Positions 1-64,000 of a stretch of 64,000 bases of DNA are shown here, in pieces. Under the pieces are notes generated by a model. The model saw only the letters and a program-made list of their open reading frames with translations, did not search any database and was not told the DNA's origin. Source of the stretch: Haloarcula sp. H-GB4. Its GTDB lineage: Archaea; Halobacteriota; Halobacteria; Halobacteriales; Haloarculaceae. Numbering within the stretch: the first letter of the stretch is position 1; every line of letters starts with the position of its first letter. The translations under genes and the position numbers were made by a program. The stretch spans positions 1,302,001 through 1,366,000 of the forward strand of contig NZ_JAVDDX010000002.1 in assembly GCF_030848575.1 (NCBI RefSeq), given 5' to 3'.

Positions 1-485
1 CGACGATGACAGAGGAAGCGAAATCGCGCATTGAGGACTTCTACGTCGACCTGCGGCTCAAGGGTCAGGACGAGGACGCACCGGTGCCGGTCACCGCCCG
101 GAAGCTGGAGGCGCTGGTCCGGCTTGCTGAAGCCTCTGCACGTATACGCCTCTCCGACACCGTCGACGAAGCCGACGCCGACCGTGCGGTCGACATTGCC
201 CACTACTGCCTGAAGGAGATCGGCGTCGACCCCGAGACCGGCGAGTTCGACGCCGACGTGGTCGAGACCGGCCAGTCGAAAACCCAGCGCGACCGTATCC
301 AGAACATCAAGGGCATCATCTCCGACATTGAGGACGAGTACGATGAGGGTGCACCCGCCGACGTGGTCATCGAACGCGCTGAGGAGGTCGGCATCGACGA
401 GTCGAAGGCCGAACACGAGATTGACAAGCTGAAACAGAAAGGCGAGGTGTACGAGCCTCGGACGGATCACCTTCGGACGACCTGA
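1..485 (+). CDS. mcm: Replicative DNA helicase MCM, C-terminal part (5' end outside window)
   Basis: This is the C-terminal ~160 residues of the hexameric MCM helicase that unwinds DNA at archaeal replication forks. The reading frame is open from the window edge, so the first ATG at position 6 is internal. The visible stretch VPVTARKLEALVRLAEASAR is the conserved sensor-2/lid segment at the end of the AAA+ core. After an acidic linker comes a small winged-helix domain (about the last 75 residues), as usual for archaeal MCM. The Walker motifs and N-terminal zinc and OB domains lie outside the window. The next gene begins one base after the stop, suggesting co-transcription. Confidence 0.92.
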   Translation, partial: TMTEEAKSRIEDFYVDLRLKGQDEDAPVPVTARKLEALVRLAEASARIRLSDTVDEADADRAVDIAHYCLKEIGVDPETGEFDADVVETGQSKTQRDRIQNIKGIISDIEDEYDEGAPADVVIERAEEVGIDESKAEHEIDKLKQKGEVYEPRTDHLRTT

Positions 486-486
486 T

Positions 487-759
487 ATGGACCGTATCTC
501 TGCACTCCGCAATATCGAAGAGGCGCTGGCCGAGTTCGAGGCCGGGTCGACGTCGCTGAGTGACCTCGAACGGGACGTTCGCGGGACTCTCCGGACCTAT
601 GCGACTGAGTTTGAGGGCGACCTGCAGGCCTATCGAGCACGCGGCGGGGCCACCGTGGACGGTCTCGTCGTCCTCGCACCGTCTGAGCCAGCGGCCCGCG
701 AGCGAGTACAGGACCTCGTCGCGGACGCCGGCGAATTCACCATTATAGCCGTTGAGTAG
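487..759 (+). CDS. Uncharacterised haloarchaeal protein, 90 aa, downstream of mcm
   Basis: I do not recognise a function. The protein is small and acidic. Its first half is predicted helical (SALRNIEEALAEFEAG), followed by a segment ending GLVVLAPSEPAARERVQDLV and a beta-like tail EFTIIAVE. There is no signal peptide, membrane helix or metal motif. The ATG sits one base after the mcm stop, so it is probably read on the same transcript and may be tied to replication only by position. After it come about 165 bases with no gene; that stretch holds a 12-bp palindrome at 815-826 and the box A of the next gene near 898. Confidence 0.8.
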   Translation: MDRISALRNIEEALAEFEAGSTSLSDLERDVRGTLRTYATEFEGDLQAYRARGGATVDGLVVLAPSEPAARERVQDLVADAGEFTIIAVE

Positions 760-926
760 ACCTTTTCGAGCAGCGTGGCCCCTATGACATATTCCACACT
801 ACCCCTACAGTACTGACTCCGGAGTCCGACTGTCTCCCTCTATCTTTCTTGCCGACTGGCATATATTCAGACTAAATCTACTTCAATTCAGTAAAATTTT
901 ATAGTAATAATAGCAATGTCTAGCCA

Positions 927-1262
927 GTGCTACTCGTCGTCACGTACTCCCGGGCGGCACGCAGAGACCTGCGGAACGTCTGTCGTGCCCACGAAGACTG
1001 TGTCGTTCGGCAGTTCGGGAGAGCAGCGTTGTTCTCCGGAACTGAGTTCGGGGCCTTCCAGGCGCTTCGGCTTCACGAGAAACACGACCTTGACGTGCAG
1101 ATCGAGCACGTCGAACCGTTCGAGCCGACAGATGCTCCGGAGCATATCCGTGAGGCGGCCAAACGGTATGAGGCACGCGAGGAACCGGCGACCCCATACG
1201 AACGGTTCGCGTCGGGGCGTGACCTTCCGGACCCGGACCAACTCCGAGGCGTTGACCTGTGA
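927..1262 (+). CDS. Uncharacterised haloarchaeal protein, 111 aa, first gene of the MinD-linked cluster
   Basis: Function unknown. The start is GTG at 927: an AT-rich box A (ttttatagta, about 897-906) lies ~27 bases upstream, fitting a leaderless transcript. The protein opens with a hydrophobic strand (LLVVTYS), then a basic helix with two cysteines (CRAHEDC), suggesting a small alpha/beta fold, and ends in a charged helical tail. The last four bases GTGA overlap the start of the next gene, so translation of the two is probably coupled. It heads a four-gene run ending in a MinD-type ATPase. Confidence 0.78.
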   Translation: MLLVVTYSRAARRDLRNVCRAHEDCVVRQFGRAALFSGTEFGAFQALRLHEKHDLDVQIEHVEPFEPTDAPEHIREAAKRYEAREEPATPYERFASGRDLPDPDQLRGVDL

Positions 1263-2068
1263 AGCTCCGCATCACTGGAACCACGTACACGGGCGCTGTC
1301 GTCGACCTCCGAACCCGAACCGTCGACGGTCGGACCATCGCCGCAAGCATCCGCGGGCAGCAGTCCTTTCCGGTCGTTTCCTGCCCGGAACCGCCATCCG
1401 TGTACGCCTACGCCGGACACGTCCATCCATCGATGGGACTGCGAACACGGACTGCACTCGCAACTGCCGCTCGGTCACAGGGATACGAGACGCCACAGGA
1501 CGACGCTATCGCAGACTGCCACGCCCAGTTGGCCGAACTTGAGTGCTCGCCGCCGGAGCTGCCGGACCCTGTCGACCCGGTCCCGAAGTCGACCGTTGAC
1601 GGCCTGCAGGAAGCGGTCGCTACCCACCGGGGTCGCCTTACCGCTCGGCAGGCGATCGGTGCGGACGACGGGGCGGTACAGGCTGACCTCCGAGACGCGG
1701 CGACGGAACTGAGCGAACGAGAAACTCGACGGGCTGCCGCCAGAGAGACTCGCGAACTCCGCCGGGAGCGGGCACGCGCCTACCGGGACACGCTGGAGAA
1801 ACAACGCCGACTTGCCGACGAACTGGCCAACCTTCGGCGGAGCGCCCGGGCGACTCTCGTTGACCGGTGCGCCGATACGTTCGCTCGGGCCATCGAAGTT
1901 GTTCCCGGATCAGTTCCGGACGACCCGTTCGACGCCGACCCAGTAACGGCTGCCCTGGCCGTGCTCCGGATCGCCAAAACGCCTGCACCGGTCGTCCTCG
2001 AAACGGATCGGTTCAGGACGCCAGCGACCGCAGCGGACTGTCTCGACGCCCCCATCGTCCGTTGCTGA
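1259..2068 (+). CDS. Uncharacterised haloarchaeal protein with central coiled coil, 269 aa
   Basis: Function unknown. The gene starts with GTG inside the stop of the preceding gene (GTGA overlap at 1259-1262). Three parts can be seen: an N-terminal ~75-residue beta-rich domain containing the segment AGHVHPSMGLRTRTALA; a linker; and a charged helical region (about residues 135-195) dominated by Arg, Glu and Ala with heptad-like spacing, likely a coiled coil. The C-terminal ~70 residues form another small domain. No membrane helix or known catalytic motif is visible. The overlap and shared orientation with the MinD-type ATPase suggest a partner or structural role, which is inference. Confidence 0.75.
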   Translation: MKLRITGTTYTGAVVDLRTRTVDGRTIAASIRGQQSFPVVSCPEPPSVYAYAGHVHPSMGLRTRTALATAARSQGYETPQDDAIADCHAQLAELECSPPELPDPVDPVPKSTVDGLQEAVATHRGRLTARQAIGADDGAVQADLRDAATELSERETRRAAARETRELRRERARAYRDTLEKQRRLADELANLRRSARATLVDRCADTFARAIEVVPGSVPDDPFDADPVTAALAVLRIAKTPAPVVLETDRFRTPATAADCLDAPIVRC

Positions 2069-2100
2069 CTTTTAAATTGGAAGGCCGGGCCACCGTCGCT

Positions 2101-2868
2101 ATGGTGACTTTCGACTGTCGCGCCGAGCGAGTCGACGACGTGACGCTCGTCACGGCGACTGTCAGCGACATCGCTGAACCGACTCGAATTACTGTCCGGA
2201 ACTGTCTCGATGGTCCCCTCTGGCCGCCGAGAACGCAGGGCGTTCCTGCGGCTGGCTGGTCTGAGGACGGGTTCGAGGGTGTCATAAGACCGGGAACACG
2301 TGCCCTTGGGTACGCGACGCCGGCCCAACCGTCTGCCCAGCCGGCGGAGCTGGTGAGTGCCGCGCCAGCATCTGATAACACTGTCGCGGACGAGCGACTC
2401 GACTCTGCGAACGCCGTTCTCAGAGAACTTGGTGACCCGTCGCCGCCTGCTGCTGCCGTCCCAACAACTGAGTCGGTGGAGGCAGCCGAAGCCGCGAGTG
2501 CTGGGTCGCCCGGTCTAACGCTTGAACAAGACACCAAACTGCAGCCAGAGGGATGCCAACCGTCAGCCGAATCGAGGACTGTGGCCGGCCACCAGCCGGA
2601 CCAGCAACCTCCCGATGCAGTTTCGCAGTGGCTCGAAACCGTTGCTCGGCGGGTTGACCGTGCTGAGCGGCTGGCCGAGGTGGATTCGCTGTCGGCGGCG
2701 ACGGCTGCGGTTCGCGCGGCGGGCGGCCTGTCTGGCGTCCGGACAGTTGCGGCACGCGGCGATACTGATGAGCAAATGCTCCGGGCACTGGCCCGACGGG
2801 CCGAACGGCTTGCCGACCGACGAGCGGCTGCCACGGTACCGACCGAGACGCTGTCGCGCTTGGCATGA
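2101..2868 (+). CDS. Uncharacterised haloarchaeal protein, 255 aa, overlapping the MinD-type ATPase gene
   Basis: Function unknown. The frame is open further upstream, but the ATG at 2101 is preceded at ~27 bases by an AT-rich box (acttttaaattgg, about 2067-2079), so I take it as a leaderless start. The first ~80 residues look beta-rich (VTFDCRAERVDDVTLVTATV, then a Trp/Pro-rich stretch). A low-complexity Ala/Pro/Glu linker follows (about 85-165). The C-terminal ~80 residues are Arg/Ala-rich helices (WLETVARRVDRAERLAEV). Its stop overlaps the MinD-type start as ATGA at 2865-2868, a strong sign of coupled translation. Confidence 0.76.
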   Translation: MVTFDCRAERVDDVTLVTATVSDIAEPTRITVRNCLDGPLWPPRTQGVPAAGWSEDGFEGVIRPGTRALGYATPAQPSAQPAELVSAAPASDNTVADERLDSANAVLRELGDPSPPAAAVPTTESVEAAEAASAGSPGLTLEQDTKLQPEGCQPSAESRTVAGHQPDQQPPDAVSQWLETVARRVDRAERLAEVDSLSAATAAVRAAGGLSGVRTVAARGDTDEQMLRALARRAERLADRRAAATVPTETLSRLA

Positions 2869-3581
2869 TTCTGGCAGTCACCGGCGGTAAAGGCGGTGTC
2901 GGCAAGTCGACTATCGCGTACAACCTCGCAGCGGAACTTGACGCGTTCGAACGGACTGACAGCAGCGACTCGCGCCCGACTGCGAACACTGGGAGCGTCG
3001 TCGTCGACGGCGACCTCGGGATGGCGGACCTCCCGTCCAGTCATGGCCCCGACCTGCACGACGTTCTTGCCGACCGCGCTGACCCGCACGAAGCTGTCCG
3101 GGAGGGTGGTCCCGTGACTCTCGCCCCCTGCGGACGAACGCTGGCCGGTGCTCGCAGTGCCGACTTGCGAGCGCTCACAGATGTACTCGACGCGCTGGAA
3201 CGGACTTATCGCTGGGTCATTGTCGACTCGCCTGCTGGGATGCACGCCGACGTGGGACTGCCCCTTGCAGCAGCCGACGCCGCGGTACTCGTCACGACGC
3301 CGGAAGACGCGGCCCTCGCTGACGCGCTCCGGGTCAGGGCGCTGGCTCGCGAACTTGACGCCGGGCTCTGTCGGGTTGCCCTCAACCGCGCCGGTCCAGA
3401 TCCCGCGACTGGGGCTGTCGCGGACCGGTTCGGTGCGCCAGCTGTCGCTATCCCGAAAAGTGACCCGCTAGCCACGGCACAGGCACATGGACGACCGCTT
3501 CGAGACACAGCGCCGGACACGTCGGCTCGGCGCTCGCTCCAATCGCTCGCCGACGCCGTCTATTCCTGTAGCTCGGTGTAG
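2865..3581 (+). CDS. MinD/ParA-type deviant Walker ATPase
   Basis: This is a P-loop ATPase of the MinD/ParA (SIMIBI) class, whose members position or partition structures by ATP-dependent dimerisation. Residues 7-16 read GGKGGVGKST, the deviant Walker A with its signature lysine; VVVDGDLGMADL (about 45-56) is the switch I/A' segment; IVDSPAG (119-125) is the Walker B/switch II region. Length, 238 aa, suits a minimal MinD. I see no clear C-terminal amphipathic membrane helix. Haloarchaea carry several MinD paralogs; from memory the one beside mcm and tfb in Haloferax is called MinD1, which I could not verify here. Its 3' end overlaps the convergent tfb gene by 22 bases. Confidence 0.88.
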   Translation: MILAVTGGKGGVGKSTIAYNLAAELDAFERTDSSDSRPTANTGSVVVDGDLGMADLPSSHGPDLHDVLADRADPHEAVREGGPVTLAPCGRTLAGARSADLRALTDVLDALERTYRWVIVDSPAGMHADVGLPLAAADAAVLVTTPEDAALADALRVRALARELDAGLCRVALNRAGPDPATGAVADRFGAPAVAIPKSDPLATAQAHGRPLRDTAPDTSARRSLQSLADAVYSCSSV

Positions 3582-4420
3582 GTTCCGCGAAGCGTGACCG
3601 GCGTCACGTCCGCCGTTTCTGCCGCTTCGGCCTGTGTGAGCGCCACACCCTGCTCTTGCGCCGCGGTGTAGAGACACGCTGCCGCGACGCCGGCCGGATT
3701 GCGCCCGCTGACCAGCCCACGGTCTTGTGCCTCATCGACGAGCCCTTCCGCACGCTGCCGGACTGCCGTCGGCAAGTCCAGCGTCGTTGCGAACCGAGGG
3801 ACGTACTCGCGGGGGTCAATCGGACCAGTCGGTAGCCCGAGCTCCCTGTTCAGAGCGTCGTAGGCCGCGCGGAGCTCAGCCTGTGTCGCCTTGGCGACGG
3901 TACAGAGTTCGTCGACGGTCCGGGCAACGCTTTCGGTCCGGCAGGTGGCGTAGATGGCCGCGGCCGCGAACCCTTCCAGCGTTCGTCCCTGCAGCAGATC
4001 CTCGTTCTGTGCGGATTCGAACAGCACACAGGCCCGGTCCCGGATCGCGTCTGAGAGCCCCATCGAGCTGATGATACGCCGGATCTCGGTGAAGGCGTAC
4101 ACCTTGTTTCGCTCGCGTTTCGAGCTGATCTGGGCGCGGTTATGCTCGCGGCGGAGGCGGGCGAACTGACGCCGCTTACGCCCTTTCAGCCGTGTCGACC
4201 GGCCGATTTTCGTCGAGAGGCCGCGGTCATGGCGTGACCGCGTCAGCGGCGCACCCGTGCGTGCCCGGTCAGTGTCGTCATCGTCGAATGACCGCCACTC
4301 CGGACCGGGGTCGATGGCGTCCTCGCCGACGACCAGCCCGCAGCTGCCACAGACCGATTCGACGCCCTGCTGTTTGACCGACCCGTTACACTCCGGACAT
4401 TGCGTTACCGTCGTACTCAT
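3560..4420 (-). CDS. tfb: Transcription initiation factor TFB (TFIIB family)
   Basis: TFB bridges TBP on the promoter box A and RNA polymerase in archaea. The zinc ribbon is visible at the N-terminus (C8, C11, C24, C27), followed by the linker/B-reader region rich in Arg and Lys, then two cyclin-like repeats (about 95-180 and 195-280; segments LLQGRTLEGFAAAAIYATCR and SGRNPAGVAAACLYTAAQEQ). At 286 aa it is slightly short for a haloarchaeal TFB. The frame extends upstream, but ATG at 4420 begins the ribbon and has a T-rich box A about 27-34 bases upstream. Haloarchaea have multiple TFBs, so the paralog cannot be named from this alone. A dyad lies upstream at 4496-4514. Confidence 0.93.
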   Translation of the reverse strand: MSTTVTQCPECNGSVKQQGVESVCGSCGLVVGEDAIDPGPEWRSFDDDDTDRARTGAPLTRSRHDRGLSTKIGRSTRLKGRKRRQFARLRREHNRAQISSKRERNKVYAFTEIRRIISSMGLSDAIRDRACVLFESAQNEDLLQGRTLEGFAAAAIYATCRTESVARTVDELCTVAKATQAELRAAYDALNRELGLPTGPIDPREYVPRFATTLDLPTAVRQRAEGLVDEAQDRGLVSGRNPAGVAAACLYTAAQEQGVALTQAEAAETADVTPVTLRGTYTELQE

Positions 4421-4495
4421 GTTTCCACCTACGGCCGGATGGAGGGTTAAAAAACCGATGCAAAGCAGGTTTCCGGGCACTTTTCGGCGAAACTG

Positions 4496-4514
4496 CCTAC
4501 CGGTAACCGGTAGG
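4496..4514. promoter_or_regulatory. 19-bp dyad between the divergent tfb and 4590 promoters
   Basis: CCTACCGG at 4496-4503 is matched by its exact reverse complement CCGGTAGG at 4507-4514 with a TAA centre. It lies about 45 bases beyond the tfb box A (4446-4454) and about 45 bases before the box A of the rightward gene (AT-rich near 4556-4566). The position suits an operator for one or both genes; no binding protein can be named. Confidence 0.5.
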
Positions 4515-4589
4515 TAGACCTCAGGAGTCACACTAGCGCATATCGAGATACCGACAGCATTAAATTCCGACGAAAAGAATGAAATTTTA

Positions 4590-5084
4590 ATGACGCTGTC
4601 GGATATCGCCGCCGGTGTCGAGGTCACGACCCACCAGCGTGACCACGGCGTCGCTGCTGTCGACGAGACAGACGCGCCGCTCCAGGAGCGACTGGTCTCC
4701 GTGGCCGATGATCTCCCGTGCTCAGCGGCGACAGCGGCGACCGTCGTCGAGGCCTACGCAGCCGGCCGGAGTGTCGGCGATGCGGGCCGCGCTGCCGGTG
4801 TTGCACCCGTGATGGCCGCCAAGACGCTCCATCTCGTCGGTGAACAGGTCTCGCCGGTCGGCCCACAGGGCCGTGAGATAATTGCCGATTGGCTTGCCGG
4901 AGACCTCTCCCGCAGTGACGCCATCGCACTCGCTGACGTGACTGAACAGGAGTTTGCCCTGGCTGTGTACATCGAGACGCACGACCCGCTGCCCGCGGCC
5001 CGTGACGCCGTCGAGGGGGCGCTTACAACTGAGGACCGGGACCCGTTAGGAGAGACGATGAGCGACGTCGGCGAGCTGTTGTGA
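4590..5084 (+). CDS. Uncharacterised haloarchaeal protein, 164 aa, divergent from tfb
   Basis: Function unknown. ATG at 4590 follows a box A (cattaaatt) at about -29, so a leaderless start is likely. The protein is acidic and mostly alpha-helical, with an Ala-rich segment (ATAATVVEAYAAGRSVGDAG, about residues 48-67) that reads like a helix-turn-helix-type helical bundle: GRSVGDAGRAAGVAPVMAAK resembles a recognition-helix pattern. DNA binding is therefore possible but unproven. The final codons (MSDVGELL) are copied again 61 bases downstream, see 5058-5145. Confidence 0.75.
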   Translation: MTLSDIAAGVEVTTHQRDHGVAAVDETDAPLQERLVSVADDLPCSAATAATVVEAYAAGRSVGDAGRAAGVAPVMAAKTLHLVGEQVSPVGPQGREIIADWLAGDLSRSDAIALADVTEQEFALAVYIETHDPLPAARDAVEGALTTEDRDPLGETMSDVGELL

Positions 5085-5145
5085 GCGTGTGCGAATGACT
5101 TTCTTGGCGAGGTCGGGAGTGAGCGACGTCGGCGAGCTGCTGTGA
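5058..5145 (+). repeat. Partial duplication of a gene 3' end
   Basis: The last 26-27 bases of the upstream gene (5059-5084, tgagcgacgtcggcgagctg and on to the stop) reappear at 5120-5145 with a single T-to-C difference. Both copies would end VGELL followed by TGA. The second copy has no open frame of its own. This looks like a small tandem duplication at the gene terminus. Confidence 0.8.
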
Positions 5146-5221
5146 CGGTGTCGCAACTGCTCTCTCGCTCTCGCCTCCTGCCTGGGGCATGCTTAACACC
5201 CATGGCTGCAAACCCGGAGAT

Positions 5222-6742
5222 ATGTCGGCTTCGGAACTGGCGGACCGGGTGGCAGAGGTGCTTGCGACGGACAGCGAGGCGTTCAACGAGCGCGCTCGCG
5301 AGGAAGCTCAGGCTCTCAAATCCGCTGTTCGTGACGGGACGTTCGACAACACGGAAGCAATCGTCGGCATGGAACTGGAGCTGTATGCTGTTGATGAGCA
5401 AACCGACGCGCTCCAGCGGGTTCCCCGCCAGTTGCTCGAACTCATCGGGTTTGAGAAGGAGCTTGGATTGCACAACGCCGAGATGCAGACGAGCCCACAG
5501 CCGCTGAACACCCACGGGCTGGCGGCCCAGCGAAACGAACTGAAGGCGTCGCTGATGCCGGCCCAGCAACGGGTACGCAACGAGGGCATCCGCCTCGTCT
5601 CCGACGGTATGTGGACTGTTCCGCCCGCCGGCGAGACAGCCGAGACGTATCTCTGTGACTGCGTTGAACAGAGCGGCGTCCGCATCGGGACGAACATGTC
5701 GGACTCCGTTCGCTATCACACGATGGCCAACACGGACTACCCCTCGGCGTTTGAAATTGACGCACCACACGTCTCGCTGGAGGCCGAGACGGTGATGCCG
5801 GAATCGCTTATCACTTCCATTCAACCCCATTACCAGATTCCTCACGCTCCGGACCTGCCGGAGTATTTCACCTATGCACTCCGTATCGCCGCGCCGCTTT
5901 TGGCGCTTGGCGTCAATTCGCCGTTTTTCCCGCCGGACCTGTACGACGACGCGCCCGATCCGGAGATTGTCGCGGGGGCGAACATGGAGAACCGCATCGG
6001 CGTCTTCGAGTCAGTCCTCAATCCGCCCGATGGCGACTCGACGCCACCGAAGGTCTGTTTCCCGCCGGACTTTGACACCGTTGAGGATGCCATCGACGAC
6101 ATCGTTGCGGACGACACTATCGTCCCGGTCGACCTGCCGTCGGGCACCCGCTTCGACGACGACTTCGTCCACCTCCGGCACAAGCATGGCTCCTACTGGC
6201 GGTGGGTCAGGCCGGTGTTCGAGGGAGCCACCCGGTCGGCGGCTAACGCCCGCATCGAGTTCCGCCCGCTGGCCGCACAGCCGACCGTCGACGACGCAAT
6301 CGGATTCGCGGCTGTCTTCGCTGGCCTGATGGAGAGCCTGCCACAGCTGGAACACCCTATCCGGTCGCTGGACTGGGAGACGGCAAAGCGGAACTTCTAC
6401 ACCGCCGCCCGGAACGGCCTCCGGGCGAAAATCGAATGGATCACCGCTGACGGGGCGACGACGACCAGCACCGAAGAAATATACGGTGAATTGTTCGAGC
6501 ACGCACGCGAGGGGCTCGAACAGCGCGGTCTCTCGGCGGAGGAGGCACACGGGTACATCCGGCCGCTGCGTGAACGCGTCGACCGCCGGCTTACGCCCGC
6601 ACGCTGGAAACACGACTATGTCCGCCGCCGCGTCGAGGAGAACGTCCCGCTGGCCGAAGCGATCTGGGGGATGCAGGCCACCTATATCCGCCATCAGGAG
6701 GAGAATCTGCTGGAGGGGAGTTTCGTCGACTGGTTCGAGTAA
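5222..6742 (+). CDS. Glutamate-cysteine ligase-like (GCS2 superfamily) protein, 506 aa
   Basis: The family makes gamma-glutamyl or similar amide bonds by ATP-dependent ligation in the cytoplasm. VGMELELYAVDEQT near residue 50 and the following HNAEMQTSPQPLNTHGL match the start of the GCS2 fold, where Glu residues bind metal and glutamate; NARIEFRPLAAQPTVDDAIG in the C-terminal half is the matching late core. It is longer than the ~360-aa haloarchaeal GshA, so it may be a paralog with another substrate. A Met 11 codons upstream (5189) is in frame, but 5222 begins the conserved region (MSASELADRV) and has a TTAA element at about -28. The exact substrate is unknown. Confidence 0.68.
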   Translation: MSASELADRVAEVLATDSEAFNERAREEAQALKSAVRDGTFDNTEAIVGMELELYAVDEQTDALQRVPRQLLELIGFEKELGLHNAEMQTSPQPLNTHGLAAQRNELKASLMPAQQRVRNEGIRLVSDGMWTVPPAGETAETYLCDCVEQSGVRIGTNMSDSVRYHTMANTDYPSAFEIDAPHVSLEAETVMPESLITSIQPHYQIPHAPDLPEYFTYALRIAAPLLALGVNSPFFPPDLYDDAPDPEIVAGANMENRIGVFESVLNPPDGDSTPPKVCFPPDFDTVEDAIDDIVADDTIVPVDLPSGTRFDDDFVHLRHKHGSYWRWVRPVFEGATRSAANARIEFRPLAAQPTVDDAIGFAAVFAGLMESLPQLEHPIRSLDWETAKRNFYTAARNGLRAKIEWITADGATTTSTEEIYGELFEHAREGLEQRGLSAEEAHGYIRPLRERVDRRLTPARWKHDYVRRRVEENVPLAEAIWGMQATYIRHQEENLLEGSFVDWFE

Positions 6743-6744
6743 CT

Positions 6745-7329
6745 TCAGTCCCCGGTCGCCAGCTCTGACTGGTCCGTTTCCTCGCGTCGGTTCGCAACAC
6801 CAGTGTACGCGACGACGTTTGATCCCAGTTCTTCGACGCGTTCCCCGATGTCTTCGTCGGCGATGCTGCCGTCATCGAAGGCGGCCCACGAGTCGGGGAT
6901 GGCGACATCTTGCGGGAGCGGCCAGCCTTTCAGCTCAAGGACGGAGGCCCGAAGATGCTGTAGCGTCGGCGTGGGGAACCCGCCGCCGGCCACTGCGAGG
7001 ATGCCGATGGTCGTCCCCTCTACGTCGTCGATACCGCAGTAGTCAAGTGCCGTCTTCAGCGGTGAGGCGATTGTGCCGTGGTACACAGGCGTTCCGAGGA
7101 TCAGTGCGTCGGCCTCGCAGACACGGGCGGCGAGTTCCGGGCCGTCACCGGAGTCAGCCGCACTTGCGTCAGGGTCGAACAGCGGGAGGTCCCACTCTCG
7201 CAGGTCGATGTGCTCAACCGTTGCGCCAGCCCCCGCTGCCGCGTCGAGGGCGCGCTGGACAGCGATTCTGGTTCCGCTATCGTCACGAAGGCTGCCGCTG
7301 ACACCGATAACGTGTGGCGTGTCGTGCAT
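6745..7329 (-). CDS. NADPH-dependent FMN reductase family flavoprotein
   Basis: Cytoplasmic flavodoxin-like reductase that passes electrons from NAD(P)H to FMN, quinones or similar acceptors. The opening HVIGVSGSLRDDSGTRIAV carries the phosphate-binding loop (GSxRxxS type) and LGTPVYHGTIASPLKTALDY (about residues 79-98) is the conserved substrate/FMN-contact segment of the NADPH-dependent FMN reductase family. The length of 194 aa is normal. It is convergent with the GCS2-like gene (3 bases apart). Control is probably through the tandem dyads at 7353-7402, which cover its box A, so an induced response (for example to redox stress or a xenobiotic) is a reasonable guess. Confidence 0.85.
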   Translation of the reverse strand: MHDTPHVIGVSGSLRDDSGTRIAVQRALDAAAGAGATVEHIDLREWDLPLFDPDASAADSGDGPELAARVCEADALILGTPVYHGTIASPLKTALDYCGIDDVEGTTIGILAVAGGGFPTPTLQHLRASVLELKGWPLPQDVAIPDSWAAFDDGSIADEDIGERVEELGSNVVAYTGVANRREETDQSELATGD

Positions 7330-7352
7330 TGTCTGCCTGTTCGTAGCTGCCG

Positions 7353-7402
7353 CCTATCAGTAAGTATTCTGAGAAATAGATTTCAGTACGTATTCTGATA
7401 GG
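7353..7402. promoter_or_regulatory. Tandem operator covering the FMN-reductase promoter
   Basis: Two 16-bp copies, TCAGTAAGTATTCTGA at 7357-7372 and TCAGTACGTATTCTGA at 7383-7398, differ at one base and sit 26 bp apart. Each is a TCAG/CTGA dyad. The whole block is bounded by CCTATCAG (7353-7360) and its reverse complement CTGATAGG (7395-7402). The expected box A of the leftward gene (start 7329) falls within the first copy, so a bound dimer would block TBP/TFB access. The regulator is unknown. Confidence 0.65.
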
Positions 7403-7502
7403 TAGCTGCGTGGCTAGACGGTCCGTGGTGACGTTGCGAGTTTCACTCGCGTTCACTGGGGAGTGGCTTCCCAACCGCGGCTGTCGCTGTCTGTGACTAC
7501 GC

Positions 7503-7805
7503 CTAGTCTTCGTCGTCACCATCTGCCTCGTCCACTTCGGACTCTGCCGTCGCATCTTCTGTCTCGTCCATCTCGCCGCCGACTTCGGACTCTTCCGTCT
7601 CATCCACCTCTTCGTGCTCGTCGTGCTCGGCGAACTTGACTTCGGCTTCGAGTTCGATTTCGACGCCCTTGCCCTCTAGCTCTGCCTCGAACTCCGCCAT
7701 GTCTTCGACTTCGGCTTCCAGTTCCGCTGTGTCTATCTCCACTTCGACTTCCACATCGACGGAAACGTCGTCTTGGTCCATATCAACGTTCCGAGGGGCT
7801 GACAT
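7503..7805 (-). CDS. Extremely acidic low-complexity protein, 100 aa
   Basis: Function unknown. Starting at ATG 7805, the product begins MSAPRNVDMDQDDVSVDVEV and consists almost wholly of Asp, Glu, Val and Ala. The middle alternates hydrophobic and acidic residues (VEVEIDTAELEAEVEDMAEF), a pattern that could form amphipathic strands or a coiled coil, and the tail is rich in Glu, Asp and Thr/Ser. There are no Cys or aromatic motifs beyond one or two Phe. It is divergent from the Rieske gene (75 bases between starts). It may be a structural or halophilic chaperone-like protein, but real expression is not proven; the composition also arises by chance on GC-rich DNA. Confidence 0.5.
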   Translation of the reverse strand: MSAPRNVDMDQDDVSVDVEVEVEIDTAELEAEVEDMAEFEAELEGKGVEIELEAEVKFAEHDEHEEVDETEESEVGGEMDETEDATAESEVDEADGDDED

Positions 7806-7878
7806 AACTCCGTTTTGCAACCGGCATCCCGCGGACGACTTCGACATCGATATCTGTGTCAATCGCCGACAACCCGCT

Positions 7879-8424
7879 ATGAGCGACCCCGTGGATGTGA
7901 CCGTTGACGCTGACGACGAGTCGGAATCGGTCCGAATCCACGACGACGGTGGTGAAGTCGAAGCCGGCGACGCGACCGTCCGATTCAGCTTTTCCGGGAC
8001 TAGCGACGGAGGACCGGTGACTGGCGGCGACGACGAGCAGTCGCCCGACGGCAATGACGACGGTAACGAGCGGCGCCGCATCGTCGACCTCGATTCGGTG
8101 CCCACTGACAGTACGCTCGTCTTCGAGGCACGTGACGGTCGGTGCGGTGTCAACTGCATCCTGCACCGTTCGGGTGATGCCGTCGCCGCCTGGCGCAACT
8201 CCTGCCCTCACCAGCCCGAGGTCCTGCTGGATCCGGGCCGGGGCGCGATTGTCCGGGGTGACCAGCTGGTGTGTCACAAACACGGCGCGCAGTTCGAACC
8301 CGACGACGGCGTCTGTACGCACGGGCCCTGTGCCGGTGACGCCCTCGACAGTATCGAAGTCTCGGTTCGGGACGGCGACGTGTACCTGATCGACGAGCGC
8401 TTCGAGCGGGCCGAACGGCGCTGA
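7879..8424 (+). CDS. Rieske [2Fe-2S] domain protein
   Basis: Soluble electron carrier with a Rieske cluster. The cluster ligands are C109-P-H111 and C132-H-K-H135, spaced as in Rieske ferredoxins, within residues ~80-175. The N-terminal ~65 residues are a disordered acidic extension (Asp, Gly, Ser rich) unusual for a simple ferredoxin. No membrane anchor or signal peptide is present, so it is likely cytoplasmic rather than part of a bc complex. The frame is open upstream, but ATG at 7879 gives the natural N-terminus. A partner oxygenase or reductase is not adjacent; the FMN reductase 0.5 kb away is in the opposite direction. Confidence 0.86.
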   Translation: MSDPVDVTVDADDESESVRIHDDGGEVEAGDATVRFSFSGTSDGGPVTGGDDEQSPDGNDDGNERRRIVDLDSVPTDSTLVFEARDGRCGVNCILHRSGDAVAAWRNSCPHQPEVLLDPGRGAIVRGDQLVCHKHGAQFEPDDGVCTHGPCAGDALDSIEVSVRDGDVYLIDERFERAERR

Positions 8425-8473
8425 CATCGCTGTCTGCGTGCTTTCTGCAGTTGTCTCCAAACAAGCAGCGCCG

Positions 8474-9961
8474 TCAGTCGTCGGCGACGGCTGGCTCGCT
8501 GTTGCTCCGGGGGTCGGCCTCGCGCCACGTTCCCCGGAGGAACCAGGCCGCTGCGAGGCCGGCCGCGAGGACGTTCGAGACGGCGAAGGCTAGCCAGATA
8601 CCCTGTTCAGCCAGCGAGTACGCGAAGAGGTCGACGACCTGCGGGCCAAGCCACGCTGGGACCGCGACCGGGCGGGAGGCGACCCAGGCGACTGGCAGGC
8701 GGATAATTCCCAGCATGGTCACCGCCAGCGCCGCTGCGGTGAGTGTCTTGCCAGCCCCACGGAACCCGCCGGAATAGGCCCGAACGATTCCGATGAAGCC
8801 GAAGGTCGGGGCAACCCACTGGAGGAACTCAGCCCCGATCCGGACGACTTCGGGGTCGTCGCTGAACACGCTCACGACGGTTGGTGCGGCGAAGATAGTG
8901 ACCACGCCGAGGACGGTGAGGATGGCAAACGAGACTTTTGCGGCGAAGTGGTTCGCCGTCGCTGCGCGGTCAGGCCGCTCGGCACCGAGGTTCTGGCCAG
9001 TCATCGTCTCGACGCCGCGGTCCATCGCGATGGCCGGCATGAACACCAGCGAGAACACGCGGATGCCGACACCGAAGGCTGCCACGATGGTCACGGAGAA
9101 CGTCCCGACGATGAACAGCATAGCGTTGACCGACACGGCGCGTCCAGTGCCTTCAACGGAGGCCGGGATACCCAGCTTGAGCAGTTTCCGGAGGTACTCT
9201 AGATCAGGCGCCATATCGCCGAGATGAATCCGCACGCCGCGCCGGCCCGACAGCAGGATACCGATGCCGACGACCAGCGCGACGCCACGCGAGAAGATGG
9301 TCGCGACGGCCGCACCGACCACGCCCATCTCGGGGAACACCCACCAGCCGAAGATGAGGAACGGGTCGATGACGATGTTCAGTACGACAGTCCCGAACAT
9401 CACCAGCATCGGCGTGATGGTGTCACCGGCCCCGCGCATCAACGAGATGAACACGAAGAAACCGAACATCGCCGTCAGCCCGAGCGAGACGACCTGTAGG
9501 TAGCCTGTTGCGCCCGGTAGTACCTCGCTGGATGCGCCCAGCAGCGACAGGAAGTCCTCAACGAAGAAGTAGCCAGTCGCGCCGAGCAGTACGGAGGCCA
9601 GTAGCGCGAACGTCACAGTCTGGGAGGCGGCGTACTCAGCCTCGCGGTGCTCCTCGGCCCCGGTGTGCTGGGCGACCAGTACGCTGCCCGCCACCGATAG
9701 CCCCATGCCGAGCGAGATGAGCAGGAAGATCATTGGGAAGGCAAAGGAGATCGCCGCAAGCGCTGTTGTGGAGTACTGGCCTAGCCAGAACGTGTCGGCC
9801 AGATTGTACGCCACCTGTAGCAGGTTTGTGATGACGATGGGAAAGGAGAGAAACAGTAGCGGTTTGCCGATGTCGCCGCTTGTCAGGTCCAGTTCCTCCT
9901 GCCCCTTGAACAGGTTCCCGACCAGAGCGCCCAGACGGCCTAGCTTTTGCCGGATGCTCAC
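8474..9961 (-). CDS. MATE family multidrug efflux transporter
   Basis: Membrane antiporter that exports drugs or metabolites using Na+ or H+. The protein (495 aa) has twelve hydrophobic segments in two similar halves; segments such as PIVITNLLQVAYNLADTFWL and the mid-protein GIPASVEGTGRAVSVNAML match the two MATE repeats. I set the start at GTG 9961, whose GTGA overlaps the stop of the TetR gene, because this puts the short cytoplasmic leader just before TM1 and explains coupling; an ATG 23 codons upstream is in frame but lies inside the regulator. The regulator-pump pair forms one operon controlled from 10567-10580. Confidence 0.92.
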   Translation of the reverse strand: MSIRQKLGRLGALVGNLFKGQEELDLTSGDIGKPLLFLSFPIVITNLLQVAYNLADTFWLGQYSTTALAAISFAFPMIFLLISLGMGLSVAGSVLVAQHTGAEEHREAEYAASQTVTFALLASVLLGATGYFFVEDFLSLLGASSEVLPGATGYLQVVSLGLTAMFGFFVFISLMRGAGDTITPMLVMFGTVVLNIVIDPFLIFGWWVFPEMGVVGAAVATIFSRGVALVVGIGILLSGRRGVRIHLGDMAPDLEYLRKLLKLGIPASVEGTGRAVSVNAMLFIVGTFSVTIVAAFGVGIRVFSLVFMPAIAMDRGVETMTGQNLGAERPDRAATANHFAAKVSFAILTVLGVVTIFAAPTVVSVFSDDPEVVRIGAEFLQWVAPTFGFIGIVRAYSGGFRGAGKTLTAAALAVTMLGIIRLPVAWVASRPVAVPAWLGPQVVDLFAYSLAEQGIWLAFAVSNVLAAGLAAAWFLRGTWREADPRSNSEPAVADD

Positions 9962-10554
9962 GCTGTGACCTCCTGCTGTCCGTCCAGAAGGTGTGTCTCG
10001 ACGTACTCGGTGAGCATCCGTCTGGTACACTTGACCGGGCGTCCGGTCGTGACACGCTCGGTCGCCGCTCCGGTCAGCACGGTGACGATGAACTGGGCGG
10101 TCTCCTCAGCATCGAGGTCGGATTTGAATGTCCCATCAGCGATACCGTCTTCGAGAATCACTTCGAGCTCGTCGACGAGGTAATCGTCGAACTTTGTGAG
10201 CCGCTCGCGAAAGCCAGGTTCGTAGGGCGCGTGGGCCCGGATTTCGAGAATCGCCGTCCCGAACTCCTCGCTCCCGTCGTCTGGCTTGTCTAGCACGGAA
10301 TCGATGAGCGAAAGCAGGCGCTCGTGTGGGGTCTCGCCGGCGGGGTCCTCGATCCGGTCGACGAACCCGTCATAGAGGTATTCGAGGAACGCACAGAGGA
10401 GGTCGTGTTTGCTGTCGTAGTGGTAGTGGAGGGCAGCCTTGCTCTTGTCCGACTCATCAGCGATGTCCTGCATCGTTAGATCCGCGTAGCCGTGCGTGCA
10501 CAGCGCCCGGTAGGTCGCATCCATAATATCGTCAGCCGTGTCGCCGTCGTCCAT
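9958..10554 (-). CDS. TetR family transcriptional regulator of the adjacent MATE pump
   Basis: Homodimeric repressor with an N-terminal DNA-binding domain. Residues ~6-55 contain the TetR helix-turn-helix, visible as GYADLTMQDIADESDKSKAA followed by LHYHYDSKHDLLCAFLEYL. The remaining ~140 residues form the helical ligand-binding and dimer domain. The stop overlaps the MATE start (GTGA). A perfect dyad at 10567-10580, just upstream of its own start and next to box A, is the likely operator, so autorepression relieved by a pump substrate is expected. The inducing ligand is unknown. Confidence 0.93.
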   Translation of the reverse strand: MDDGDTADDIMDATYRALCTHGYADLTMQDIADESDKSKAALHYHYDSKHDLLCAFLEYLYDGFVDRIEDPAGETPHERLLSLIDSVLDKPDDGSEEFGTAILEIRAHAPYEPGFRERLTKFDDYLVDELEVILEDGIADGTFKSDLDAEETAQFIVTVLTGAATERVTTGRPVKCTRRMLTEYVETHLLDGQQEVTA

Positions 10555-10566
10555 TACGTGTAACTA

Positions 10567-10580
10567 ACTGACTGGTCAGT
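10567..10580. promoter_or_regulatory. Probable TetR operator upstream of the TetR-MATE operon
   Basis: ACTGAC at 10567-10572 and its exact reverse complement GTCAGT at 10575-10580 are separated by TG. The dyad begins 13 bases before the ATG of the leftward TetR gene and abuts the presumed box A (around 10580-10588). This is where a TetR-type autorepressor usually binds. Confidence 0.65.
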
Positions 10581-10695
10581 CAAGTATTCGTCGGTACCGT
10601 CTGCAGGTGGGTTCGAGTGGTCTGCTAAATCAGGTACAGACTCGTGGGAGCCGTCGCTCTGGGAGTGTTCGGAACGACGGCAGAAGGGCCGGTCG

Positions 10696-11154
10696 CTACT
10701 CTATCAGATCAAGGTCGAACTGCTCGTGTTCGCTTGCGGCGTTGAGTACGACGGAGGTGTTCGACTCCCTGATGTCAGGGTCGGTCAGTAGTTCCTTTAT
10801 CTGGGCGTTCATGCCGTCGGTGTCGGTGAACTTCCCGACCGCGATGATATCGTAGTCGCCGGTGACCTCGTACACTGAAATCATCTGCTTGTGTTCTTTG
10901 AGGTCTTCGGTGACTGCCGGGAGCGACGACCCCTCCACCTTGAGCTGGATGATTGCCGTCACGTCGTAGCCGAGCTTGTCGTAATCGACTTTGGGGGTGT
11001 ACCCGTTGATGATCCCCTCGTCTTCAAGATCGGAGAGGTGGTTTGAGACGGTCGTTACCGACACGTCGAGGTCCTCTCCAAGGCTTCGGAGGCTGGCACG
11101 GCCATCGCCCAGCAGGGCATTCACTAGCTCACGGTCGAGATTTTCGTACGTCAT
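10696..11154 (-). CDS. lrp: Lrp/AsnC family transcriptional regulator divergent from glnA
   Basis: Amino-acid or nitrogen-responsive DNA-binding protein. Residues 1-60 form the Lrp-type helix-turn-helix ([35 protein letters not shown]), and ~65-150 the RAM ligand and oligomerisation domain ([20 protein letters not shown]). The length of 152 aa is typical. It is transcribed away from glnA across 126 bases; this arrangement is known in haloarchaea, where the Lrp homolog is reported to affect glnA expression (recalled, not checked). It likely binds the shared intergenic region and controls both genes. Confidence 0.9.
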
Positions 11155-11280
11155 TACATCGGGGGACGCCCCCCAGGGATTAGAATTTTACGAATGTCCA
11201 AATGTAAGCGAAAGCGTCGAAACCTTTGCGCAAATCAGCAGGGTTTTAGTAGTAGCACCGCTCCTATCGGGTGTCCAAAG
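11155..11280. promoter_or_regulatory. Divergent lrp-glnA promoter region
   Basis: The 126 bases hold an AT-rich box for lrp (tagaattttac, 11181-11191, on the other strand) and a gttttagtag element (11243-11252) serving glnA, whose start is 29-37 bases further. The stretch between (about 11192-11240) is A-rich and purine-biased without a perfect dyad; an Lrp-type protein binding degenerate AT sites could act here. Confidence 0.6.
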
Positions 11281-12636
11281 ATGACAAGCGAACTTTCAGA
11301 GGCGGCACAGGAGGTACTCGACGAAATCGACGAGAAGAACGTCGACTTCCTTCGGCTCCAGTTTACCGACATCCTCGGCACGATCAAGAACGTCTCGATC
11401 ACAGCCGACCAGGCAGAGAAAGCGTTCACAGAAGGAATTTACTTCGACGGCTCCTCGATCAATGGCTTCGTCCGGATTCAGGAGTCCGACATGCGTCTGG
11501 ACCCGGACCCCTCGACGTTCTCCGTGCTCCCGTGGAGAGAAAACGTCGAAGGCGGTTCCAGTGCCCGTCTCATCTGTGATGTCATCGACACCTCGACCGG
11601 CGAGCCGTTCTCCGGCGACCCGCGTGGCGTCCTGAAGCGTGCGATTGAGCGCGCAAACGACATGGGCTATACGGTCAACGCCGCGCCCGAGCCCGAGTTC
11701 TTCCTGTTCGAGGAAGACGAAGAGGGTCGTGCGACGACAAAGACCAACGACGCCGGTGGCTACTTTGACCTCGCGCCGAAGGACCTCGCTTCCGACGTGC
11801 GCCGTGACATCATCTACGGCCTCGAAGACATGGGCTTCGACATCGAAGCCTCCCACCACGAGGTCGCTCAGGGTCAGCACGAGATCAACTTCACCTACGA
11901 CGACGCGCTCTCGACGGCCGACAACGTCGCGACCTTCCGCTCCGTCGTCCGCGCCATCGCGGCCGAACACGACCTGCACGCGACGTTCATGCCGAAACCT
12001 ATCCCGAAGATCAACGGCTCCGGGATGCACACGCACCTGTCGCTGTTCACCGAGGACGGCGAGAACGCGTTCCACGACGAGGACGACGAGTTCAACCTCT
12101 CCGAGACGGCAAAGAGCTTCACCGCCGGTATCCTCAAGCACGCACCGGCTATCACGGCCGTCTCGAACCCGACCGTGAACTCCTACAAGCGTCTGGTCCC
12201 GGGCTATGAGGCGCCTGTCTACGTCGCCTGGTCCGACCGTAACCGCTCGGCGCTCATCCGCAAGCCGGCCGCCCGCACCCCGGCCGCAAGCCGTATCGAG
12301 GCTCGCTTCCCCGACCCGTCGTGTAACCCGTACCTCGCCTTCGCCGCACTCATCCACGCCGGTCTCGACGGCGTCGAACAGGATCTCGAGTGCGACGACC
12401 CTGTCCGCGAGAACATCTACGACTTCGACGAAGAGAAACGCGAGGAGTACGGCATCACCACGCTCCCATCGAACCTCGGCGAAGCCGTCGAGGCGCTCGA
12501 AAACGACGAAGTGATTCAGGACGCACTCGGCGAGCACGTCTACGAGAACTTCGTTGAGGCCAAAATGCAGGAGCACAAGGAGTACCTTGTCGACGTCTCC
12601 GACTGGGAACTCGACCGCTACCTCGAGAAGTTCTAA
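11281..12636 (+). CDS. glnA: Glutamine synthetase, type I
   Basis: Makes glutamine from glutamate, ammonia and ATP; forms cytoplasmic dodecamers. The beta-grasp domain ([36 protein letters not shown]) is followed by the catalytic barrel with [10 protein letters not shown] (metal Glu), GQHEINFTY (metal ligands), [12 protein letters not shown] (ammonia and substrate loop) and [20 protein letters not shown] (Arg binding glutamate). The length of 451 aa is typical of GS-I. Codons upstream of 11281 are open, but this ATG starts the conserved N-terminus. It is divergent from lrp, and convergent with the PAP2 gene. Confidence 0.97.
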
Positions 12637-12648
12637 ACGGCTCCCTAT

Positions 12649-13542
12649 TCAGTATTTTTCTGCGAGGCGCTCACCGGCCAGCGGTAGCGTTAGCAGCGCT
12701 CCAGTCCCAAGCCCCGCAAGCACCGTGACGACGCCCGGCGTCGGATCTAACCCGAACGTCACGCCGAGCAACGTTCCGACCGAGACAACGCCCAGCAGCG
12801 CTGTGATGCCGACACCGTGCCGGGTCGGCTCCGGGATCGCATCTCCCAGTAGCGACCAGACCACGGCACCCGCGACAGCGACACCCAGCGCGCCGGCCGA
12901 ATTACGGGAGACGCCGGTGACGAGCAGCCCCGCCACGGCGATGACGGCCGCGAGGCCAAACACCCGCTCGGGCGTTTTGAGCGCGCCGAGGGCGAGTGCG
13001 AGGGCTGTCCCGGCGATGGCAAAGCCCGCAACGATATCGGCGAGGTAGTGGACGCCAAGTACTAGTCGGGAGAGCCCGATGAGGGCAATGATTGTCGCGG
13101 CGACAGCGGTGCGCTGTCGACGCGTGCCGACCCGGAGCGCCCACGCGATGCCGCCCCAGACGAGCAGCGAAAGGGTGGCGTGGCCGCTCGGGAAGCCGAA
13201 CCCCTCTCCGGTCGCCATCGACTCGTAGGCACCCCGTAGCGCCGCCGGGAGCAGTTCGGCGTGGGTGGCTGTGCCCGCCCCGGGTGGCCGCGGCAGCGCG
13301 AACACGCCCTTCAGTGACACGACGAGCGCGACACCGACGGCGAGTAGCGCTACCAGCATTACCGTCCGGTCGCGAGTGAGGTCCTGCCCAAATTTCGGCG
13401 TCCACGGGCCGAGCCAGTACAGCAGGCCACAGGCCAGAAACGTGAACCAGAAATCTCCCAGCTGGGTGATCAGCGCGAACAGCACGACGACCGCGCCGGG
13501 CAGCGCTGACAGCACCTCGGTGACCCCGACACCCCGTATCAC
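12649..13542 (-). CDS. PAP2-family membrane phosphatase
   Basis: Integral membrane phosphatase probably acting on lipid pyrophosphates or phosphatidic-acid-like substrates. The three catalytic motifs are present: K78 followed by RP at 85-86 (KGVFALPRP), PSGHA at 118-122, and SR at 158-159 with H165 and D169 (SRLVLGVHYLAD). Six or more TM helices surround them; the C-terminal ~110 residues add extra hydrophobic helices beyond the core. The ATG overlaps the stop of the YihY-like gene (ATGA), so the two are one operon. The physiological substrate cannot be read from the sequence. Confidence 0.9.
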   Translation of the reverse strand: MIRGVGVTEVLSALPGAVVVLFALITQLGDFWFTFLACGLLYWLGPWTPKFGQDLTRDRTVMLVALLAVGVALVVSLKGVFALPRPPGAGTATHAELLPAALRGAYESMATGEGFGFPSGHATLSLLVWGGIAWALRVGTRRQRTAVAATIIALIGLSRLVLGVHYLADIVAGFAIAGTALALALGALKTPERVFGLAAVIAVAGLLVTGVSRNSAGALGVAVAGAVVWSLLGDAIPEPTRHGVGITALLGVVSVGTLLGVTFGLDPTPGVVTVLAGLGTGALLTLPLAGERLAEKY

Positions 13543-14774
13543 TGTCGCCAGTCACGCACGCGGTCGACGAGCCGTCCGGGGAGGCCGGTGGCAGTAAGGG
13601 TCACACCGACCGCAATCATGATCGCATAGAGGCCCAGCGTTGACAGCCAGATGACCAGCATCGCCAGCACAGCATAGAGCCCCTCCAGATAGTAGAACGC
13701 GCCAAGGGTCATGATCGTGCCGTACAGCAAGACGATGTAGGGGCCCCACTGGCGGGCGTGGCCGCGGCGCATCCGGCGGCGGACGTACTGCTTGAGGTCC
13801 GACCGCACCTCGTCACGGTGGAGCGTCCGGCCCTCGATGTCCTCGCGGAACGACTCGAACTCCTCGCGGAGTTCCTGTAGTTCCTCATCTGTCAGCGTAT
13901 CAGTGTCTCGTCCGGTCGGCCCGGTTCCGGCTGGCGGGGGCGTGTCGGTCTCGTCAGCGTCCTCACTCATCGCTTTGCCGGACCGTCGGCGCGATACCTG
14001 TTGTAGTTGCCGGTCCGCGAGCGCCGCGTTGACCGCTGCCCCCACGAGGAGCACCTGTCCGGCGAAGTAAAACCACGTCACGAGCAACAGGACTCCACCG
14101 ATGACGCCATACACTTGATAGGAATCGGCCTGCGCCGCATAAACGTTGAATCCTGTTCCGAGTAACGTCCACCCGGCACCGGCAAACACCGCGCCTGGAA
14201 CGGCCTCCCGCAGTGTGATATCCTGATCGGGAAAGAGGTAGTACAGCGGGAGGAAGGCGACTGCCAGCACGGGAACGAGCGCGAGCCCGCCGAGCGCGAC
14301 CTGCACGCCGAGTACCGTCCCGAACGCGCCGATGATACCGAGCCCGACCAGTGCGATACCGATGCCACCCAGCGCAGCCAGCCCGTCGATGACTTCGCCG
14401 ACAATCGAGTCGGGGCCGTCCGTCCCGTAGACGCGACTGAAGGCCGTATCCAGCCCGCGAAACACCTTGAGCGCGCTCCACAGCGTCACGCCGACGCCGA
14501 GCACAGTCGCACCACCGCGGCCGGCCCCGCTGGTCAGCGCGTCTTCGAGCAGCGTCGACGCTGCCGGTGTGAGCACGTCCCCCGCCGCCGTCACGATCCG
14601 TTCGGCGAAGGCTTCTCCGCCCGCCAGTGTGCCGACGACCAGCGTCAGCAACAGCAGCGGCAGGAGCGAGACGAACATATAGTAGGCGATGCCAGCGGCG
14701 AGAAAGGAGACCTCTTCCTCCTGAACGGTACGGATGACAGCCCGACCGACGGAGACAGCGCGTGTGCGGTCCAC
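13539..14774 (-). CDS. YihY/BrkB (UPF0761) family membrane protein
   Basis: Polytopic membrane protein of the YihY family, earlier mislabelled ribonuclease BN; true function unknown. The segment VSFLAAGIAYYMFVSLLPLL near the N-terminus is the family hallmark, followed by about six TM helices to residue ~265. The C-terminal ~130 residues are an addition: a charged cytoplasmic part (EELQELREEFESFREDIEGR) and a TM hairpin (GPYIVLLYGTIMTLGAFYYL and the next helix). It is the first gene of an operon with PAP2, suggesting an envelope or lipid role for both. Confidence 0.86.
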   Translation of the reverse strand: MDRTRAVSVGRAVIRTVQEEEVSFLAAGIAYYMFVSLLPLLLLTLVVGTLAGGEAFAERIVTAAGDVLTPAASTLLEDALTSGAGRGGATVLGVGVTLWSALKVFRGLDTAFSRVYGTDGPDSIVGEVIDGLAALGGIGIALVGLGIIGAFGTVLGVQVALGGLALVPVLAVAFLPLYYLFPDQDITLREAVPGAVFAGAGWTLLGTGFNVYAAQADSYQVYGVIGGVLLLVTWFYFAGQVLLVGAAVNAALADRQLQQVSRRRSGKAMSEDADETDTPPPAGTGPTGRDTDTLTDEELQELREEFESFREDIEGRTLHRDEVRSDLKQYVRRRMRRGHARQWGPYIVLLYGTIMTLGAFYYLEGLYAVLAMLVIWLSTLGLYAIMIAVGVTLTATGLPGRLVDRVRDWRQ

Positions 14775-14844
14775 GCGGGCATCTCAGGGTGGAGCCACAA
14801 ATATACTGTCGACTGGCTGATGTCAGTCGGCCATCGACGCCATC

Positions 14845-16281
14845 TCAGTCGTCGAGCGCCGCGTCGGGCCGGTACGACCGGCTCACGACCCGCCACACCC
14901 CTGAGCGGAATCGATAGTAGGTCACCGCTGCGGGAACCGCCGTCTCGACGACGAGTGAGGCGTACAGCGCGACCTTTCCGAGCGGTGTGACGTAGCCGAG
15001 ATACGCCAGCGGGAGGGCAAACAGGTACATCCCGGCCAGCTGTGAGTAAAACGGCCAGCGCGTGTCGCCGCTGGCACGGAGTGGCCCGACTGAGCCGCCG
15101 TCAACGCCACGGAACACAACACTGGCACACGCGACGGCGACGAACACCGTCACCAGCGGGAGGACTGTGGGGTCCGAAACGAACAGACGGGCGATGCCCC
15201 GCGAGAACGGGAGCAGCGTCGCTGCGACGACGATGTACACACCAATACTCAGCCGGAGAACCGTCTCCGCCCAGACGGTTGCCTCACCCTCGTCGCCGTC
15301 GCCGAGTGCCTGCCCGACGAGGCTGCTCGATGCGAGGCTCAGCCCCCAGTTCGGTGTGTCAAGCAGCGCCCGGACGCGAAGCGCCACGACGTACGCCGAG
15401 ACGACGCCGGGCCCGAACAGGCCGACGATGAACAGCCGGGGGAACTGCGCCCCGGTCCGTGCGAGGTTGGCTCCCACGAGCGGGGTCCCGGTTTTCGCGA
15501 GGTCTCGGCCCAGTCTCCGGTCCAGGAACGGCCGCGACACCGGAATCCGAACCGGGAACGCGCCGATTATCGGCAGGCCACCGCGAGCCAACCCAACGGC
15601 GAACCCGACCGTGACTAGCACGTTCGCAATGACTGTGCCCAGCGCCGCACCAACGACGCCGAGGCCGAACCCGAAGATGAAGACGGCGTTCAACGCGATG
15701 TTAACGACCCCGCCGCCGGCCCGCAACAGCATCGGCGTCCAGGCGTCGTCGGCCCCCACGAGCGTCCGGCTCCCGATGAGGTTCAGTGCGGCGAAGGGGA
15801 CACCGAGGGCGACGATACGCAGGTACTGGACCCCGTATCCGACGGCTTCGGACCCCGTTCCGACAAGGTCGACGAGCAGTCCGGGGACGACCCAGTACGC
15901 TGCCGCCAGCGGGAGTGTCAGCCCCAGCACGACAGCGGCGCTGGTCGTGACGGTTACCGCCAGTTCCTCGCCGGCGTCGGCACCGTAGCGCTGTGACACC
16001 ATGCCGATAGTCCCGCCGGCGACGCCGCCGCCCAGCGCGAACACCAGTTCCCAGAACGGCGCGGCGAAGCCGACGCCGGCGATGGCGGTCGGTCCGAGCG
16101 CTAGCCCGACCATCGCCACGTCGACCGTCGACTTCGACATCCGCGCGAGTCCGGTGACGATGCGGGGCCAGGACAGGTCCGTCGCCCGGCGGACCCGCTC
16201 GCGCTCGACGAGGCCGAACCGCGCGAGCAGGCTGCCGACGAGCAGCAGGACGCCACGGACCGGATTGTACGTGGAGGGCAC
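14845..16281 (-). CDS. MATE family transporter (second in window)
   Basis: Twelve-TM efflux antiporter of 478 aa, only distantly similar to the MATE at 8474. The two halves are seen in LARMSKSTVDVAMVGLALGP (TM1-2 region) and DLAKTGTPLVGANLARTGAQ (start of second half). Small residues and Gly-rich helices (FALGGGVAGGTIGMVSQRYG) are typical. There is no adjacent regulator; the next gene on this strand starts at 14774, 70 bases away, so a separate promoter is likely. The substrate is unknown. Confidence 0.88.
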   Translation of the reverse strand: MPSTYNPVRGVLLLVGSLLARFGLVERERVRRATDLSWPRIVTGLARMSKSTVDVAMVGLALGPTAIAGVGFAAPFWELVFALGGGVAGGTIGMVSQRYGADAGEELAVTVTTSAAVVLGLTLPLAAAYWVVPGLLVDLVGTGSEAVGYGVQYLRIVALGVPFAALNLIGSRTLVGADDAWTPMLLRAGGGVVNIALNAVFIFGFGLGVVGAALGTVIANVLVTVGFAVGLARGGLPIIGAFPVRIPVSRPFLDRRLGRDLAKTGTPLVGANLARTGAQFPRLFIVGLFGPGVVSAYVVALRVRALLDTPNWGLSLASSSLVGQALGDGDEGEATVWAETVLRLSIGVYIVVAATLLPFSRGIARLFVSDPTVLPLVTVFVAVACASVVFRGVDGGSVGPLRASGDTRWPFYSQLAGMYLFALPLAYLGYVTPLGKVALYASLVVETAVPAAVTYYRFRSGVWRVVSRSYRPDAALDD

Positions 16282-16375
16282 GTGTTCGCCACTGCTTTGC
16301 GGTCGAACCCGAAAGATGTTAAGAAAGGGGAGCCGCCCTCACAGGGTTTATACAGCGCCGCTGCAACGACCGGAT

Positions 16376-16792
16376 ATGGATACGGAAGCGGCCATCCGGC
16401 ACGGGACGATGCAGGTGACGATCCTGTTGCTCGTCGCGGCCGCGCTGGCTATCGGCTTTGGCGTCGCCGGGGTCGGCGCGTCCCTGCCGATTGTCGTGGG
16501 CCTGCTGGTACTGACGGCTGTGCTGTACGCCGTCCGTCCGGACGAGAACCGATTCGGTTCCGTCGCCGGTGTCAATATGGACGGCGTCGTCCAGTCGCTG
16601 TGGCTCGCGCCGCTCGTTACGGCTCTACCGCTGCTCGTTCGCCTGTCGGCCACACCCGGCGAGGTCCAGGCCATCGGCGGGCTGCTCGGGCTCGCGGGGA
16701 TGGCGAACTACTTCCTGCGCCCGGTGTACCTGCTGGGCTACGACCTCGTCTCCGCGGTTCGAGAAAGCGTCGGTCGGGCGAACGGGCGGTAA
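16376..16792 (+). CDS. Small haloarchaeal membrane protein, 138 aa
   Basis: Not assigned to a known function. ATG at 16376 has a tttatac box A 29 bases upstream (16347-16353) and is a likely leaderless start; codons further upstream are out of context. About four TM helices can be drawn: 11-30 (MQVTILLLVAAALAIGFG), 32-50, 68-88 (VQSLWLAPLVTALPLLVRL) and 95-115. There is no signal peptide and no charged catalytic residue within the helices. It is divergent from the MATE gene and convergent with trm1. Confidence 0.75.
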   Translation: MDTEAAIRHGTMQVTILLLVAAALAIGFGVAGVGASLPIVVGLLVLTAVLYAVRPDENRFGSVAGVNMDGVVQSLWLAPLVTALPLLVRLSATPGEVQAIGGLLGLAGMANYFLRPVYLLGYDLVSAVRESVGRANGR

Positions 16793-16853
16793 GAATCAGT
16801 TCGATTCACACTCTTGTCGCAATCCTCGATACCGCCTACGACTCTCGGATTCG

Positions 16854-17963
16854 CTACTCCGCCGTCGCTTCGCGGATTTCCACCACGTCGGCGTCCGTCT
16901 TGAACGTCGTGCCGCCATAGTGCGTTCGGGAGGCCTCGTAGCCGGCGTCGCGGAGCTTCTCGATGAACTCGTCCATGGCTTCCGCGCCGCGCCCCCAGCG
17001 CTTGCAGAGGCGGTGCTGGTCGTAGTGGGTCGGCGTGTCGATTTCGTCGCTGAGCGTCGCAAGCAGTTCTTTGGCTTCGTCGGCGGTGCCCATCTCTTCG
17101 GTCACCTGCTCTGAAACGGCGCTGACGAACTCGGGGTCACAGGTCCGACCGAGCCAGATGGGCCCGGCAGTCTGGAGGTGCTCGTCACAGACCGGACAGT
17201 CCTCGGGCGGGTCGGCGATGAGACCGTAGTCGTGGTCGCGCCAGAGGCAGTGCTGGCAGTGGTGGACGTAGCCGAGTTCGTCGATGCAGTCGTTGGCGAC
17301 TTTTGCGCCGTGGTCGAACTCTAGATAGGTCCGGGCGTAGTGCTTGGTCGCGTGGCTGAGAATCGGCCGGGCGGCGATGTCGTAGCGGGCCGCCGTCCGG
17401 ATCATCGCTGACAGGAGGACGCGCATCCCCATCTCTGCGTGGAATTCGGTGTTTCGCGGCACCGCGCCATACGAGCGGACGCCGCTCTCGAAGTGCGCCC
17501 CACACAGCGGCGCGGTGTCGGTGGCCGTCACACAGAGGAGGTGCTTGGTTCCCTGCACCGCCGCGTCAGCGAAGGGAATCGGCGTGCCGAAGGGGTCCAC
17601 GTCGACCACGTCGAACGCCTCGGAGTGCATGAGTACGTTCGCGTCCGACCGCCGGACTGAGGCCGCGAGGTCGTTGCGTTCGAGGTTCTGTTCACACAGC
17701 GCCGTCGCGTCGTCGTCGATGTCACACAGCGTCGTCTCCCAGTCGTTGGCCGCCGCGCGGACGCCGCGGATGCCGCTGGCGGCGGTGGCGTCCAGATACG
17801 TCGACACGCGGGGGGTTCGCTCTCGGTAGGCCCGTAGCGCCGCCACGGTGATGTCTCGGTTCAGCTCCTGTACGGGGTTAAAGAACACGTCCGCACCCTT
17901 CCCCGCCTCCGGCTGTTCCGGCACCGTGATCGTCACCCGGCCCTCACTGACGCGCATACTCAC
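16854..17963 (-). CDS. trm1: tRNA (guanine26-N2)-dimethyltransferase
   Basis: Methylates G26 of tRNA with SAM. The N-terminal [20 protein letters not shown] is the typical Trm1 opening; [17 protein letters not shown] (about 55-71) is the SAM-binding motif [18 protein letters not shown] (about 118-134) is the catalytic motif IV. The C-terminal domain has a zinc-type cluster CQHC and CPVC (about 235-262), as in other archaeal Trm1 proteins. Length is 369 aa. ATG at 17963 or the Met two codons later could be the true start. Confidence 0.95.
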
Positions 17964-18113
17964 CGGTCCGCGCGGGCGCCGTTAAGTCGTTCGAACCTGC
18001 TCGTTGGGTCTGCTGTCTTTCAGACTGCTGTGAACAGCCAGAAAGTCCCACCCGATGTTGCTGGTGTAATCGCACTCAGTTCGGCCGGAAGGCCGTCTCT
18101 GTGACTGCCACAC

Positions 18114-19796
18114 TCACCCTGCTTCGGCGGCCGTCCGACCCTTGGGCAATCGAACGCTCACCGTCGTCCCGTCGTTCGTGTCGAAGTCGAGGTCGCCCTC
18201 AAGCGTTGTCGCGGTCCAGCGGACGAGCCAGAGGCCGACGCCGCTGCCGTGGTTCAGGTCCGTCTCGCGGCCCCGCTCCAGCACGCCGAGTTCGTGTTCG
18301 GGTACCCCGGGGCCGTTGTCGCTGACGGTCAGCACAACCTCGTCGCCCTCTGTTGTGGCGCTGACAGTGACGGTGGCAGCCGGCACGTGCTGAAGAGCGT
18401 TCTCGACGAGATTGGTAAGCAAGATTTCCAGCAGGGCGGGCTGGGTCGTCAGTTGGAGGTCATCGGGTATCTCCACGGCGACCGAGCCATCGTACTCGTC
18501 GCGGACAGTTTCGACGACTCCGGCGGCGAGGTCAGCCAATGCGACGGATTCGAGGGCTGCGTCGCCAGCACCCGCTTCGGCGAGGGTCCGGGCCTTCTGG
18601 CCGGAGTCGACCAGACGACTGACAGACTGCTCGATGGTTGCCGCGTAGTCGGCGTGGTCGCCGTCGAGTTCCGTCGCCAGCAGTTCCGCCCGGGCCTGGA
18701 TGACGACGCTCTCGTTGCGGACGTTGTGTCTGAGAAAGCGATTGAGTACTTCGAGACGGCGCTCGCGGCGAATCTCTTCAGTGATGTCTTGGAAGACAAC
18801 AGTGTACCCCAGTTGCGTGCCCGTCTCGTCGCGGAGCGCTGTCTGCCGGACTTTGAACTCGCGATGTCGACCACCGGCCTCGATAGACACCCGTGAACTC
18901 CCGCCGTCGGTCGCGATATCGTCGTCGCCCAGAAAGTCGTTCAGCGGCTCCGTCAGTGCTTCGTACTTGTCGATGGCGAGCATCCCCTCGGCGGCGGGGT
19001 TGAGGTTCACGACCCGGCCCTGTTCGTCGACGATGGCGACGGGCGTGGCGATGTCGTGGATGGCTGCTCGCTCGCCGGCTCGCCGGGTCGCCGGGTGGAA
19101 CTCGAACATATCGCTCCGGACGAACGCGTACAGATCCAGCCCGACGTGGGGCAGGAACAGGAGCGTCGTCAGATTCACCGCTGGAACCGGCCCGATACCG
19201 CCGGCCCACAGCAACACCGCGGCTCCGGGCGGTATCGGACTCAGGCCGACCGCCAGCGCCTCACGCCGGTACAGTGGGCCGTAGCTGACGACCGTATCGA
19301 ACACCAATAGGGTCCCGAAGCTAACGAACAGCATTGCGACGATGATCGTGAGCAGCCCCACCGGCAAGACGGCGTAGTCGGCCCCCGCGCTGCCGGCAGC
19401 CGGTACGACCCGGAAGCCTTGCCAGACCACAGTATGGAGTGGGTTTGTGACGACGAGCGCCGTTTCGACGAGCGGTAGCACCGCCACGCCACGGTACCAG
19501 CCACTTTCGAGGACGTTCGTCCGACCTGTGTATCCCAGCGCGAACGAGAGAAAACAGAAGCCGATCCAGATGATGCCCAGCCAGGACACCATCTCCAGGG
19601 CGAGGCGCAGTGTCGGGTCGAACACCAGCAGCGCCGCGCCGTAGCTGAAACACCAGACCGTCTGCGTGACGATGGTCGCCACGAACCACTGCGCGCCGGG
19701 CTTGTCCCAGTGTGCCCGGAGCTGGGCCAGCAGATACAGCGACCCGAATCCCGAGGCAAATGAGCCCAGCGCCAGCCACGGGAGGTCGAGGTTCAT
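18114..19796 (-). CDS. Sensor histidine kinase: 7TM, PAS, HisKA-type and HATPase domains
   Basis: Membrane sensor kinase. Residues 1-225 hold seven TM helices of the histidine-kinase N-terminal 7TM type. A PAS domain follows (about 240-345, AIHDIATPVAIVDEQGRVVN). The phosphoacceptor is H357 in FLRHNVRNESVV, then the ATPase domain: N box N462/N466 (LTNLVENALQH), G1 DNGPG at 493-497 and G2 GSGVGL at 517-522. I place the start at ATG 19796 because it leads straight into TM1 and has an ataaac-type box A ~25 bases upstream; an in-frame Met 16 codons earlier is possible. No response regulator is adjacent, so the output partner is unknown. Just downstream (18082-18095) is a short CGGCC/GGCCG hairpin. 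Confidence 0.92.
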   Translation of the reverse strand: MNLDLPWLALGSFASGFGSLYLLAQLRAHWDKPGAQWFVATIVTQTVWCFSYGAALLVFDPTLRLALEMVSWLGIIWIGFCFLSFALGYTGRTNVLESGWYRGVAVLPLVETALVVTNPLHTVVWQGFRVVPAAGSAGADYAVLPVGLLTIIVAMLFVSFGTLLVFDTVVSYGPLYRREALAVGLSPIPPGAAVLLWAGGIGPVPAVNLTTLLFLPHVGLDLYAFVRSDMFEFHPATRRAGERAAIHDIATPVAIVDEQGRVVNLNPAAEGMLAIDKYEALTEPLNDFLGDDDIATDGGSSRVSIEAGGRHREFKVRQTALRDETGTQLGYTVVFQDITEEIRRERRLEVLNRFLRHNVRNESVVIQARAELLATELDGDHADYAATIEQSVSRLVDSGQKARTLAEAGAGDAALESVALADLAAGVVETVRDEYDGSVAVEIPDDLQLTTQPALLEILLTNLVENALQHVPAATVTVSATTEGDEVVLTVSDNGPGVPEHELGVLERGRETDLNHGSGVGLWLVRWTATTLEGDLDFDTNDGTTVSVRLPKGRTAAEAG

Positions 19797-19936
19797 GCCG
19801 GAATAAATTTGTACTCCGTGTTTATGTTTCTGGGCACAGTACAAGCATTGATAACTTCTCGCCGCCGGTGGCGAGCCAGCTGGAATCTGGCTGCTGAAGC
19901 CGACGCCGTTTTGTCACCCCTTTCCGTAGCACGGAT

Positions 19937-20284
19937 GTGACTGATGTCGAGGAGTGGGTGGCCGACCTCGAAGCCGCCGGTGAGCTGACCCCCGATGCAG
20001 TGTCGGCTATCGTCGCCGTCCACGATGACCGCGGCCACCAGGCTATCGAGGCCGTCGGCGAGAGCCGCGTCAAGCAGTACCGTGATTTCACGGTTGTCGT
20101 CGGCCACGACGACGAGTACATCGTTGAGGACGGCGGCTGTACTTGCGCCGACAGCGAGTACAACCTCGATGCCGAGGACCCCGACCAGCTCTGCTGGCAC
20201 GCTATCGCCGTTCACATCGCCGAGGCTATCGACGCCGTCGACGAGCACGATATGTGGTACTCTGAGGTCCGGGAGTTTCTGTAG
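19937..20284 (+). CDS. SWIM zinc-finger protein, 115 aa
   Basis: Small protein with a SWIM-type zinc site: C68-x-C70, 15 residues, then C86-x-H88 (GCTCADSEYNLDAEDPDQLC, WHAIAVHIAEA). SWIM domains bind DNA or proteins, often in recombination-linked factors; whether this one does is inference. The N-terminal 65 residues form a small alpha/beta unit with YRDFTVVVGHDDEYIVEDG. The start is GTG 19937; upstream Met codons are not in frame. It is divergent from the kinase gene (140 bases apart). A second SWIM protein is at 62383. Confidence 0.82.
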   Translation: MTDVEEWVADLEAAGELTPDAVSAIVAVHDDRGHQAIEAVGESRVKQYRDFTVVVGHDDEYIVEDGGCTCADSEYNLDAEDPDQLCWHAIAVHIAEAIDAVDEHDMWYSEVREFL

Positions 20285-20304
20285 ACCCACCTTTTTCCCG
20301 CTCG

Positions 20305-20401
20305 GGTGAGCGCTACGCGCTCACCTCTCGCGGTAAAAACGTGGGCGAAAAACGCGCGAATCGCTCCGCGATTCGCGTGAAACCGCGCGCCGTCGGCGCG
20401 C
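20305..20401. repeat. Cluster of three intergenic hairpins
   Basis: Three perfect short hairpins follow the SWIM gene: GGTGAGCG/CGCTCACC (20305-20312 and 20318-20325, loop CTACG), CGCGAATCG/CGATTCGCG (20355-20363 and 20369-20377, loop CTCCG) and GCGCGCC/GGCGCGC (20385-20391 and 20395-20401, loop GTC). Two loops are CTNCG pentamers. Lies between convergent genes; may end transcription from either side, or be a repeat family. Similar clusters are at 53525 and 59691. The remaining bases to 20490 are pyrimidine-rich and hold nothing I recognise. Confidence 0.7.
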
Positions 20402-20490
20402 AGTATGCTCGTGCCACAGTTTCTGTAGCGCTCTGCTATCGTCTCTCCTGCTACTTCGTTACTGCACTGACTTGCTACTGCATCGTCCCG

Positions 20491-21225
20491 CTACCGCTCT
20501 ACCGGCCGCCCAGCCCCGTACGTGATCCGCCCTTCCAGCGAGAACCGGAGTACTGACCGGGAGCCGAGGTCGAGCGACCAGAGCGTGTCGGCCCGCTCGT
20601 GGTCGCCCAGGTCAACGTGGACGCGCCCGCTCAGCGGTGCGGCCCCCAGTTTCCCCCGGAACTCGATCGGTGTTCGTTCCAGTCGTCCCTCTCGAACTGC
20701 GTAACTCTCGATGCTCTCCCGGCGCTCCCAGGTTCGGGGCCAGTCGATGCCGACTGTCGCCACGCGGTCGCCGTTCTCGACGACCGTCGTCTCGCGACGG
20801 GTCTCGTCGTCGTGGTGGGTGATGTCGGCGACTGTCTTCGGATAGCCCCAGATCTCATCGCCGAGGGCGCGAGCGGGTTCGGTTGTCACCGGGAGCGACC
20901 AGATGTAGCCGCCGACATTGCGTGTCAACAGTGGAAGCAGCGGTGGCCGCTGCCCGTCCGGTGTCGCCGCGACTATCACCGCGAACTCGTCGTAGGGCGT
21001 CATCGCATCGTCGCCGATACGGTGGTATTCGACGGCGAGGAGCACGACTGCGGCCCGTCGGGCCGTTGCCCGAACCGGCGTCAGCCCGTTGGGCAGCAGC
21101 GACTCGGCAACGTCGTATCGTGCCGGGAGCACCGCCCCGGCGGCCGTCGCCTCGGTGACAAGTGGGAGCGTCACCTTGTGGCCGGTCGACAGCCGAACCC
21201 GGTCGCAGTCAGACAGTTTTGTCAC
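20491..21225 (-). CDS. Acetoacetate decarboxylase family protein
   Basis: Member of the ADC superfamily, where a lysine forms a Schiff base with a keto substrate. The key segment is GDEIWGYPKTVADITHHDDE (about residues 120-139), matching the family's GYPK signature; the position after this Lys is Thr, where classic enzymes have a second Lys, so acetoacetate may not be the substrate. I start at GTG 21225, which overlaps the SDR stop (GTGA); the frame continues upstream but inside the SDR gene. The coupling implies that the two enzymes act on related small-molecule chemistry, unknown which. Confidence 0.75.
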   Translation of the reverse strand: MTKLSDCDRVRLSTGHKVTLPLVTEATAAGAVLPARYDVAESLLPNGLTPVRATARRAAVVLLAVEYHRIGDDAMTPYDEFAVIVAATPDGQRPPLLPLLTRNVGGYIWSLPVTTEPARALGDEIWGYPKTVADITHHDDETRRETTVVENGDRVATVGIDWPRTWERRESIESYAVREGRLERTPIEFRGKLGAAPLSGRVHVDLGDHERADTLWSLDLGSRSVLRFSLEGRITYGAGRPVER

Positions 21226-22070
21226 CGCAGCCACCGCCCCAGAAACGCGCTCGCTCGACCGAACCCGCGGTGAATCGGGTCCTGCAACCGCGCCGGGAGC
21301 CAGTGGGTCCATCGGACGAATGTAGCGAACGCGCCGACCGGATAGCGGGCCTTCGGCGGGTCGTCGGTCGCCGCGGCAAGCACCGTCGCGGCGACGGTCT
21401 CCGGCGTCGTCGCCAGCGGCCCACCGGTGAGAACCCAGCCGTCCTCCAGCGCGTCGTACGTTCCGTCGTAGGTCGGTGTCCGGGCCTCGGCACGTAGGTT
21501 CCCCAGCGCGCCGTCGGCAAACCACGTCTCGACCCACGCCGGTTCGACGAGCGAGACGTGGATGTCGTCCGCGCCGGCCACCTCTATCCGTAGTGCGTCG
21601 GTCAGCGACTCGACGGCGGCTTTGCCGGCCGAATACGCGCCGAGTCCGGGTGAGGCGGTGTGGCCCAGCACGCTAGAGACGGTGATGATGAGCCCGCCAT
21701 GTTCGCGCAGCTCGGGGAGCACTGCCTGTGCGAGTCGGTGTGGGCCGTGGACCAGCACGTCGAACTGCTCGCGGGCGGCGTCGGGCGAAACGTCCTCGAC
21801 CGGGCCGGCGACTCCGTAGCCGGCGTTGTTCACCAGACAGTCGAGTCGTCCCGCTTCCTCGATGATGTGGTCAACGACAGCCTCGACCTGCTCGCTGTCG
21901 GTCACGTCGAGTTCGAGACACCGACAGCGATCGCGGAGGTCGTCGGGAAACGCGCTTTCGATGTCCGTCGCGTAGACCGTCCAGCCGTCGTCGGCGAACG
22001 CCTGCGCCGTCGCCGCTCCGATACCAGACGCTGCCCCGGTGAGCAGGACGACAGAATCCCCTGTAGACAT
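21222..22070 (-). CDS. Short-chain dehydrogenase/reductase (SDR)
   Basis: NAD(P)-dependent oxidoreductase with a Rossmann fold. The cofactor loop is TGAASGIG (residues 11-18), the structural NNAGYG is at about 82-87, the catalytic Ser lies in IITVSSVLGHT and the Tyr-Lys pair in YSAGKAAVE. At 282 aa it is of the classical SDR length, with a substrate loop and C-terminal extension rich in aromatic residues (FVRWTHWLPARLQDP). It lies 20 bases after hisH and overlaps the ADC-like gene, so the three may share a transcript. The substrate is unknown. Confidence 0.9.
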   Translation of the reverse strand: MSTGDSVVLLTGAASGIGAATAQAFADDGWTVYATDIESAFPDDLRDRCRCLELDVTDSEQVEAVVDHIIEEAGRLDCLVNNAGYGVAGPVEDVSPDAAREQFDVLVHGPHRLAQAVLPELREHGGLIITVSSVLGHTASPGLGAYSAGKAAVESLTDALRIEVAGADDIHVSLVEPAWVETWFADGALGNLRAEARTPTYDGTYDALEDGWVLTGGPLATTPETVAATVLAAATDDPPKARYPVGAFATFVRWTHWLPARLQDPIHRGFGRASAFLGRWLR

Positions 22071-22090
22071 ACGAATTCCGAGTCGAGAAC

Positions 22091-22738
22091 TCAGTGGTCG
22101 AGACAGTAGTCGACGTAGTTCCGGAGGATGCGCAGCCCCGTCTCGCCCGACTTCTCCGGGTGGAACTGCGTGCCAAAGACGTTGCCGGCGTCGTTGGCGA
22201 CAATCGAGGCAAAGTCCGTCCCGTAGTCCGTCGTCGCCACCGTCGCGCTCTCGTCGTCAGGAACGGCGTAGTAGGAGTGGACGAAATAAGCGTGTTCGCC
22301 GTCGATGCCCTCCACAAGCGGGTGGTCCCGCGTCACGTCAAGCTCGTTCCAGCCCATGTGTGGCACGGTCTGGTCGCGGCTGAACCGGACGTTCTTGCCC
22401 GGAATGAGGTCCAGCCCCTCAGCGTCACCCTGCCCTTCGTGGTCGGCCTCCTCGCTCGTCGTCAGGAGCATCTGCATCCCGAGACAGATCCCGAACAGCG
22501 GCTTGCCGGCCTCCACCTGCTCGACCAGCGCCTCGCGGAACGGGCCGGCGTTGTCCATCCCTTCGGAGAAGGCTCCGACGCCGGGCAGGACGATGCCGTC
22601 GGCCGCGTCGAACTCTGCGGGGTCCTCCGAGAGCGACACGTCTGCGCCGGCGCGTTCGAGCCCGCGCGTGACGCTCCGGAGGTTCCCCAGTCCGTAATCG
22701 ACGACGACCACGTCCGCGGTCGTCTGTCTGACACTCAT
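22091..22738 (-). CDS. hisH: Imidazole glycerol phosphate synthase, glutaminase subunit
   Basis: Supplies ammonia from glutamine to HisF in histidine synthesis. It is a class I glutamine amidotransferase: VVVDYGLGNLRSV near the start, GIVLPGVGAFSEGM for the oxyanion strand, the nucleophile Cys in PLFGICLGMQMLL (about 85), and the His-Glu pair in GTQFHPEKSG (about 194). The length of 215 aa is normal. hisF is not adjacent; hisG is 31 kb away, so histidine genes are scattered, as usual for haloarchaea. Confidence 0.95.
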   Translation of the reverse strand: MSVRQTTADVVVVDYGLGNLRSVTRGLERAGADVSLSEDPAEFDAADGIVLPGVGAFSEGMDNAGPFREALVEQVEAGKPLFGICLGMQMLLTTSEEADHEGQGDAEGLDLIPGKNVRFSRDQTVPHMGWNELDVTRDHPLVEGIDGEHAYFVHSYYAVPDDESATVATTDYGTDFASIVANDAGNVFGTQFHPEKSGETGLRILRNYVDYCLDH

Positions 22739-22906
22739 ACTTTTTCGTAGGCGAACGGGGGGTAAGTGAGTTCCTGTTCGAACAAGCCTTCGGCACAGCC
22801 ATTGTCAGGCATGTGGTCCCGATTGCGTTCACACGCCCTGTCCTGAGGGTATCAAAAATGAGAATGGACCAGCCCAGTTTTATTCACCTACCGCATACAG
22901 CCGCTA

Positions 22907-23272
22907 ATGATTGATCTTACAGAAGTCCTGTACGTCGACGGTAACGTTCTCATCGCTGAATTTCCCGAAGAAATGGAGATGACAGACGAGACGTTCGCGA
23001 AAGTCAATGAACGGTTTGAGGAACTCGCCTCACAGCCGGCGGTCGACACGCACATCTCAAATCTCCAGATGGAGGCGTCACTGAACGACGACGTATTCAC
23101 GCGAGCACAGGAGGCCGCTGAGGCGGGCAAGGAGTTCGGTATCACGAACTGGGTCATCGTCTCCGAGGGGATCAAGAAAATGGCGCTCAAGAGTCAGGTC
23201 GGCGAGATTCCGGGTGTTGACATTTCACTGGTCGATACCAGAGCAGAAGCGATGGATATCGCAGCGAACTAG
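22907..23272 (+). CDS. Uncharacterised protein, possible STAS/SpoIIAA-like fold, 121 aa
   Basis: Function unknown. ATG at 22907 has a tttattca box A 30 bases upstream (22876-22884), so it is leaderless. The beta-alpha alternation (VLYVDGNVLIAEFPEEMEMT, FGITNWVIVSEGIKKMALKS, GVDISLVDTRAEAMDIA) resembles small STAS or SpoIIAA-like proteins, but no diagnostic serine phosphorylation motif stands out. It is acidic, soluble and lacks cysteines. Its neighbours (hisH, UDG) are on the other strand and give no functional hint. Confidence 0.7.
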   Translation: MIDLTEVLYVDGNVLIAEFPEEMEMTDETFAKVNERFEELASQPAVDTHISNLQMEASLNDDVFTRAQEAAEAGKEFGITNWVIVSEGIKKMALKSQVGEIPGVDISLVDTRAEAMDIAAN

Positions 23273-23299
23273 CGCTTTCGAGCGCACTATCCGACTATT

Positions 23300-23887
23300 T
23301 TAAAACTCGCCGAGTCGCGACTGACCGCTCTGGGCGTCGGTAAACTCTGCGGCAGTCGTCAGTGCGGCCTTGAACGTCTCTTTCTGGCTCGGATCGTACA
23401 GCGTCGCCGCCGGGTGGACGGAGACGAGAACGCGACGCGGCTGGCCGGCGATAGCCACGTCGAACACGTCGCCCGCTTCGCCGGTCACGGCGACATCACG
23501 CTCTAGCAGGTGCTCGGCCGGCACTTTCCCGAGCGTCACGACGACTTCGGGGTCAACACGGTCGATTTCCGTCTCCAGATAGTCGCGGCAGTTCGTGAGT
23601 TCGCCTGTTCGCGGGTCGCGGTTGTCCGGCGGGCGACAGCGCACGCAGTTCGTGATGCGTACGTCGCCGCGGTCGAGGCCGGCATCGCGTAACCCATCAT
23701 CGAGCACGTCGCCGCTCCGCCCGACGAACGGCTCGCCCTGTTCGTCCTCGTTCGCGCCGGGGGCCTCCCCGACGAACAGCAGGTCCGCGTCCGCGGGCCC
23801 GACGCCGTTGACGATGCGCGAGCGCGAGCCACAGAGGTCGTCACAGCGCTCACAGCCAACGACATTGAGGCCGTCCATCTGCTCCAT
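23300..23887 (-). CDS. Uracil-DNA glycosylase, family 4 type
   Basis: Removes uracil from DNA in base-excision repair. The active-site motif is GEAPGANEDEQGEPFVGRSG (residues 40-59) and the second motif SVHPAATLYDP lies near 166. Family 4 enzymes carry a 4Fe-4S cluster; the ligands here are C12, C15, C84 and C100, with spacing that fits (GCERCDDLC; NCVRC; TNC). Length is 195 aa. GAxxxxxxG in motif A shows the family-4 form with Glu rather than Asp as the polar residue. It stands alone on its strand. Confidence 0.94.
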   Translation of the reverse strand: MEQMDGLNVVGCERCDDLCGSRSRIVNGVGPADADLLFVGEAPGANEDEQGEPFVGRSGDVLDDGLRDAGLDRGDVRITNCVRCRPPDNRDPRTGELTNCRDYLETEIDRVDPEVVVTLGKVPAEHLLERDVAVTGEAGDVFDVAIAGQPRRVLVSVHPAATLYDPSQKETFKAALTTAAEFTDAQSGQSRLGEF

Positions 23888-23963
23888 GCACCGTCGTTTG
23901 CACCGGGGACTCTCAAACGCAGCGGTCCGCCGGCAGGCATTCGACCGCAGATGCTGGCCGCGA

Positions 23964-24416
23964 TTACCGCTTTACACCGGTTGCTTCGATCTGCACCGTC
24001 GCGTCGTTCGGCAGGCTTGCAACGCCGACAACGCTTCGTGACGGTCGCTGTCCGTCGAAAAACGCCGCGTACGCCTGCTTGACCGCTGGTAGCTGGTCCA
24101 TCTCCGTGAGGTACACTGTCGTCCGCAGCAGGTCCCGCGGTTCGAGACCGGAGTCGGCAGCCATCGCACGAATCTGATCGAGCGCGGCCAGTGTCTGTTC
24201 CTGCACATCGCCGTTGCGAGCCGTGTCCGCGTCCGGAACCTGCCCATCAAAGAACAGGAGCTGGCTGTCCTGCTGGCGCTTGCCGTACACGCTGTGTTCT
24301 GTCGGCTGGTCGCCTTCGTACCGGGTTACGCTACTGTCGATGTTCGTCTGTTCGTTCGTTTCTGCGGGCTCTACAGCATTCCTCGCCTGCGTCTTGCTCT
24401 CTGCCATTGTACGCAT
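23964..24416 (-). CDS. RidA/YjgF (Rid) family protein
   Basis: Rid proteins hydrolyse reactive enamine/imine intermediates or act as related deaminases. Typical elements are present: LLFFDGQVPDADTA, EQTLAALDQIRAMAADSGLE, the hallmark TTVYLTEMDQLPAVKQAYAA and the C-terminal RSVVGVASLPNDATVQIEAT. The Arg that binds the carboxylate in canonical RidA (in the R-x-A/x-V-x-V-x-x-L-P segment) is at R in SRSVVGVASLP. An N-terminal ~45-residue acidic extension is extra. ATG 24416 and ATG 24407 are both possible; a TATAC element near 24440 favours the first. Confidence 0.86.
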   Translation of the reverse strand: MRTMAESKTQARNAVEPAETNEQTNIDSSVTRYEGDQPTEHSVYGKRQQDSQLLFFDGQVPDADTARNGDVQEQTLAALDQIRAMAADSGLEPRDLLRTTVYLTEMDQLPAVKQAYAAFFDGQRPSRSVVGVASLPNDATVQIEATGVKR

Positions 24417-24448
24417 ACAAACACAGTGCCAGCTAATCAGTATACGTT

Positions 24449-24491
24449 TAGCTATTACTAACTGTAGGCAATGATGAGGCAGTAATAGCTA
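24449..24491. repeat. Inverted repeat with 11-bp perfect arms upstream of the Rid gene
   Basis: TAGCTATTACT at 24449-24459 and its exact reverse complement AGTAATAGCTA at 24481-24491 are separated by 21 bases. It starts 32 bases upstream of the Rid ATG, right next to its TATAC-like element. It may be an operator or a remnant terminal repeat. The rest of the ~215-bp gap (24492-24630) shows no gene. Confidence 0.6.
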
Positions 24492-24630
24492 GCGAGATGC
24501 TTTCGGGCCGCAGATCTAACTTAGCAATAAATAACTCTAGCTGTGGCTCCTGACAGAGGGGACTCCGGCTTGTTCGACTATCTTGGTGGACTGTGTCATC
24601 CGTCGCCGGGCGGTCGCTACCGCACCTGAC

Positions 24631-25182
24631 TCACTCCATCTCGACCAGTCCTCGCGCCGCCAGTCGGGCGACTCGGAGTGGTTCCGGACGGCCGCCCTCC
24701 GGCGTGAACGCCTGGACGACATCTGCGGCGGCGCTGTCGTCGATACCGACACTCCGAACGTACACTGTCTCGTCGTTCACCGACACCGGTCGGCGCTCCG
24801 GCTGGGCACGGTAGGTCGCCAGTCGGTCCTGTACGGTATCGGGGTCGTCGAACGCCTCGCGGATGGCCCCTTCGAGCCCCGGCGAGGACTCGAAGGTGAT
24901 CGAGAGGACCGGCAGGTCGGTGTGGTCGTGAATTCGCTGGAGGTCGAGGACGTTGAACCATGCCGGTGCGAGACCCGCCACCAGCAGGTAGCGGATGTCC
25001 TCGCGGTCCAGTCGGTCGACCATCGCACACACTGTCTCGGTTGCGTCGCTCCCGCCGACCGTGGCAGTACTGAAAACAAAGCCGTCGGCCACTCTACTGG
25101 CGCGAACGACAGCGCCAGCGAACTGACTGGTTTCCGCTCGGTACGACTCCGCCACGCCGAGGGCCCGTGCCCCTGCTTTCAC
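24631..25182 (-). CDS. DUF99 / endonuclease dU family protein
   Basis: Matches the archaeal DUF99 (UPF0215) family, one member of which is reported as an endonuclease acting beside deoxyuridine. Visible features: GVAESYRAETSQFAGAVVRA near the start, DGFVFSTATVGGSDATET, YLLVAGLAPAWFNVLDLQRI and LPVLSITFESSPGLE. Length is 183 aa as usual. The ATG overlaps the stop of the small acidic gene (ATGA at 25179-25182), so they form an operon. If the assignment holds, it complements UDG in dealing with deaminated bases. Confidence 0.82.
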   Translation of the reverse strand: MKAGARALGVAESYRAETSQFAGAVVRASRVADGFVFSTATVGGSDATETVCAMVDRLDREDIRYLLVAGLAPAWFNVLDLQRIHDHTDLPVLSITFESSPGLEGAIREAFDDPDTVQDRLATYRAQPERRPVSVNDETVYVRSVGIDDSAAADVVQAFTPEGGRPEPLRVARLAARGLVEME

Positions 25183-25364
25183 GTGTTCTGGTTGTCTTTG
25201 ATGTCTTCCAGTCTGTCGAGTAGTTCGTCGTTCGACGCGGTGAACTCGTACTCGATGTCGCCCTCGTGGGCGTTTTCTTCAGCATCGAGGCCGTCTTCGT
25301 CCTCGAAGTCTGTGTCGTACTCCTGATTGTCTTGTTCCGATTCGTCGTAGCTCCCGAACCCCAT
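25179..25364 (-). CDS. Small acidic haloarchaeal protein (DUF5786-like), 61 aa
   Basis: Function unknown; the opening MGFGSYDESEQDNQEYDTDF matches a short haloarchaeal family I recall as DUF5786. I chose ATG 25364 over a longer frame beginning at 25499 because the longer N-terminus is basic and unlike the acidic remainder, and because a TTTACTA box A (about 25388-25397) lies ~27 bases upstream. The second half (FTASNDELLDRLEDIKDN) is a predicted helix. It is co-transcribed with the DUF99 gene through an ATGA overlap. Confidence 0.82.
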   Translation of the reverse strand: MGFGSYDESEQDNQEYDTDFEDEDGLDAEENAHEGDIEYEFTASNDELLDRLEDIKDNQNT

Positions 25365-25524
25365 GGTACGTGTACAACTATGACGTTCATAGTAAAAAAT
25401 CACTCGCCGACTCCAGCGTGTTAGCGCGTTAACACGACGTTCTTCGGTCTCACTCTCGGAAGCGTCTGTAGCGACTGGCGGTCGGGACAGTACACTCAAG
25501 CGGGCCGCGCCACAGGCTTCGTGT

Positions 25525-26136
25525 ATGGACGTTCACAACGTCACCGCCGAAGCCGAGACATTCACCTGCAACGCCTATCTCGCCATCGGCGAGCAGACGA
25601 CCCTGATCGACGCCGGCGCGATGCGTGGCGTCGTCGATGTCATCCGCGAGCATACTGACACGCTCGACGCTGTCGTGTTGACCCACCAGCACGGCGACCA
25701 CGTCCAGCGACTCGATGCCGTCCTCGACGCCTTCGACGCGCCGCTGTACGCCTACGGCTCCCATCCCCGCCGAGACCACAAACTCGCTGACGGCGACACG
25801 CTCACCGTCGGCGATGAGGAGTGTGAGGTCGTGTACACGCCGGGCCACGCCGACGACCACGTCTCGCTCGTCTCCGAGTCGGCCCTGTTCTCCGGTGATG
25901 TGGTCGTCCACGACGACGGCGCGTTCGACGACGGCTCTTTCGGTCGCACGGACCGCCCCGGCCAGTCCCGCGAGCGCCTCATCGAGAGCATCGAGCGCAT
26001 TCTCGACCGGATGCCGGCAGGCGTCGAACACATGTATTCGGGTCACGGTGGCGTCTTCCACGGCGACGTTCGCGAGGTCGTTGAGCGCGCCCTCGAACGG
26101 GCCGAGCGCCGTGAGCCGAAGTATCCCGACGACTGA
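25525..26136 (+). CDS. Metallo-beta-lactamase fold hydrolase (glyoxalase II-like)
   Basis: Zinc-dependent hydrolase. The metal motif is THQHGDHVQRLDAV (HxHxDH form, about 54-67), with further ligands in TPGHADDH (about 110-117), FSGDVVVHDD and MYSGHGG. The N-terminus FTCNAYLAIGEQTTLIDAGA is the usual MBL opening and binds the fold's edge. Length is 203 aa, short and single-domain, consistent with a thioester or small-ester hydrolase such as glyoxalase II; the substrate is not certain. It is followed 50 bases later by the membrane GAF-like protein in the same direction. Confidence 0.88.
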   Translation: MDVHNVTAEAETFTCNAYLAIGEQTTLIDAGAMRGVVDVIREHTDTLDAVVLTHQHGDHVQRLDAVLDAFDAPLYAYGSHPRRDHKLADGDTLTVGDEECEVVYTPGHADDHVSLVSESALFSGDVVVHDDGAFDDGSFGRTDRPGQSRERLIESIERILDRMPAGVEHMYSGHGGVFHGDVREVVERALERAERREPKYPDD

Positions 26137-26186
26137 CCACTCGAAACCGGCGCAACGCTCTAGTGATAGGGCCGATATTCGACGCT

Positions 26187-27092
26187 ATGAACCAGCGACT
26201 TCTGACGGGGACGGCCCTGGCGCTCTCCGGCGTCGTGCTGGCCGCTATGCAGGTGCTCCACGCGGTCCAGCAGACCCGGATTCCGGTGGCGGTCGCGGTC
26301 GATGCGCTCCCCTTTGCGGCGATGGGCCTCGCGGTAGCGTACGCGGGCGTCTGGCTCGCCCGTGACACGGCATTCGAGGGGGCCACATCCCGAGTGGCCG
26401 CGTGGGCCGCCGGCGGAACCGTGACGTTCGCTGCCGTGGCGGCGCTCCTGTTGTTCAGCCAGCGTGTGACTTCTGGCTCACTTGCCCGAGCGTCGTACCT
26501 GACGGTGGACCTCGTTACCGTCGGTGCGCTGGCGGGCGTTCTGGTCGGCCTGTACGACGCCCGGAGCCGCAACCGGCTCCGCGAACTGGCGGCCGAACGC
26601 GACCGCGTCGAGGCTTTCGCCGGGAAGGCGGCCGACGTGAACAACTACGGACGCGCCATCGCCAGCGCCCCCAGCGTCGACGGTGTCGCCGCCTTCGTCG
26701 TTGAGGCCTTCGGCACGATGACTGGCATGGAGGAGACGGCCGTCATCCGGCTCAGGGACGGCGATGCGGTGGCGCTCGCGAACACGGTTCGGACCGTCCC
26801 GGTTGATGTCGTCGCCGAGTTCGCGCAGGAAGTCGAGACACAGGAACAGGGCGCGGTCACCGTTCACGACCGCCCGTTCCCCGTCGACATCCCCGAGGTA
26901 GTCACCGATTGTGTGTCGGCGGTGGTTCTGGACGACGAGGGCACGACGACAGTTGTCATCTCGGTCACGACGGACGAGACGACTGTCGGCGAAGAAGACC
27001 GGAAGCTGCTGGAACTCATCGTCTCACACGCGTCGGTTCGGATGGCAACGCTCGACCGCCAGTCAGCGGACAAAGAACCCACTGGGCAGTAG
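26187..27092 (+). CDS. Membrane protein with GAF-like cytoplasmic domain, 301 aa
   Basis: Not assigned. Residues 1-130 contain four TM helices (TALALSGVVLAAMQVLHAV; ALPFAAMGLAVAYAGVWLA; GGTVTFAAVAALLLFSQR; LVTVGALAGVLVGLYDARS). A short charged helix (RLRELAAERDRVEAFAGKAA) leads to a C-terminal ~150-residue alpha/beta domain resembling GAF (SVDGVAAFVVEAFGTMTGME, TVVISVTTDETTVGEEDRKL). This layout is that of a haloarchaeal sensor kinase that has lost its kinase domain; there is no His box or ATPase motif. It may act as a sensor by protein contacts. ATG 26187 is preferred; one eight codons upstream is possible. Confidence 0.7.
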   Translation: MNQRLLTGTALALSGVVLAAMQVLHAVQQTRIPVAVAVDALPFAAMGLAVAYAGVWLARDTAFEGATSRVAAWAAGGTVTFAAVAALLLFSQRVTSGSLARASYLTVDLVTVGALAGVLVGLYDARSRNRLRELAAERDRVEAFAGKAADVNNYGRAIASAPSVDGVAAFVVEAFGTMTGMEETAVIRLRDGDAVALANTVRTVPVDVVAEFAQEVETQEQGAVTVHDRPFPVDIPEVVTDCVSAVVLDDEGTTTVVISVTTDETTVGEEDRKLLELIVSHASVRMATLDRQSADKEPTGQ

Positions 27093-27142
27093 TGGATTGG
27101 TGACGAACTGCCACCGGATGCCGGCGGCAACTGACCCGAAAA

Positions 27143-27298
<156 letters not shown>

Positions 27299-27428
27299 TC
27301 ATTCCCGGTGCGCGCGTTTAAGCTTTGAGTTTCGGCCCGGGACCGATTCAGCGTGGAACGACATTGAAAGACAGGGAGACACTGCCAGTCGTCGCCGGCT
27401 TTAGATGCCCGAACGGCGAAGCCGGAGT

Positions 27429-28502
27429 ATGTACGACCAGGTCGCAGACCTTCCGGTCACTGTCGAGAGCTGTGCGTTCGAGCGCCGTGAGCGGGCGACC
27501 TCCAGCGGATTCGACCGAGTGACGACGGTCATCCACCTCTCCGGTGCGGGCGAGACCGGCAGTGGCGAGGACGTGACGTACACCGCCGAGGCCCACGACG
27601 CGCTACAGGACAGCGATGCGTTGCCGGGCGAGGACTCCCCGCTGGCCGGTGAGTACACCGTCGATTCGTTTTCGGCGGCGCTGGAAGCGGCCGACCTGTG
27701 GCCCGAACCCCCCGACGAGGAGCGGTTCCGTCACTACCGCCGCTGGGGATTCGAAAGCGCGGCGCTTGACCTCGCGCTGAAACAGGCCGACACGGACCTC
27801 GGGACGGCACTCGGCCGGCAGTACGACCCAGTGAACTTCGTCGTCTCGACGCGGCTCTCGAACGCGAACGACGACATGCCGCCGACGGCCGACAGACTGG
27901 CGATGCTGTGTGAGCGCTACGGCGACCTTTCGTTCAAACTCGACCCGACGCCGTCTTGGAGTGACGCCCTTGTCGACGAGCTGGCGGACTACGACGTTCG
28001 AGTGCTGGACCTGAAAGGGCTGTACGAGGGGACGGACGTCGATGTCGAGGCCGACCCCGAGTTCTACCGCCGTGTCGTCGACGGCCTCCCGGACGCGCTG
28101 GTCGAGGATCCCGACCTGACCGACGCGACGCGGCCGGTTTTCGACGGGCAAGAAGCACGCGTCACCTGGGACGTACCCATCACCGGCGTCGAGAGCATCG
28201 AGGCGCTGCCGTTCGAGCCGTCATGGCTCAACATGAAGCCGTCCCGTTGCGGGACCGTCGAGTCGGTGCTTGCGGCCATCGACTACTGCGAGGAACACGG
28301 CATCGACCTGTACGGCGGCGGCCAGTTCGAACTCGGCGTCGGCCGGGACCACATTCAGGCGCTGGCGTCGCTGTGTTACCCCGACGGGCCGAACGACGTT
28401 GCGCCTGGGGGGTACAACGACCCCGACCCCGACGCGGACCTGCCGACGAGCCCGCTCACCCCACCTGATGCACCGACCGGCATCGGGACCGGCTTCTCGT
28501 AA
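27429..28502 (+). CDS. Enolase-superfamily protein (OSBS/epimerase-like C-terminal domain)
   Basis: The C-terminal half shows the enolase-superfamily barrel end: SWLNMKPSRCGTVESVLAAI (Lys of the catalytic NxKPxR strand) and GGGQFELGVGRDHIQALASL, which corresponds to the ExGIGR motif of o-succinylbenzoate synthases and dipeptide epimerases. DLSFKLDPTPSW may be the first lysine strand. The N-terminal capping domain is divergent, and not all three acidic metal ligands can be assigned with certainty, so activity is uncertain. Length 357 aa from ATG 27429; an upstream frame Met at 27405 is less likely. It is a monocistronic gene as far as visible. Confidence 0.68.
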   Translation: MYDQVADLPVTVESCAFERRERATSSGFDRVTTVIHLSGAGETGSGEDVTYTAEAHDALQDSDALPGEDSPLAGEYTVDSFSAALEAADLWPEPPDEERFRHYRRWGFESAALDLALKQADTDLGTALGRQYDPVNFVVSTRLSNANDDMPPTADRLAMLCERYGDLSFKLDPTPSWSDALVDELADYDVRVLDLKGLYEGTDVDVEADPEFYRRVVDGLPDALVEDPDLTDATRPVFDGQEARVTWDVPITGVESIEALPFEPSWLNMKPSRCGTVESVLAAIDYCEEHGIDLYGGGQFELGVGRDHIQALASLCYPDGPNDVAPGGYNDPDPDADLPTSPLTPPDAPTGIGTGFS

Positions 28503-28557
28503 GCGGCCTTAGAAATGAAGCCGAAGCTACATTATTGTACGGATACTAACTATTGTC

Positions 28558-28671
28558 ATGCGATGCCAAGCCTGCGGAGAACGCATCGACGACGTACTGG
28601 AGGCACACGCGCGACGAGCCTGCCCACACTGTGATGCGCCGCTCCTCGAAAAGCCAGCAACGCCCCAGTGA
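28558..28671 (+). CDS. 37-aa protein with two CxxC pairs
   Basis: Read directly: it begins MRCQACGERIDDVLEAHARR and ends APLLEKPATPQ, giving two zinc-type pairs, C3-x2-C6 and C22-x2-C25. Its stop is immediately next to the stop of the convergent Tsr3 gene (ends 28671 and 28672). Such tiny zinc-ribbon proteins are common in haloarchaea and mostly of unknown function. The protein is short, so confidence rests on the paired cysteines. Confidence 0.62.
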   Translation: MRCQACGERIDDVLEAHARRACPHCDAPLLEKPATPQ

Positions 28672-29187
28672 CTACTCCTCGGCGAGGTAGTCGTCCTGTA
28701 CGTCGATGATGTCGCTCGAATCCTCGCAGTTCGCGTACCGTTCCAGTGGTTCCTCGTTCAGTTCCAGAAACGTGTGGCCCCAGGAGAATGTCGAGAGAAT
28801 TCGCTCGGCGTGGTCGCGCTCCCCGAGAATGGCGAGCGCACCGGCGAAGGCTTCGACGGTATTGAGCTGAAAGGCCGTTCCGTAGTTGACCGGATTGCCG
28901 GCGACGAGGAACGGGAGCGAGCGGTGCACCCCTTCGAGGTCGAACGCTTCCCGTTCGGCAGTCTCCCATGAGCAATCGAGCGCGACCAGTCGGCTGTGAC
29001 GAGCGCCATCGCCGGGGGTCGGTCGGTCCGCTGGGGACAGCGCCTGCTCGGCGAAGGGGTTGAGCACGATGCCGGGCGGCGTCGACCGCGTCGCGCGGTG
29101 GAGTTCGGCCTCGTCCATCCGGGCCAGTTTCCGCGCGCTACATTTATCGGGGTCGTCGTCACCCTCGTACCGGACGTGCAGTTCCAC
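28672..29187 (-). CDS. tsr3: Tsr3-type rRNA aminocarboxypropyltransferase
   Basis: Transfers the aminocarboxypropyl group of SAM to a small-subunit rRNA nucleotide during ribosome biogenesis. Family segments: [57 protein letters not shown] and [20 protein letters not shown] with the closing RYANCEDS. I place the start at GTG 29187 ([20 protein letters not shown]) because a TTTTATT box A lies 21-29 bases upstream (29208-29216) and the family starts here; a longer frame to 29241 would span that promoter. 171 aa is a standard length. Confidence 0.9.
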
Positions 29188-29274
29188 AGGAGCGCTACTA
29201 CACTGGCGAATAAAAGCGACTCGTTCAGTGACACTGTGCAAACACTGTTATAGCCAGGATTGGTTGTACAACGT

Positions 29275-30960
29275 GTGCTTTCAGAGGGGACGGCGGCACC
29301 ACTGTTCGAACTGCCGGCGCTCGTCGATGGCGACTGCCAGCGAGTCGAGCTATCCGACTATCTCGGCGAGGACGTAGTCATCCTTGCGTTCTATCCGGCG
29401 GATTTCAATCCGGCCTGTGACGACACGTCCTGTGATCTGGACGAACTCGACCTCTTTACGATGCAGAAGGACGTAACTATCTTGGGCATCAGCCCGGATT
29501 CGGTGTATAGCCACCGGGCCTTCGCCGACCGCTACGGCCTGAAAGTCCCGCTCCTGTCCGACACTGACCACGATGTCGCCCGCGAGTACGGACTCGACTT
29601 TATCGACGATATTGGTCAGCAACTCATCGAGCGCGCTGTCGTCGTCATCGACCACGACGGCGACGTGCAGTACGCCTGGAGTACCGACGACCTCCAGCAA
29701 CTCCCTCGTGTCGGAGAAATCAAGGACGCTATCGCCGACACCGGTGGCGACGACACCGCGTTCGCCCGCTACCGTGTCGGCCACGCCCACTACACTGAGG
29801 GACGGCGCGCGTTCACGTCGGCGATGGCGGCCTTCCGCGACTCGGAGTGGATGGTCGCACAGGGCGACTTCCAGCAGGCACGTGAGGAGTTCGCCGACGC
29901 CGAAGATCACTTCGACACCGCTGTCCGGTTCGTCGACGACGAGTCCCTGAAACCGATCTACGAGGACACAAAGACAAAGGCGAACTCGCTGTGGCAGGCC
30001 AGCGACTGGCTTACACAGGCCGCCCGCGCCTACTCTAGCGGGAACGGAGCGGAGGGCCAGCAACTTCGGGACGACGCCGAGCGGCCACTTGAAGCCGCCC
30101 GCGGCTACGAGGAACCACCCGACCCCGACGGTCCGTGGCCACCAGATCTGGCGACGCTGGAAAAGGACGCGGACGACGACCGGCCGGCGTTCCTCACACA
30201 GGACGAGACAGCTGTGGATACATCGCTCGACGTGGATATCGACGCGGAAGTCGAACGGACAGACAGCGAACTGGCGGAGACGGCATCACCGGCTACCGAG
30301 TCTACGCTTGAGTCGACGCCGTCGCCTGAAGCAGCCGATACAGCCGACGAAATGCGAGACGCAGCTGACGGGGCGACGGCAGAATCAGCAGAGGGGACGA
30401 CGGCGGGGACAGCTGAGAAGGCGACGGACCCGGCGACCTCGCCCAACGAAACGCCTGCTCCCTCGGATCAGTCGACAGCGGCGGAATCTGCTGCATCGCC
30501 GGCCGACGACTCGCCGCCGGAATCAGCGTCAACGCCTGACGGCGAGGGTGAGATTTCGGATGTCGACGACACCGATATCGAGGAGATTCAGGCCGAACTG
30601 GCCGCCAGCGAAGCCGAGACCGAGCCGACCGACCCGCTGGAAGAGCCGACCGCGATGGTCGAAGCGCCGCCCGACACGGTCGCCAGCGTGGACGACGACA
30701 CCTCGACACAGGATGCGTCGGACGGCGAGCAGTCGACCCCTGACGCGTCATCGGACGCCGCTACCGCCTCTGAGACGGAGACTGACGACACAGTCGAACT
30801 GGATCTGGCCGACCCAATGGCCGACGGTGACGGCGGCGACACGAGCGAATCTGCGGCCGAATCCGGGCCAGATGACGGTTCTGACCCGGAGACAGACGGC
30901 GAGCAATCCGACGCGGAGAGCGATAGAAACACGCCTGCGGAACCCGAATCAGACCCGTGA
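29275..30960 (+). CDS. Peroxiredoxin-like protein fused to helical domain and long acidic tail, 561 aa
   Basis: Residues 1-150 are a thioredoxin-fold peroxiredoxin of the Bcp/AhpC type: PADFNPACDDTSC holds C48 in the peroxidatic position and C53; LSDTDHDVAREYGL and ERAVVVIDHDGDVQYAW complete it. The usual Thr/Ser three residues before the peroxidatic Cys is Asn here (N45), so peroxidase activity is in doubt. Residues ~155-270 are helical (RRAFTSAMAAFRDSEWMVAQ, QQAREEFADAEDHFDTAVRF). The remaining ~290 residues are low-complexity Asp/Glu/Ala/Thr/Ser. Start: GTG 29275 has a ttatag element at -28; the TTG at 29260 is less likely. The stop overlaps the NTF2-like gene (GTGA). Confidence 0.8.
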   Translation: MLSEGTAAPLFELPALVDGDCQRVELSDYLGEDVVILAFYPADFNPACDDTSCDLDELDLFTMQKDVTILGISPDSVYSHRAFADRYGLKVPLLSDTDHDVAREYGLDFIDDIGQQLIERAVVVIDHDGDVQYAWSTDDLQQLPRVGEIKDAIADTGGDDTAFARYRVGHAHYTEGRRAFTSAMAAFRDSEWMVAQGDFQQAREEFADAEDHFDTAVRFVDDESLKPIYEDTKTKANSLWQASDWLTQAARAYSSGNGAEGQQLRDDAERPLEAARGYEEPPDPDGPWPPDLATLEKDADDDRPAFLTQDETAVDTSLDVDIDAEVERTDSELAETASPATESTLESTPSPEAADTADEMRDAADGATAESAEGTTAGTAEKATDPATSPNETPAPSDQSTAAESAASPADDSPPESASTPDGEGEISDVDDTDIEEIQAELAASEAETEPTDPLEEPTAMVEAPPDTVASVDDDTSTQDASDGEQSTPDASSDAATASETETDDTVELDLADPMADGDGGDTSESAAESGPDDGSDPETDGEQSDAESDRNTPAEPESDP

Positions 30961-31337
30961 CGCGACCTGCCCTTCTGCAGCGGACACGGGCCTACTACGA
31001 CGCCATTGACGATGACGACTACGACCAGTTGGCATCGCTGCTCGCCCCGTCGTTCGTTCACGACCGCCCTGACCGGAGCATCGAGGGCCGGGACCGGTTC
31101 GTACAGTTCATGCGCGAGGAACGGCCCCAGACAGACACCACGCATCCGCTCGACGGCCTCTACTGTCGCCAGGAAGACAGCGCGGTTGAGCCGGCTGACG
31201 GCGACGACGCGTCGACGGCAGCGGTCGTCGCCCGCGGCCGCCTGCTCGATGCCGACGGTGAGCGTATCGTTGGCTTCGTCGATGTGTTCACGTTCGCTGG
31301 GGACGATATCGAGCGCATCGACACGTACACACGCTGA
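30957..31337 (+). CDS. NTF2-like (SnoaL-type) protein, 126 aa
   Basis: Small cone-shaped fold used for binding or isomerising small molecules. LLQRTRAYYDAIDDDDYDQL, LASLLAPSFVHDRPDRSIEG and RDRFVQFMREERPQTDTTHP match the SnoaL/NTF2-like pattern of an alpha helix then a strand with HDRPD; the end VGFVDVFTFAGDDIERIDTY is the last beta strands. Start is GTG 30957 overlapping the preceding stop. It may serve the peroxiredoxin-like protein or be an independent enzyme; no catalytic set is certain. Confidence 0.82.
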   Translation: MTRPALLQRTRAYYDAIDDDDYDQLASLLAPSFVHDRPDRSIEGRDRFVQFMREERPQTDTTHPLDGLYCRQEDSAVEPADGDDASTAAVVARGRLLDADGERIVGFVDVFTFAGDDIERIDTYTR

Positions 31338-31363
31338 TTCCTGCCGCTCGTGGAGTTACTATT

Positions 31364-32074
31364 TCACTGTCCCGGCAGCGACAGCCGAGCGCCGTACATC
31401 GACCCGTCGGTTTCGGTCCCGACGAGCGCGTCCACGGTCCACGGCGTCTCGCTGACTGCGGCACGGAACCGTGACGGCGCGACCAGTAGCAGGTCGGTCC
31501 ACGGGCCGGCCAGCCCGTCGTACTCGACACGGAAAGTCCGGTAAGCGACACCGGGCTGGACGTGGTGGGACGCGTCGGTCTCCGGGTCTGCTCGGTCGAG
31601 CGTGTCCATGTCGGCGACGAGACAGCCACCGGGCCGCGTCACCGACGCCAGTTCGGTGAGCGTCGTCCGGAGGTCGGCCAGCGAACTGCCAAGGCCGAGT
31701 TGTTTGCCCAGCGCAACGACCGTCTCAAACCCGTCACCCGGCGGTCGTGGGAGGTCGCCGACCACGGGACGCTTGACGCCGCGCTCGCGGGCGACTGCGA
31801 CGGCCCCGGGACTCCGGTCGACCGCCAGCACGCTGTGGCCGCGCTCCTGCAGCGCAAGTGCGTGTCGGCCGACGCCACAGCCGGTGTCGAGGACGCGGCC
31901 TCTCACCGTCGAGAACAGGTCCCGCTCGGTGGGATGCCACGCCGATGGCGGCTCGAAGTAGCCCGAAAGATGTGCTTCGGTCAAATCGTCGTCATCGCGG
32001 CGGTAGCAGGGTTGCTCGGCGAGGTCGTCGCGATGAAAGTCCAGTACCATCCGGCCGAATGCGTCGTCAGCCAT
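31364..32074 (-). CDS. SAM-dependent methyltransferase, class I
   Basis: Rossmann-fold methyltransferase: RGRVLDTGCGVGRHALALQE (about 62-81) is motif I with the SAM-binding glycine loop; VLAVDRSPGAVAVARERGVK supplies the acidic residue binding ribose; VTRPGGCLVADMDTLD is the post-I/IV strand. The acceptor is unknown; the N-terminal ~55 residues and a C-terminal beta part (TFRVEYDGLAGPWTDLLLVA) would define it. Start ATG 32074 is supported by an AT-rich box ~27 bases upstream; a Met 20 codons earlier is unlikely as it is out of the protein's composition. Confidence 0.86.
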   Translation of the reverse strand: MADDAFGRMVLDFHRDDLAEQPCYRRDDDDLTEAHLSGYFEPPSAWHPTERDLFSTVRGRVLDTGCGVGRHALALQERGHSVLAVDRSPGAVAVARERGVKRPVVGDLPRPPGDGFETVVALGKQLGLGSSLADLRTTLTELASVTRPGGCLVADMDTLDRADPETDASHHVQPGVAYRTFRVEYDGLAGPWTDLLLVAPSRFRAAVSETPWTVDALVGTETDGSMYGARLSLPGQ

Positions 32075-32185
32075 ATCTCGACGGTGCTGGCGAACGAATG
32101 TAATAGTGTAATGAAATGTGATTTCGTGTAACACACCGCATGCAGACGACTGGACGCCGGCCGTGCGTAACGGACCGCGGTGGAA

Positions 32186-33568
32186 TTAGTCCTTTTCGCC
32201 GGCTCCGACGGCGCTCTCGCCGATCTTCTCAGAGCCTTCGATGACTTCCTGACCGCCCATGTACGGACGGAGCGGTTCGGGCACGGTGATGGTCCCGTCG
32301 TCGTTCTGGTAGTACTCCATAATTGCGACGAGGACCCGGGGGACGGCGAGTCCGGAGCCGTTCAGCGTGTGGAGATAGTCGGCGGACTCGTGCCGCTCGG
32401 GGCGGTAGCGTAGACCAGCGCGCCGGGCCTGGAAATCCTCGAAGTTCGAGACCGAGGAGACTTCGAGCCAGCGGCCGCCGCGGTCGGGACCGTCCGCCAT
32501 GTCGTCACCGGGGGCCCACACCTCGATGTCGTACTTCTTCGCCTGTGTAAAGCCCATATCGCCGGTGCACATGTCGAGCACGCGGTAGGGCAGTTCGAGG
32601 CGGTCAAGGACTTCGGCGGCCTCGTCTAGTAGCCCCTCCAGCCGGTCGTAGCTGTTCTCGGGCCGGACGAAGTTGACAAGTTCGACCTTGTGGAACTGGT
32701 GGACGCGGACGTACCCCCGCGTTTCGGTCCCGTGCTCGCCGGCCTCGCGGCGGAAGTTCGGCGAAAACGCCTGATGTTTGACCGGCAGGTCGTCGTCAAG
32801 CAGAATCTCGCCGCGGTACATGTTGGTGACCGGCACTTCCGCCGTCGGGAGCAGCCACAGGTCGTCGCTGTCGTAGTCGTCGTCCTGTCTGGCCCCGACG
32901 CGGTAGGCGTCCTCGTCGAACTTCGGGAGCTGGCCCGTCCCTTCCATCGAATCGGAGTTGACCGGAATCGGCGGGAGCACGTCGACGTACTCCTGCTCGC
33001 GGTGGACATCGAGCATGAACTGGATGAGGGCGTGCTCTAGGCGCGCACCTTCACCTTTGACGAACTGGTAGCCGCCGCCGGACACCTTTGCGCCGCGCTC
33101 GAAGTCAAGCAGGTCCAGATCCTCGCCGAGGTCGTAGTGGGGCACCACTTCGTCGGGCAGGTCCCGGAGGTCGCCGAACCCCTCGCGGTAGCGCTCGACG
33201 TTGTCTGCCTCGCCCTCGCCGGTCGGGACCGAATCGTGGGGGATGTTCGGCAGTTCGAGCAGGGCGTCTTCCAACTGGGACTCCAGTTCGTCGGCGCGCT
33301 CCTCGACGTCCTGTAGTTCGTCTTTGAGTTCCTGCGAGCGGTCGATGGCCTCCTGAGCCTCCTCGTCCTTGCCGTCCTGTTTGAGCTCTCCAATCTTGCT
33401 CGATACCTCGTTGCGTTCCTGTCGGAGCCCGTCACCTTCGGCTTTCAGTTCTCGCCACTCCTCGTCGATTTCGAGGATTTCGTCGAGGTCGACGCCCGTG
33501 ACGCCCTTCCGTTCGATAGCGTCACGGACCGTCTCGGGGTTCTCCCGGACGAACTGTCTCGATAACAT
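32186..33568 (-). CDS. serS: Seryl-tRNA synthetase
   Basis: Class II synthetase that charges tRNA-Ser. Residues ~1-105 are the long coiled-coil arm that reads the tRNA variable loop (EEWRELKAEGDGLRQERNEV, ELKDELQDVEERADELESQL). The catalytic core has motif 2 (RGYVRVHQFHKVELVNFV) and motif 3 (NGSGLAVPRVLVAIMEYYQN followed by GTITVPEPLRPYMGG). The length of 460 aa is typical. ATG 33568 begins the conserved MLSRQFVRENPETVRDAIER and has a box A (about 33590-33597) upstream; codons before it are not conserved-looking. Confidence 0.97.
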   Translation of the reverse strand: MLSRQFVRENPETVRDAIERKGVTGVDLDEILEIDEEWRELKAEGDGLRQERNEVSSKIGELKQDGKDEEAQEAIDRSQELKDELQDVEERADELESQLEDALLELPNIPHDSVPTGEGEADNVERYREGFGDLRDLPDEVVPHYDLGEDLDLLDFERGAKVSGGGYQFVKGEGARLEHALIQFMLDVHREQEYVDVLPPIPVNSDSMEGTGQLPKFDEDAYRVGARQDDDYDSDDLWLLPTAEVPVTNMYRGEILLDDDLPVKHQAFSPNFRREAGEHGTETRGYVRVHQFHKVELVNFVRPENSYDRLEGLLDEAAEVLDRLELPYRVLDMCTGDMGFTQAKKYDIEVWAPGDDMADGPDRGGRWLEVSSVSNFEDFQARRAGLRYRPERHESADYLHTLNGSGLAVPRVLVAIMEYYQNDDGTITVPEPLRPYMGGQEVIEGSEKIGESAVGAGEKD

Positions 33569-33645
33569 GGCCGACGGTTCTCGACGGCAGAAATTAGGCG
33601 TGTCGGTCCCGCGGTGGGCGACCCCGACCGTCAATGTCCGTCTCG

Positions 33646-34089
33646 CTACGCCTCGCCGCCGACCTTCACCGCTAGCACCGGCACCGGCGAGGCCCGGATG
33701 ACCGACTCGGTGACGCTGCCGATAAGTTCCCGGGAGGGGCCGGTCCGTCCCTCCGTTGCCATCACGACGACGTCGATGTCGTGGCGCTCGACGTACTCCA
33801 CGACTTCCTCGTGGGGAACGCCCTGCTTGACCGCCGTGGTCACCGTGTCGATGTCGGCGTCTTCGGCCTGTGCCTGCAGGTCGTCGACAGCCTGCTGCCC
33901 AGCATCGGCGAGGCGGTCGAAGATGCTGCTGTCCTCGAACTCGGGAATCTGGTCGACTACCTGCTCGGTTTCGAGGACGTGTAGCGCGTGCAGACTCGCA
34001 TCGTGGCGCTCGGCGAGGTCGATAGCGTGTTCGGCCGCGGTGGCAGCCCCCTCGGAGCCGTCGGTCGGAACGAGTACGGCGTCGTACAT
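33646..34089 (-). CDS. Universal stress protein (UspA family)
   Basis: Small nucleotide-binding stress protein, 147 aa. The start YDAVLVPTDGSEGAATAAEH has the P-loop-like strand with the ATP-contact Asp, and GRTGPSRELIGSVTESVIRA matches G-x2-G-x9-G-(S/T), the ATP-binding motif. It is thus probably of the ATP-binding type. ATG 34089 has an AT-rich element (gggtaaatgg) ~22-26 bases upstream. Haloarchaea have dozens of UspA homologs, so the specific role is not inferable. Confidence 0.92.
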   Translation of the reverse strand: MYDAVLVPTDGSEGAATAAEHAIDLAERHDASLHALHVLETEQVVDQIPEFEDSSIFDRLADAGQQAVDDLQAQAEDADIDTVTTAVKQGVPHEEVVEYVERHDIDVVVMATEGRTGPSRELIGSVTESVIRASPVPVLAVKVGGEA

Positions 34090-34196
34090 ACAGTGGTGTT
34101 TCTGAGTGCGGGTAAATGGCTTTGCCCTTCCTGATGCTTGGGTGTCACGACAGCCACAGCACAACGGTTTTGCCCCCGCCGGTCACGTGGACGTGT

Positions 34197-35105
34197 ATGG
34201 GAATCGGTGACGTTTACGAGGTGACGGTCGGGGACTGCACGGACGTCCACTACGTTGACACCGGGATGTACGACGTAGCTGAGTACGGCTCCGTCTACAT
34301 CATCGACGCCGAGCGACCGGCGCTGGTCGACACTGGCATCGGTGCGCGACACGAGAACATCCTCTCGGCGATGGAGTCGGTCGGTATCGCGCCCGAGGAC
34401 TTGGAAGTCATTGCGACGACCCATGTCCATCTGGACCACGCCGGCGGGGCCGGGTATCTCGCCGAGGACTGTCTGAATGCGACGGTGTACGTCCACGAGT
34501 CCGGCAAGCGCCACCTCGTCGACCCCGAGCGACTCTGGGAGGGGACCAAACACGCCGTCGGCGACCAGATCGAGTTCTACGGCAAGCCGATCCCGGTCGC
34601 CGAAGACCGGATCGAGACGCTAACTGACGGCGACGTGATAGACCTTGGTGACCACTCGCTCGAAGTCCTGCACGCGCCGGGCCATGCGCCACATCAGGTC
34701 GTCTTCTACGACCCCGTCATCGACGGTGTGTTCACCGCCGACGCCGCCGGCATCTACACGCCGTCGACAGACGAGATGCACGTCACGACGCCGCCGGTCA
34801 ACTTCACGCTGGATGGAGCCCTCGATGACGTGGCAATGCTGCAGGACCTCGACCCCGAACTCCTCATGTTCGGCCACTACGGCCCCGCGAAGACCGGTGA
34901 CAAACTGGAAACCTACGCTGAGATCCTGCCCGAATGGGTGGCCGAAGTCGAACGTAAACGCGAGGAACTGGGCGACGACGAGGCGGTCATCGACTACTTC
35001 GTCGAGCGGGCTGACACCGATCTCTGGGGCGAGCGCAAGGGCCGTGCCGAGATGCGTCTGAACGTCCGCGGCGTGCTCGTGGCGCTCGATAACCGGGAAG
35101 AATAG
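34197..35105 (+). CDS. Metallo-beta-lactamase fold hydrolase, 302 aa
   Basis: MBL-superfamily hydrolase with the metal motif THVHLDHAGGAGYL (HxHxDH), LHAPGHAPHQVVF, FTADAAGIYTPSTDE and a late MFGHYGPAK. The length and layout (a long C-terminal helical part after the MBL core) resemble enzymes of the beta-CASP-free family used as lactonase or thioester hydrolases. ATG 34197 is used because the frame upstream contains a non-native-looking leader; the Met-Gly-Ile start leads into DVYEVTVGDCTDVHYVDTGM. The substrate is unknown. It precedes the MscS gene by 35 bases, possibly same transcript. Confidence 0.88.
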   Translation: MGIGDVYEVTVGDCTDVHYVDTGMYDVAEYGSVYIIDAERPALVDTGIGARHENILSAMESVGIAPEDLEVIATTHVHLDHAGGAGYLAEDCLNATVYVHESGKRHLVDPERLWEGTKHAVGDQIEFYGKPIPVAEDRIETLTDGDVIDLGDHSLEVLHAPGHAPHQVVFYDPVIDGVFTADAAGIYTPSTDEMHVTTPPVNFTLDGALDDVAMLQDLDPELLMFGHYGPAKTGDKLETYAEILPEWVAEVERKREELGDDEAVIDYFVERADTDLWGERKGRAEMRLNVRGVLVALDNREE

Positions 35106-35140
35106 GAGGCTTTCTCAAGGCCGGGCCACAGTGTCGTGGT

Positions 35141-36088
35141 ATGCGCCGAACTGGCTCCGTGTCGCTGCTCTGTGCGGTCGTCCTGTACGCCGGCTCGCGG
35201 TTCGTCCGCCAGTTCGGCTTCGACGAGCGGCTGTTCGGGGTCGAACTCGAACCGCTGACCCTGATGAGCCTGACGCTGGCGTCGCTTTTCCTTGCGTTCT
35301 ACGGGAGCTACACTATCTGCCAGTCGTACCTCTTCGCTCACACGCAGAACAAACGCCGCCGGCACGACGTGCGGAACGCCCTCCGGCTGACCTTCGGCAT
35401 CCTCGGAATGATTGCGATTTTCGGCGTCGTCACCCGGGAATGGGTGAGCGTGCTGTTTTCTCTGGGCGTGCTCGGATTCGCGGTCACGTTCGCCCTCCAG
35501 CAACCGCTGTTCTCGCTTATCGGCTGGCTGTACATCGTGACGAAACGGCCCTATCAGGTGGGCGACCGCATCGCTATCGAGGAGATGCGCGGCGACGTCG
35601 TCGCGGTCGATTTCTTCGTGACGGAGGTGTGGGAGATTGACGGCGACCTCGTCTCCTCGAACCAGCCGTCGGGCCGCATCGTCACCGTGCCTAATAGTAC
35701 GGTTCTGTCCTCTCGCGTCGTCAACTTCTACGGCGAGGGCGTCCAGTATGTCTGGAACGAGCTCTCGATACAGGTTGCCTACGAGACCGACTTGCAGTTC
35801 GCGTCCGAGGTGATGATCGACGTGGCGTCGGCCCACCTCGGCGACGAGATGGCCGAACAGGTCCGTGAGTACCGTGACCGCCTCGCTGAGACACCGGTCG
35901 AACTCGACGTGAACGAACAGCCGACAGTCAACGTCACGCAGGGTGAGTCGTGGGTGGAGCTTCGCCTCCGATATCTGGTCCACCCTCGTCGGGGGACCCG
36001 GATGCGGAACGCGCTGTACGAGGACATTCTGGAGCAATTTAATGAGCATCCCGACCGCGTGAAGTTCCCGGTGAGCCGGAACCGGTGA
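35141..36088 (+). CDS. Mechanosensitive ion channel, MscS family
   Basis: Membrane channel opened by tension, protecting against hypo-osmotic shock. Three TM segments are visible, roughly 5-23, 42-62 and 88-120. The pore-lining helix and beta domain follow: VLFSLGVLGFAVTFALQQPL, FSLIGWLYIVTKRPYQVGDR, IVTVPNSTVLSSRVVNFYGE and the cytoplasmic alpha/beta part. The pattern FALQQPLFSLIGWLYI is typical of MscS TM3. Length, 315 aa, is of the small MscS kind. An antiporter with TrkA domains lies 115 bases downstream, giving an ion-homeostasis neighbourhood. Confidence 0.92.
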   Translation: MRRTGSVSLLCAVVLYAGSRFVRQFGFDERLFGVELEPLTLMSLTLASLFLAFYGSYTICQSYLFAHTQNKRRRHDVRNALRLTFGILGMIAIFGVVTREWVSVLFSLGVLGFAVTFALQQPLFSLIGWLYIVTKRPYQVGDRIAIEEMRGDVVAVDFFVTEVWEIDGDLVSSNQPSGRIVTVPNSTVLSSRVVNFYGEGVQYVWNELSIQVAYETDLQFASEVMIDVASAHLGDEMAEQVREYRDRLAETPVELDVNEQPTVNVTQGESWVELRLRYLVHPRRGTRMRNALYEDILEQFNEHPDRVKFPVSRNR

Positions 36089-36203
36089 ACTCTGGTGTGG
36101 GTCACAGAGGTCGAGTGGCCTCTGATATCGACCTCTCGTCTGCCGGTGAGTGAATGCGTTTATACGAGGGCGATGCGTTAGGCTGGACAGATGGAGGCTA
36201 ACT

Positions 36204-38108
36204 GTGGCTGGTAGTTCGGGGCTATTGATTCCGCTCGTCGCCGGTATCATTGGGCTCGGCGTCCTTGCACAGGTCCTCGCAGCACGCCTACGCGTGCCCA
36301 GCATTATCTTCTACCTGCTGGTGGGTGTCATCATCGGCCAGCCCGGACTGGGCATCATCGGTGACGGCACCTTCGGCGGGGCACTGTCGGCAATCGTCGG
36401 CTTAGCGGTCGCAATCATCGTTTTCGAAGGGGCCTATCACCTCCGATTCGACCGGCTACGCGAGGCTCCGGCCGCGACGTTCAGACTTGTTACCGTCGGT
36501 GCGGCTATCGCGCTTGTGGGCACCGCTATCGCCGTCAAGTTCGCGTTCAGCTCCGCGGCCGTCTCCTGGAACCTCGCGTTCCTGATCGGTGCGCTACTGG
36601 TTGCGACTGGACCGACGGTCATCACTCCGATTCTTGATGTCGTCCCGGTTCGAGACCGCGTCGCCGCTGCACTGGAGACGGAAGGGATTGTCAACGATGT
36701 GACCGCGGCTATCATCGCTGTCGTCATCTTCGAGACGGTTAATCCAGCCGTTGCCAGTGAGAGCCTACTACGAGGATTTGCGCTCCGACTGGGGACGGGG
36801 CTACTTGTCGGCCTCATCGTCGCCGGCGTCGTGTACTACCTCCTCCAGTACGTCGACCTCTCGCCCGGTGACGCACCGCGGAACTCCCGACTGCTCGTGC
36901 TCGCCGGGGCGCTCATCGCCTACGCGGGCGCGAACACGATAGCGACCGAGGCCGGCGTTGCCGCCGCCGCCACAGCGGGGATGGCGCTCGGTAACGTTGA
37001 CCACCCGTACGAGGAGGACATCGAGGAGTTCAAAGGCGATATCACGCTGCTGGTGCTGTCGTTCGTGTTCATCGCACTGGCGGCGCAACTGGAATTGGCC
37101 TCACTCATTGATGTTGGGCTAGCGGGCATCATCGTCGTCCTCGCGGTCGCCCTGCTTATCCGACCGCTGCTGGTGTTTGTCTCGGCCGCTGGTGATCGGT
37201 TTACCACCAACGAGAAACTGTTCGTCAGCTTCGTCGGGCCGCGCGGTATTATTCCGGCGTCCGTCGCGACGCTGTTTGCCGTCGAACTGCACTCCGCAGC
37301 CGAGGAGGTCACCGGGGCACAGGCTGAACTACTGGGGACGCAGGCCGATATCCTGCTTGGCACTGTCTTTCTTGTTATCTTTGCGACCGCCCTGTTCGAG
37401 GGTGGACTGGCGCGATTCATCGCGGAAAAACTGGATGTGATACCAATGCGAGTCATCATCGTCGGCGGCGGACAGGTGGGCCGAGCGCTCGCCGCACGCC
37501 TCGAAGACCGGGGCGAAAACGTCGTCATCATCGAGGAGGAGGAAGAGATCGTCGAACGAGCCCGTAACGACGGCTATGCCGTCGAGATCGGCGACGGAAC
37601 CGACACCGACGTGTTGCGGTCGGCCGGGGCTGAAAACGCCAAGACCGTCGTCGCGGCGACCGGTGACGACGACGCGAACCTGCTGGTGTCACAGCTGGCG
37701 AGTTCGAAGTTCGGCGTCGACCGGGTCATCGCCCGCGCGAACAACCCGGACAACGTCGAGGCCTTCGAGGACCTCGGCGTTCGGACCATCTCCTCAGCGA
37801 TGGCGACGGCTTGGGCCATCGACAACCAAATCGAACGTCCGGCTATCGCCCACTGGATGACCGATGTCGGCCGCAGTGGGGATGTTCAGGAAGTCGAGGT
37901 CACCAATCCGGAACTCATCGGGAAGTCGATCCGCGATGTCGGTCCGATGCTGCCCGACGCCTGTCTGGTCGCGCTCGTCAGCGGCGAACTCCACGAGAAC
38001 GCCGAAGTACCCACAGCAGACTACATCCTCGAAGAGGGCGATATGGTGACGCTGCTTGGCCGTCGAGAGTCCGTGCGTGACGGGATGAAGATGGTTAGCG
38101 GCGACTAG
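36204..38108 (+). CDS. Cation:proton antiporter (CPA family) with C-terminal TrkA-N/TrkA-C
   Basis: Exchanges Na+ or K+ for protons. The first ~400 residues have about twelve TM helices of the Na+/H+ exchanger domain; DAGVGGG-like signatures are replaced by segments such as IGALLVATGPTVITPILDVV and TEGIVNDVTAAIIAVVIFET, which match the CPA TM5 region with the ND pair. From about residue 415, MRVIIVGGGQVGRALAARLE is a TrkA-N NAD-binding domain and the tail (GKSIRDVGPMLPDACLVALV) is TrkA-C. The start is GTG 36204: a GGAGG Shine-Dalgarno lies at 36193-36197 and a tttatac box A at 36159-36165, one of the few SD-led starts here. Length 634 aa. Confidence 0.9.
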   Translation: MAGSSGLLIPLVAGIIGLGVLAQVLAARLRVPSIIFYLLVGVIIGQPGLGIIGDGTFGGALSAIVGLAVAIIVFEGAYHLRFDRLREAPAATFRLVTVGAAIALVGTAIAVKFAFSSAAVSWNLAFLIGALLVATGPTVITPILDVVPVRDRVAAALETEGIVNDVTAAIIAVVIFETVNPAVASESLLRGFALRLGTGLLVGLIVAGVVYYLLQYVDLSPGDAPRNSRLLVLAGALIAYAGANTIATEAGVAAAATAGMALGNVDHPYEEDIEEFKGDITLLVLSFVFIALAAQLELASLIDVGLAGIIVVLAVALLIRPLLVFVSAAGDRFTTNEKLFVSFVGPRGIIPASVATLFAVELHSAAEEVTGAQAELLGTQADILLGTVFLVIFATALFEGGLARFIAEKLDVIPMRVIIVGGGQVGRALAARLEDRGENVVIIEEEEEIVERARNDGYAVEIGDGTDTDVLRSAGAENAKTVVAATGDDDANLLVSQLASSKFGVDRVIARANNPDNVEAFEDLGVRTISSAMATAWAIDNQIERPAIAHWMTDVGRSGDVQEVEVTNPELIGKSIRDVGPMLPDACLVALVSGELHENAEVPTADYILEEGDMVTLLGRRESVRDGMKMVSGD

Positions 38109-38557
38109 TCGTCAGTAAGATGGGCAACATCTGATTCCTCGACACCCTCTGTCCATGGCGATTCACCGCGGTCGCCATCAGTTTTGTACGTCCCGCGAGC
38201 GCTCGCGATGTGATGGCCATCGGTGTCATACACTTCTGCATCGACGACTGAGACGCTCCCGCCGCTTCGGAGCACCTCTGCCTCAGTCCGCAGATCAGCG
38301 GTTGCCGGCGCGAGATAATCAATCCGCATGTCGACTGTCGGTGAGACGGTGCCGGATTGCGAGATGACGGCCGCCCCGCCGACGGTATCCACGAGTGAGT
38401 ACGTGACGCCGCCGTGTGCGATTATCGATTCAGGGTTCGAGGAGTGGCCGTCCTCCAGCGGGAGTTCGCCAGCCGCATAACCGTCATCGACAGCCGTGAT
38501 CTCCATCCCTAGCTGCTTGACAAACGGGATGTCGTTGAACATCGATTTGAGACTCAT
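38105..38557 (-). CDS. PaaI-type hotdog thioesterase
   Basis: Hotdog-fold enzyme that hydrolyses acyl-CoA thioesters, as in the PaaI family. The active-site helix is SIIAHGGVTYSLVDTVGGAA (about 43-62), with Asp in the hotdog strand, and GTVSPTVDMRIDYLAPATAD is the conserved core strand. Length is 150 aa. ATG 38557 is chosen; a Met four codons upstream (38569) is also possible. The 3' end overlaps the antiporter 3' end by four bases (convergent stops). Confidence 0.85.
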   Translation of the reverse strand: MSLKSMFNDIPFVKQLGMEITAVDDGYAAGELPLEDGHSSNPESIIAHGGVTYSLVDTVGGAAVISQSGTVSPTVDMRIDYLAPATADLRTEAEVLRSGGSVSVVDAEVYDTDGHHIASARGTYKTDGDRGESPWTEGVEESDVAHLTDD

Positions 38558-38646
38558 GGCTATCTCCACGGAATCGAGTCAGATAAGCCTCCGAGAACAA
38601 TCAACAACGGGTCGAGTGTGGTCGTTATTCGGGACACGACTTCCTG

Positions 38647-38793
38647 TCAGTCCCCTGCTACCGCTCCGTCCACGCTCTCGTCGCTCTCCGTGGCTTCTTC
38701 TGGAAGTAGATGCTCCGGGCGACGCAGGTAGCTCGGCTTCTGTGCGAACGCTTCGATTCGCTCCCACTCCTCGGGTGTGATGTGACCGTCCAT
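38647..38793 (-). CDS. Small haloarchaeal protein, 48 aa
   Basis: Read directly: it begins MDGHITPEEWERIEAFAQKP and ends ESVDGAVAGD. Function unknown. The composition is acidic with a helical first half (PEEWERIEAFAQ) and a Pro-rich middle (RRPEHLLPEE). A TTAAAGTA box A lies about 22-29 bases upstream (38815-38822), which supports expression as a leaderless gene. It is divergent from the Nudix gene with two dyads between them. Confidence 0.68.
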   Translation of the reverse strand: MDGHITPEEWERIEAFAQKPSYLRRPEHLLPEEATESDESVDGAVAGD

Positions 38794-38850
38794 ATACAGT
38801 ATCCACTGTTGACACTACTTTAATCCTTGTAATAAAATCTAAAATAAATT

Positions 38851-38896
38851 GTAGTGGATTATCACCTACTATAGGGAGCTACCACTATCGTAGTGG
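38851..38896. promoter_or_regulatory. Two dyads between the 48-aa gene and the Nudix gene
   Basis: CCACTA at 38882-38887 and TAGTGG at 38891-38896 form a perfect dyad around TCG. Just before it, 38851-38869 is an imperfect dyad (GTAG...CTAC outer arms). The CCACTA/TAGTGG hexamer also occurs at 38852-38857, so three like-sequenced half-sites lie in 46 bp. They are 60-100 bases from both start codons; a regulator of one or both genes may bind here. The rest of the 259-bp gap is AT-rich with no gene. Confidence 0.5.
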
Positions 38897-39052
38897 GCGT
38901 CTGTTACTGAGGATGAGGGGTCGGTGTACTTCGACGGCCTTGCTACCGGCGTCTGATTCCACTCATTACCCCTCTTTGCCCCCCGATGACCTAATATGAT
39001 TTTAGGCAGATATGTGGGTACTACTATATGTTGGCCGTCGCTACCAGATTCT

Positions 39053-39520
39053 ATGCAACCACAGCGGGCAACGTACGTAAAGAAAGCCTGTGCCTACATC
39101 ACCAGAAACGGGTCGGAACTGCTGGTGTTCGACGGGCCGGGCCACGACGGGCTACAGATACCGAAGGGAACCGTTGAACCGGGAGAAAGACCGCGGGTAG
39201 CCGTACAGCGAGAGGCTGTCGAGGAGAGCGGTCTCGCCTCATTCGAGCGTCTGCAACACATCGCCACCGATGTCTGGACGCGCCGCGAGTCGCCACCGAA
39301 GCGATACGTGCGGTCGTTCTACCACCTCCCTGTCCACGAATCCCGGGATCACTGGGTCCACACCGTCACCGGGACGGGCGAGGAACGCGGTGCAGAGTTC
39401 GAGTTCTCGTGGGTCGACCTCCAGACCGATGCCACCTTCGCACTCGATCTTGACGACTATCTCCACTCTCTGACGAGTCCCGCTGAGGCGACGACAGCCG
39501 GCGATGTGGCTGCCGATTAA
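39053..39520 (+). CDS. Nudix hydrolase
   Basis: Hydrolyses nucleoside diphosphate derivatives. The Nudix box is GTVEPGERPRVAVQREAVEE, followed by SG, at about residues 40-62 (G-x5-E-x7-REAxEE-x-G), intact. ATG 39053 is set by a ctactatatg box A at about -28 (39021-39030); an in-frame Met 19 codons upstream would place the promoter within the gene. The length of 155 aa is typical. The substrate is not determinable. Confidence 0.9.
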   Translation: MQPQRATYVKKACAYITRNGSELLVFDGPGHDGLQIPKGTVEPGERPRVAVQREAVEESGLASFERLQHIATDVWTRRESPPKRYVRSFYHLPVHESRDHWVHTVTGTGEERGAEFEFSWVDLQTDATFALDLDDYLHSLTSPAEATTAGDVAAD

Positions 39521-39660
39521 CGACTTCTTCTCTCAAATATCGCTCGTGCAAGCGCCACAGCGGTCGCAAATGACGGATTCATAAGCAACAGACTCGAAAC
39601 CGACGGATTCGCAAACGATGTGCTAGGGTAGCATACTGAAACCGCGCTGACAGCGGCTGC

Positions 39661-40794
39661 TCAGGGCAGTCGGAACTCGATAGCCGCGCCCTGACCGAAG
39701 CCGACACACTCTGTCGCCAGACCCAGCTCCGCGTCGCGGCGGTTCATTTCGTGGACGAGCGTCACTGGAAGGCGCGCGCCAGAGGCCCCGAGCGGGTGGC
39801 CGATGGCGATTGCGCCGCCGTTGACGTTGTAGATGTCGTCGTCGAAGCCGAGTTCGCGCTGGCAGTACAGACACTGGGAGGCGAAGGCCTCGTTGAGTTC
39901 CACGAGGTCGTAATCGTCCGTTTCGCGGTCAGTTCGTTCGGTGAGTTTGCGAACGGCGGGGACCGGGCCGATCCCCATCACGGTCGGGTCAACACCGGCG
40001 ACTTCGTGGGAGCCGATTTCCGCCAGAATGTCGAGTCCGCGGTCCTCCGCGAACTCACGGGAGGTGACCATCAGCCCTGCCGCACCGTCAGAGACCTGCG
40101 AGGCGTTGCCGGGTGTGACCGATCCATCCGACTTGAACACTGTCGGTAGCTGGGACAGCTTTTCGAGTGTGGTGTCAGGACGGATACCCTCGTCCGCTTC
40201 GAGCTGACCGTCCTCGGTATCGATCGGGACGATCTCGTCGTCGAAGCGACCGGACTCCGTCGCGTCGGCGGCGCGCTGGTGGCTCCGGAGCGCGTACTCG
40301 TCCTGTTCCTGCCGGGCGACCTCCATCTCGCTAGCGACCTTCTCAGCGGTCATTCCCATCTGGAGTTCGCCGATGTTGTAGTGTTCGGCCAGCCGCGGGT
40401 GGACGTTGTGCGTGTTTTCGTCCATCTGCACACGGGACATCGACTCCACACCGCCGGCGATGAGCACGTCGCGCTGGCCGGCCGCGATGGCGTCGGCGGC
40501 TCGCATCAGCGCTTCGGCGGAGGACGCACACCAGCGGTTAATCGTCGATGCGGGGACGCTCTCGCCGAGGTCCGACAACAGCGCGATGACCCGGGCCATG
40601 TTGTTGCCCTGTTCCCCGCGCTGCTGGGCACACCCCCACAGCAGATCGTCGACGTCATCGGCCTCGACGCCGGTCGACGCGAGCAACTGGTTGATAAGCG
40701 GCACCGAGAGGTCTTCGCTCCGGACGCCGGCGAGTGCGCCGTCCTCCTTTCCCTGTGGCGTTCTGACTGCGTCCACGATGACAGGTGTGGGCAT
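39661..40794 (-). CDS. Thiolase / acetyl-CoA C-acyltransferase
   Basis: Condenses or cleaves beta-ketoacyl-CoA. The nucleophile Cys is in [19 protein letters not shown] (about 90), the His of [12 protein letters not shown] and of [20 protein letters not shown] form the catalytic set, and the second Cys is in [17 protein letters not shown] near the end. Length is 377 aa. ATG 40794 follows a TTTTAA box A (about 40818-40824). Active-site residues all appear intact. In haloarchaea thiolases act in fatty-acid oxidation or mevalonate/PHA formation; which role applies is not shown. Confidence 0.95.
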
Positions 40795-40904
40795 GGACAA
40801 CGGAACGTCTCGGCCTGTGTTAAAACCTGACAAACTCTACACAGCGGGGGAACCGTTGTCGGCCGACCGGCCTGACTGCGCCCCGACACGGTCGAGCAGC
40901 GGAT

Positions 40905-41375
40905 TCACTCCGGTTCGAATCCCGGCGGGAGGCCGGCGTGTCTGAGCCCTTCCATCTCATCGATACGGAACCGGTAGACTGCGATGTCGCCGTCCTCGAT
41001 AGCGTCCTCGAACAGCTCCGGCCGCCATGCCGTATCGAGCACGTCCGCGAAGTCGTCCCACTCGGACTCGGGGACGGCCTCGATACCGCCCTGTAACAGG
41101 ACGCTCTCCCAGTGGAACATCGATTCGACTTTGTATACGAGCACGGCCGCATTCTCCGCCGCCTCGGTCAACTGTTGTTTACGGCTTGCTGACCCACCGA
41201 TGAAGGTGAAATACAGCGCGCGGTCATCATCGTACCCGAACGACAGGGGAATCATGTACGGTCCGTTCTCGGTCGGTAGCCCCAGCACACCGACCCGCTG
41301 GTTCGACAGAAACGCCGCAATGTTGCTGTCGTCCATGCGCGTGAGTCCGGCCGCCTCGAGAGTATCTATTGTCAT
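40905..41375 (-). CDS. Pyridoxamine 5'-phosphate oxidase-like flavoprotein
   Basis: FMN-binding split-barrel protein of the PNPOx-like family. Beta-barrel strands are seen in VGVLGLPTENGPYMIPLSFG, ALYFTFIGGSASRKQQLTEA and AVLVYKVESMFHWESVLLQG. Typical length of 156 aa. These proteins bind FMN, F420 or heme; here the R/K residues for flavin phosphate (SASRKQQ) are present. ATG 41375 follows a TTAATTAA box A (41402-41411). No partner gene is adjacent. Confidence 0.82.
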   Translation of the reverse strand: MTIDTLEAAGLTRMDDSNIAAFLSNQRVGVLGLPTENGPYMIPLSFGYDDDRALYFTFIGGSASRKQQLTEAAENAAVLVYKVESMFHWESVLLQGGIEAVPESEWDDFADVLDTAWRPELFEDAIEDGDIAVYRFRIDEMEGLRHAGLPPGFEPE

Positions 41376-41463
41376 ATAGGTGTAACTTCGACTGAAACCT
41401 GTTTAATTAATTCGGCTATTCCTCGCGGCGGAGAATTGCCCGCTGGAACGTGCCCGGTTGCCG

Positions 41464-43071
41464 CTACTCCTCCTGTGTTGCACCCGGAGCGTGGCGCTTG
41501 ATCCGCTCAATGGCGGTCACGGCTTTGTTGCGTTCGGCGTACCCCTCACCGGAGTCCGCGATGATTTCGCCGTTGCGATGGCGGAGTCGCCAGCGCCACT
41601 CCTCGCCCCTGTCCTCGTACACTTCGAACGCTGCGCTCCCGATTTCTAGCAGATCAGCCTCGGCCGCGTACGACTGGACTCGCTCGATGGCATCCATGGC
41701 TTTCGACCGATTTGCGTACCCCTCGCCGCTGTCGGCGACGAGTTCGCTGTTGTCGGCCCGTAGCCGCCAGCGCCACTCCTCGGCAGCGTCCTCGTACACC
41801 TCGAAACGGTCATCGACCGCGGAGTCGGGTGCGAGTTCGCTGACTCGACGGGCCGCCCGCCGGGCGTTCGACCGGGAACTGTACCCCTCGCCGCTGTCGG
41901 CGAGGATGTTGCCGTTGCGGTGGAGCAAGCGCCAGCGGAACTCCCCGGCAGCGTCGGCGTACACCTCGTAAGCGACGGGGTCGACTTTGAGGTAGGCCGC
42001 GCCGGGAACGTATGCGCGGACGCTCTGCAGCGCTCGCCGGACGTTCGACTTCGAGGCGTATCCCTCACCGCTGTCGGCGAGGATATTGCCGTTATCGTGG
42101 CGCAAGCGCCAGCGGAACTCCCCGGCATTGTCCTCGAACAGTTCGAACGCGGCGTCGCTTTCGGGAGCCGGCACGACCGGTACGTCCTCGGCGGTGTCGT
42201 CCTCTGTCGCATCCTCGAAGAAAACGACAGCCCCGCCGGCGGCGTTGGACTGGACGCTACGGAGCCCCTGCATCGCCTTCTGGCGCGAGGAATACCCCTG
42301 TGCGCTGTCGGCGATGACGTTGGAGTTCCGATGGCGGAGCCGCCAGCGGTACTTGCCCGCCGCGTCCTCGTACAGTTCGAACGTCGCCTTGCTGTCCATC
42401 GCAGCCGCGATGGTGGCGTGGGCCGCGGCGAGTTCCGCCTCGGTCGCCTCGGTCACGGTCGCCAGTTCCTCGCGGGCGGCCTCGCTGGTCGCTAACTTCT
42501 CGGCCAGCCTGTTGCGCTCGCGGCTCGCCTGTTCGGCGGCCTGGGACTGTTGTGTCGCTTCCCGGGACGCCTGGTCGGCCTCCTGTGTGGCTTGCTCGGC
42601 CACTTCAGTTGCTTCCTGCGCCGTTTGAACGGCTTTGTCGTACGCTTCTTTTCGGCCAGTCAGCAGCGGGGAGACGACCGCGCCGACAGCCATCAGCCCG
42701 AGGCCGACGATGTATAGCGTCACTGCCGGGTTCCCCTCGGGGCCGGCCCAATTGGAGGGGTAGAACGTGGTGAACCACACCATCGCGACCAGTCCGACCA
42801 CGGCCCCGAGGTATGTGAGTATCAGACCACGTCGTGTCAGCGGCAGCCTGATCGTCGGCCCGGCAAACAGCGAGATGAGCCCAATTGCACCGAGGAGATA
42901 GCCGAACTGCCGGGGCGTGCTCCGCGACGCTGTCAGATAAAACAGGAGGAGGCCGACGATACCGAGTACGATGCCGATGACGAACAGCCAGTAGCCGTAC
43001 ACCTCGTCGTCGGTCGTCGGCTCGCCGATGCGGTTCCGATACACCGAGATTAATTTGTTATTAGTTGCCAC
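41464..43071 (-). CDS. Membrane protein with coiled coil and five YegP (DUF1508) repeats, 535 aa
   Basis: Residues ~26-140 hold four TM helices; ~141-225 is an Ala/Glu/Gln coiled coil (EQATQEADQASREATQQSQA). Five YegP-type repeats follow at about 229-275, 307-353, 366-411, 422-466 and 480-525, each with the pattern FExYEDxxGExRWRLRHxNG, then ADSGEGYxSRxxA. YegP domains are small, of uncertain function, sometimes linked to ligand or stress responses. Repeats 3-5 are closely alike, which points to recent internal duplication. Start is GTG 43071 with a GTAATATAC box A (about 43092-43101). It is divergent from the AAA+ gene; starts are 91 bases apart. Confidence 0.88.
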   Translation of the reverse strand: MATNNKLISVYRNRIGEPTTDDEVYGYWLFVIGIVLGIVGLLLFYLTASRSTPRQFGYLLGAIGLISLFAGPTIRLPLTRRGLILTYLGAVVGLVAMVWFTTFYPSNWAGPEGNPAVTLYIVGLGLMAVGAVVSPLLTGRKEAYDKAVQTAQEATEVAEQATQEADQASREATQQSQAAEQASRERNRLAEKLATSEAAREELATVTEATEAELAAAHATIAAAMDSKATFELYEDAAGKYRWRLRHRNSNVIADSAQGYSSRQKAMQGLRSVQSNAAGGAVVFFEDATEDDTAEDVPVVPAPESDAAFELFEDNAGEFRWRLRHDNGNILADSGEGYASKSNVRRALQSVRAYVPGAAYLKVDPVAYEVYADAAGEFRWRLLHRNGNILADSGEGYSSRSNARRAARRVSELAPDSAVDDRFEVYEDAAEEWRWRLRADNSELVADSGEGYANRSKAMDAIERVQSYAAEADLLEIGSAAFEVYEDRGEEWRWRLRHRNGEIIADSGEGYAERNKAVTAIERIKRHAPGATQEE

Positions 43072-43162
43072 GTTGGAAACACACGGCGGTGGTATATTAC
43101 CTTGGTGTCGGACATCGGGGCTTCGAGTGACTTATACCGGTTGCGTGGTAACATCAGTGGGA

Positions 43163-44512
43163 ATGAGCAATCCGGAACTGGATGTCGTTGAGTTTCTGCT
43201 GACGGCCACTATTTACAGCGAGCGGCGGGACCTTGAGCCGGACGACCTGCCGGCCTCGTACCGGTCCGTCTTCTGGAGCGACGGCGAGATCGAACGGCCG
43301 CTGTCGGTCACCAACACGACCGCGAGCGAGGCCACCGGTGTCGAGCGACCCTGGGCGGCCATCTCCGGCCTGATGTTCACCGACCGCGACGATTTCTCGG
43401 GGAGCATTTCCATGACGGACCGCGACCTCGCCGAGGAGTGGTTCCTCGAACGGGTCGACGCCGCGGCGCTCGAAGACAATCCGGTCCTGGCGAAAGCCTT
43501 CGAGGACCATGTGGAGGGCGCTGACTACAAGCGGGCCCGCGAACAGAACCGACCGTCGCGTGCCGACCGCGCGTTTATCGACGCCAAACTGGAGGAGGCG
43601 TTCGACACCGACGACGAGGACGATGAGGAGATGCTCGACCTTGTCGACGTGCGCGCCCCTGAAGAGGTGGAGATGACGCTGGCTGACTTGGTGTTGACCA
43701 CCGATCAGGAAGACGAGATCCAGAAGATCGTCAAGGCCATCGAGCACCGCGACTACCTCGCCCGGATCGGCCTGCGAGAGATCGGGAAACTCCTCTTTGT
43801 CGGCCCGCCGGGGACCGGCAAGACCAGCGTCGCCCGCGCGCTGGCCCATGACCTCGACCTTCCGTTCGTCGAGGTGAAGCTCTCGATGATCACCAGCCAG
43901 TACCTCGGCGAGACGGCCAAGAACGTCGAGAAGGTGTTCGAGGTCGCAAAGCGACTCTCGCCGTGTATCCTCTTCATGGACGAGTTCGACTTCGTCGCCA
44001 AGACGCGCTCCTCCGACGAACACGCCGCGATCAAGCGCGCTGTCAACACTCTCCTCAAGAGCATCGACGAGATTTCGCTTATTCAGGATGAGGTGTTGCT
44101 CATCGGCGCGACGAACCACCCCGACCAGCTTGACGCCGCCGCCTGGCGGCGCTTCGACGAGATCGTCAACTTCCCGAAGCCGGATAGCGGTATGCGCGCG
44201 GACATCCTCCGCATCGTCACCCAGCAGATGGAGATCGACGACTTCGACCCGGAGACACTGGCGGACCTCACCGAGGGGCTGACCGGCAGTGACCTCCGGC
44301 TCGTGCTCCGTGAGGCTGTCCTCAATGCTCTGACCGAGGAGCGGACCACGCTCACCCAGCAGGATCTTGAAGACGCTATCATCGACTTCGAGGAGCGGGA
44401 CAACCTCAAGAACATGGACATGATGGACGGCGACGCCGACGCGTTGGTCGCCGGGAGCGGCGGCTTCTCCGGTGACGGCGGCAGTGATCACGACCACGAT
44501 CACGACCACTGA
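43163..44512 (+). CDS. AAA+ ATPase, CDC48/proteasome-like, with HDHDHDH tail
   Basis: The AAA+ domain covers residues ~180-410: Walker A GPPGTGKT at 214-221, Walker B ILFMDEFD (D273, E274), sensor 1 Asn in GATNHPDQLD, and Arg finger region R329/R330. The N-terminal ~160 residues are a family-specific domain ending in an acidic stretch (DTDDEDDEEMLDL). A Gly/Asp/His-rich tail ends in DHDHDHDH, a metal-binding type motif that is unusual for such ATPases. One ATPase domain only, so it likely forms a hexamer. ATG 43163 has a cttataccgg box A at about -30. It is probably a protein remodelling enzyme; the client is unknown. Confidence 0.9.
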   Translation: MSNPELDVVEFLLTATIYSERRDLEPDDLPASYRSVFWSDGEIERPLSVTNTTASEATGVERPWAAISGLMFTDRDDFSGSISMTDRDLAEEWFLERVDAAALEDNPVLAKAFEDHVEGADYKRAREQNRPSRADRAFIDAKLEEAFDTDDEDDEEMLDLVDVRAPEEVEMTLADLVLTTDQEDEIQKIVKAIEHRDYLARIGLREIGKLLFVGPPGTGKTSVARALAHDLDLPFVEVKLSMITSQYLGETAKNVEKVFEVAKRLSPCILFMDEFDFVAKTRSSDEHAAIKRAVNTLLKSIDEISLIQDEVLLIGATNHPDQLDAAAWRRFDEIVNFPKPDSGMRADILRIVTQQMEIDDFDPETLADLTEGLTGSDLRLVLREAVLNALTEERTTLTQQDLEDAIIDFEERDNLKNMDMMDGDADALVAGSGGFSGDGGSDHDHDHDH

Positions 44513-44594
44513 GCGACGGCTTGCCCACTTAGACACCCGTTCTGGCTGTCGGTATGAGCGATTTACTTATCAATGCAGGAACCATTCGGTAGCC

Positions 44595-44870
44595 ATGGCT
44601 GACAACGACGTGTTCACCGAGACAGACGAGCCGGCCGAGTCGTGGGTTGACGTTCGGATGACTGATCCCGATGAAGGCGAGTGGGACGTAGACGTGGTTA
44701 TCGCGGAAAAGCAGGTCGAGTATGTCGACCTGCGCATCCGACCGGAGTTACTTGAGGGGTTCTTCGAGTGTCTGTTCGACGACCTCGCGGACGAGCGCGC
44801 CCGGTCCCTGCTGGCGGCGACGATGGAGCGACAGGGGATCGACCCGGCGAACCTGTTCGATAGCCAGTAA
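44595..44870 (+). CDS. Uncharacterised acidic protein, 91 aa
   Basis: Function unknown. It starts at ATG 44595 with a tttactta box A at about -30. Sequence begins MADNDVFTETDEPAESWVDV; ESWVDVRMTDPDEGEWDVDV suggests strands and RPELLEGFFECLFDDLADER a helix. Acidic, with one cysteine, no membrane segment. It lies between the AAA+ gene and the PhnP-like gene in the same direction. Confidence 0.78.
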   Translation: MADNDVFTETDEPAESWVDVRMTDPDEGEWDVDVVIAEKQVEYVDLRIRPELLEGFFECLFDDLADERARSLLAATMERQGIDPANLFDSQ

Positions 44871-44908
44871 CGAAAGCGAGGGGCTTAGGCGGGTCCCCCT
44901 CTGAAGGG

Positions 44909-45790
44909 ATGGTAATGGAGGTCACGCTGCTTGGGACCGGCGACACGACGGGGACGCCGACTGTCCAGTGCGACTGTGACACGTGCGAACGGGCGCGCGA
45001 CCCCGACGAGGAACTCCGGGCCCGCGTCCGCGAGCGTGGCATCGACCCCACGGGCGGCGTCGAACGGTCGCGCTTCTCCGTCGCCGTGGAGAACGACGAA
45101 ACCGGCGAGTCACTACTGATCGACCTGAGTCCGGACTTCCGTCACCAGTTCCTCCGCGAGTCGGTCCCGCTGCCGGACGCGGCGATTATCACGCACGTTC
45201 ACTTCGACCACCTCGATGGCCTCGGCAACGCCTACCGCCTGTTCGACGAACTGCCGGTCCACGCTGCCGACGAAACCGATCCGGTGACTGGTGCAAGCGT
45301 CGCCGAGAGCGTCCGGAGCCGCTATGACTATCTCGATACGGTCTCGGTCCACGCACAGACGCCGCTCAAGCCGTTCACCGTCGCTGGCTTCGAGGTGACG
45401 CTCGTCCCGGTCACGCACCCACCGCTTCTGTGTTACGGCCTGCGAATCGAGGAACCTCAGACCGGCGCAGTGCTGTCGATTTCCGGGGATACCTGCTACG
45501 ACGTGCCCGACCGTTCGAAATCCGTCCTGACCGGGGCCGACCTCGCGCTCGTCGAGGGCATCGTCCACCCGGAGGCCTGCGAGTACCACCCGAAAGGCGG
45601 CACGCACCACGACGAAAACGGCGTGCCGCGGACCTTCGGCACGAAACACATGACCCTGCCCGGCGCGCGGGACTTCGCCGAAGACATTGCGGCCGACGAC
45701 TACCGTATCGTCCACACGGCGCACTACGTCCCCGCGGACAGGGCCTTCGCTGACGACATCGGACTCGACGGCGAGCGGTTCACGCTCTGA
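44909..45790 (+). CDS. PhnP-like metallo-beta-lactamase phosphodiesterase
   Basis: MBL protein of the PhnP/cyclic-phosphate phosphodiesterase branch. The N-terminus GTGDTTGTPTVQCDCDTCER carries the CxCxxC structural-zinc site typical of PhnP; the catalytic metal motif is IITHVHFDHLDGLGNAYRLF (HxHxDH); later ligands are GDTCYDVPDRSK and IVHTAHYVP. Length 293 aa. Such enzymes open cyclic phosphate intermediates or act on related phosphodiesters; no phosphonate lyase genes are seen here, so the substrate may differ. ATG 44909 or the Met two codons later. Confidence 0.87.
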   Translation: MVMEVTLLGTGDTTGTPTVQCDCDTCERARDPDEELRARVRERGIDPTGGVERSRFSVAVENDETGESLLIDLSPDFRHQFLRESVPLPDAAIITHVHFDHLDGLGNAYRLFDELPVHAADETDPVTGASVAESVRSRYDYLDTVSVHAQTPLKPFTVAGFEVTLVPVTHPPLLCYGLRIEEPQTGAVLSISGDTCYDVPDRSKSVLTGADLALVEGIVHPEACEYHPKGGTHHDENGVPRTFGTKHMTLPGARDFAEDIAADDYRIVHTAHYVPADRAFADDIGLDGERFTL

Positions 45791-45852
45791 CTCCCGATTC
45801 GGCTCGGTGAAACGGACCGTAGCTTATAGGCCATGGCGGCTAATGCCGTTGT

Positions 45853-46149
45853 ATGGACAGGCGCGGCATCGCGGAGGTCGGTGGGCTGTCGCTGGCTGGC
45901 GGCGTCCTTGCAATCGCCGTCCAGCAGGGTATCGTGGGCAGTATCGACTGGGTGCTGGTGGTGGGACTGGTCACCTGTGTCGGTATCGCGGCCGCGGCGA
46001 ACTATCAGGCCAGAACGAAACATGCGGCGAAGGTCGCCACCGAAGCGCCGGCAGTGACCGAAGACAACTACGAACAGCACGGCCGTCCGACAGCCGGTGA
46101 CGGCGGCTTACCGTCGGATGACGCGCCTTCAGGCGACGACGACCGGTAG
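45853..46149 (+). CDS. Small membrane protein, 98 aa
   Basis: Function unknown. ATG 45853 follows a cttatagg box A at -27. Two TM helices (GGLSLAGGVLAIAVQQGIVG; DWVLVVGLVTCVGIAAAANY) are followed by a soluble tail of charged and Gly/Asp-rich residues. The N-terminus is short. It is convergent with the predicted nuclease gene. Confidence 0.7.
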   Translation: MDRRGIAEVGGLSLAGGVLAIAVQQGIVGSIDWVLVVGLVTCVGIAAAANYQARTKHAAKVATEAPAVTEDNYEQHGRPTAGDGGLPSDDAPSGDDDR

Positions 46150-46168
46150 CGGTGACGACTTCTCGCGG

Positions 46169-47146
46169 CTATCCGAACCGATCCAGCCCCGACTGACGAC
46201 GCCTGCGTCCGTCTGGGTCCGCCCGCCACGGCGTCCGCTCGGCCCGAAGCGAGTCCCCGTCGACGGCCGGCGGGTCGGCTGCCTTGTACCCGCCGCAGTC
46301 CGGGCCGCACTCGTCGCTCTCGCGGACAGCGCGATCCTTCCACTGACAGTACGGAATCCCGTCACTGTCGGGTGAACAGCGCTCACACGCCGGATAGTCG
46401 AAACTCCGCCATCCCTTCCCATACGCTCGCTCGGCCAGTCGCCGGCGTGCGCGAGCCTTTTCAGAAGCGTTGACTATCCCCACGTCTGTCCGGATCGCCC
46501 GCTCGTCGAGGAGTTCGACGCCGGCGTCGTCGGTCGCCAGTGGTGTCGCCTCCCGACGGACGTCTATCGTTCCGCTGTCGGCGTCGAACCGCCAGACACC
46601 GACTTCCTCGGGAATCCGGTTGAGGTGCGCCCCGGTAACGTAGGAGGCCGTCGCCAGCACGACGCGGTCGGCAAGCGCGAGCGAGACGTCGGTCCGCAAC
46701 TGTGATTCCAGGTCGCCGGGCCGACGCAGGTCCGGCTTGTTCTCGATGGCGACGATGTCGCCGACCCAGTCGGGGTACCGCGTCGTCTGTCGGACGTACG
46801 TCCGGCCGCCGCGACGCTCGCGCTCGAAGAAGCCCCGATCGACCGCCAGTTCGACGGCCCGCTCGGCGCGGTCGGGGTGACAGTCGAAGGCGTCCTTCCA
46901 GTACCGCGCCCGACCCGGGCCAACGTCGCTTTCGATGGCCGCCGTCGGTAGTCGTTCGGGAGTGATGGCCGCCCGCTCGTCGAACTCGGGGCCCGGCTCA
47001 ACGACGACGGTATCGAGGACGCGCCGGCCGTGGATAGCGCCGCCGAGCTGGCGGCTCACCAGTCGACCCTCGCGTTCGAGGTGGGCACACAGTGCCAGTT
47101 CGAAGTCGAACTCCCGCACGACCGGAGGCAGGGCTGGGACGGGCAA
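46169..47146 (-). CDS. Predicted PD-(D/E)XK-type nuclease with cysteine cluster, 325 aa
   Basis: I recall a haloarchaeal family (DUF5787) like this; function is not established. WVGDIVAIENKPDL holds D130 and E135-x-K137, the PD-(D/E)XK arrangement, with E16 in the N-terminal helix (FDFELALCAHLERE) and a following helix SQLRTDVSLALADRVVLATA typical of RecB-like nuclease folds. A cysteine set near the C-terminus, C254, C257, C267, C280, C284, could bind zinc or an Fe-S cluster, as in Cas4, AddB or Dna2. The C-terminal ~40 residues are basic and disordered. The upstream 58-aa membrane gene is 15 bases away and likely co-transcribed. Confidence 0.72.
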   Translation of the reverse strand: MPVPALPPVVREFDFELALCAHLEREGRLVSRQLGGAIHGRRVLDTVVVEPGPEFDERAAITPERLPTAAIESDVGPGRARYWKDAFDCHPDRAERAVELAVDRGFFERERRGGRTYVRQTTRYPDWVGDIVAIENKPDLRRPGDLESQLRTDVSLALADRVVLATASYVTGAHLNRIPEEVGVWRFDADSGTIDVRREATPLATDDAGVELLDERAIRTDVGIVNASEKARARRRLAERAYGKGWRSFDYPACERCSPDSDGIPYCQWKDRAVRESDECGPDCGGYKAADPPAVDGDSLRAERTPWRADPDGRRRRQSGLDRFG

Positions 47147-47161
47147 AAGCCCCGTGCTCGG

Positions 47162-47338
47162 TTACCGGGTGGCGACAAGGAAACAGGTCAGCGCCGCCAG
47201 TGCGAGAACCGGACTCTGCGAGAGTATCGTCAGCAAGCCGAGGTAGACCGTCAGAACGCCGAGGAGGGAACGAACGGTCAGCGGTGGATACGTCGGCCTG
47301 TACAGTTCGGGGTCGGCGTAGGGTGCAGGCTGATACAT
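47162..47338 (-). CDS. Small membrane protein, 58 aa, upstream of the predicted nuclease
   Basis: Read from ATG 47338: it begins MYQPAPYADPELYRPTYPPL and then two adjacent hydrophobic stretches (VRSLLGVLTVYLGLLTILSQ, PVLALAALTCFLVATR), so one or two TM helices. No known motif. The Pro/Tyr-rich N-terminal 20 residues are unusual. Its stop is 15 bases before the nuclease start, so a shared transcript is likely. A longer frame to 47374 is less favoured because the extra residues are not membrane-like. Confidence 0.68.
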   Translation of the reverse strand: MYQPAPYADPELYRPTYPPLTVRSLLGVLTVYLGLLTILSQSPVLALAALTCFLVATR

Positions 47339-47488
47339 TACAGTGAAACAATGGTCCCGAACGCCGATAAGCATAATCTGAATGATATTTCTGCAACAGA
47401 CGCGGACAGAGGCTCTCCTGAAGACGATTTCAGTCAGCCGAAAAACAGCTCACCCCCATAAGACAGACAGTACAACCGGCGGACCGGC

Positions 47489-48376
47489 TCAGTGCTCGCA
47501 AGCCTGTCGCTCGAACTTGGTCGGCTGGAGGTTGCCGTCCAGATAGGCGGTCAGTTCCGCCTCGGCCAGCGGAACCCGGACCGTGAGCCGCCACGGGTCG
47601 GTGTCTTCAACGCTGGTGTACTGGTCGTCGACACACCAGGGGAGCGTCCAGTAGGGTCGACTCGACAGATCGACGCCGTGGTCGTCGTAGAACGCTGCAA
47701 CGCGGGAGTTATCGAGTAGCGTCAGTCCGACAGGCGAACAGAGTTCGTGGCGACACCGTTCGCAGACGAACTCGGCGCGGATCGACACATCGAGACAGCA
47801 GTCGCCATCGCGGGAGATCTCTGTCCCCATCCGACCGGCGCAGTCCGGGCAGACCCCGTCGGCGGCCAGACAGTGGAGGTGTCGCACCCGCTCGGCGAAG
47901 GCCGTCGCGACTTCCGTCGGTGTCCGGTCGACCAGACCGCCCGGCGGGAACGGGTACTCGCCGTGAGCCTTCCCGCAGTCCTCGCAGTCGATAGCGAACT
48001 GCTCGTCGGCGTACTCGGCTAGCAGACCGCCACCACACCGCGTACAGGCCCCGGTCACCGAGAACGGGTCGATGTCGGGCGTCCGAGTGAACGTTCCCGC
48101 CCGCACCGCGCGGATGACCTGCGCCCCGGCGTGCCGGAGGTCGTACCCGTCAGTTCCCTGGCTGACGAACTGATCAGTGAGCTCCTGTAAGTGATAGTTG
48201 AACTGCCCGCTGTCGGCTAGCTCTACGGCGTCGAACAACTCCGAGAAGCGAACTGGTCGGTCGTCTGCGCGCCACAGGGCCTCCAGAATGTCCAGGCGCG
48301 TCTCGCTCGCGATGACCGAAAACGCTGTCGCCGGGTCAATGTCGGCATCCGTTTCGGGGGACTCATCGACTCGCAT
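47489..48376 (-). CDS. Winged-helix transcriptional regulator with zinc ribbons, 295 aa
   Basis: Residues ~15-95 form an ArsR-type winged helix (FSVIASETRLDILEALWRAD, ADSGQFNYHLQELTDQFVSQ, ending GAQVIRAVRAGT). The middle holds paired cysteines, CTRCGGG, CEDCGK, CPDCAGRM and CERCRHELC, giving two zinc-ribbon-like modules. The rest is a beta-rich domain (DDQYTSVEDTDPWRLTVRVP). This fits haloarchaeal winged-helix proteins often annotated as DUF7347/DUF7351 types (recalled). ATG 48376 starts the acidic leader MRVDESPETDADIDPATAFS; upstream Met 23 codons away is less likely. The ligand is unknown. Confidence 0.86.
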   Translation of the reverse strand: MRVDESPETDADIDPATAFSVIASETRLDILEALWRADDRPVRFSELFDAVELADSGQFNYHLQELTDQFVSQGTDGYDLRHAGAQVIRAVRAGTFTRTPDIDPFSVTGACTRCGGGLLAEYADEQFAIDCEDCGKAHGEYPFPPGGLVDRTPTEVATAFAERVRHLHCLAADGVCPDCAGRMGTEISRDGDCCLDVSIRAEFVCERCRHELCSPVGLTLLDNSRVAAFYDDHGVDLSSRPYWTLPWCVDDQYTSVEDTDPWRLTVRVPLAEAELTAYLDGNLQPTKFERQACEH

Positions 48377-48773
48377 CGTGCATGAACCTGTCCCCGCATA
48401 AACAAAAGCGTTCACAGAAACACAGTTACGTAACAGCACCGACATGAACGCGTCACGATTACTTCAGCGTCCCCGTCTAGTCAACGAGCAGGGTTCGACC
48501 GGTTCGACCGGTTCGTCACGGATGGTGGTATGACTGGTCGTTGACTCCGACGTTCTCTTAACGGCGATAGCCGGTGTAATCTCCGACTCGCGCAGTCCGC
48601 GGCTCGTGCGCAGCGATGGGATCGCGTCGCTATATCCGGGCCGATACCGAGCAATCCGGTGATGTTGCCGCTGTCAGCAGGGACAATATCGGCGATTGAA
48701 CCGGGGTCGACGGGCCGCAAACAGTAGGTTTATCAATTGCACGCGGCGAAAATCCACCAAGATTACTCTCGAA
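48377..48773. other. 397-bp intergenic region before aif2g
   Basis: No gene is supported here. It holds the divergent promoters of the winged-helix gene and of aif2g (gtttatcaa at 48728-48736, about 38-46 bases before ATG 48774, so the aif2g transcript may have a short leader). At 48492-48515 the 9-mer GGTTCGACC is repeated 2.7 times in tandem. A minus-strand frame (48481-48720) is open but has no coding character. Confidence 0.6.
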
Positions 48774-50003
48774 ATGACATCGAACAAACAACCGGAGGTG
48801 AACATCGGACTCGTTGGGCACGTCGACCACGGAAAGACGACGCTCGTACAGGCGCTGTCCGGCGAATGGACCGACCAGCACTCCGAGGAGATGAAGCGCG
48901 GTATCTCTATCCGACTCGGCTACGCCGACGCGACGTTCCGTCGCTGCCCGGAGGCCGAGGAGCCGGAGGCCTTTACCGTCGACGAGCACTGCGACGACCA
49001 CGACGTCGACACCGACCACCTCCGGACGGTGTCGTTCGTGGACGCGCCCGGACACGAGACGCTGATGGCCACCATGCTGTCCGGCGCGGCCATCATGGAC
49101 GGGGCCGTTCTCGTCATCTCGGCGACCGAGCCTGTCCCGCAGGCCCAGACCGAGGAACACCTGAGCGCGCTCGATATCATCGGTATTGACAACATCGTCA
49201 TCGCCCAGAACAAGGTCGACCTCGTCGACGAGGAGCGGGCAATGCAGAACTACGAGCAGATTCAGGAGTTCGTCGAAGGGACCGTCGCCGAAGGCGCACC
49301 GGTTGTCCCCATCAGCGCAGGTCAGGAGGCCAACATCGACCTGCTCATTGAGGCTGTCCAGTCCGAGATTCCGACGCCGGAACGGGACCCCGACGAGGAC
49401 GCCCGCATGATGGTCGCACGCTCGTTCGACATCAACCGTCCCGGCACGACCTGGGACGACCTGATGGGCGGCGTGCTCGGCGGCTCGCTCGTTGGCGGCC
49501 AACTGGACGTTGACGACGAGATCGAACTCCGCCCTGGCCGTGAGGTCGAGGAAGGCGGCAAGACGGAGTGGCAGCCCGTGACGACGACGGTCCGCTCGCT
49601 CCAGTCCGGCGGCGACTTCGTGGACACGGTTACGCCGGGTGGCCTGCTCGGCGTCGGGACTGGGCTCGACCCCGCTATCACGAAAGGCGACGCGCTCGCC
49701 GGCCAGGTCGCCGGGCCGCCCGGTAGCCTCCCGCCGGTCCACGAGACGTTCACGATGGACGTGGACCTGCTGGAACGCATCGTCGGCGACGACGGCGGCG
49801 AGGTCGACGAAATCTCGACCGGTGAACCGCTCATGCTGACTATCGGCACCGCCACCACGGTTGGGTCGGTCACGAGCGCGCGCGACGACGAATGTGAAGT
49901 CGCGCTCAAGCGCCCGGTCTGTGCGGCCTCGGGCTCGAAGATCGCCATCAACCGCCGTGTCGGCGCTCGATGGCGGCTCATCGGTGTCGGCACGCTGCGG
50001 TGA
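48774..50003 (+). CDS. Translation initiation factor aIF2 gamma subunit
   Basis: GTPase that brings initiator tRNA to the ribosome as part of aIF2. The P-loop is [20 protein letters not shown] (about 12-31), followed by [11 protein letters not shown] switch-type segment ([14 protein letters not shown]), [14 protein letters not shown] and AQNKVDLVD (NKxD). Domains II and III follow ([40 protein letters not shown]). The zinc knuckle usual in the family is degraded: only two cysteines remain ([18 protein letters not shown]). ATG 48774 is the conserved start; upstream codons are open but not conserved-like. The stop is shared with the PIN gene start (TGATG). Confidence 0.96.
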
Positions 50004-50380
50004 TGATCGTGCTGGATACGAACGCACTGATGATGCCGGTCGAATGCAACGTGCGCCTGTTCGAGGAACTCGACAGGGTGCTGCCGGATGCGACGGACTA
50101 CGTGGCGCCCGCCGCCGTCCGCGACGAGCTGGCGAAACTGGCCGATGGCGCCGGCGCGGAAGCGACGGCCGCTTCTGTCGGGCAGGACCTGCTTGACCGG
50201 TGTACGGTTCGGGAGACGACGGCGGACTACGCGGACGATGCCGTCCTCGAACTGGCACAGGCAGACGATGCGACACACGCAGTCACGAACGACAACCCCC
50301 TCAAACGACGCCTGCTGGACGCGGGCGTTCCAGTAATTAGTTTAAGGGGCCGGAACAAACTGGGTATCACTCAACCATAA
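50003..50380 (+). CDS. PIN domain ribonuclease-like protein
   Basis: Metal-dependent nuclease fold of 125 aa. [20 protein letters not shown] contains the first conserved Asp, VRDELAKL the Glu, ATAASVGQDLLDRCTV and DADDAVLELAQADDATHAVT the later Asp, and the tail NDNPLKRRLLDAGVPVISLR the last strand. This fits the PIN subfamily near FCF1/UTP24, seen beside aIF2 gamma in many archaea. No antitoxin partner is adjacent, so an rRNA-processing role is more likely than a toxin. ATG overlaps the aif2g stop by one base. Confidence 0.9.
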   Translation: MIVLDTNALMMPVECNVRLFEELDRVLPDATDYVAPAAVRDELAKLADGAGAEATAASVGQDLLDRCTVRETTADYADDAVLELAQADDATHAVTNDNPLKRRLLDAGVPVISLRGRNKLGITQP

Positions 50381-50383
50381 CAC

Positions 50384-50962
50384 ATGTATAAACGGGTACG
50401 CCTACGCGATACGGTCGAAGTCCCGCCACGCTTTCTGGCGGAGGTCAGTCCGGGGCTGGTCAAACGGCTCCTGCAAGAGAAGCTCGAAGGACGAATGGAC
50501 GAGGACGTCGGCAGCGTCGTCTCCGTCATCGAGGTCCACGACATCGGTACCGGTGCCGTGCTGCCGAACAAGCCCGGCGTCTACTACGAGGCCGAGTTCG
50601 ACGCCCTCACGTTCGACCCACAGATGCAGGAAGTGGTCGACGGGGAGGTCGTCGAGGTCGTCAACTTCGGGGCCTTCATCGGCATCGGGCCGGTCGACGG
50701 TCTGCTCCACGTCTCCCAGATCTCCGACGAGTATCTGGCCTACGACGAGGAGAACCAGCAACTCGCCTCCCGCGAGTCCAACCGGACGCTCACCGTCGGT
50801 GACGCCGTCCGAGCGCGTATCGTCACCAAGAGCATCGACGAGCGAAACCCGCGTGACTCCAAGATCGGCCTGACAGCGAAACAGGTCGGCCTGGGCAAGC
50901 ACGGCTGGCTCCAAGAGGAGCGCGAGCGCCGCGAAGGCACGGCGGAAGCCGGTGATAGCTGA
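50384..50962 (+). CDS. rpo7: DNA-directed RNA polymerase subunit E' (Rpo7)
   Basis: Stalk subunit of RNA polymerase that pairs with Rpo4. The N-terminal tip domain (MYKRVRLRDTVEVPPRFLAE) is followed by the S1 domain at about residues 80-160 (DGEVVEVVNFGAFIGIGPVD, GLLHVSQISDEYLAYDEENQ, and a KIGLTAKQ end). Length 192 aa is normal. A gtttaag element near 50340 could give an internal promoter. The stop overlaps the spt4 ATG by one base. Confidence 0.96.
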   Translation: MYKRVRLRDTVEVPPRFLAEVSPGLVKRLLQEKLEGRMDEDVGSVVSVIEVHDIGTGAVLPNKPGVYYEAEFDALTFDPQMQEVVDGEVVEVVNFGAFIGIGPVDGLLHVSQISDEYLAYDEENQQLASRESNRTLTVGDAVRARIVTKSIDERNPRDSKIGLTAKQVGLGKHGWLQEERERREGTAEAGDS

Positions 50963-51159
50963 TGGCGGACCGACTCGTCTGCCGAGACTGTCACCGCGTC
51001 CAGAGCGCGGAGATCGAAAGCCAGTGTGAGGCCTGCGGCGGCACCGCACTGACCGAGGACTGGGCCGGCTACGTCGTCATCGCCCACCCGGAGCGGTCCG
51101 ACATCGCCGAGGAGATGGAAGTGACCGAGCCGGGCAAGTACGCGCTGAAAGTCCGCTAA
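50962..51159 (+). CDS. spt4: Transcription elongation factor Spt4 (RpoE'')
   Basis: Partner of Spt5 in elongation. The zinc site is C7-x2-C10 and C22-x2-C25 (LVCRDCHRVQ; QCEACGG), then the short beta part DWAGYVVIAHPERSDIAEEM and GKYALKVR. Length of 65 aa is typical. ATG overlaps the preceding stop by one base, as in other archaea where rpo7 and spt4 are joined. Confidence 0.96.
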   Translation: MADRLVCRDCHRVQSAEIESQCEACGGTALTEDWAGYVVIAHPERSDIAEEMEVTEPGKYALKVR

Positions 51160-51160
51160 C

Positions 51161-51700
51161 GTGTCCGACGTCGTTCTCGAACTCCCGAGTGCCTTGCGGC
51201 ACGAGCTAAAAGAGCCGCTCGGACGGATTTATACCGACACAGCGGCGCTGCTGGCCGATGCCGGTGAACCCATCATCGCCGTCGGCGACATGGTCACGTA
51301 CCATCTCATCGAGGCCGGGCGGACGCCCGACCTCGCGCTGGTCGACGAACGGACCAAACGCTCGGCCGTCGACGCGGACGTGGCAGCGGCAATTGATGGC
51401 TTTGACCGGACGCTCCCGGTCGACAACCCACCCGCGACGCTCACTGCTGAACTGCTTACTGCGCTCAGGGATGGTCTCGACAGTGACGGGACGACTCTTC
51501 TGGATGTTGACGGCGAGGAGGACCTCGCCACGCTCCCCGCAGTGCTCGCCGCGCCCGCCGGAGCCAGCGTTGTGTACGGCCAGCCGGACGAGGGGATGGT
51601 GCTGGCCGACTGCGATGACGCAGCCCGGGACCGGGTCCGGTCGCTACTGGAGCGGATGGACGGTGACGCCGAGCGAGCGACTGCACTCGTGTCGAGCTAA
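51161..51700 (+). CDS. GTP-dependent dephospho-CoA kinase (DUF359)
   Basis: Archaeal last step of coenzyme A synthesis, phosphorylating dephospho-CoA with GTP. Family segments: RHELKEPLGRIYTDTAAL, IIAVGDMVTYHLIEAGRTPD, LALVDERTKRSAVDADV, and the later VDGEEDLATLPAVLAAPAGA and VVYGQPDEGMVLADCD. 179 aa is a normal size. GTG 51161 follows the spt4 stop by one base, so it belongs to the aif2g-to-here operon. Confidence 0.9.
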   Translation: MSDVVLELPSALRHELKEPLGRIYTDTAALLADAGEPIIAVGDMVTYHLIEAGRTPDLALVDERTKRSAVDADVAAAIDGFDRTLPVDNPPATLTAELLTALRDGLDSDGTTLLDVDGEEDLATLPAVLAAPAGASVVYGQPDEGMVLADCDDAARDRVRSLLERMDGDAERATALVSS

Positions 51701-51723
51701 CCAGCAAAAAACGCGGACTGATT

Positions 51724-51879
51724 TTATTCCGGCCGAGGGACGCTGAGGTTCTGCATTTCTGTCTCACAGCGGCCACAGGAGACGGTTGAGCGCTCGCTAC
51801 AGAGACGCTTCCCGCAGTCCGGGCATTCAAACAGCTGTTCGTCGTCGTCGCATGGGGCGGGGTCTGACCACGTTGGCAT
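51724..51879 (-). CDS. Small zinc-ribbon protein, 51 aa (rubrerythrin-like/DUF7129-type)
   Basis: Read directly on the minus strand: it begins MPTWSDPAPCDDDEQLFECP and ends LSVPRPE. Zinc pairs C19-x2-C22 and C35-x2-C38, plus C10 and C27. The pattern FECPDCGKRLC resembles the rubredoxin/rubrerythrin-like ribbon of many haloarchaeal mini-proteins. A TTTATG box A is near 51903-51910, about 27 bases upstream. It is convergent with the DUF359 gene. Confidence 0.72.
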   Translation of the reverse strand: MPTWSDPAPCDDDEQLFECPDCGKRLCSERSTVSCGRCETEMQNLSVPRPE

Positions 51880-51968
51880 GCTTGGGACTAATTAGCATTT
51901 GTCACGGCATAAACTTTGCTCATACCGAAATAAAAGACAACACCCGTCCAGAGAAAGTGGACGTACGT

Positions 51969-53000
51969 TCACTCAAGAACGTGGATGTGCCTGACCAGCG
52001 AGCGATGAACGCGCCGCTTGAAGTAATCAGTGACAGCCCAGCCCGCGCCGGTCGCGGCCTCGCGCCAGTCGCGGTCGGCGACGAGGACACATCGCTCTGC
52101 GACGCGGGTGGCTTCGCCGAGCGCACCGGACACGAGTGGGGCCAGTTCCCCCTCAATACGAGACTGACGACCGTAGGGAGCATCGAAGACGACGGCGTCG
52201 ACGGCGTCGTCGGCAACCGGTAGTGCGGACGCATCGGAGCGGAACACCCCCCACTCGCCCGCTTCCGGGTACGATGCTCGGTTGGGGTGGCCGTCGCCGT
52301 CGAGTGCGTAGGCCAGGTTCTCGCGCGTCCCCGAGACCATCTTTTTCTGTGCGTCGCCGCCGACCACGTCGGCCCCGACCAGCCCCGCCTCTAGCAGGAG
52401 GCCGCCGGTGCCACACATTGGGTCCAGTACCGTCGCATCCGGGCCGGCCCCAGCGATGTTGACCAGCGCGCGGGCTTCGAGCGGGTCCATGCTGCCGGGC
52501 TGGAAGAACGGGCGCTCGGTCGGCTGGCGGCCCCCGAAGTCTCGTACGCTCCCGGTGGTAAGCCAGCCCAGCGCACAGCAGGCCTCGCCGGTCCCGCCCT
52601 CCTCGTCGCCCGCGGGGTCCGAGAAGTGGGCATAGAGAACGTGGTCTGGGTTGTCGAGGTCGACGGCGAAGCCGCGGTCGGTGAGCACACCGCCCAGCGT
52701 CCGTTCGGCCTGTTGGGTGTCGATACCGGTGCTCGCTCGCACGTCGACCGCACGCACGGCGACGCTCCCCTCGCGGTCGATTGTTGCGGCCGACAGCAAC
52801 GCGGCGGCGCTCTCGATGTCCGGGTCCGAGGTTCCGATCAGGTCACAGGCCCGGTGGGTGAACGCGAGGTGGCGAACGCGGTCGCTGATGCCCCGTGCCG
52901 TCGCCAGTCCGGGGGCGAGCACGTCGACGGCGCTCGCGGCGCTTGCGGCTTCCCGCCGCGCGAACGCGTCATCCTGCCCGCCGAGTTCGAGGACGTACAC
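51969..53000 (-). CDS. trm-G10: tRNA (guanine10-N2)-dimethyltransferase
   Basis: Methylates G10 of tRNA. The N-terminal ~150 residues are a THUMP-type domain; the catalytic domain has motif I (TVLDPMCGTGGLLLEAGLVG, about 195) and motif IV (VVFDAPYGRQSRIEG, about 280; D-A-P-Y). I start at GTG 53000 (MYVLELGGQDDAFARREAAS) because this is the natural family start; the frame continues upstream through a divergent gene without conserved-like residues. 343 aa. It is divergent from the small membrane gene at 53088. Confidence 0.9.
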   Translation of the reverse strand: MYVLELGGQDDAFARREAASAASAVDVLAPGLATARGISDRVRHLAFTHRACDLIGTSDPDIESAAALLSAATIDREGSVAVRAVDVRASTGIDTQQAERTLGGVLTDRGFAVDLDNPDHVLYAHFSDPAGDEEGGTGEACCALGWLTTGSVRDFGGRQPTERPFFQPGSMDPLEARALVNIAGAGPDATVLDPMCGTGGLLLEAGLVGADVVGGDAQKKMVSGTRENLAYALDGDGHPNRASYPEAGEWGVFRSDASALPVADDAVDAVVFDAPYGRQSRIEGELAPLVSGALGEATRVAERCVLVADRDWREAATGAGWAVTDYFKRRVHRSLVRHIHVLE

Positions 53001-53087
53001 GCCCGAGCGGTGTGGGCGAGCGGCTATGAGCGTGCCGGTCGCGCCCGGGAACAAAACGCACAAGCGAGCGGCTGCCGAACCCCGAGT

Positions 53088-53477
53088 ATGCTTCAGTCCG
53101 GGTTCTCCAGCCTGACCGGCGGCGGTATCCTTGCGGTCCTCGTGACTGTCCTTGTCACCTGGCTCTTTTACGCCCTCACGCTTCACTTGGCTGCGACGTT
53201 TTTTATCGGCGACGTGCCGAGCCAACTCGCCGCAAAGGCCGCCCTCGCGCCAGCGATCGTCTCGCTGATCCTCCAACGCTGGGGCGTCGAGTCCGGCGTC
53301 GTTTCGGCCGACCTCGGCGTTGCGGTCGTCCTGTTGCTCACCCTCGTCGCCGACGGGATCGCCATCAGCCTCTCCTATCGGCTGTCGACCCGATCGACGG
53401 CCCCGCTCGTGGCGCTGCATCTGGCGTTTGCGGCGGTGCTCGGGTTCGCGCTAAACAACATTTTCATGTTCTTCTGA
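53088..53477 (+). CDS. Small haloarchaeal membrane protein, 129 aa
   Basis: Function unknown. ATG 53088 gives a protein with four TM helices (GGGILAVLVTVLVTWLFYAL; LAAKAALAPAIVSLILQRWG; LGVAVVLLLTLVADGIAISL; PLVALHLAFAAVLGFALNNI). There is no signal peptide and no conserved polar site. The gene is divergent from trm-G10 and convergent with hisG. Confidence 0.75.
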   Translation: MLQSGFSSLTGGGILAVLVTVLVTWLFYALTLHLAATFFIGDVPSQLAAKAALAPAIVSLILQRWGVESGVVSADLGVAVVLLLTLVADGIAISLSYRLSTRSTAPLVALHLAFAAVLGFALNNIFMFF

Positions 53478-53524
53478 CTCTCCGAGCTGGGAATGTGGTG
53501 GGAGTGTCTGTGGAATGCGGGCGC

Positions 53525-53657
53525 GGAGCGGAGTGTGGTGCATACCGCGCCGGAGGCGCGGTTTCGCTCCGAGTGCGGCCGCAGGCCGCGACCCGGAGGT
53601 CGCTTTTAGCGTAGATTTCTGCGAACCCGCTCCCCACAGCGCGCTCTACGAGCGCGC
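53525..53657. repeat. Cluster of nested hairpins between convergent genes
   Basis: Hairpins read: ACCGCGCC/GGCGCGGT (53544-53551 and 53555-53562, loop GGA), nested in GGAGCG/CGCTCC (53525-53530 and 53565-53570); GCGGCC/GGCCGC (53575-53580 and 53584-53589); GCGACC/GGTCGC (53588-53593 and 53598-53603); GCGCGCT/AGCGCGC (53639-53645 and 53651-53657, loop CTACG). Lies between the small membrane gene and hisG. The last loop matches one in the 20305 cluster. Confidence 0.7.
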
Positions 53658-53684
53658 GAGGAGATGGGGTGACGTAAAAAGGTA

Positions 53685-54533
53685 CTATTCAACCAGTCGT
53701 TCTATCTCTGTGACGAGGATGTCGCTCGCGCCCACGTCCTTGAGCGAGCTAATGGTCTCGAAGACAGCACGCTCCTCGACGACGGCGTGGACGGCGAGCT
53801 GGTCGGAGCCGGCGATGTCCATCACAGTGGGGCCGCCCATCCCCGGAAGCACGTCTTCCACGTCGTCAAGGGCGTCCTCGGGGGCGTTCATCATCAGATA
53901 GCGTTTGTCTTCGGCAGCGAGGACGGAGCCAAGCGCGGTGTCGACCTGCTGGACCTTTTCGTTGTCAGCGGTGTCTTCGCGGGCGAACAGACGGACGGAG
54001 CTTTCGAGCACCTCGTCGACGACGGCCAGCCGGTTCATCCGGAGCGTGGTCCCGGTCGAGGTGATATCGACGATGCCGTCGGCGATGTCGACATGGGGGG
54101 TCAGTTCCGTCGCGCCGGACACTTCGGTTACGTCGACGTCGACGTCGACCCGGTCGAAGTATTGGCGGGTGATTTTAGGGAACTCCGTGGCGATGCGGCC
54201 GTCCTCGAAGTCGTAGACGGTTTCGATGTCGCTGTCCTCCGGCGCGGCGAGGACGAGGCGACAGCGGCCGAAATCGAGGTCACGGAGTTCGACGAGGTCG
54301 TCGGTGTCGGACTCACGGACCTGATCGAGGCCGGTGATACCCACGTCGGCAGCGCCGTCCGCAACATACTCAGGAATGTCGGCGGCGCGGGCGTACAGGA
54401 CGGTTACGTCCGGATCGACAGTATCGGCGTGCAGTTGGCGGTCGGCCCCGTCGACCAGATGGAGGCCGGCCCGTTCGAGCAGTTCCTCGCTTGGTTCGTG
54501 CAGGCGGCCCTTGTTGGGGACGGCGATTCGCAT
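53685..54533 (-). CDS. hisG: ATP phosphoribosyltransferase, long form
   Basis: First enzyme of histidine synthesis. [20 protein letters not shown] is the conserved start; [34 protein letters not shown] and [20 protein letters not shown] with the PRPP loop ([10 protein letters not shown]) are the core. The C-terminal ~75 residues ([20 protein letters not shown] to [13 protein letters not shown]) are the ACT-like regulatory domain, so it is the HisG long type that needs no HisZ and is inhibited by histidine. Length 282 aa. Confidence 0.96.
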
Positions 54534-54601
54534 ACGCCTACTGGCAGGCCGTGGTGCAACTGTCTTTCCCCTCAGGCTGGCCGAAGCTGTGGGCGGAGCC
54601 G

Positions 54602-55807
54602 TTACAGGCGGTCCCGGCGTGGGAGGACAACGAAGGTAGCCGCAGCCAGCAGTGTCAGGCCAGCCAGACCGTAGAACGCGAGAGCAAACAGGTTCTGGTC
54701 GGCTAGCAGACCGACGGCCGTCGAGCCCAGCGAACTGATCCCGAAGAAGCCGGTCCGGAGCAGGCCCCAGCCGGTCCCTTCGGCGGTGTCAGGCAGCGTA
54801 TCGACGATGTAGGCGTTAGCTAGCGGGCCGACGCTCATCCGAACCCCGATGAGGCCGGAGACGATGGCCAGCGGCACGACGCCGCGGACGGACGGAATGA
54901 GCACGAGTGGAACAGTACTGACGAGCGCGACAGCCGTCAGGACACTGGGCGTTCCGTATCGGTCGGCGACCCGGCCGGTAACCGTCTGTGAGAGCGCGCC
55001 ACCGACGAACAGCACCGAGAGGAGCGCCCCGGCGGTCCCCTGTGAGAGGTCCCTGACTGTGACCAGATATGTCGTGAGAAACGCTGTCACGGCCTGAAAG
55101 GCAAACAGCATCAGTGTCTTGCCGGAGACCGACAGCACGAGCCGACGGTTGCGAAAGCCGGTGAGGACTATTCGGAGGTCCTGCCGGAGGCTCCGTTTGG
55201 ACTCACCGGTCGGGCGGTCCGAGACTGAGAGCCAGAGCGCGCCGGCGACAAGGATGAACAGCGGAGCGGCGCTGGCAAGCGCCAGCCGCCAGCCGTACCG
55301 TGTGGTGACGAACGCGGCGACGGCAGGCAGTGTGGCCGCGCCGAGAGAACCGGCCGCCATTACGACACCGAAGGCGGTCCCCTCGCGGGCGTCGAACGTC
55401 CGTGAGAGCGCGGTCCCGCGGGTCGGGCCGTACACCCCAGTTCCGAGCCCGAACGCGCCCGTTGCGATGAGGAACAGCGAGAAGACCGGCGCGAAGAAGT
55501 AGCCCAGCAGCCCGACGCCCGACAGCAACGCTGCGGCTACCAGCAGTGTCCGCTCCCCAATTCGGTCGATCAGCACCCCGGCCGGAAACTGTACCGCCGC
55601 GTATGTGAGCCAGAGTACTGTGACTGCGAGCCCTGCCTGTGCGTTCGAGATGACGAACTCCTCGCGTATCGTCGGCAGCACCGCAGGGACGACAAACCGC
55701 ATCCCGAGAACGAGAAACCAGCCGGCAGCGACGGCAAGCAGCATTCGGCCTGGGCTTCCGTGCCGCATGGCGTTGACCCGTTGTCGGAGTTGCTCTGCCG
55801 CCGCCAT
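54602..55807 (-). CDS. Major facilitator superfamily transporter
   Basis: Twelve-TM secondary transporter. Typical features: [20 protein letters not shown] followed by IGERTLLV (the MFS loop 2-3 GxLxDRxGxR), [20 protein letters not shown], and [20 protein letters not shown] in the second half (loop 8-9). Length 401 aa from ATG 55807, which is preferred because further upstream codons are Arg-rich and not conserved; another Met at 55768 is possible. It is divergent from the deaminase-like gene. Substrate unknown. Confidence 0.88.
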
Positions 55808-55958
55808 TCTCTTGCCAATCCGAACGCGCCGGAGCCGAAAGACCCCTGCGGAACAGGCACTGCTGTCACTGCGACACCCGCCGATAAACGTGGCAACACG
55901 CCACACAACGACGGCGTGGACCCGGCGAACTAAGGCCCGCGGTTGCGAAGTCACCGTC

Positions 55959-57257
55959 ATGAGCGAACTTCTCGTCACCGGCGGGCAGGTCCTCCGACCT
56001 GACCTGACCGTCGAGCGTGCGGATGTACTGGTTTCACAGGACAGCGGCGACATCGTGGCCGTCGACGAACCGGGCACACTGGACGGCGACGATGAACTCG
56101 ATGCTAGCGACGGCTTAGTCATCCCCGGTCTGGTTAACGCTCACACCCACGTCGCGATGACGCTGCTGCGCGGTCTTGCGGACGATAAGCCCCTCGACGC
56201 TTGGCTGCAGGAGGATGTCTGGCCCGTCGAGGCGGAACTGACCGCCGACGACATCCGTGCCGGGGCAGAACTTGGGCTGGTCGAAATGATCCGGTCGGGG
56301 ACGACAGCACTGTCGGATATGTACTTCGAGGTCGAGGAGATCGCAGATGCAGTCGATCAGGCCGGGATGCGCGCAGTCCTGGGTTTCACCGCGGTCACCG
56401 TCGGCAAGGACGACGAGGCCGCGCGGTCTGACCTTCGGGAGAGTCTCGACGTAGCTCGGAAACTCGACGGTGCGGCTGATGGCCGAGTTCGGACGACGTT
56501 CCAGCCACACTCGCTCACGACCGTCGGCGAGGAGTTCCTCAGTGAGTTCGTCCCGCAGGCCCTCGACGACGACCTATCGATCCACTTGCACGCCAACGAG
56601 ACACGCGACGAGGTGACGCCTATCGTCGACGAACACGGACAGCGCCCGCTCGCCTACGCCGACGACATCGGCCTGCTGGATGGCGACACGTACGTGGCCC
56701 ACGGCGTCCACGTCGACGATAGCGAAATCGACTTGCTGGCAGAGACGGGTACCGGCGTCGCTCACTGCCCGGCCTCGAACATGAAGCTCGCAAGCGGGAT
56801 GGCACCGGTACAGGACCTGCTGGATGCCGGCGTCACCGTGGGTCTCGGAACCGACGGCGCAGCCTCGAACAACGATCTCGATATGTTCGATGAGATGCGC
56901 GACGCGGCGATGATCGGAAAGCTCGCGGCTGACGACGCCAGCGCGGTCGATGCTGGCACTGTCGTCGAAATGGCGACCGCAAACGGCGCGGCTCTGCTGG
57001 GCTTCGACAGCGGTCGCATCGAAACCGGCGCGAACGCCGACTTGGCTGTCATCGACCTCGACGCCCCGCACCTGACGCCGGCCCACGACCTTGTCTCGCA
57101 CCTGGCCTACGCCGTCCACGGGAGCGACGTGCGCCATACGGTCTGTGACGGCGAGGTACTCATGCGGGACCGCACTGTCGAGGTGTTCGACGAGCAGGCC
57201 GTCCGCGAACGAGCCAGCGATCACGCGGCCGCGCTGGTCGAACGAGCCGGCGACTGA
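55959..57257 (+). CDS. Amidohydrolase: MTA/SAH deaminase or 5'-deoxyadenosine deaminase type
   Basis: Metal-dependent deaminase of the TatD/ATZ amidohydrolase fold. Metal ligands H62 and H64 (GLVNAHTHVAMTLL), His in IHLHANET (about 210), His in VAHGVHV (about 240) and Asp in VGLGTDGAASNNDLDMFDEM (about 297); the Glu of DMFDEMRDAA is the base. The family deaminates S-adenosylhomocysteine, methylthioadenosine or 5'-deoxyadenosine. With ahcY 1.15 kb downstream this fits SAH/MTA recycling. ATG 55959 starts MSELLVTGGQVLRPDLTVER; upstream frame is not coding-like. Length 432 aa. Confidence 0.9.
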   Translation: MSELLVTGGQVLRPDLTVERADVLVSQDSGDIVAVDEPGTLDGDDELDASDGLVIPGLVNAHTHVAMTLLRGLADDKPLDAWLQEDVWPVEAELTADDIRAGAELGLVEMIRSGTTALSDMYFEVEEIADAVDQAGMRAVLGFTAVTVGKDDEAARSDLRESLDVARKLDGAADGRVRTTFQPHSLTTVGEEFLSEFVPQALDDDLSIHLHANETRDEVTPIVDEHGQRPLAYADDIGLLDGDTYVAHGVHVDDSEIDLLAETGTGVAHCPASNMKLASGMAPVQDLLDAGVTVGLGTDGAASNNDLDMFDEMRDAAMIGKLAADDASAVDAGTVVEMATANGAALLGFDSGRIETGANADLAVIDLDAPHLTPAHDLVSHLAYAVHGSDVRHTVCDGEVLMRDRTVEVFDEQAVRERASDHAAALVERAGD

Positions 57258-57395
57258 ACAGACGAAATAAACGCTGAGAGAAAGTTTTAAACGGTATAAC
57301 TGTGCTTCAGCCGGTATTTTTGACTGCGCAAACTGCCTGAACGGGATGAACGAGAGGGGGTGTTTATCGCTCTCTCGGCGAACGTATCGGCTACG

Positions 57396-58367
57396 ATGCG
57401 CACCAAACTCTTTGCACTGTACGCCGCTGTCGGACTGATATTGCTGGCCGTCGGTCCGGGACTGGCGGCCGCTGCGGACTCGGCCGGCAACACCAGCGCA
57501 GGGAACACCCTCGCTGTCGGTGTTTCACAGGCTGACGACGGCAGCGCGACGGTATCGGTCACACAGAACGAGACGGGCGTCGAGAACACCTCAGTTGCCG
57601 TGGAGACGGCTGACAATACCTCCTACGCTGGGTCAGGAAACTACACGACCGACAGTGACGGGACGGTTGGACTGCCTGCCCCCGAGCAGAACGTGACGGT
57701 CGACGTGACGGCGACGACCGACAACCACACTGCGACGACGACGGCGGACCTGACCGTCGCGCCGAACGCCACCAACATGACCGAGTTCGACACCTTCGGA
57801 CTCGAAGTGTCGGCCTACGTGAGCGATGTGCTGAGCGACGAGAACCGGACCGGCGGTATCGGACCGGCCGTTGCCAGCTTCGTGACCGCGAACAACCCCG
57901 GCAACGCGCCGGACCACGCCGGCCCACCCGCACACGTCACCGGTGAGAACGAGTCCGACGACAACGAGACCCACCCCAGCGAACGACAGGGTCCGCCGGC
58001 CGACATCTTCGGTGACGACGAGAACGAGACCGGGGACGAAAACGAGACAGACGACCGCCGCGGCCCGCCTGAAGACCGCGGTCCGGACCGCGATGACGAC
58101 GAGGCCGAGAACGAAACTGACGACGACAACGAAACGGCCGACGACCGTCGTGGTCCGCCGGCGGATGCCGGACCGCCTGACGACCGCGATGATGACGACG
58201 TGGAGAACGAGACTGAAGACGACGAGAACGAAACCGAGAAATCGGAAGACGAGGCCGAGGACTCGGAGGATGTGGCCGACAGCGATGACGACGTCAGCGA
58301 CGATGCTGACGACGGCGACCGCGGTCGACCGGACGACGCCGGCCCGCCGGACGAACGCGGTAACTGA
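57396..58367 (+). CDS. Secreted, sequon-rich acidic protein, 323 aa
   Basis: Residues 1-27 are a Sec-type signal peptide (MRTKLFALYAAVGLILLAVG, then PGLAAAA). The mature part is Ala, Thr, Asn, Asp and Gly rich, with many N-x-S/T sites (NTS, NET, NYT, NVT, NHT, NAT, NMT, NRT), consistent with archaeal N-glycosylation. From about residue 185 it becomes repeats of NET in ENETDD-like units and RRGPP-type proline blocks; the end is Glu/Asp-rich. No enzyme motif, no C-terminal anchor is obvious. ATG 57396 has a tgtttatc box A 29-35 bases before it (57361-57368). It lies between two SAH-linked genes but need not be related to them. Confidence 0.8.
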   Translation: MRTKLFALYAAVGLILLAVGPGLAAAADSAGNTSAGNTLAVGVSQADDGSATVSVTQNETGVENTSVAVETADNTSYAGSGNYTTDSDGTVGLPAPEQNVTVDVTATTDNHTATTTADLTVAPNATNMTEFDTFGLEVSAYVSDVLSDENRTGGIGPAVASFVTANNPGNAPDHAGPPAHVTGENESDDNETHPSERQGPPADIFGDDENETGDENETDDRRGPPEDRGPDRDDDEAENETDDDNETADDRRGPPADAGPPDDRDDDDVENETEDDENETEKSEDEAEDSEDVADSDDDVSDDADDGDRGRPDDAGPPDERGN

Positions 58368-58411
58368 ACGGCTTCGGTAGCGTTTTAGGAACTCTCTTCC
58401 TCTATCGTGAC

Positions 58412-59689
58412 ATGACGACGCCTATTTCGGAGCAACTTGACGACCTCGACGAGGCTCGCGATTCCGGCCGCCGAAAGATGGACTGGGCTATCCAGCATAT
58501 GCCCATCTGCGGCGCGCTCCGCGAGGAGTTCGAGGCCGAGCAGCCCTTTTCGGGCGAACGCATCGGCATGGCGATGCACGTCGAAGCCAAGACCGCTGTC
58601 CTCGCGGAAATCCTCGCGATCGGTGGCGCGGAAGTCGCCATCACCGGCTGTAACCCGCTCTCGACCCACGACGACGTGAGCGCCGCACTTGACGCTGTTG
58701 ACGGCATCACTTCCTACGCCGAGCGCGGTGTCGACGACGAGGAGTACTACGAGGCTATCGAGGCTGTTATCGGCCACAAGCCGACCATCACCGTCGACGA
58801 CGGGATGGACCTCGTCGCGGCCATCCACGAGGACTATCCGGAACTCATCGACACCATCATCGGTGGGGCAGAGGAGACGACGACCGGCGTCCACCGACTG
58901 CGCGCGATGGACGATGACGGCGAACTCGACTACCCCGTGTTCGCGGTCAACGACACGCCGATGAAGCGCCTGTTCGACAACGTCCACGGCACCGGCGAAT
59001 CCTCGCTGGCCTCGATTGCAATGACGACGAATCTCTCGTGGGCCGGCAAGACCGTCGTCGTCTCCGGGTACGGTGACTGCGGCAAAGGTGTCGCGAAGAA
59101 AGCCAGCGGACAGAACGCCGACGTGATCGTCACCGAAGTTGAGCCCCGCCGCGCGCTCGAAGCCCACATGGAAGGCTACGAGGTCAAGCCGATGGCCGAG
59201 GCCGCCACCGAGGGCGACGTGTTCATCACGACGACCGGCAACCGCGATGTCATCGTTGAGGAGCACTTCGAGGCGATGCAGGATGGCGTCCTGCTCGCCA
59301 ACGCTGGTCACTTCGACGTGGAAGTTGACCTCGACGCGCTGTCGGACCTCGCTGTCGACACTTACGAGGCCCGCGACGGCGTCCAGACCTACGAGATGGC
59401 CGACGGCCGCCGCCTGAACGTACTGGCCGAGGGCCGTCTGGTCAATCTCGCGACGCCTATCGCACTGGGCCACCCCGTCGAGGTGATGGACCAGAGCTTC
59501 GGCGTGCAGGCCGTCTGTGTCCGCGAACTGGTCGAAAACGGCGACGACTACGAGGCCGGTGTCCACGCTGTCCCGGACCGACTCGACAAGGAGGTCGCGG
59601 AGATCAAACTTGACGCCGAGGGCGTCGACTTCGATTCGCTGACCGATACGCAGGCCGAGTACATGGATTCCTGGCAGCACGGGACATAG
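58412..59689 (+). CDS. ahcY: Adenosylhomocysteinase (S-adenosylhomocysteine hydrolase)
   Basis: Hydrolyses S-adenosylhomocysteine to adenosine and homocysteine with bound NAD. The substrate-domain motifs TGCNPLSTHDDVSAAL, GGAEETTTGVHRL and FAVNDTPMKRLFDNVHGTGE (Lys for substrate) are visible; the NAD loop is VSGYGDCGKGVAKKASGQNA (about 210-229); GHPVEVMDQSFGVQAV is near the end. Length 425 aa. ATG 58412 has a gttttagg box A at about -26. Confidence 0.97.
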   Translation: MTTPISEQLDDLDEARDSGRRKMDWAIQHMPICGALREEFEAEQPFSGERIGMAMHVEAKTAVLAEILAIGGAEVAITGCNPLSTHDDVSAALDAVDGITSYAERGVDDEEYYEAIEAVIGHKPTITVDDGMDLVAAIHEDYPELIDTIIGGAEETTTGVHRLRAMDDDGELDYPVFAVNDTPMKRLFDNVHGTGESSLASIAMTTNLSWAGKTVVVSGYGDCGKGVAKKASGQNADVIVTEVEPRRALEAHMEGYEVKPMAEAATEGDVFITTTGNRDVIVEEHFEAMQDGVLLANAGHFDVEVDLDALSDLAVDTYEARDGVQTYEMADGRRLNVLAEGRLVNLATPIALGHPVEVMDQSFGVQAVCVRELVENGDDYEAGVHAVPDRLDKEVAEIKLDAEGVDFDSLTDTQAEYMDSWQHGT

Positions 59690-59690
59690 C

Positions 59691-59822
59691 GAGATTCTGA
59701 GCGGTGCGAAGAATCTCGCACCGGAATGGGGAGCGAAGCGACCCGTGGAGGACACAGAGTGGTTCGAGCGTAGCGAGAACCCTAACACGTCGAAAGCCGT
59801 GAGGCGTAGCGAGAGACCTCCA
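59691..59822. repeat. Hairpin cluster after ahcY, with alternative pairings
   Basis: GAGATTCT (59691-59698) pairs with AGAATCTC (59710-59717), and GGTGCGA (59703-59709) pairs with TCGCACC (59716-59722). The two stems share bases 59716-59717 and cross, so they compete. GGTTC/GAACC lies at 59761-59765 and 59777-59781. The 10-mer GCGTAGCGAG appears at 59768-59777 and 59804-59813. The rest of the 255-bp gap (59823-59944) has no gene. Confidence 0.65.
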
Positions 59823-59944
59823 GGCTGCAACGTCGACGAGACTGCCACGCGATAACCGTGCTGGTAACCTTCTTGAATCGATTTAGGATTCAAACACTCG
59901 GTTTTCGACACCACGATGATTACGGTCGGCACTGATGTCTCGGT

Positions 59945-60400
59945 ATGGCTGTCCACGAGACCGCTCAGATTGAGAATGCGACGCTGGGAACTGTCGATAT
60001 TCGAGAATACGTGACAATCCACGACGCCGACATAGATGACGGCGTCCAGATTTACGAGGGGGCCTCGATCAAGAAGGCGACTATCCACGGACCGACCGAT
60101 ATCAATGCAAACGCCTACGTCGAGAACGCGACGCTTGGCGAGTCCGTCCAGATTGGACCCAACGCCTCCATCGTCGGCGTAACCCACGACCTCACCGACG
60201 CGGGCATGGAGTTCCAGAACGACACCTTCGACGAGGTAATCATTGAGAACGGAGCTTTCGTCGGCGCTGGTGCGGTAGTCCTCCCGGGCGTCACGGTCGG
60301 CGAAAACGCCGTTGTCGGGGCCGGGACCACTGTAACCGAAGATGTCCCGTCCGAGACTGTGGTCCGGAGCGCCACGGAAACGGTACAGCGCTCCCTCTGA
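59945..60400 (+). CDS. Left-handed beta-helix (hexapeptide repeat) protein
   Basis: Trimeric beta-helix proteins of this type include acyltransferases and gamma-carbonic anhydrases. Hexapeptide rungs run through the protein, for example TLGTVDIREYVTIHDADI, IHGPTDINANAYVENATLGE, VQIGPNASIVGVTHDLTD, GAFVGAGAVVLPGVTVGENA and VVGAGTTVTEDV. Length 151 aa is short and single-domain. The histidine pattern for gamma-carbonic anhydrase is incomplete, so an acyltransferase-like role is more likely. ATG 59945 is the only sensible start. Confidence 0.85.
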   Translation: MAVHETAQIENATLGTVDIREYVTIHDADIDDGVQIYEGASIKKATIHGPTDINANAYVENATLGESVQIGPNASIVGVTHDLTDAGMEFQNDTFDEVIIENGAFVGAGAVVLPGVTVGENAVVGAGTTVTEDVPSETVVRSATETVQRSL

Positions 60401-60536
60401 GTCGGCACAAAACGCCGGTTTCCACCTCCCGGTGAACGGTCGGCCACCGTGACCGATCGACCGGCCGGGGGTACTCGATCGATATAAAACAAAACCGCTT
60501 GTCACATTGGTGTCACCAACCGACCGCCGACTAGTC

Positions 60537-60689
60537 CTACTCGGTTACGTCGACGAAAACCGTCGATTGAATCCACGCAGACGGGTTTTCGGGGTCGCCG
60601 ATGTGGGCGACTGTATCCACGCCAACGTCGTACTCTTCGAATGTCGCTCTGATGCCCTCTTGTGAATCGGTGTGTTGCTCGTGCGTCAT
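60537..60689 (-). CDS. Small haloarchaeal protein, 50 aa
   Basis: Read directly on the minus strand: it begins MTHEQHTDSQEGIRATFEEY and ends AWIQSTVFVDVTE. Function unknown. The middle EYDVGVDTVAHIGDPENPSA resembles a family of ~50-aa haloarchaeal proteins I recall as DUF7331-like (helix, then a short strand and WIQS). It stands alone between the hexapeptide gene and priL. The promoter is not clear. Confidence 0.6.
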   Translation of the reverse strand: MTHEQHTDSQEGIRATFEEYDVGVDTVAHIGDPENPSAWIQSTVFVDVTE

Positions 60690-60723
60690 CGGTGTGTTCC
60701 GTGTCTCGTTTGGCAGTTACATC

Positions 60724-60779
60724 GTCGGGAATGACTGCACCGGTCCAGTTCCCCGACCGAACCGTGTGCAGTCGCCGAC
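60724..60779. ncRNA. Long intergenic hairpin upstream of priL, candidate structured RNA
   Basis: GTCGG (60724-60728) pairs with CCGAC (60775-60779); GACTGCAC (60733-60740) pairs with GTGCAGTC (60766-60773); CGGT (60741-60744) pairs with ACCG (60761-60764) with one bulged base. This gives 17 base pairs in a 56-nt region with a 16-base loop. Strand cannot be decided. No gene overlaps it. Whether it is transcribed is unknown. In the rest of 60690-60970 I see only CTATA/TATAG (60866-60877) and the priL promoter. Confidence 0.4.
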
Positions 60780-60970
60780 CCGCATATCCTTACCACACTT
60801 CATCACTGGAGAGTGGTGGGCATCCGTTTGTCTACTAGCTGTATTCACCCGCCGCGGGGCCGGTCCTATATGTATAGCCCCACAGTCTGGTCGCCCCCGC
60901 TGTCGGGAATCTGACACCGCCCGTCCCGGTGACGGCAATTTTATTCGCTCCCATCCGAAAGGTGGTGGCA

Positions 60971-62047
60971 ATGGAACCGCTCCACGCACGCTACCCCTTT
61001 CTGGCGCGGTCGCGGGAGGCCGTCGAAGCCGCGGCGGTGGACTTGGGCGAGATCGTCGCCACGGACGAAACGGTCACAGCGCGCGCGCTGGAGCGGGTCG
61101 AATCGGCAATCACGGACGGGACTGTCGGTGAGCCACATCGACGGACCCGCGTCGAACTGCTTTCGTACCCGGTCGCCCGCGTGCTGGTGTCGCTCGTCGA
61201 CGTGCACATCTGCACCCGGAAGTACGCACAGGCGGAGGCCGAGGCGGCCTACGACCGGTTTACCGAGGAGTTCGCGACGACGACGGAACTGAAGTCGACT
61301 CAGCGCGAGACACTGGACCGAACGGAACTGCTCGCGGAGTTCGACCTCGCGAGTGCTGTTAGCGACGCCGGCGACGGATACCGCGTCGAAGTCGGGGCGT
61401 ATCTCGACCTGGCGGCCGATCAGCGGGGCGATTCCTGGCGGCTGGTCAATCGGCCACTGACAGACGGCGAGGTCAGGGTCACCGCCGAGGAACTGAACGT
61501 CCTGCTGAAGCAGGCGATACGTCACCGAGTCACCGACGGCCTGCCGTTCACCGTCCCGGATGCCATCGCCGACGAACTGACAGAGGAGGTCGACCGCCTA
61601 GAGGAAGTCCTCTCGGAACTGGAACTCACCCGCGAGATCGACACTGTCGTCCCGGAGCTGTTCCCACCCTGTATGAAGTCGCTCCTCGATCAGGTGCAGA
61701 AAGGCGAACACCTCGAACACCACTCCCGGTTTGCCATCGCGACCTTCCTCATCGGCATCGGGATGACGACAGACGAGATCGTCGACCTGTTTCAGGTCAA
61801 CCCCGGTTTCGGCGAGGAGGCAACCCGCTATCAGGTCGACCATATCCGCGGGGATACCAGCCCGACGGAATACTCAACCCCGGCGTGTTCGACCATGCAG
61901 TCCTACGGTGACTGTGTCAACATGGACGACCTCTGTGAGACGATTTCTCACCCGATGGGCTACTACGAGCAGAAGTTAGATGACACCGACGAAGAGGAAC
62001 TAGTCGACTGGCGCGAGGACGAGGCTGATGAAGAGGCCGACGCCTAG
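60971..62047 (+). CDS. priL: DNA primase large subunit
   Basis: Partner of PriS in RNA primer synthesis. The start MEPLHARYPFLARSREAVEA and ELLSYPVARVLVSLVDVHIC match haloarchaeal PriL. The C-terminal 4Fe-4S domain shows four conserved cysteines: one in FPPCMKSLLDQV (about 233), and three in TPACSTMQSYGDCVNMDDLC (about 305-321). ATG 60971 follows an ttttatt box A (about -30). Length 358 aa. The 3' end overlaps the convergent small membrane gene by four bases. Confidence 0.96.
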   Translation: MEPLHARYPFLARSREAVEAAAVDLGEIVATDETVTARALERVESAITDGTVGEPHRRTRVELLSYPVARVLVSLVDVHICTRKYAQAEAEAAYDRFTEEFATTTELKSTQRETLDRTELLAEFDLASAVSDAGDGYRVEVGAYLDLAADQRGDSWRLVNRPLTDGEVRVTAEELNVLLKQAIRHRVTDGLPFTVPDAIADELTEEVDRLEEVLSELELTREIDTVVPELFPPCMKSLLDQVQKGEHLEHHSRFAIATFLIGIGMTTDEIVDLFQVNPGFGEEATRYQVDHIRGDTSPTEYSTPACSTMQSYGDCVNMDDLCETISHPMGYYEQKLDDTDEEELVDWREDEADEEADA

Positions 62048-62253
62048 AACTGCTGGCGTTCGAGCCAGAGACCGGCAGCGGTCATGAACACGACGAACAG
62101 CCCGATCGCGCCGATGAGTGCGTAGCCGCCCGTTGCCTCTACGGTTGACCCACTTAGATACATCTGTGAGGCCGTAACAGTTGCGCCGACGAACAGCACG
62201 ACGGCGACCGCCGAGATGACGATTTGCAGGAGCGTCTCCCGCTCGATATCCAT
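62044..62253 (-). CDS. Small membrane protein, 69 aa
   Basis: Begins MDIERETLLQIVISAVAVVL; two TM helices (about 9-29 and 42-62, GGYALIGAIGLFVVFMTAAG) and a short basic-acidic tail (LWLERQQF). Function unknown. ATG 62253 is chosen from a much longer open frame because it starts the membrane-type sequence and a caaaaag element lies ~27 bases upstream. Its stop overlaps the priL stop. Confidence 0.74.
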   Translation of the reverse strand: MDIERETLLQIVISAVAVVLFVGATVTASQMYLSGSTVEATGGYALIGAIGLFVVFMTAAGLWLERQQF

Positions 62254-62382
62254 GCTCTGCGATTTCACAGGGCCGGCAAAAAGGGTATCGAAGCGGCGGA
62301 GCCCACTGTCCGAGCCATTTAGGCCCGTGTAGCACCTACGTTTCAACTGGACACATTGGAAAATACAGCCGTGTCCGCACCT

Positions 62383-63030
62383 ATGACGCTCATCGAGCCA
62401 GCAGCCGACCGGCAGAGTACCGCACTTGCACCGGACCTCCGTTCCCTCCCGGACCGGGCCGCCCGTGCTTGGACCGAGCGCATGGCCGTCCATCCGCGAG
62501 CGGACAGCACGTACGCCGTGACGACGGAGAGCGACAGCACGTACCTCGTCGACATCGCACAGCACGCCTGTTCCTGTCCGGACAACCGCATTCGCGGCGA
62601 GCACTGCAAACACCTCCGGCGCGTCGCTATCGAAATCACTGCACGACAGGTCGCACCGCCCGGTAAGCAACGGGCGGTCTGTGACGCCTGTGGGACCGTT
62701 ACCTTCGTCGCCGTCGACGCGAGAACGCCCCATCTCTGTGGCAACTGCCGACTGGAAATCGGCGACATCGTGCGAGACCGCGAGACGGACGACAGCCTCG
62801 TCGTTACGGCCGTCACCGACACGCCAGCCGACGACTGGACCATCAAGGCGACCGACGAGACGGTCGCCGACTACGACACCAACGACGGCTACCCGCCTGA
62901 CGACCTCGTTGTGCTAGCGACGTATCTTTCTGATGCCGTCAGCGCGACCGAGCCGCGAGAATACGCCTTTCCGCTGTCACGACTCCGCCGCGCCGACGAC
63001 GCCGAACTCGTTGGCGGTGGGACACAGTAA
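62383..63030 (+). CDS. SWIM zinc-finger protein with a second zinc ribbon
   Basis: From ATG 62383 the protein has a SWIM site C63-x-C65, nine residues, C75-x-H77 (HACSCPDNRIRGEHCKHLRR) and a separate zinc ribbon C100-x2-C103 with C119-x2-C122. The rest is an alpha/beta domain (VVTAVTDTPADDWTIKATDE). SWIM domains act in DNA or protein binding; the pair of zinc sites suggests nucleic acid contact, by inference. Starts at TTG 62356 or GTG 62371 are also open; an aaaatac element lies ~20 bases before 62383, so the start is uncertain. It is convergent with hjc. Confidence 0.8.
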   Translation: MTLIEPAADRQSTALAPDLRSLPDRAARAWTERMAVHPRADSTYAVTTESDSTYLVDIAQHACSCPDNRIRGEHCKHLRRVAIEITARQVAPPGKQRAVCDACGTVTFVAVDARTPHLCGNCRLEIGDIVRDRETDDSLVVTAVTDTPADDWTIKATDETVADYDTNDGYPPDDLVVLATYLSDAVSATEPREYAFPLSRLRRADDAELVGGGTQ

Positions 63031-63048
63031 TCGAACGCCTGTAAAGCA

Positions 63049-63567
63049 CTATTCAAGCATCGCTGCGGCTTCCTCTTTGTCGAGGTCGCCGCGCTCGAAG
63101 GCCGACAGCACATCTAGCACGCTCTGGTCGGGGCCGTCGTCGCCTACCTCGTCAAGCGTGACCTTCTCGGAGTTGCCCACGAACTCATCGAAGTCAGTCC
63201 CGTCAGAGAGAGCTTTTTCCTTTTTGACGCGGTAGTTGCCGCCGTCGGTGGTGTAGAGATCAGCCGGATGGAAGAAGTACCACTCCTCGCGGTCGAACCT
63301 GACGCCGATACGCGGCTTCGCGCCGAAGTTCCGGGCGAAAAACAGCAGCGCCTCGACCTCTTCACCAGTGAGATAGATGGGGTCGCCAGCACTGGACTTC
63401 GCCTCGATAGCGTAGAACGTTTCCCCGTCGCCTGAGAGCACGTCCGGCAGTTCCCGCTCGGTCGCGCTGCCGCTCGCCGGCGCGCGCATCACTGCAAAGC
63501 CCGCCTCGTCGAGTGCGTTGACCAGTTCGCGCTCGCGGCGGTCACCCTTCGCGTTCGAGTTTGCCAT
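63049..63567 (-). CDS. hjc: Holliday junction resolvase Hjc
   Basis: Cuts four-way DNA junctions in recombination. Catalytic residues are E12, D42 (LPDVL), E55 and K57 (AIEAKSS), the Hjc arrangement, with the basic start [20 protein letters not shown] and the beta-core [15 protein letters not shown]. Archaeal Hjc is usually ~120-140 aa; this one, at 172, has an acidic C-terminal extension ([20 protein letters not shown]). ATG 63567 has a gtaaaa-type box A ~25-30 bases upstream. Three CCGTTCA copies lie just beyond it. Confidence 0.93.
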
Positions 63568-63596
63568 TATCAGGTCGTGGAGGGATGGGGGTAAAA

Positions 63597-63631
63597 CCGT
63601 TCAGATACAGCCAGACCGTTCATCCCGTTCA
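63597..63631. repeat. Three direct copies of CCGTTCA upstream of hjc
   Basis: CCGTTCA occurs at 63597-63603, 63616-63622 and 63625-63631. The first copy sits just upstream of the hjc box A. They may be binding half-sites of a regulator; the short length makes chance possible. Confidence 0.35.
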
Positions 63632-63681
63632 GAGAGGCGCACCTCGATTTGACCTATCGCGGGGCATATACGGGCTAACAC

Positions 63682-63700
63682 CATTCCACGTCATGGAATG
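63682..63700. promoter_or_regulatory. 19-bp dyad between hjc and the lipoprotein gene
   Basis: CATTCCA (63682-63688) and its exact reverse complement TGGAATG (63694-63700) surround CGTCA. It lies 60-80 bases before the rightward lipoprotein ATG (63760) and about 115-133 from hjc. It may be an operator; a hairpin in RNA is also possible. Confidence 0.45.
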
Positions 63701-63759
63701 ACTACGTACGCAACAGCAGCGACAGTATTGTCGGCAACCAACCACACGGGGTGGAGCCA

Positions 63760-64000
63760 ATGAGACGGCGACGATTCATCGCGACAGGCGCTGGCGTCAG
63801 CGTCGGTCTCCTCGCCGGCTGTTCCGGGTCGAGCACCTCCGGCGAATCCGATGGGACTAGCGGTGATGAAACCAGTGACGGCGGCTCTACTGACGCGGAT
63901 GCGATGACGGACGACGGCAGTACCGTCGGGACGTTCCGGTTGCTCATCAGCGACCAGCCCGCGGCTATCGGTGACTTCGACTCGCTCAACGTATCGTTCT
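63760..64000 (+). CDS. Tat lipoprotein with DUF4382-like domain, 5' part (runs off window)
   Basis: Begins MRRRRFIATGAGVSVGLLAG followed by C: a twin-arginine signal with the lipobox LLAGC at residues 17-21, so the protein is exported by Tat and lipid-anchored at the cell surface. After an Asp/Gly/Ser/Thr-rich linker of about 35 residues, GTFRLLISDQPAAIGDFDSL matches the start of the DUF4382 domain. Start ATG 63760 follows GGAG with only three bases between, so it is not a standard Shine-Dalgarno. The rest is outside the window. Confidence 0.85.
   Translation, partial: MRRRRFIATGAGVSVGLLAGCSGSSTSGESDGTSGDETSDGGSTDADAMTDDGSTVGTFRLLISDQPAAIGDFDSLNVSF

Follow-up and report, generated by a model that had tools for sequence, protein, structure and literature searches.

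Four genes at the locus

We analysed a 64,000-nt stretch of DNA from Haloarcula sp. H-GB4 (NZ_JAVDDX010000002.1, positions 1,302,001-1,366,000, forward strand), hereafter the window, in which four open reading frames lie on the same strand and overlap at a GTGA and at an ATGA sequence (Table 1), as an earlier note on this DNA had described. The three proteins listed there as uncharacterised (111, 269 and 255 aa) are the products of real genes, belonging to the Pfam families DUF7855, DUF7856 and DUF7857, and the last gene does encode a deviant-Walker ATPase, with a KGGVGKS motif and matches to the MinD family. Mean column identity in the DUF7855 alignment is 58%. Near mcm and tfb, the block is flanked by DUF7854 (window 487-759) and DUF7858 (4590-5084), both conserved Pfam families without a function.

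Table 1 Genes, overlaps and putative promoter elements of the four-gene block (window coordinates).
Feature	Position	Strand	Description
DUF7855 (PF25253)	927-1262	+	111 aa, GTG start; Pfam E 6e-49
DUF7856 (PF25254)	1259-2068	+	269 aa, GTG start; Pfam E 2e-65
DUF7857 (PF25256)	2101-2868	+	255 aa, ATG start; Pfam E 2e-31; candidate MinD1 partner
MinD1	2865-3581	+	238 aa; deviant-Walker ATPase, KGGVGKS, D48/D50, Walker B D121
GTGA overlap DUF7855/DUF7856	1259-1262	+	likely translational coupling, pair A
ATGA overlap DUF7857/MinD1	2865-2868	+	likely translational coupling, pair B
TATA-like box TTTTATAG	897-904	+	30 nt 5' of DUF7855 GTG; likely pair A promoter (leaderless)
TATA box TTTTAAAT	2070-2077	+	31 nt 5' of DUF7857 ATG; likely pair B's own promoter

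In H. volcanii, mcm is HVO_0220 (PMC3972481) and minD1 is HVO_0225 (PMC11588486), five loci after mcm by locus numbering, which is the same neighbourhood as in the window. Gene order and these locus positions together identify the ATPase as the counterpart of H. volcanii MinD1, and from the locus numbers its partners should be HVO_0222-0224, with DUF7857 corresponding to HVO_0224. H. volcanii, a control in the profile searches, has matches to all three of DUF7855, DUF7856 and DUF7857. The function of MinD1 is undescribed, and for haloarchaeal MinDs a clear MinE-like partner protein has yet to be identified (PMC11621097); no partner of H. volcanii MinD1 has been described so far. Literature on HVO_0221-0224, on HVO_0227 or under the DUF names was not found among the papers searched.

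Overlaps and promoters point to two transcription units

The 4-base overlaps are too frequent to be chance: an overlap of exactly 4 nt joins DUF7857 to MinD1 in 111 of 115 loci (51/52 and 60/63 in two sets) and DUF7855 to DUF7856 in 38 of 51; no fusion of DUF7857 to MinD1 was seen among the same 115 loci. In the window, DUF7856 and DUF7857 are separated by a 32-bp gap which contains a TATA box. A pattern search placed a TATA element at -30 to -32 of DUF7857 in 43 of 47 loci, and a TATA-like element was present upstream of this gene in 45 of 66 further loci. With the same pattern search, such an element was found within -36..-20 of DUF7855 in 30 of 49 loci, before none of 41 DUF7856 starts and before none of 48 MinD1 starts. 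The gap and TATA box between the second and third genes suggest that the block probably comprises two leaderless bicistronic units, DUF7855-DUF7856 (pair A) and DUF7857-MinD1 (pair B), and not one four-gene operon.

MinD1 is a divergent deviant-Walker ATPase

Across 96 MinD1 sequences K9 and D121 are invariant and nearly all carry KGGVGK[ST]; both the signature lysine and the Walker B aspartate of the deviant-Walker ParA/MinD ATPases are therefore in place. MinD1 scores 110.2 bits against the archaeal MinD model TIGR01969, below its trusted cut-off of 201.75, and three other paralogues in the genome score 191-196 bits. Its closest solved structures are archaeal MinDs, and its best Pfam match is a NUBPL/Mrp-type P-loop model. 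Inspection of the MinD1 alignment revealed no conserved CxxC metal motif, and no membrane-targeting tail was seen in the C-terminal sequences, whose last 12 residues are not hydrophobic (mean hydrophobicity -0.29) and contain on average 1.2 large hydrophobics, as calculated from sequence.

The MinD1 proteins of loci L104 (G007) and L165 (G001) read KGGVGTS and so have another residue in place of the second lysine of Walker A; ATP hydrolysis may therefore be lost in both. A cysteine lies within the last 8 residues (window 3555-3578) of 30 of the 96 MinD1 proteins, some of which end in CxxV. On the opposite strand directly after DUF7858, many haloarchaea encode a conserved MinD-like protein (L012:8199-8954, L101:7817-8563 and ~27 further loci, absent at this spot of the window) whose Walker A is degenerate, reading GG[AV]G[TA]TR in nearly all cases and having no Walker lysines.

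Co-occurrence and gene order in haloarchaea

The census covered 145 genomes of the class (Halobacteria), in which MinD1 orthologues were set apart by score (at least 236 bits, against at most 159 for paralogues); the orthologue clade has a support of 98 in the MinD1 tree, although one long-branch paralogue falls within it. DUF7857 and MinD1 occur together in 100 genomes, DUF7857 alone in 4, MinD1 alone in 1 and neither in 40 (phi 0.92), and the sole MinD1-only genome carries a divergent DUF7857. In MinD1-bearing genomes, MinD1 lies directly downstream of DUF7857 on the same strand for all 102 of 102 DUF7857 copies, including copies away from mcm, horizontally spread copies and two duplicates. 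Outside the class, no match to DUF7857 above the cut-off was obtained in 247 genomes of the phylum.

The four genomes with DUF7857 and no MinD1 belong to one genus (L109, L187, L188 and L192; G037, G036, G099 and G049), which has lost MinD1 but also retains DUF7855 and DUF7856; DUF7857 may therefore have some use that is independent of MinD1.

Pair A is likewise nearly always complete, with DUF7855 and DUF7856 together in 88 genomes, DUF7855 alone in 4 and DUF7856 alone in none. DUF7856 adjoins DUF7857 in 79 of the 84 genomes with both, and the two pairs are apart in the remaining five (G013, G065, G097, G135 and G141). DUF7857-MinD1 occurs without DUF7856 in 20 genomes, and DUF7856 without a detected DUF7857 in 4. 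The idea put forward in the earlier note, of a module in which three partners stay beside their ATPase, is thus right in a sharper form, of one strict pair and one looser pair: the gene order bears it out for DUF7857, which in MinD1-bearing genomes lies next to MinD1 essentially without exception, while DUF7855 and DUF7856 make up a separate tight pair that usually adjoins DUF7857.

The order mcm-DUF7854-...-tfb-DUF7858 is widely retained, and from this link with mcm and tfb a role in replication, segregation or positioning had been proposed. Pair B lies away from mcm in many genomes, however, and in Halovenus all four genes stand together without mcm, tfb or DUF7858 in the fetched flanks. Proximity to mcm and tfb is optional and a replication role is therefore unsupported, as nothing beyond position ties the MinD1 unit to replication or segregation.

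Joint movement and coevolution

A short form of DUF7857 (~120 aa), without the helical tail, is found with MinD1 proteins that form one clade (support 99 in the MinD1 tree). As this clade spans three families (f1, f3 and f7) and includes two second copies, DUF7857 and MinD1 appear to have moved together, and horizontal transfer of the short cassette as a unit is the most likely explanation on the basis of the tree; a plasmid search found no short cassette on plasmids. Of the 20 genomes without DUF7856, 18 have a DUF7857 of no more than 130 aa, and none of the 78 with DUF7856 does. The tail was lost in a single clade, the one that also lost DUF7856, and since the correlation amounts to one evolutionary event on the tree we treat it as a hint and not as a test.

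In the clade with the short cassette, a gene for a ~430-aa MinD-like ATPase with a KGGCGK motif and a C-terminal extension (L121:5720-7000, L123:5438-6790) often lies convergent to MinD1. Homologues of this protein were found next to the cassette at 11 loci other than L121, and the genome of the window itself has one at L005 (G000:C1:1621204).

A mirror-tree analysis of 28 loci, corrected by regression for the distances of TFB, DUF7858 and DUF7854, gave residual correlations of 0.30 for DUF7857-MinD1 (p 0.002), 0.26 for DUF7855-DUF7856 (p 0.010) and 0.22 for DUF7856-DUF7857 (p 0.012), and none that was significant for the other three, non-neighbouring pairs. Joint recombination of neighbours could also produce such a signal.

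Predicted folds of DUF7857 and DUF7856

The model of DUF7857, which the earlier note had anticipated as beta-rich with a helical tail, consists of an Ig-like beta sandwich (residues 1-90, pLDDT ~97) that starts with a strand at 3-11, a low-confidence linker (~90-170) and C-terminal helices (172-254, pLDDT ~95). V17, P43, R44 and G70 are invariant in the alignment, and much of the conservation is concentrated in one PPR..GW loop (consensus GPVWPPRRxGVPxxGW). A fold search of the PDB returned generic Ig-like sandwiches (best Z 6.9), and PDB profile searches with DUF7855, DUF7856 and DUF7857 gave weak matches at best, mostly coiled-coil or helical. The usual activators of ParA/MinD ATPases have a positively charged disordered N-terminus (PMC10241942), which is absent from DUF7857, as the protein starts in a strand and has a net charge of -1.6 over its first 25 residues.

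The coiled coil expected for one of the partners is present in the AF2 model of DUF7856 (pLDDT 95.4, pTM 0.80), where it is long and includes a 77-residue helix; the head is built from N- and C-terminal lobes. The top eight Foldseek matches are SMC or Rad50 heads, all weak (E 7e-3 to 0.1), and comparison with these heads gave a VIA Z of ~9 over 259-261 residues, below the trusted level for helical models. A relationship with SMC/Rad50 was examined by hhalign, using whole proteins and heads, a reversed-profile control and shuffle tests. Probabilities against haloarchaeal SMC/Rad50 heads were below 5%, and the best match of the N-lobe covered 5 residues (ARSRG), for which seven of seven unrelated control profiles scored higher, so that homology has no support from sequence. 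The DUF7856 model is like SMC/Rad50 in its predicted head, in which a coiled coil connects the N- and C-terminal lobes, but DUF7856 differs in that neither a Walker A P-loop (GxxGxGKS) nor an LSGG signature is present in its alignment and neither profile-profile comparison nor shuffling lends support. We treat the likeness of the model as shared architecture alone.

Discussion

Since DUF7857 stays next to MinD1 through relocation, transfer and duplication, comparative evidence makes it the best candidate for the dedicated partner of MinD1. We lean towards a two-protein unit in which MinD1 is a switch, DUF7857 its dedicated partner and the tail of DUF7857 a connection to a second partner. MinD1 would be a switch of the ParA/MinD type that dimerises in an ATP-dependent manner, cycling between an ATP-bound dimer and a monomer. 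The Ig-like domain of DUF7857 would bind it through the PPR..GW loop, and would stimulate its hydrolysis, block hydrolysis or link MinD1 to a client, while its variable linker and its tail of helices would extend to a second partner; DUF7855-DUF7856 would be the likeliest, and there the coiled-coil protein DUF7856 would be the natural candidate for contact with the tail.

This arrangement resembles the bacterial ParA/MinD systems with ParB, MinE or McdB, where a deviant-Walker ATPase is also adjoined by a lineage-specific second protein. DUF7857 differs from these proteins in placing a folded beta strand first instead of a charged disordered peptide, and for MinD1 no membrane-targeting tail was seen. 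A precedent is H. volcanii MinD2, another MinD paralogue with a conserved neighbour in the same operon, HVO_0596, with which contact is predicted (PMC11588486), although HVO_0596 lies downstream of MinD2 and DUF7857 upstream of MinD1. The retention of DUF7857 without MinD1 in one genus and its atypical N-terminus count against the partner model, as do the lack of a phenotype on deletion of HVO_0596 and the fact that division and growth were unaffected when all four minD genes were deleted (PMC11588486).

The conserved arrangement could instead reflect inertia, the mcm region being seldom rearranged in haloarchaea with no functional tie among its genes, and the wide retention of the mcm-DUF7854-...-tfb-DUF7858 order, together with that of neighbours without known ties, speaks for this view. 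We nevertheless consider it quite unlikely, and given the relocated copies it is disfavoured for pair B in particular: this pair is intact when away from mcm, duplicated or transferred, the four Halovenus genes moved as a block, without mcm or tfb, and pairs A and B separate from one another while each almost always stays whole. A single obligate complex of the four proteins, with MinD1 as its driver, is likewise unlikely. The adjacency of DUF7856 and DUF7857 in 79 of 84 genomes, their mirror-tree signal (p 0.012) and a helical tail that is nearly always found with DUF7856 and mostly missing without it speak for such a complex; against it stand the 20 genomes with pair B but no DUF7856, the 4 in which DUF7856 is present and no DUF7857 was detected, and the separate TATA boxes of the two pairs.

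A different possibility, which we take seriously while thinking it rather less than probable, is that MinD1-DUF7857 is an ATP-dependent switch or chaperone-like unit in the style of Get3/ArsA or Mrp, and not a positioning system. A C-terminus in which no membrane-targeting tail was seen, the score of 110 bits against an archaeal MinD trusted cut-off of 201.75, the NUBPL/Mrp-type model as top Pfam match and a deletion without division phenotype (PMC11588486) are consistent with it; archaeal MinDs as the nearest solved structures and an alignment without a visible conserved CxxC metal motif argue the other way. Very improbable, in our judgement, is a reading in which DUF7856 is related to the heads of SMC/Rad50, in a miniature form that is free of nucleotide, and in which MinD1 acts on it via DUF7857, in a chromosome-organising or replisome-positioning system; if true, it would mean that a MinD-type ATPase is coupled to an SMC-like scaffold in haloarchaea.

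With DUF7857, the orphan MinD1 gains a specific and testable partner candidate in the genetically tractable H. volcanii. If the two-protein unit proposed here is correct, a partner that presents an Ig-like fold first would be of unusual build, and would widen the range of regulators of ParA/MinD ATPases.

Follow-up and report, generated by a model that had tools for sequence, protein, structure and literature searches.

The core of PD-(D/E)XK nucleases is built in the order helix-strand-strand-strand-helix-strand. Cas4, AddB and Dna2 combine this core with a conserved group of cysteines, one of which lies before the core and three after it. In other members, such as EndoMS/NucS and Bax1, no winged helix inserted into the core is known. 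The MmcB protein of Caulobacter has been presented as a PD-(D/E)XK endonuclease that protects against mitomycin C (PMC9578287).

Here we analyse a gene of Haloarcula sp. H-GB4 found in a window of 64,000 nucleotides (the whole stretch of DNA under study), the product of which belongs to family DUF5787 (PF19100). With MmcB-like proteins this product may have in common the predicted core fold and, in a weak alignment, an Asp, E-x-K and IP-x-x-x-G; it differs from them in that none of 81 aligned members matches the MmcB-like profile (PF06319) at E ≤ 1, in its inserted winged helix and in an extra C-terminal cysteine module. The predicted core fold is also common to EndoMS/NucS and Bax1 (Z 7.1 and 5.7, values below 8 that perhaps reflect a common arrangement), the alignments being limited to the core (105 and 94 residues). 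The initial annotation of the locus had likened its cysteines to those of Cas4/AddB-like nucleases. The likeness did not hold, as the four invariant cysteines of the DUF5787 protein all lie after the core with a different spacing (x12, x12, x3); moreover, the profile search that the annotation had proposed returned no Cas4, AddB or Dna2 family from Pfam for the window protein at E ≤ 1.

The gene, its family and the predicted fold

The ORF spans positions 46169-47146 of the minus strand and opens at a TTG codon (47146); its 325 codons provide the residue numbering used throughout, and D130, E135, K137, C254, C257, C267, C280 and C284 stand where the initial annotation had placed them. The ORF is more than a chance occurrence, since its product gives a full-length Pfam match to PF19100 (334.8 bits against a cut-off of 25) and since 80 related loci could be collected from named records by means of peptide patterns. 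Haloarcula species supply the closest of the 80 relatives kept, among them seven with 82-94% identity. In 69 of the 80 loci, the first start codon met on going upstream from the invariant E12 is a GTG located two codons before it. The corresponding GTG of the window gene (47119, residue 10) is probably the true start, which would reduce the gene to 46169..47119 (minus strand) and the protein to 316 amino acids, within a frame that stays open to the TTG. PF19100 is matched by all 81 aligned members. At E ≤ 1, NCBIfam offered no family for the window protein, and the PHROGs matches were weak (best E 0.024). The name DUF5787 did not occur in the article texts searched.

An AlphaFold2 model calculated from an 81-row alignment (pLDDT 89.3, pTM 0.86) comprises a helix at residues 12-25, strands at 29-35, 43-51 and 128-136, a second helix at 146-156 and a last strand at 161-166; the predicted elements thus follow the PD-(D/E)XK core order. 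Foldseek found no match for the model in the PDB at E ≤ 0.001. Alignment with VIA-align, in which rows with Z below 8 can reflect common arrangements, gave SPO1766 (3dnx) as the best match (Z 11.6 over 132 residues), followed by two XisH-type proteins (Z 9.0 and 8.7) and the restriction enzyme PaqCI (Z 8.6). Further down the list came a Pyrococcus repair endonuclease, EndoMS, Card1, a CRISPR ancillary nuclease and Bax1. We take SPO1766 and the XisH proteins to have the PD-(D/E)XK fold, and SPO1766 to be a relative of MmcB. The structure prediction, a check suggested by the initial annotation, therefore revealed a nuclease core; with this confident model and the invariance of D45, E135 and K137, the PD-(D/E)XK assignment stands, and the window protein very probably has that fold.

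In the model, the strand bearing D45 and the strand bearing E135 and K137 are separated by an insert, residues 55-120 (46787..46984, minus strand). The order of secondary structure elements in the model gives it this place, and its VIA-align matches to winged helices of the MarR, ArsR and Hop2 types (the last through structure entry 2mh2, presumably Hop2) mark it as a predicted winged helix.

Predicted active-site residues and the cysteine module

Conservation was assessed in an alignment of 82 sequences (the 80 loci, the window gene and a paralog from the same genome) and in a joint alignment of 81 sequences of type 1, the paralog to which the window gene belongs, with 40 of type 2, left from 43 type-2 ORFs once identical sequences were counted a single time. 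All 82 sequences of the first alignment have D45, E135, K137, E16, E24, C254, C267, C280 and C284; some of the peptide patterns used to collect these loci cover conserved stretches, including the surroundings of two of the cysteines, a bias absent from the type-2 set, and D45, E135, K137 and the four cysteines do not vary in the joint alignment either (121 of 121 sequences). The D45 codon lies at 47012..47014 (minus strand), the residue falling at the beginning of the predicted strand 43-51, and the E-x-K half of the motif is encoded by the E135-N136-K137 codons at 46736..46744 (minus strand). An Asp and a (D/E)-x-K are thereby found at the strand positions expected of a PD-(D/E)XK protein. 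E16, in the first helix (codon 47099..47101, minus strand), is likewise conserved in 81/81 type-1 and 40/40 type-2 sequences.

The initial annotation had put D130 in the core and had named loss of D130, E135 or K137 in orthologs as grounds for abandoning the nuclease reading. Position 130 is Asp in just 3 of 82 sequences and Arg in 54, which eliminates it as a catalytic residue, whereas E135 and K137 never vary. The nuclease reading survives this loss because D45 fills the place of D130; judging from the alignments, it is D45 that is the core aspartate. Conceivably, the protein could have retained the nuclease fold without catalysis and act in DNA binding or regulation, a role for which it has a built-in winged helix. 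The invariance of D45, E135 and K137 across two old paralogs, however, is what a working active site would need, and we regard a non-catalytic function as quite improbable. The DUF5787 protein is instead likely to be an active nuclease, and we are fairly comfortable with that prediction.

A relationship to MmcB was examined next to these residues. In a viral library, the two best matches were MmcB-family proteins. PF06319 exceeded its cut-off in 0 of 246 genomes of the phylum and had no match in phage ACP17 at E ≤ 0.001; one of four ACP17 ORFs of 170-173 amino acids, picked by length, scored 15.2 bits, under the cut-off of 22. Scanning viral contigs with the ACP17 protein recovered phage ACP17 only, and phmmer found nothing for it in the PDB at E ≤ 10. 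A set of eight MmcB-like sequences (seven from phages, one from a plasmid) was assembled from the ACP17 ORF, 6 of 52 phage records (a number that includes two ACP17 records) and 1 of 3 plasmid records; two of the eight are annotated as MmcB and four have sub-cut-off matches to PF06319. Once the insert was cut out, DUF5787 aligned weakly with this set (best E 0.0037, probability 8.9%). With A1 alone, hhalign gave E 0.058 and a probability of 0.9%. The weak alignment with the set is in register, pairing D45 with the core Asp of the MmcB-like proteins, E135-x-K137 with E-x-K and a later IP-x-x-x-G with IP-x-x-x-G. It lends weak support to common descent of the two groups, and the pairing of D45 provides a further hint that this residue is the core aspartate.

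The cysteine module (C254, C267, C280 and C284; 46295..46387, minus strand) has the pattern C-x12-C-x12-C-x3-C. A cluster of five had been proposed; four of its members stand, but at the position of the fifth, C257, a Cys is found in 47 of 82 sequences, so that a five-cysteine site including it is ruled out. At position 20, part of the first helix, 80/81 type-1 and 40/40 type-2 sequences have a Cys (C20), which might conceivably serve as a fifth ligand. When the C-terminal module was modelled alone, the result was modest (pLDDT 77.0, pTM 0.49). No structural match with Z ≥ 2 turned up among the 108 chains of the VIA-align lists, where families absent from the lists could still match; the best Foldseek hit had an E of 2.2, and the best sequence match (E 0.35) was to CDGSH proteins. 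Within the genome of origin, only the two DUF5787 genes contain the module at E ≤ 1.

Distribution of the family and the small upstream gene

PF19100 matches were found in 289 of the 292 genomes of the class. As we read the search output, only three of the 289 contain fewer than two matches, some third matches possibly being split hits. In a search of 294 genomes of the phylum, 58 gave a match at E ≤ 0.01, and in 52 of these it exceeded the cut-off. The matches from outside the class were just six, all below the cut-off and confined to the cysteine region. Two that were opened lie in methanogen ORFs (L094:2273-4267 and L095:1959-4427), presumably methionyl-tRNA synthetase-like, at their zinc-knuckle region. 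We therefore attribute them to chance or metal-site resemblance and reject, for the 294 genomes searched, a spread of DUF5787 beyond the class; the likeness to zinc knuckles nevertheless hints at a zinc site in DUF5787. The type-2 protein was found in 33 of 40 genomes of the order, the seven others being small or incomplete. In a FastTree tree with midpoint rooting, the 81 type-1 and 40 type-2 sequences separated without any mixing, which indicates that the duplication is old.

Upstream from the nuclease gene lies a 58-codon ORF (47162..47338, minus strand) for a small hydrophobic protein. As originally described, it ends 15 bases before the nuclease ORF; the gap grows to 42 bases with the likely GTG start. 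The ORF is present in 5 of the 80 orthologous loci, all of them from close relatives within Haloarcula. In the four comparisons without gaps (a fifth, with gaps, was omitted), synonymous and other codon changes stood at 7:4, 9:3, 18:4 and 13:8. Since synonymous changes prevail, the ORF is probably a real gene.

The initial annotation had seen in the two genes a membrane-plus-nuclease pair such as occurs in defence and DNA-processing systems. Their position on one strand, a few bases apart, would suit a two-gene system for defence or DNA uptake with DUF5787 as its nuclease. Linkage in 5 of 80 loci, against a nuclease family present in almost every genome, shows however that the membrane protein is not a conserved partner. 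In addition, PADLOC had no model matching either protein at E ≤ 1. Phage records contained no DUF5787 match and plasmid records a single one, on a Natronorubrum plasmid, annotated "DUF5787 family protein"; six pattern matches in IMG/VR were not confirmed. We consider such a pair highly improbable. DUF5787 looks like a housekeeping nuclease rather than half of a defence pair.

Genomic neighbourhood and candidate role

In 64 of the 80 loci, the type-1 gene and that for aIF2-gamma are divergent; one further locus has another arrangement and 15 lack aIF2-gamma, partly because contigs end. The intervening distance varies from 31 to 5413 bases and is within 450 bases in 16 of the 64, so the two genes are often not neighbours. 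Adjoining type 1 is a cluster of translation and transcription genes, namely those for aIF2-gamma, a PIN-domain protein, RpoE1 and Spt4, and on the other side the gene is convergent to one for a metallo-beta-lactamase-fold protein in 64 of the 80 loci. Names of type-1 neighbours other than those with Pfam and NCBIfam rows are presumed. Known repair genes are missing from the neighbourhood. Of 9 type-2 loci chosen from the order, 8 have a NUDIX gene upstream from the nuclease gene and in the same orientation; in the genome of origin, one gene lies between the two. Thus, types 1 and 2 keep stable places on the chromosome and do not sit in defence or mobile islands. The NUDIX gene (L096:5441-5869) is 81-93% identical in 8 of 9 loci as against 50-67% for the type-2 nuclease (L096:6932-7978). 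The arrangement suggests that the NUDIX gene and the type-2 nuclease share a pathway.

These neighbours could also be taken to mean that DUF5787 processes RNA, cutting tRNA, rRNA or mRNA with the winged helix bound to structured RNA: the translation and transcription genes beside type 1, the convergent metallo-beta-lactamase-fold gene and the NUDIX gene preceding type 2 would all be in keeping with such a role. However, the structural neighbours of the core are mostly DNA enzymes, even though Card1 and the CRISPR ancillary nuclease are listed among them, and the insert resembles the DNA-binding winged helices of transcription regulators. An RNA-processing function is therefore unlikely in our view. 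DNA is the rather likelier substrate, and, taking the predictions together, we lean somewhat towards an active housekeeping nuclease that acts on DNA. Involvement in repair is a tentative proposal, to which we would give a little less than an even chance. Our best guess for the pathway is DNA repair or processing, perhaps of an MmcB-like kind.

In such an enzyme, D45, E135 and K137, perhaps along with E16, are predicted to form a divalent-metal site. The winged helix would grip duplex DNA beside the active site, and the cysteine module may bind zinc or an Fe-S cluster, contributing to stability or to the choice of substrate. The enzyme might then nick or trim a DNA structure arising in repair or replication, as proposed for MmcB. 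On a bolder and distinctly doubtful view, haloarchaea would own a private, universal DNA-processing pathway having no equivalent outside the class. Its basis would be two DUF5787 nucleases of ancient origin, both with a winged helix within the catalytic core and with a metal cluster, maybe redox-sensing, held by the cysteines; the two would differ in their substrates or work together.

That almost every haloarchaeon keeps a pair of such predicted nucleases points to a gap in what genetics has covered in this well-studied group of archaea. Class-wide and with an unusual insert, the DUF5787 family of predicted nucleases is worth testing; now that the insert is named and D45 rather than D130 is placed in the likely active site, a simple mutant and biochemical test becomes possible in Haloferax volcanii. 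The aIF2-gamma gene of this species is HVO_1901 (PMC3828320). Since one gene separates aIF2-gamma from the nuclease gene in H. prahovense, the H. volcanii ortholog of the nuclease may be HVO_1903, a name that did not appear in the article texts searched. HVO_1902 is probably the gene in between; a study of quorum sensing reported a strong drop in its abundance (PMC12240190).

A 2020 review states that HerA and NurA are absent from H. volcanii (PMC7776575), which would leave room for DUF5787 as the missing end-resection nuclease in place of NurA. The idea lost its basis and was discarded, because a NurA profile matched 24 of 26 genomes searched as well as the control Haloferax volcanii. Outside the window, the genome of origin contains a NurA-domain ORF (G000:C1:367251-368168, minus strand; 92.2 bits against a cut-off of 21).

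Three other ORFs of the window were recorded. Adjoining the nuclease gene, 47489-48445 (minus strand) encodes a helix-turn-helix protein with DUF7347 and DUF7351, a relative of which is found in 29 of the 80 loci. Convergent to the nuclease gene, 45853-46149 (plus strand) encodes a hydrophobic protein of 98 amino acids, present in 14 of the 80 loci and with sub-cut-off Pfam matches only. Finally, an ORF of 535 amino acids at 41464-43071 (minus strand) has a hydrophobic N-terminal part and several similar repeats of the approximate form F-E-V/L-Y/F-E-D-x-A-G-E-x-R-W-R-L, which we take to resemble DUF1508/YegP repeats.
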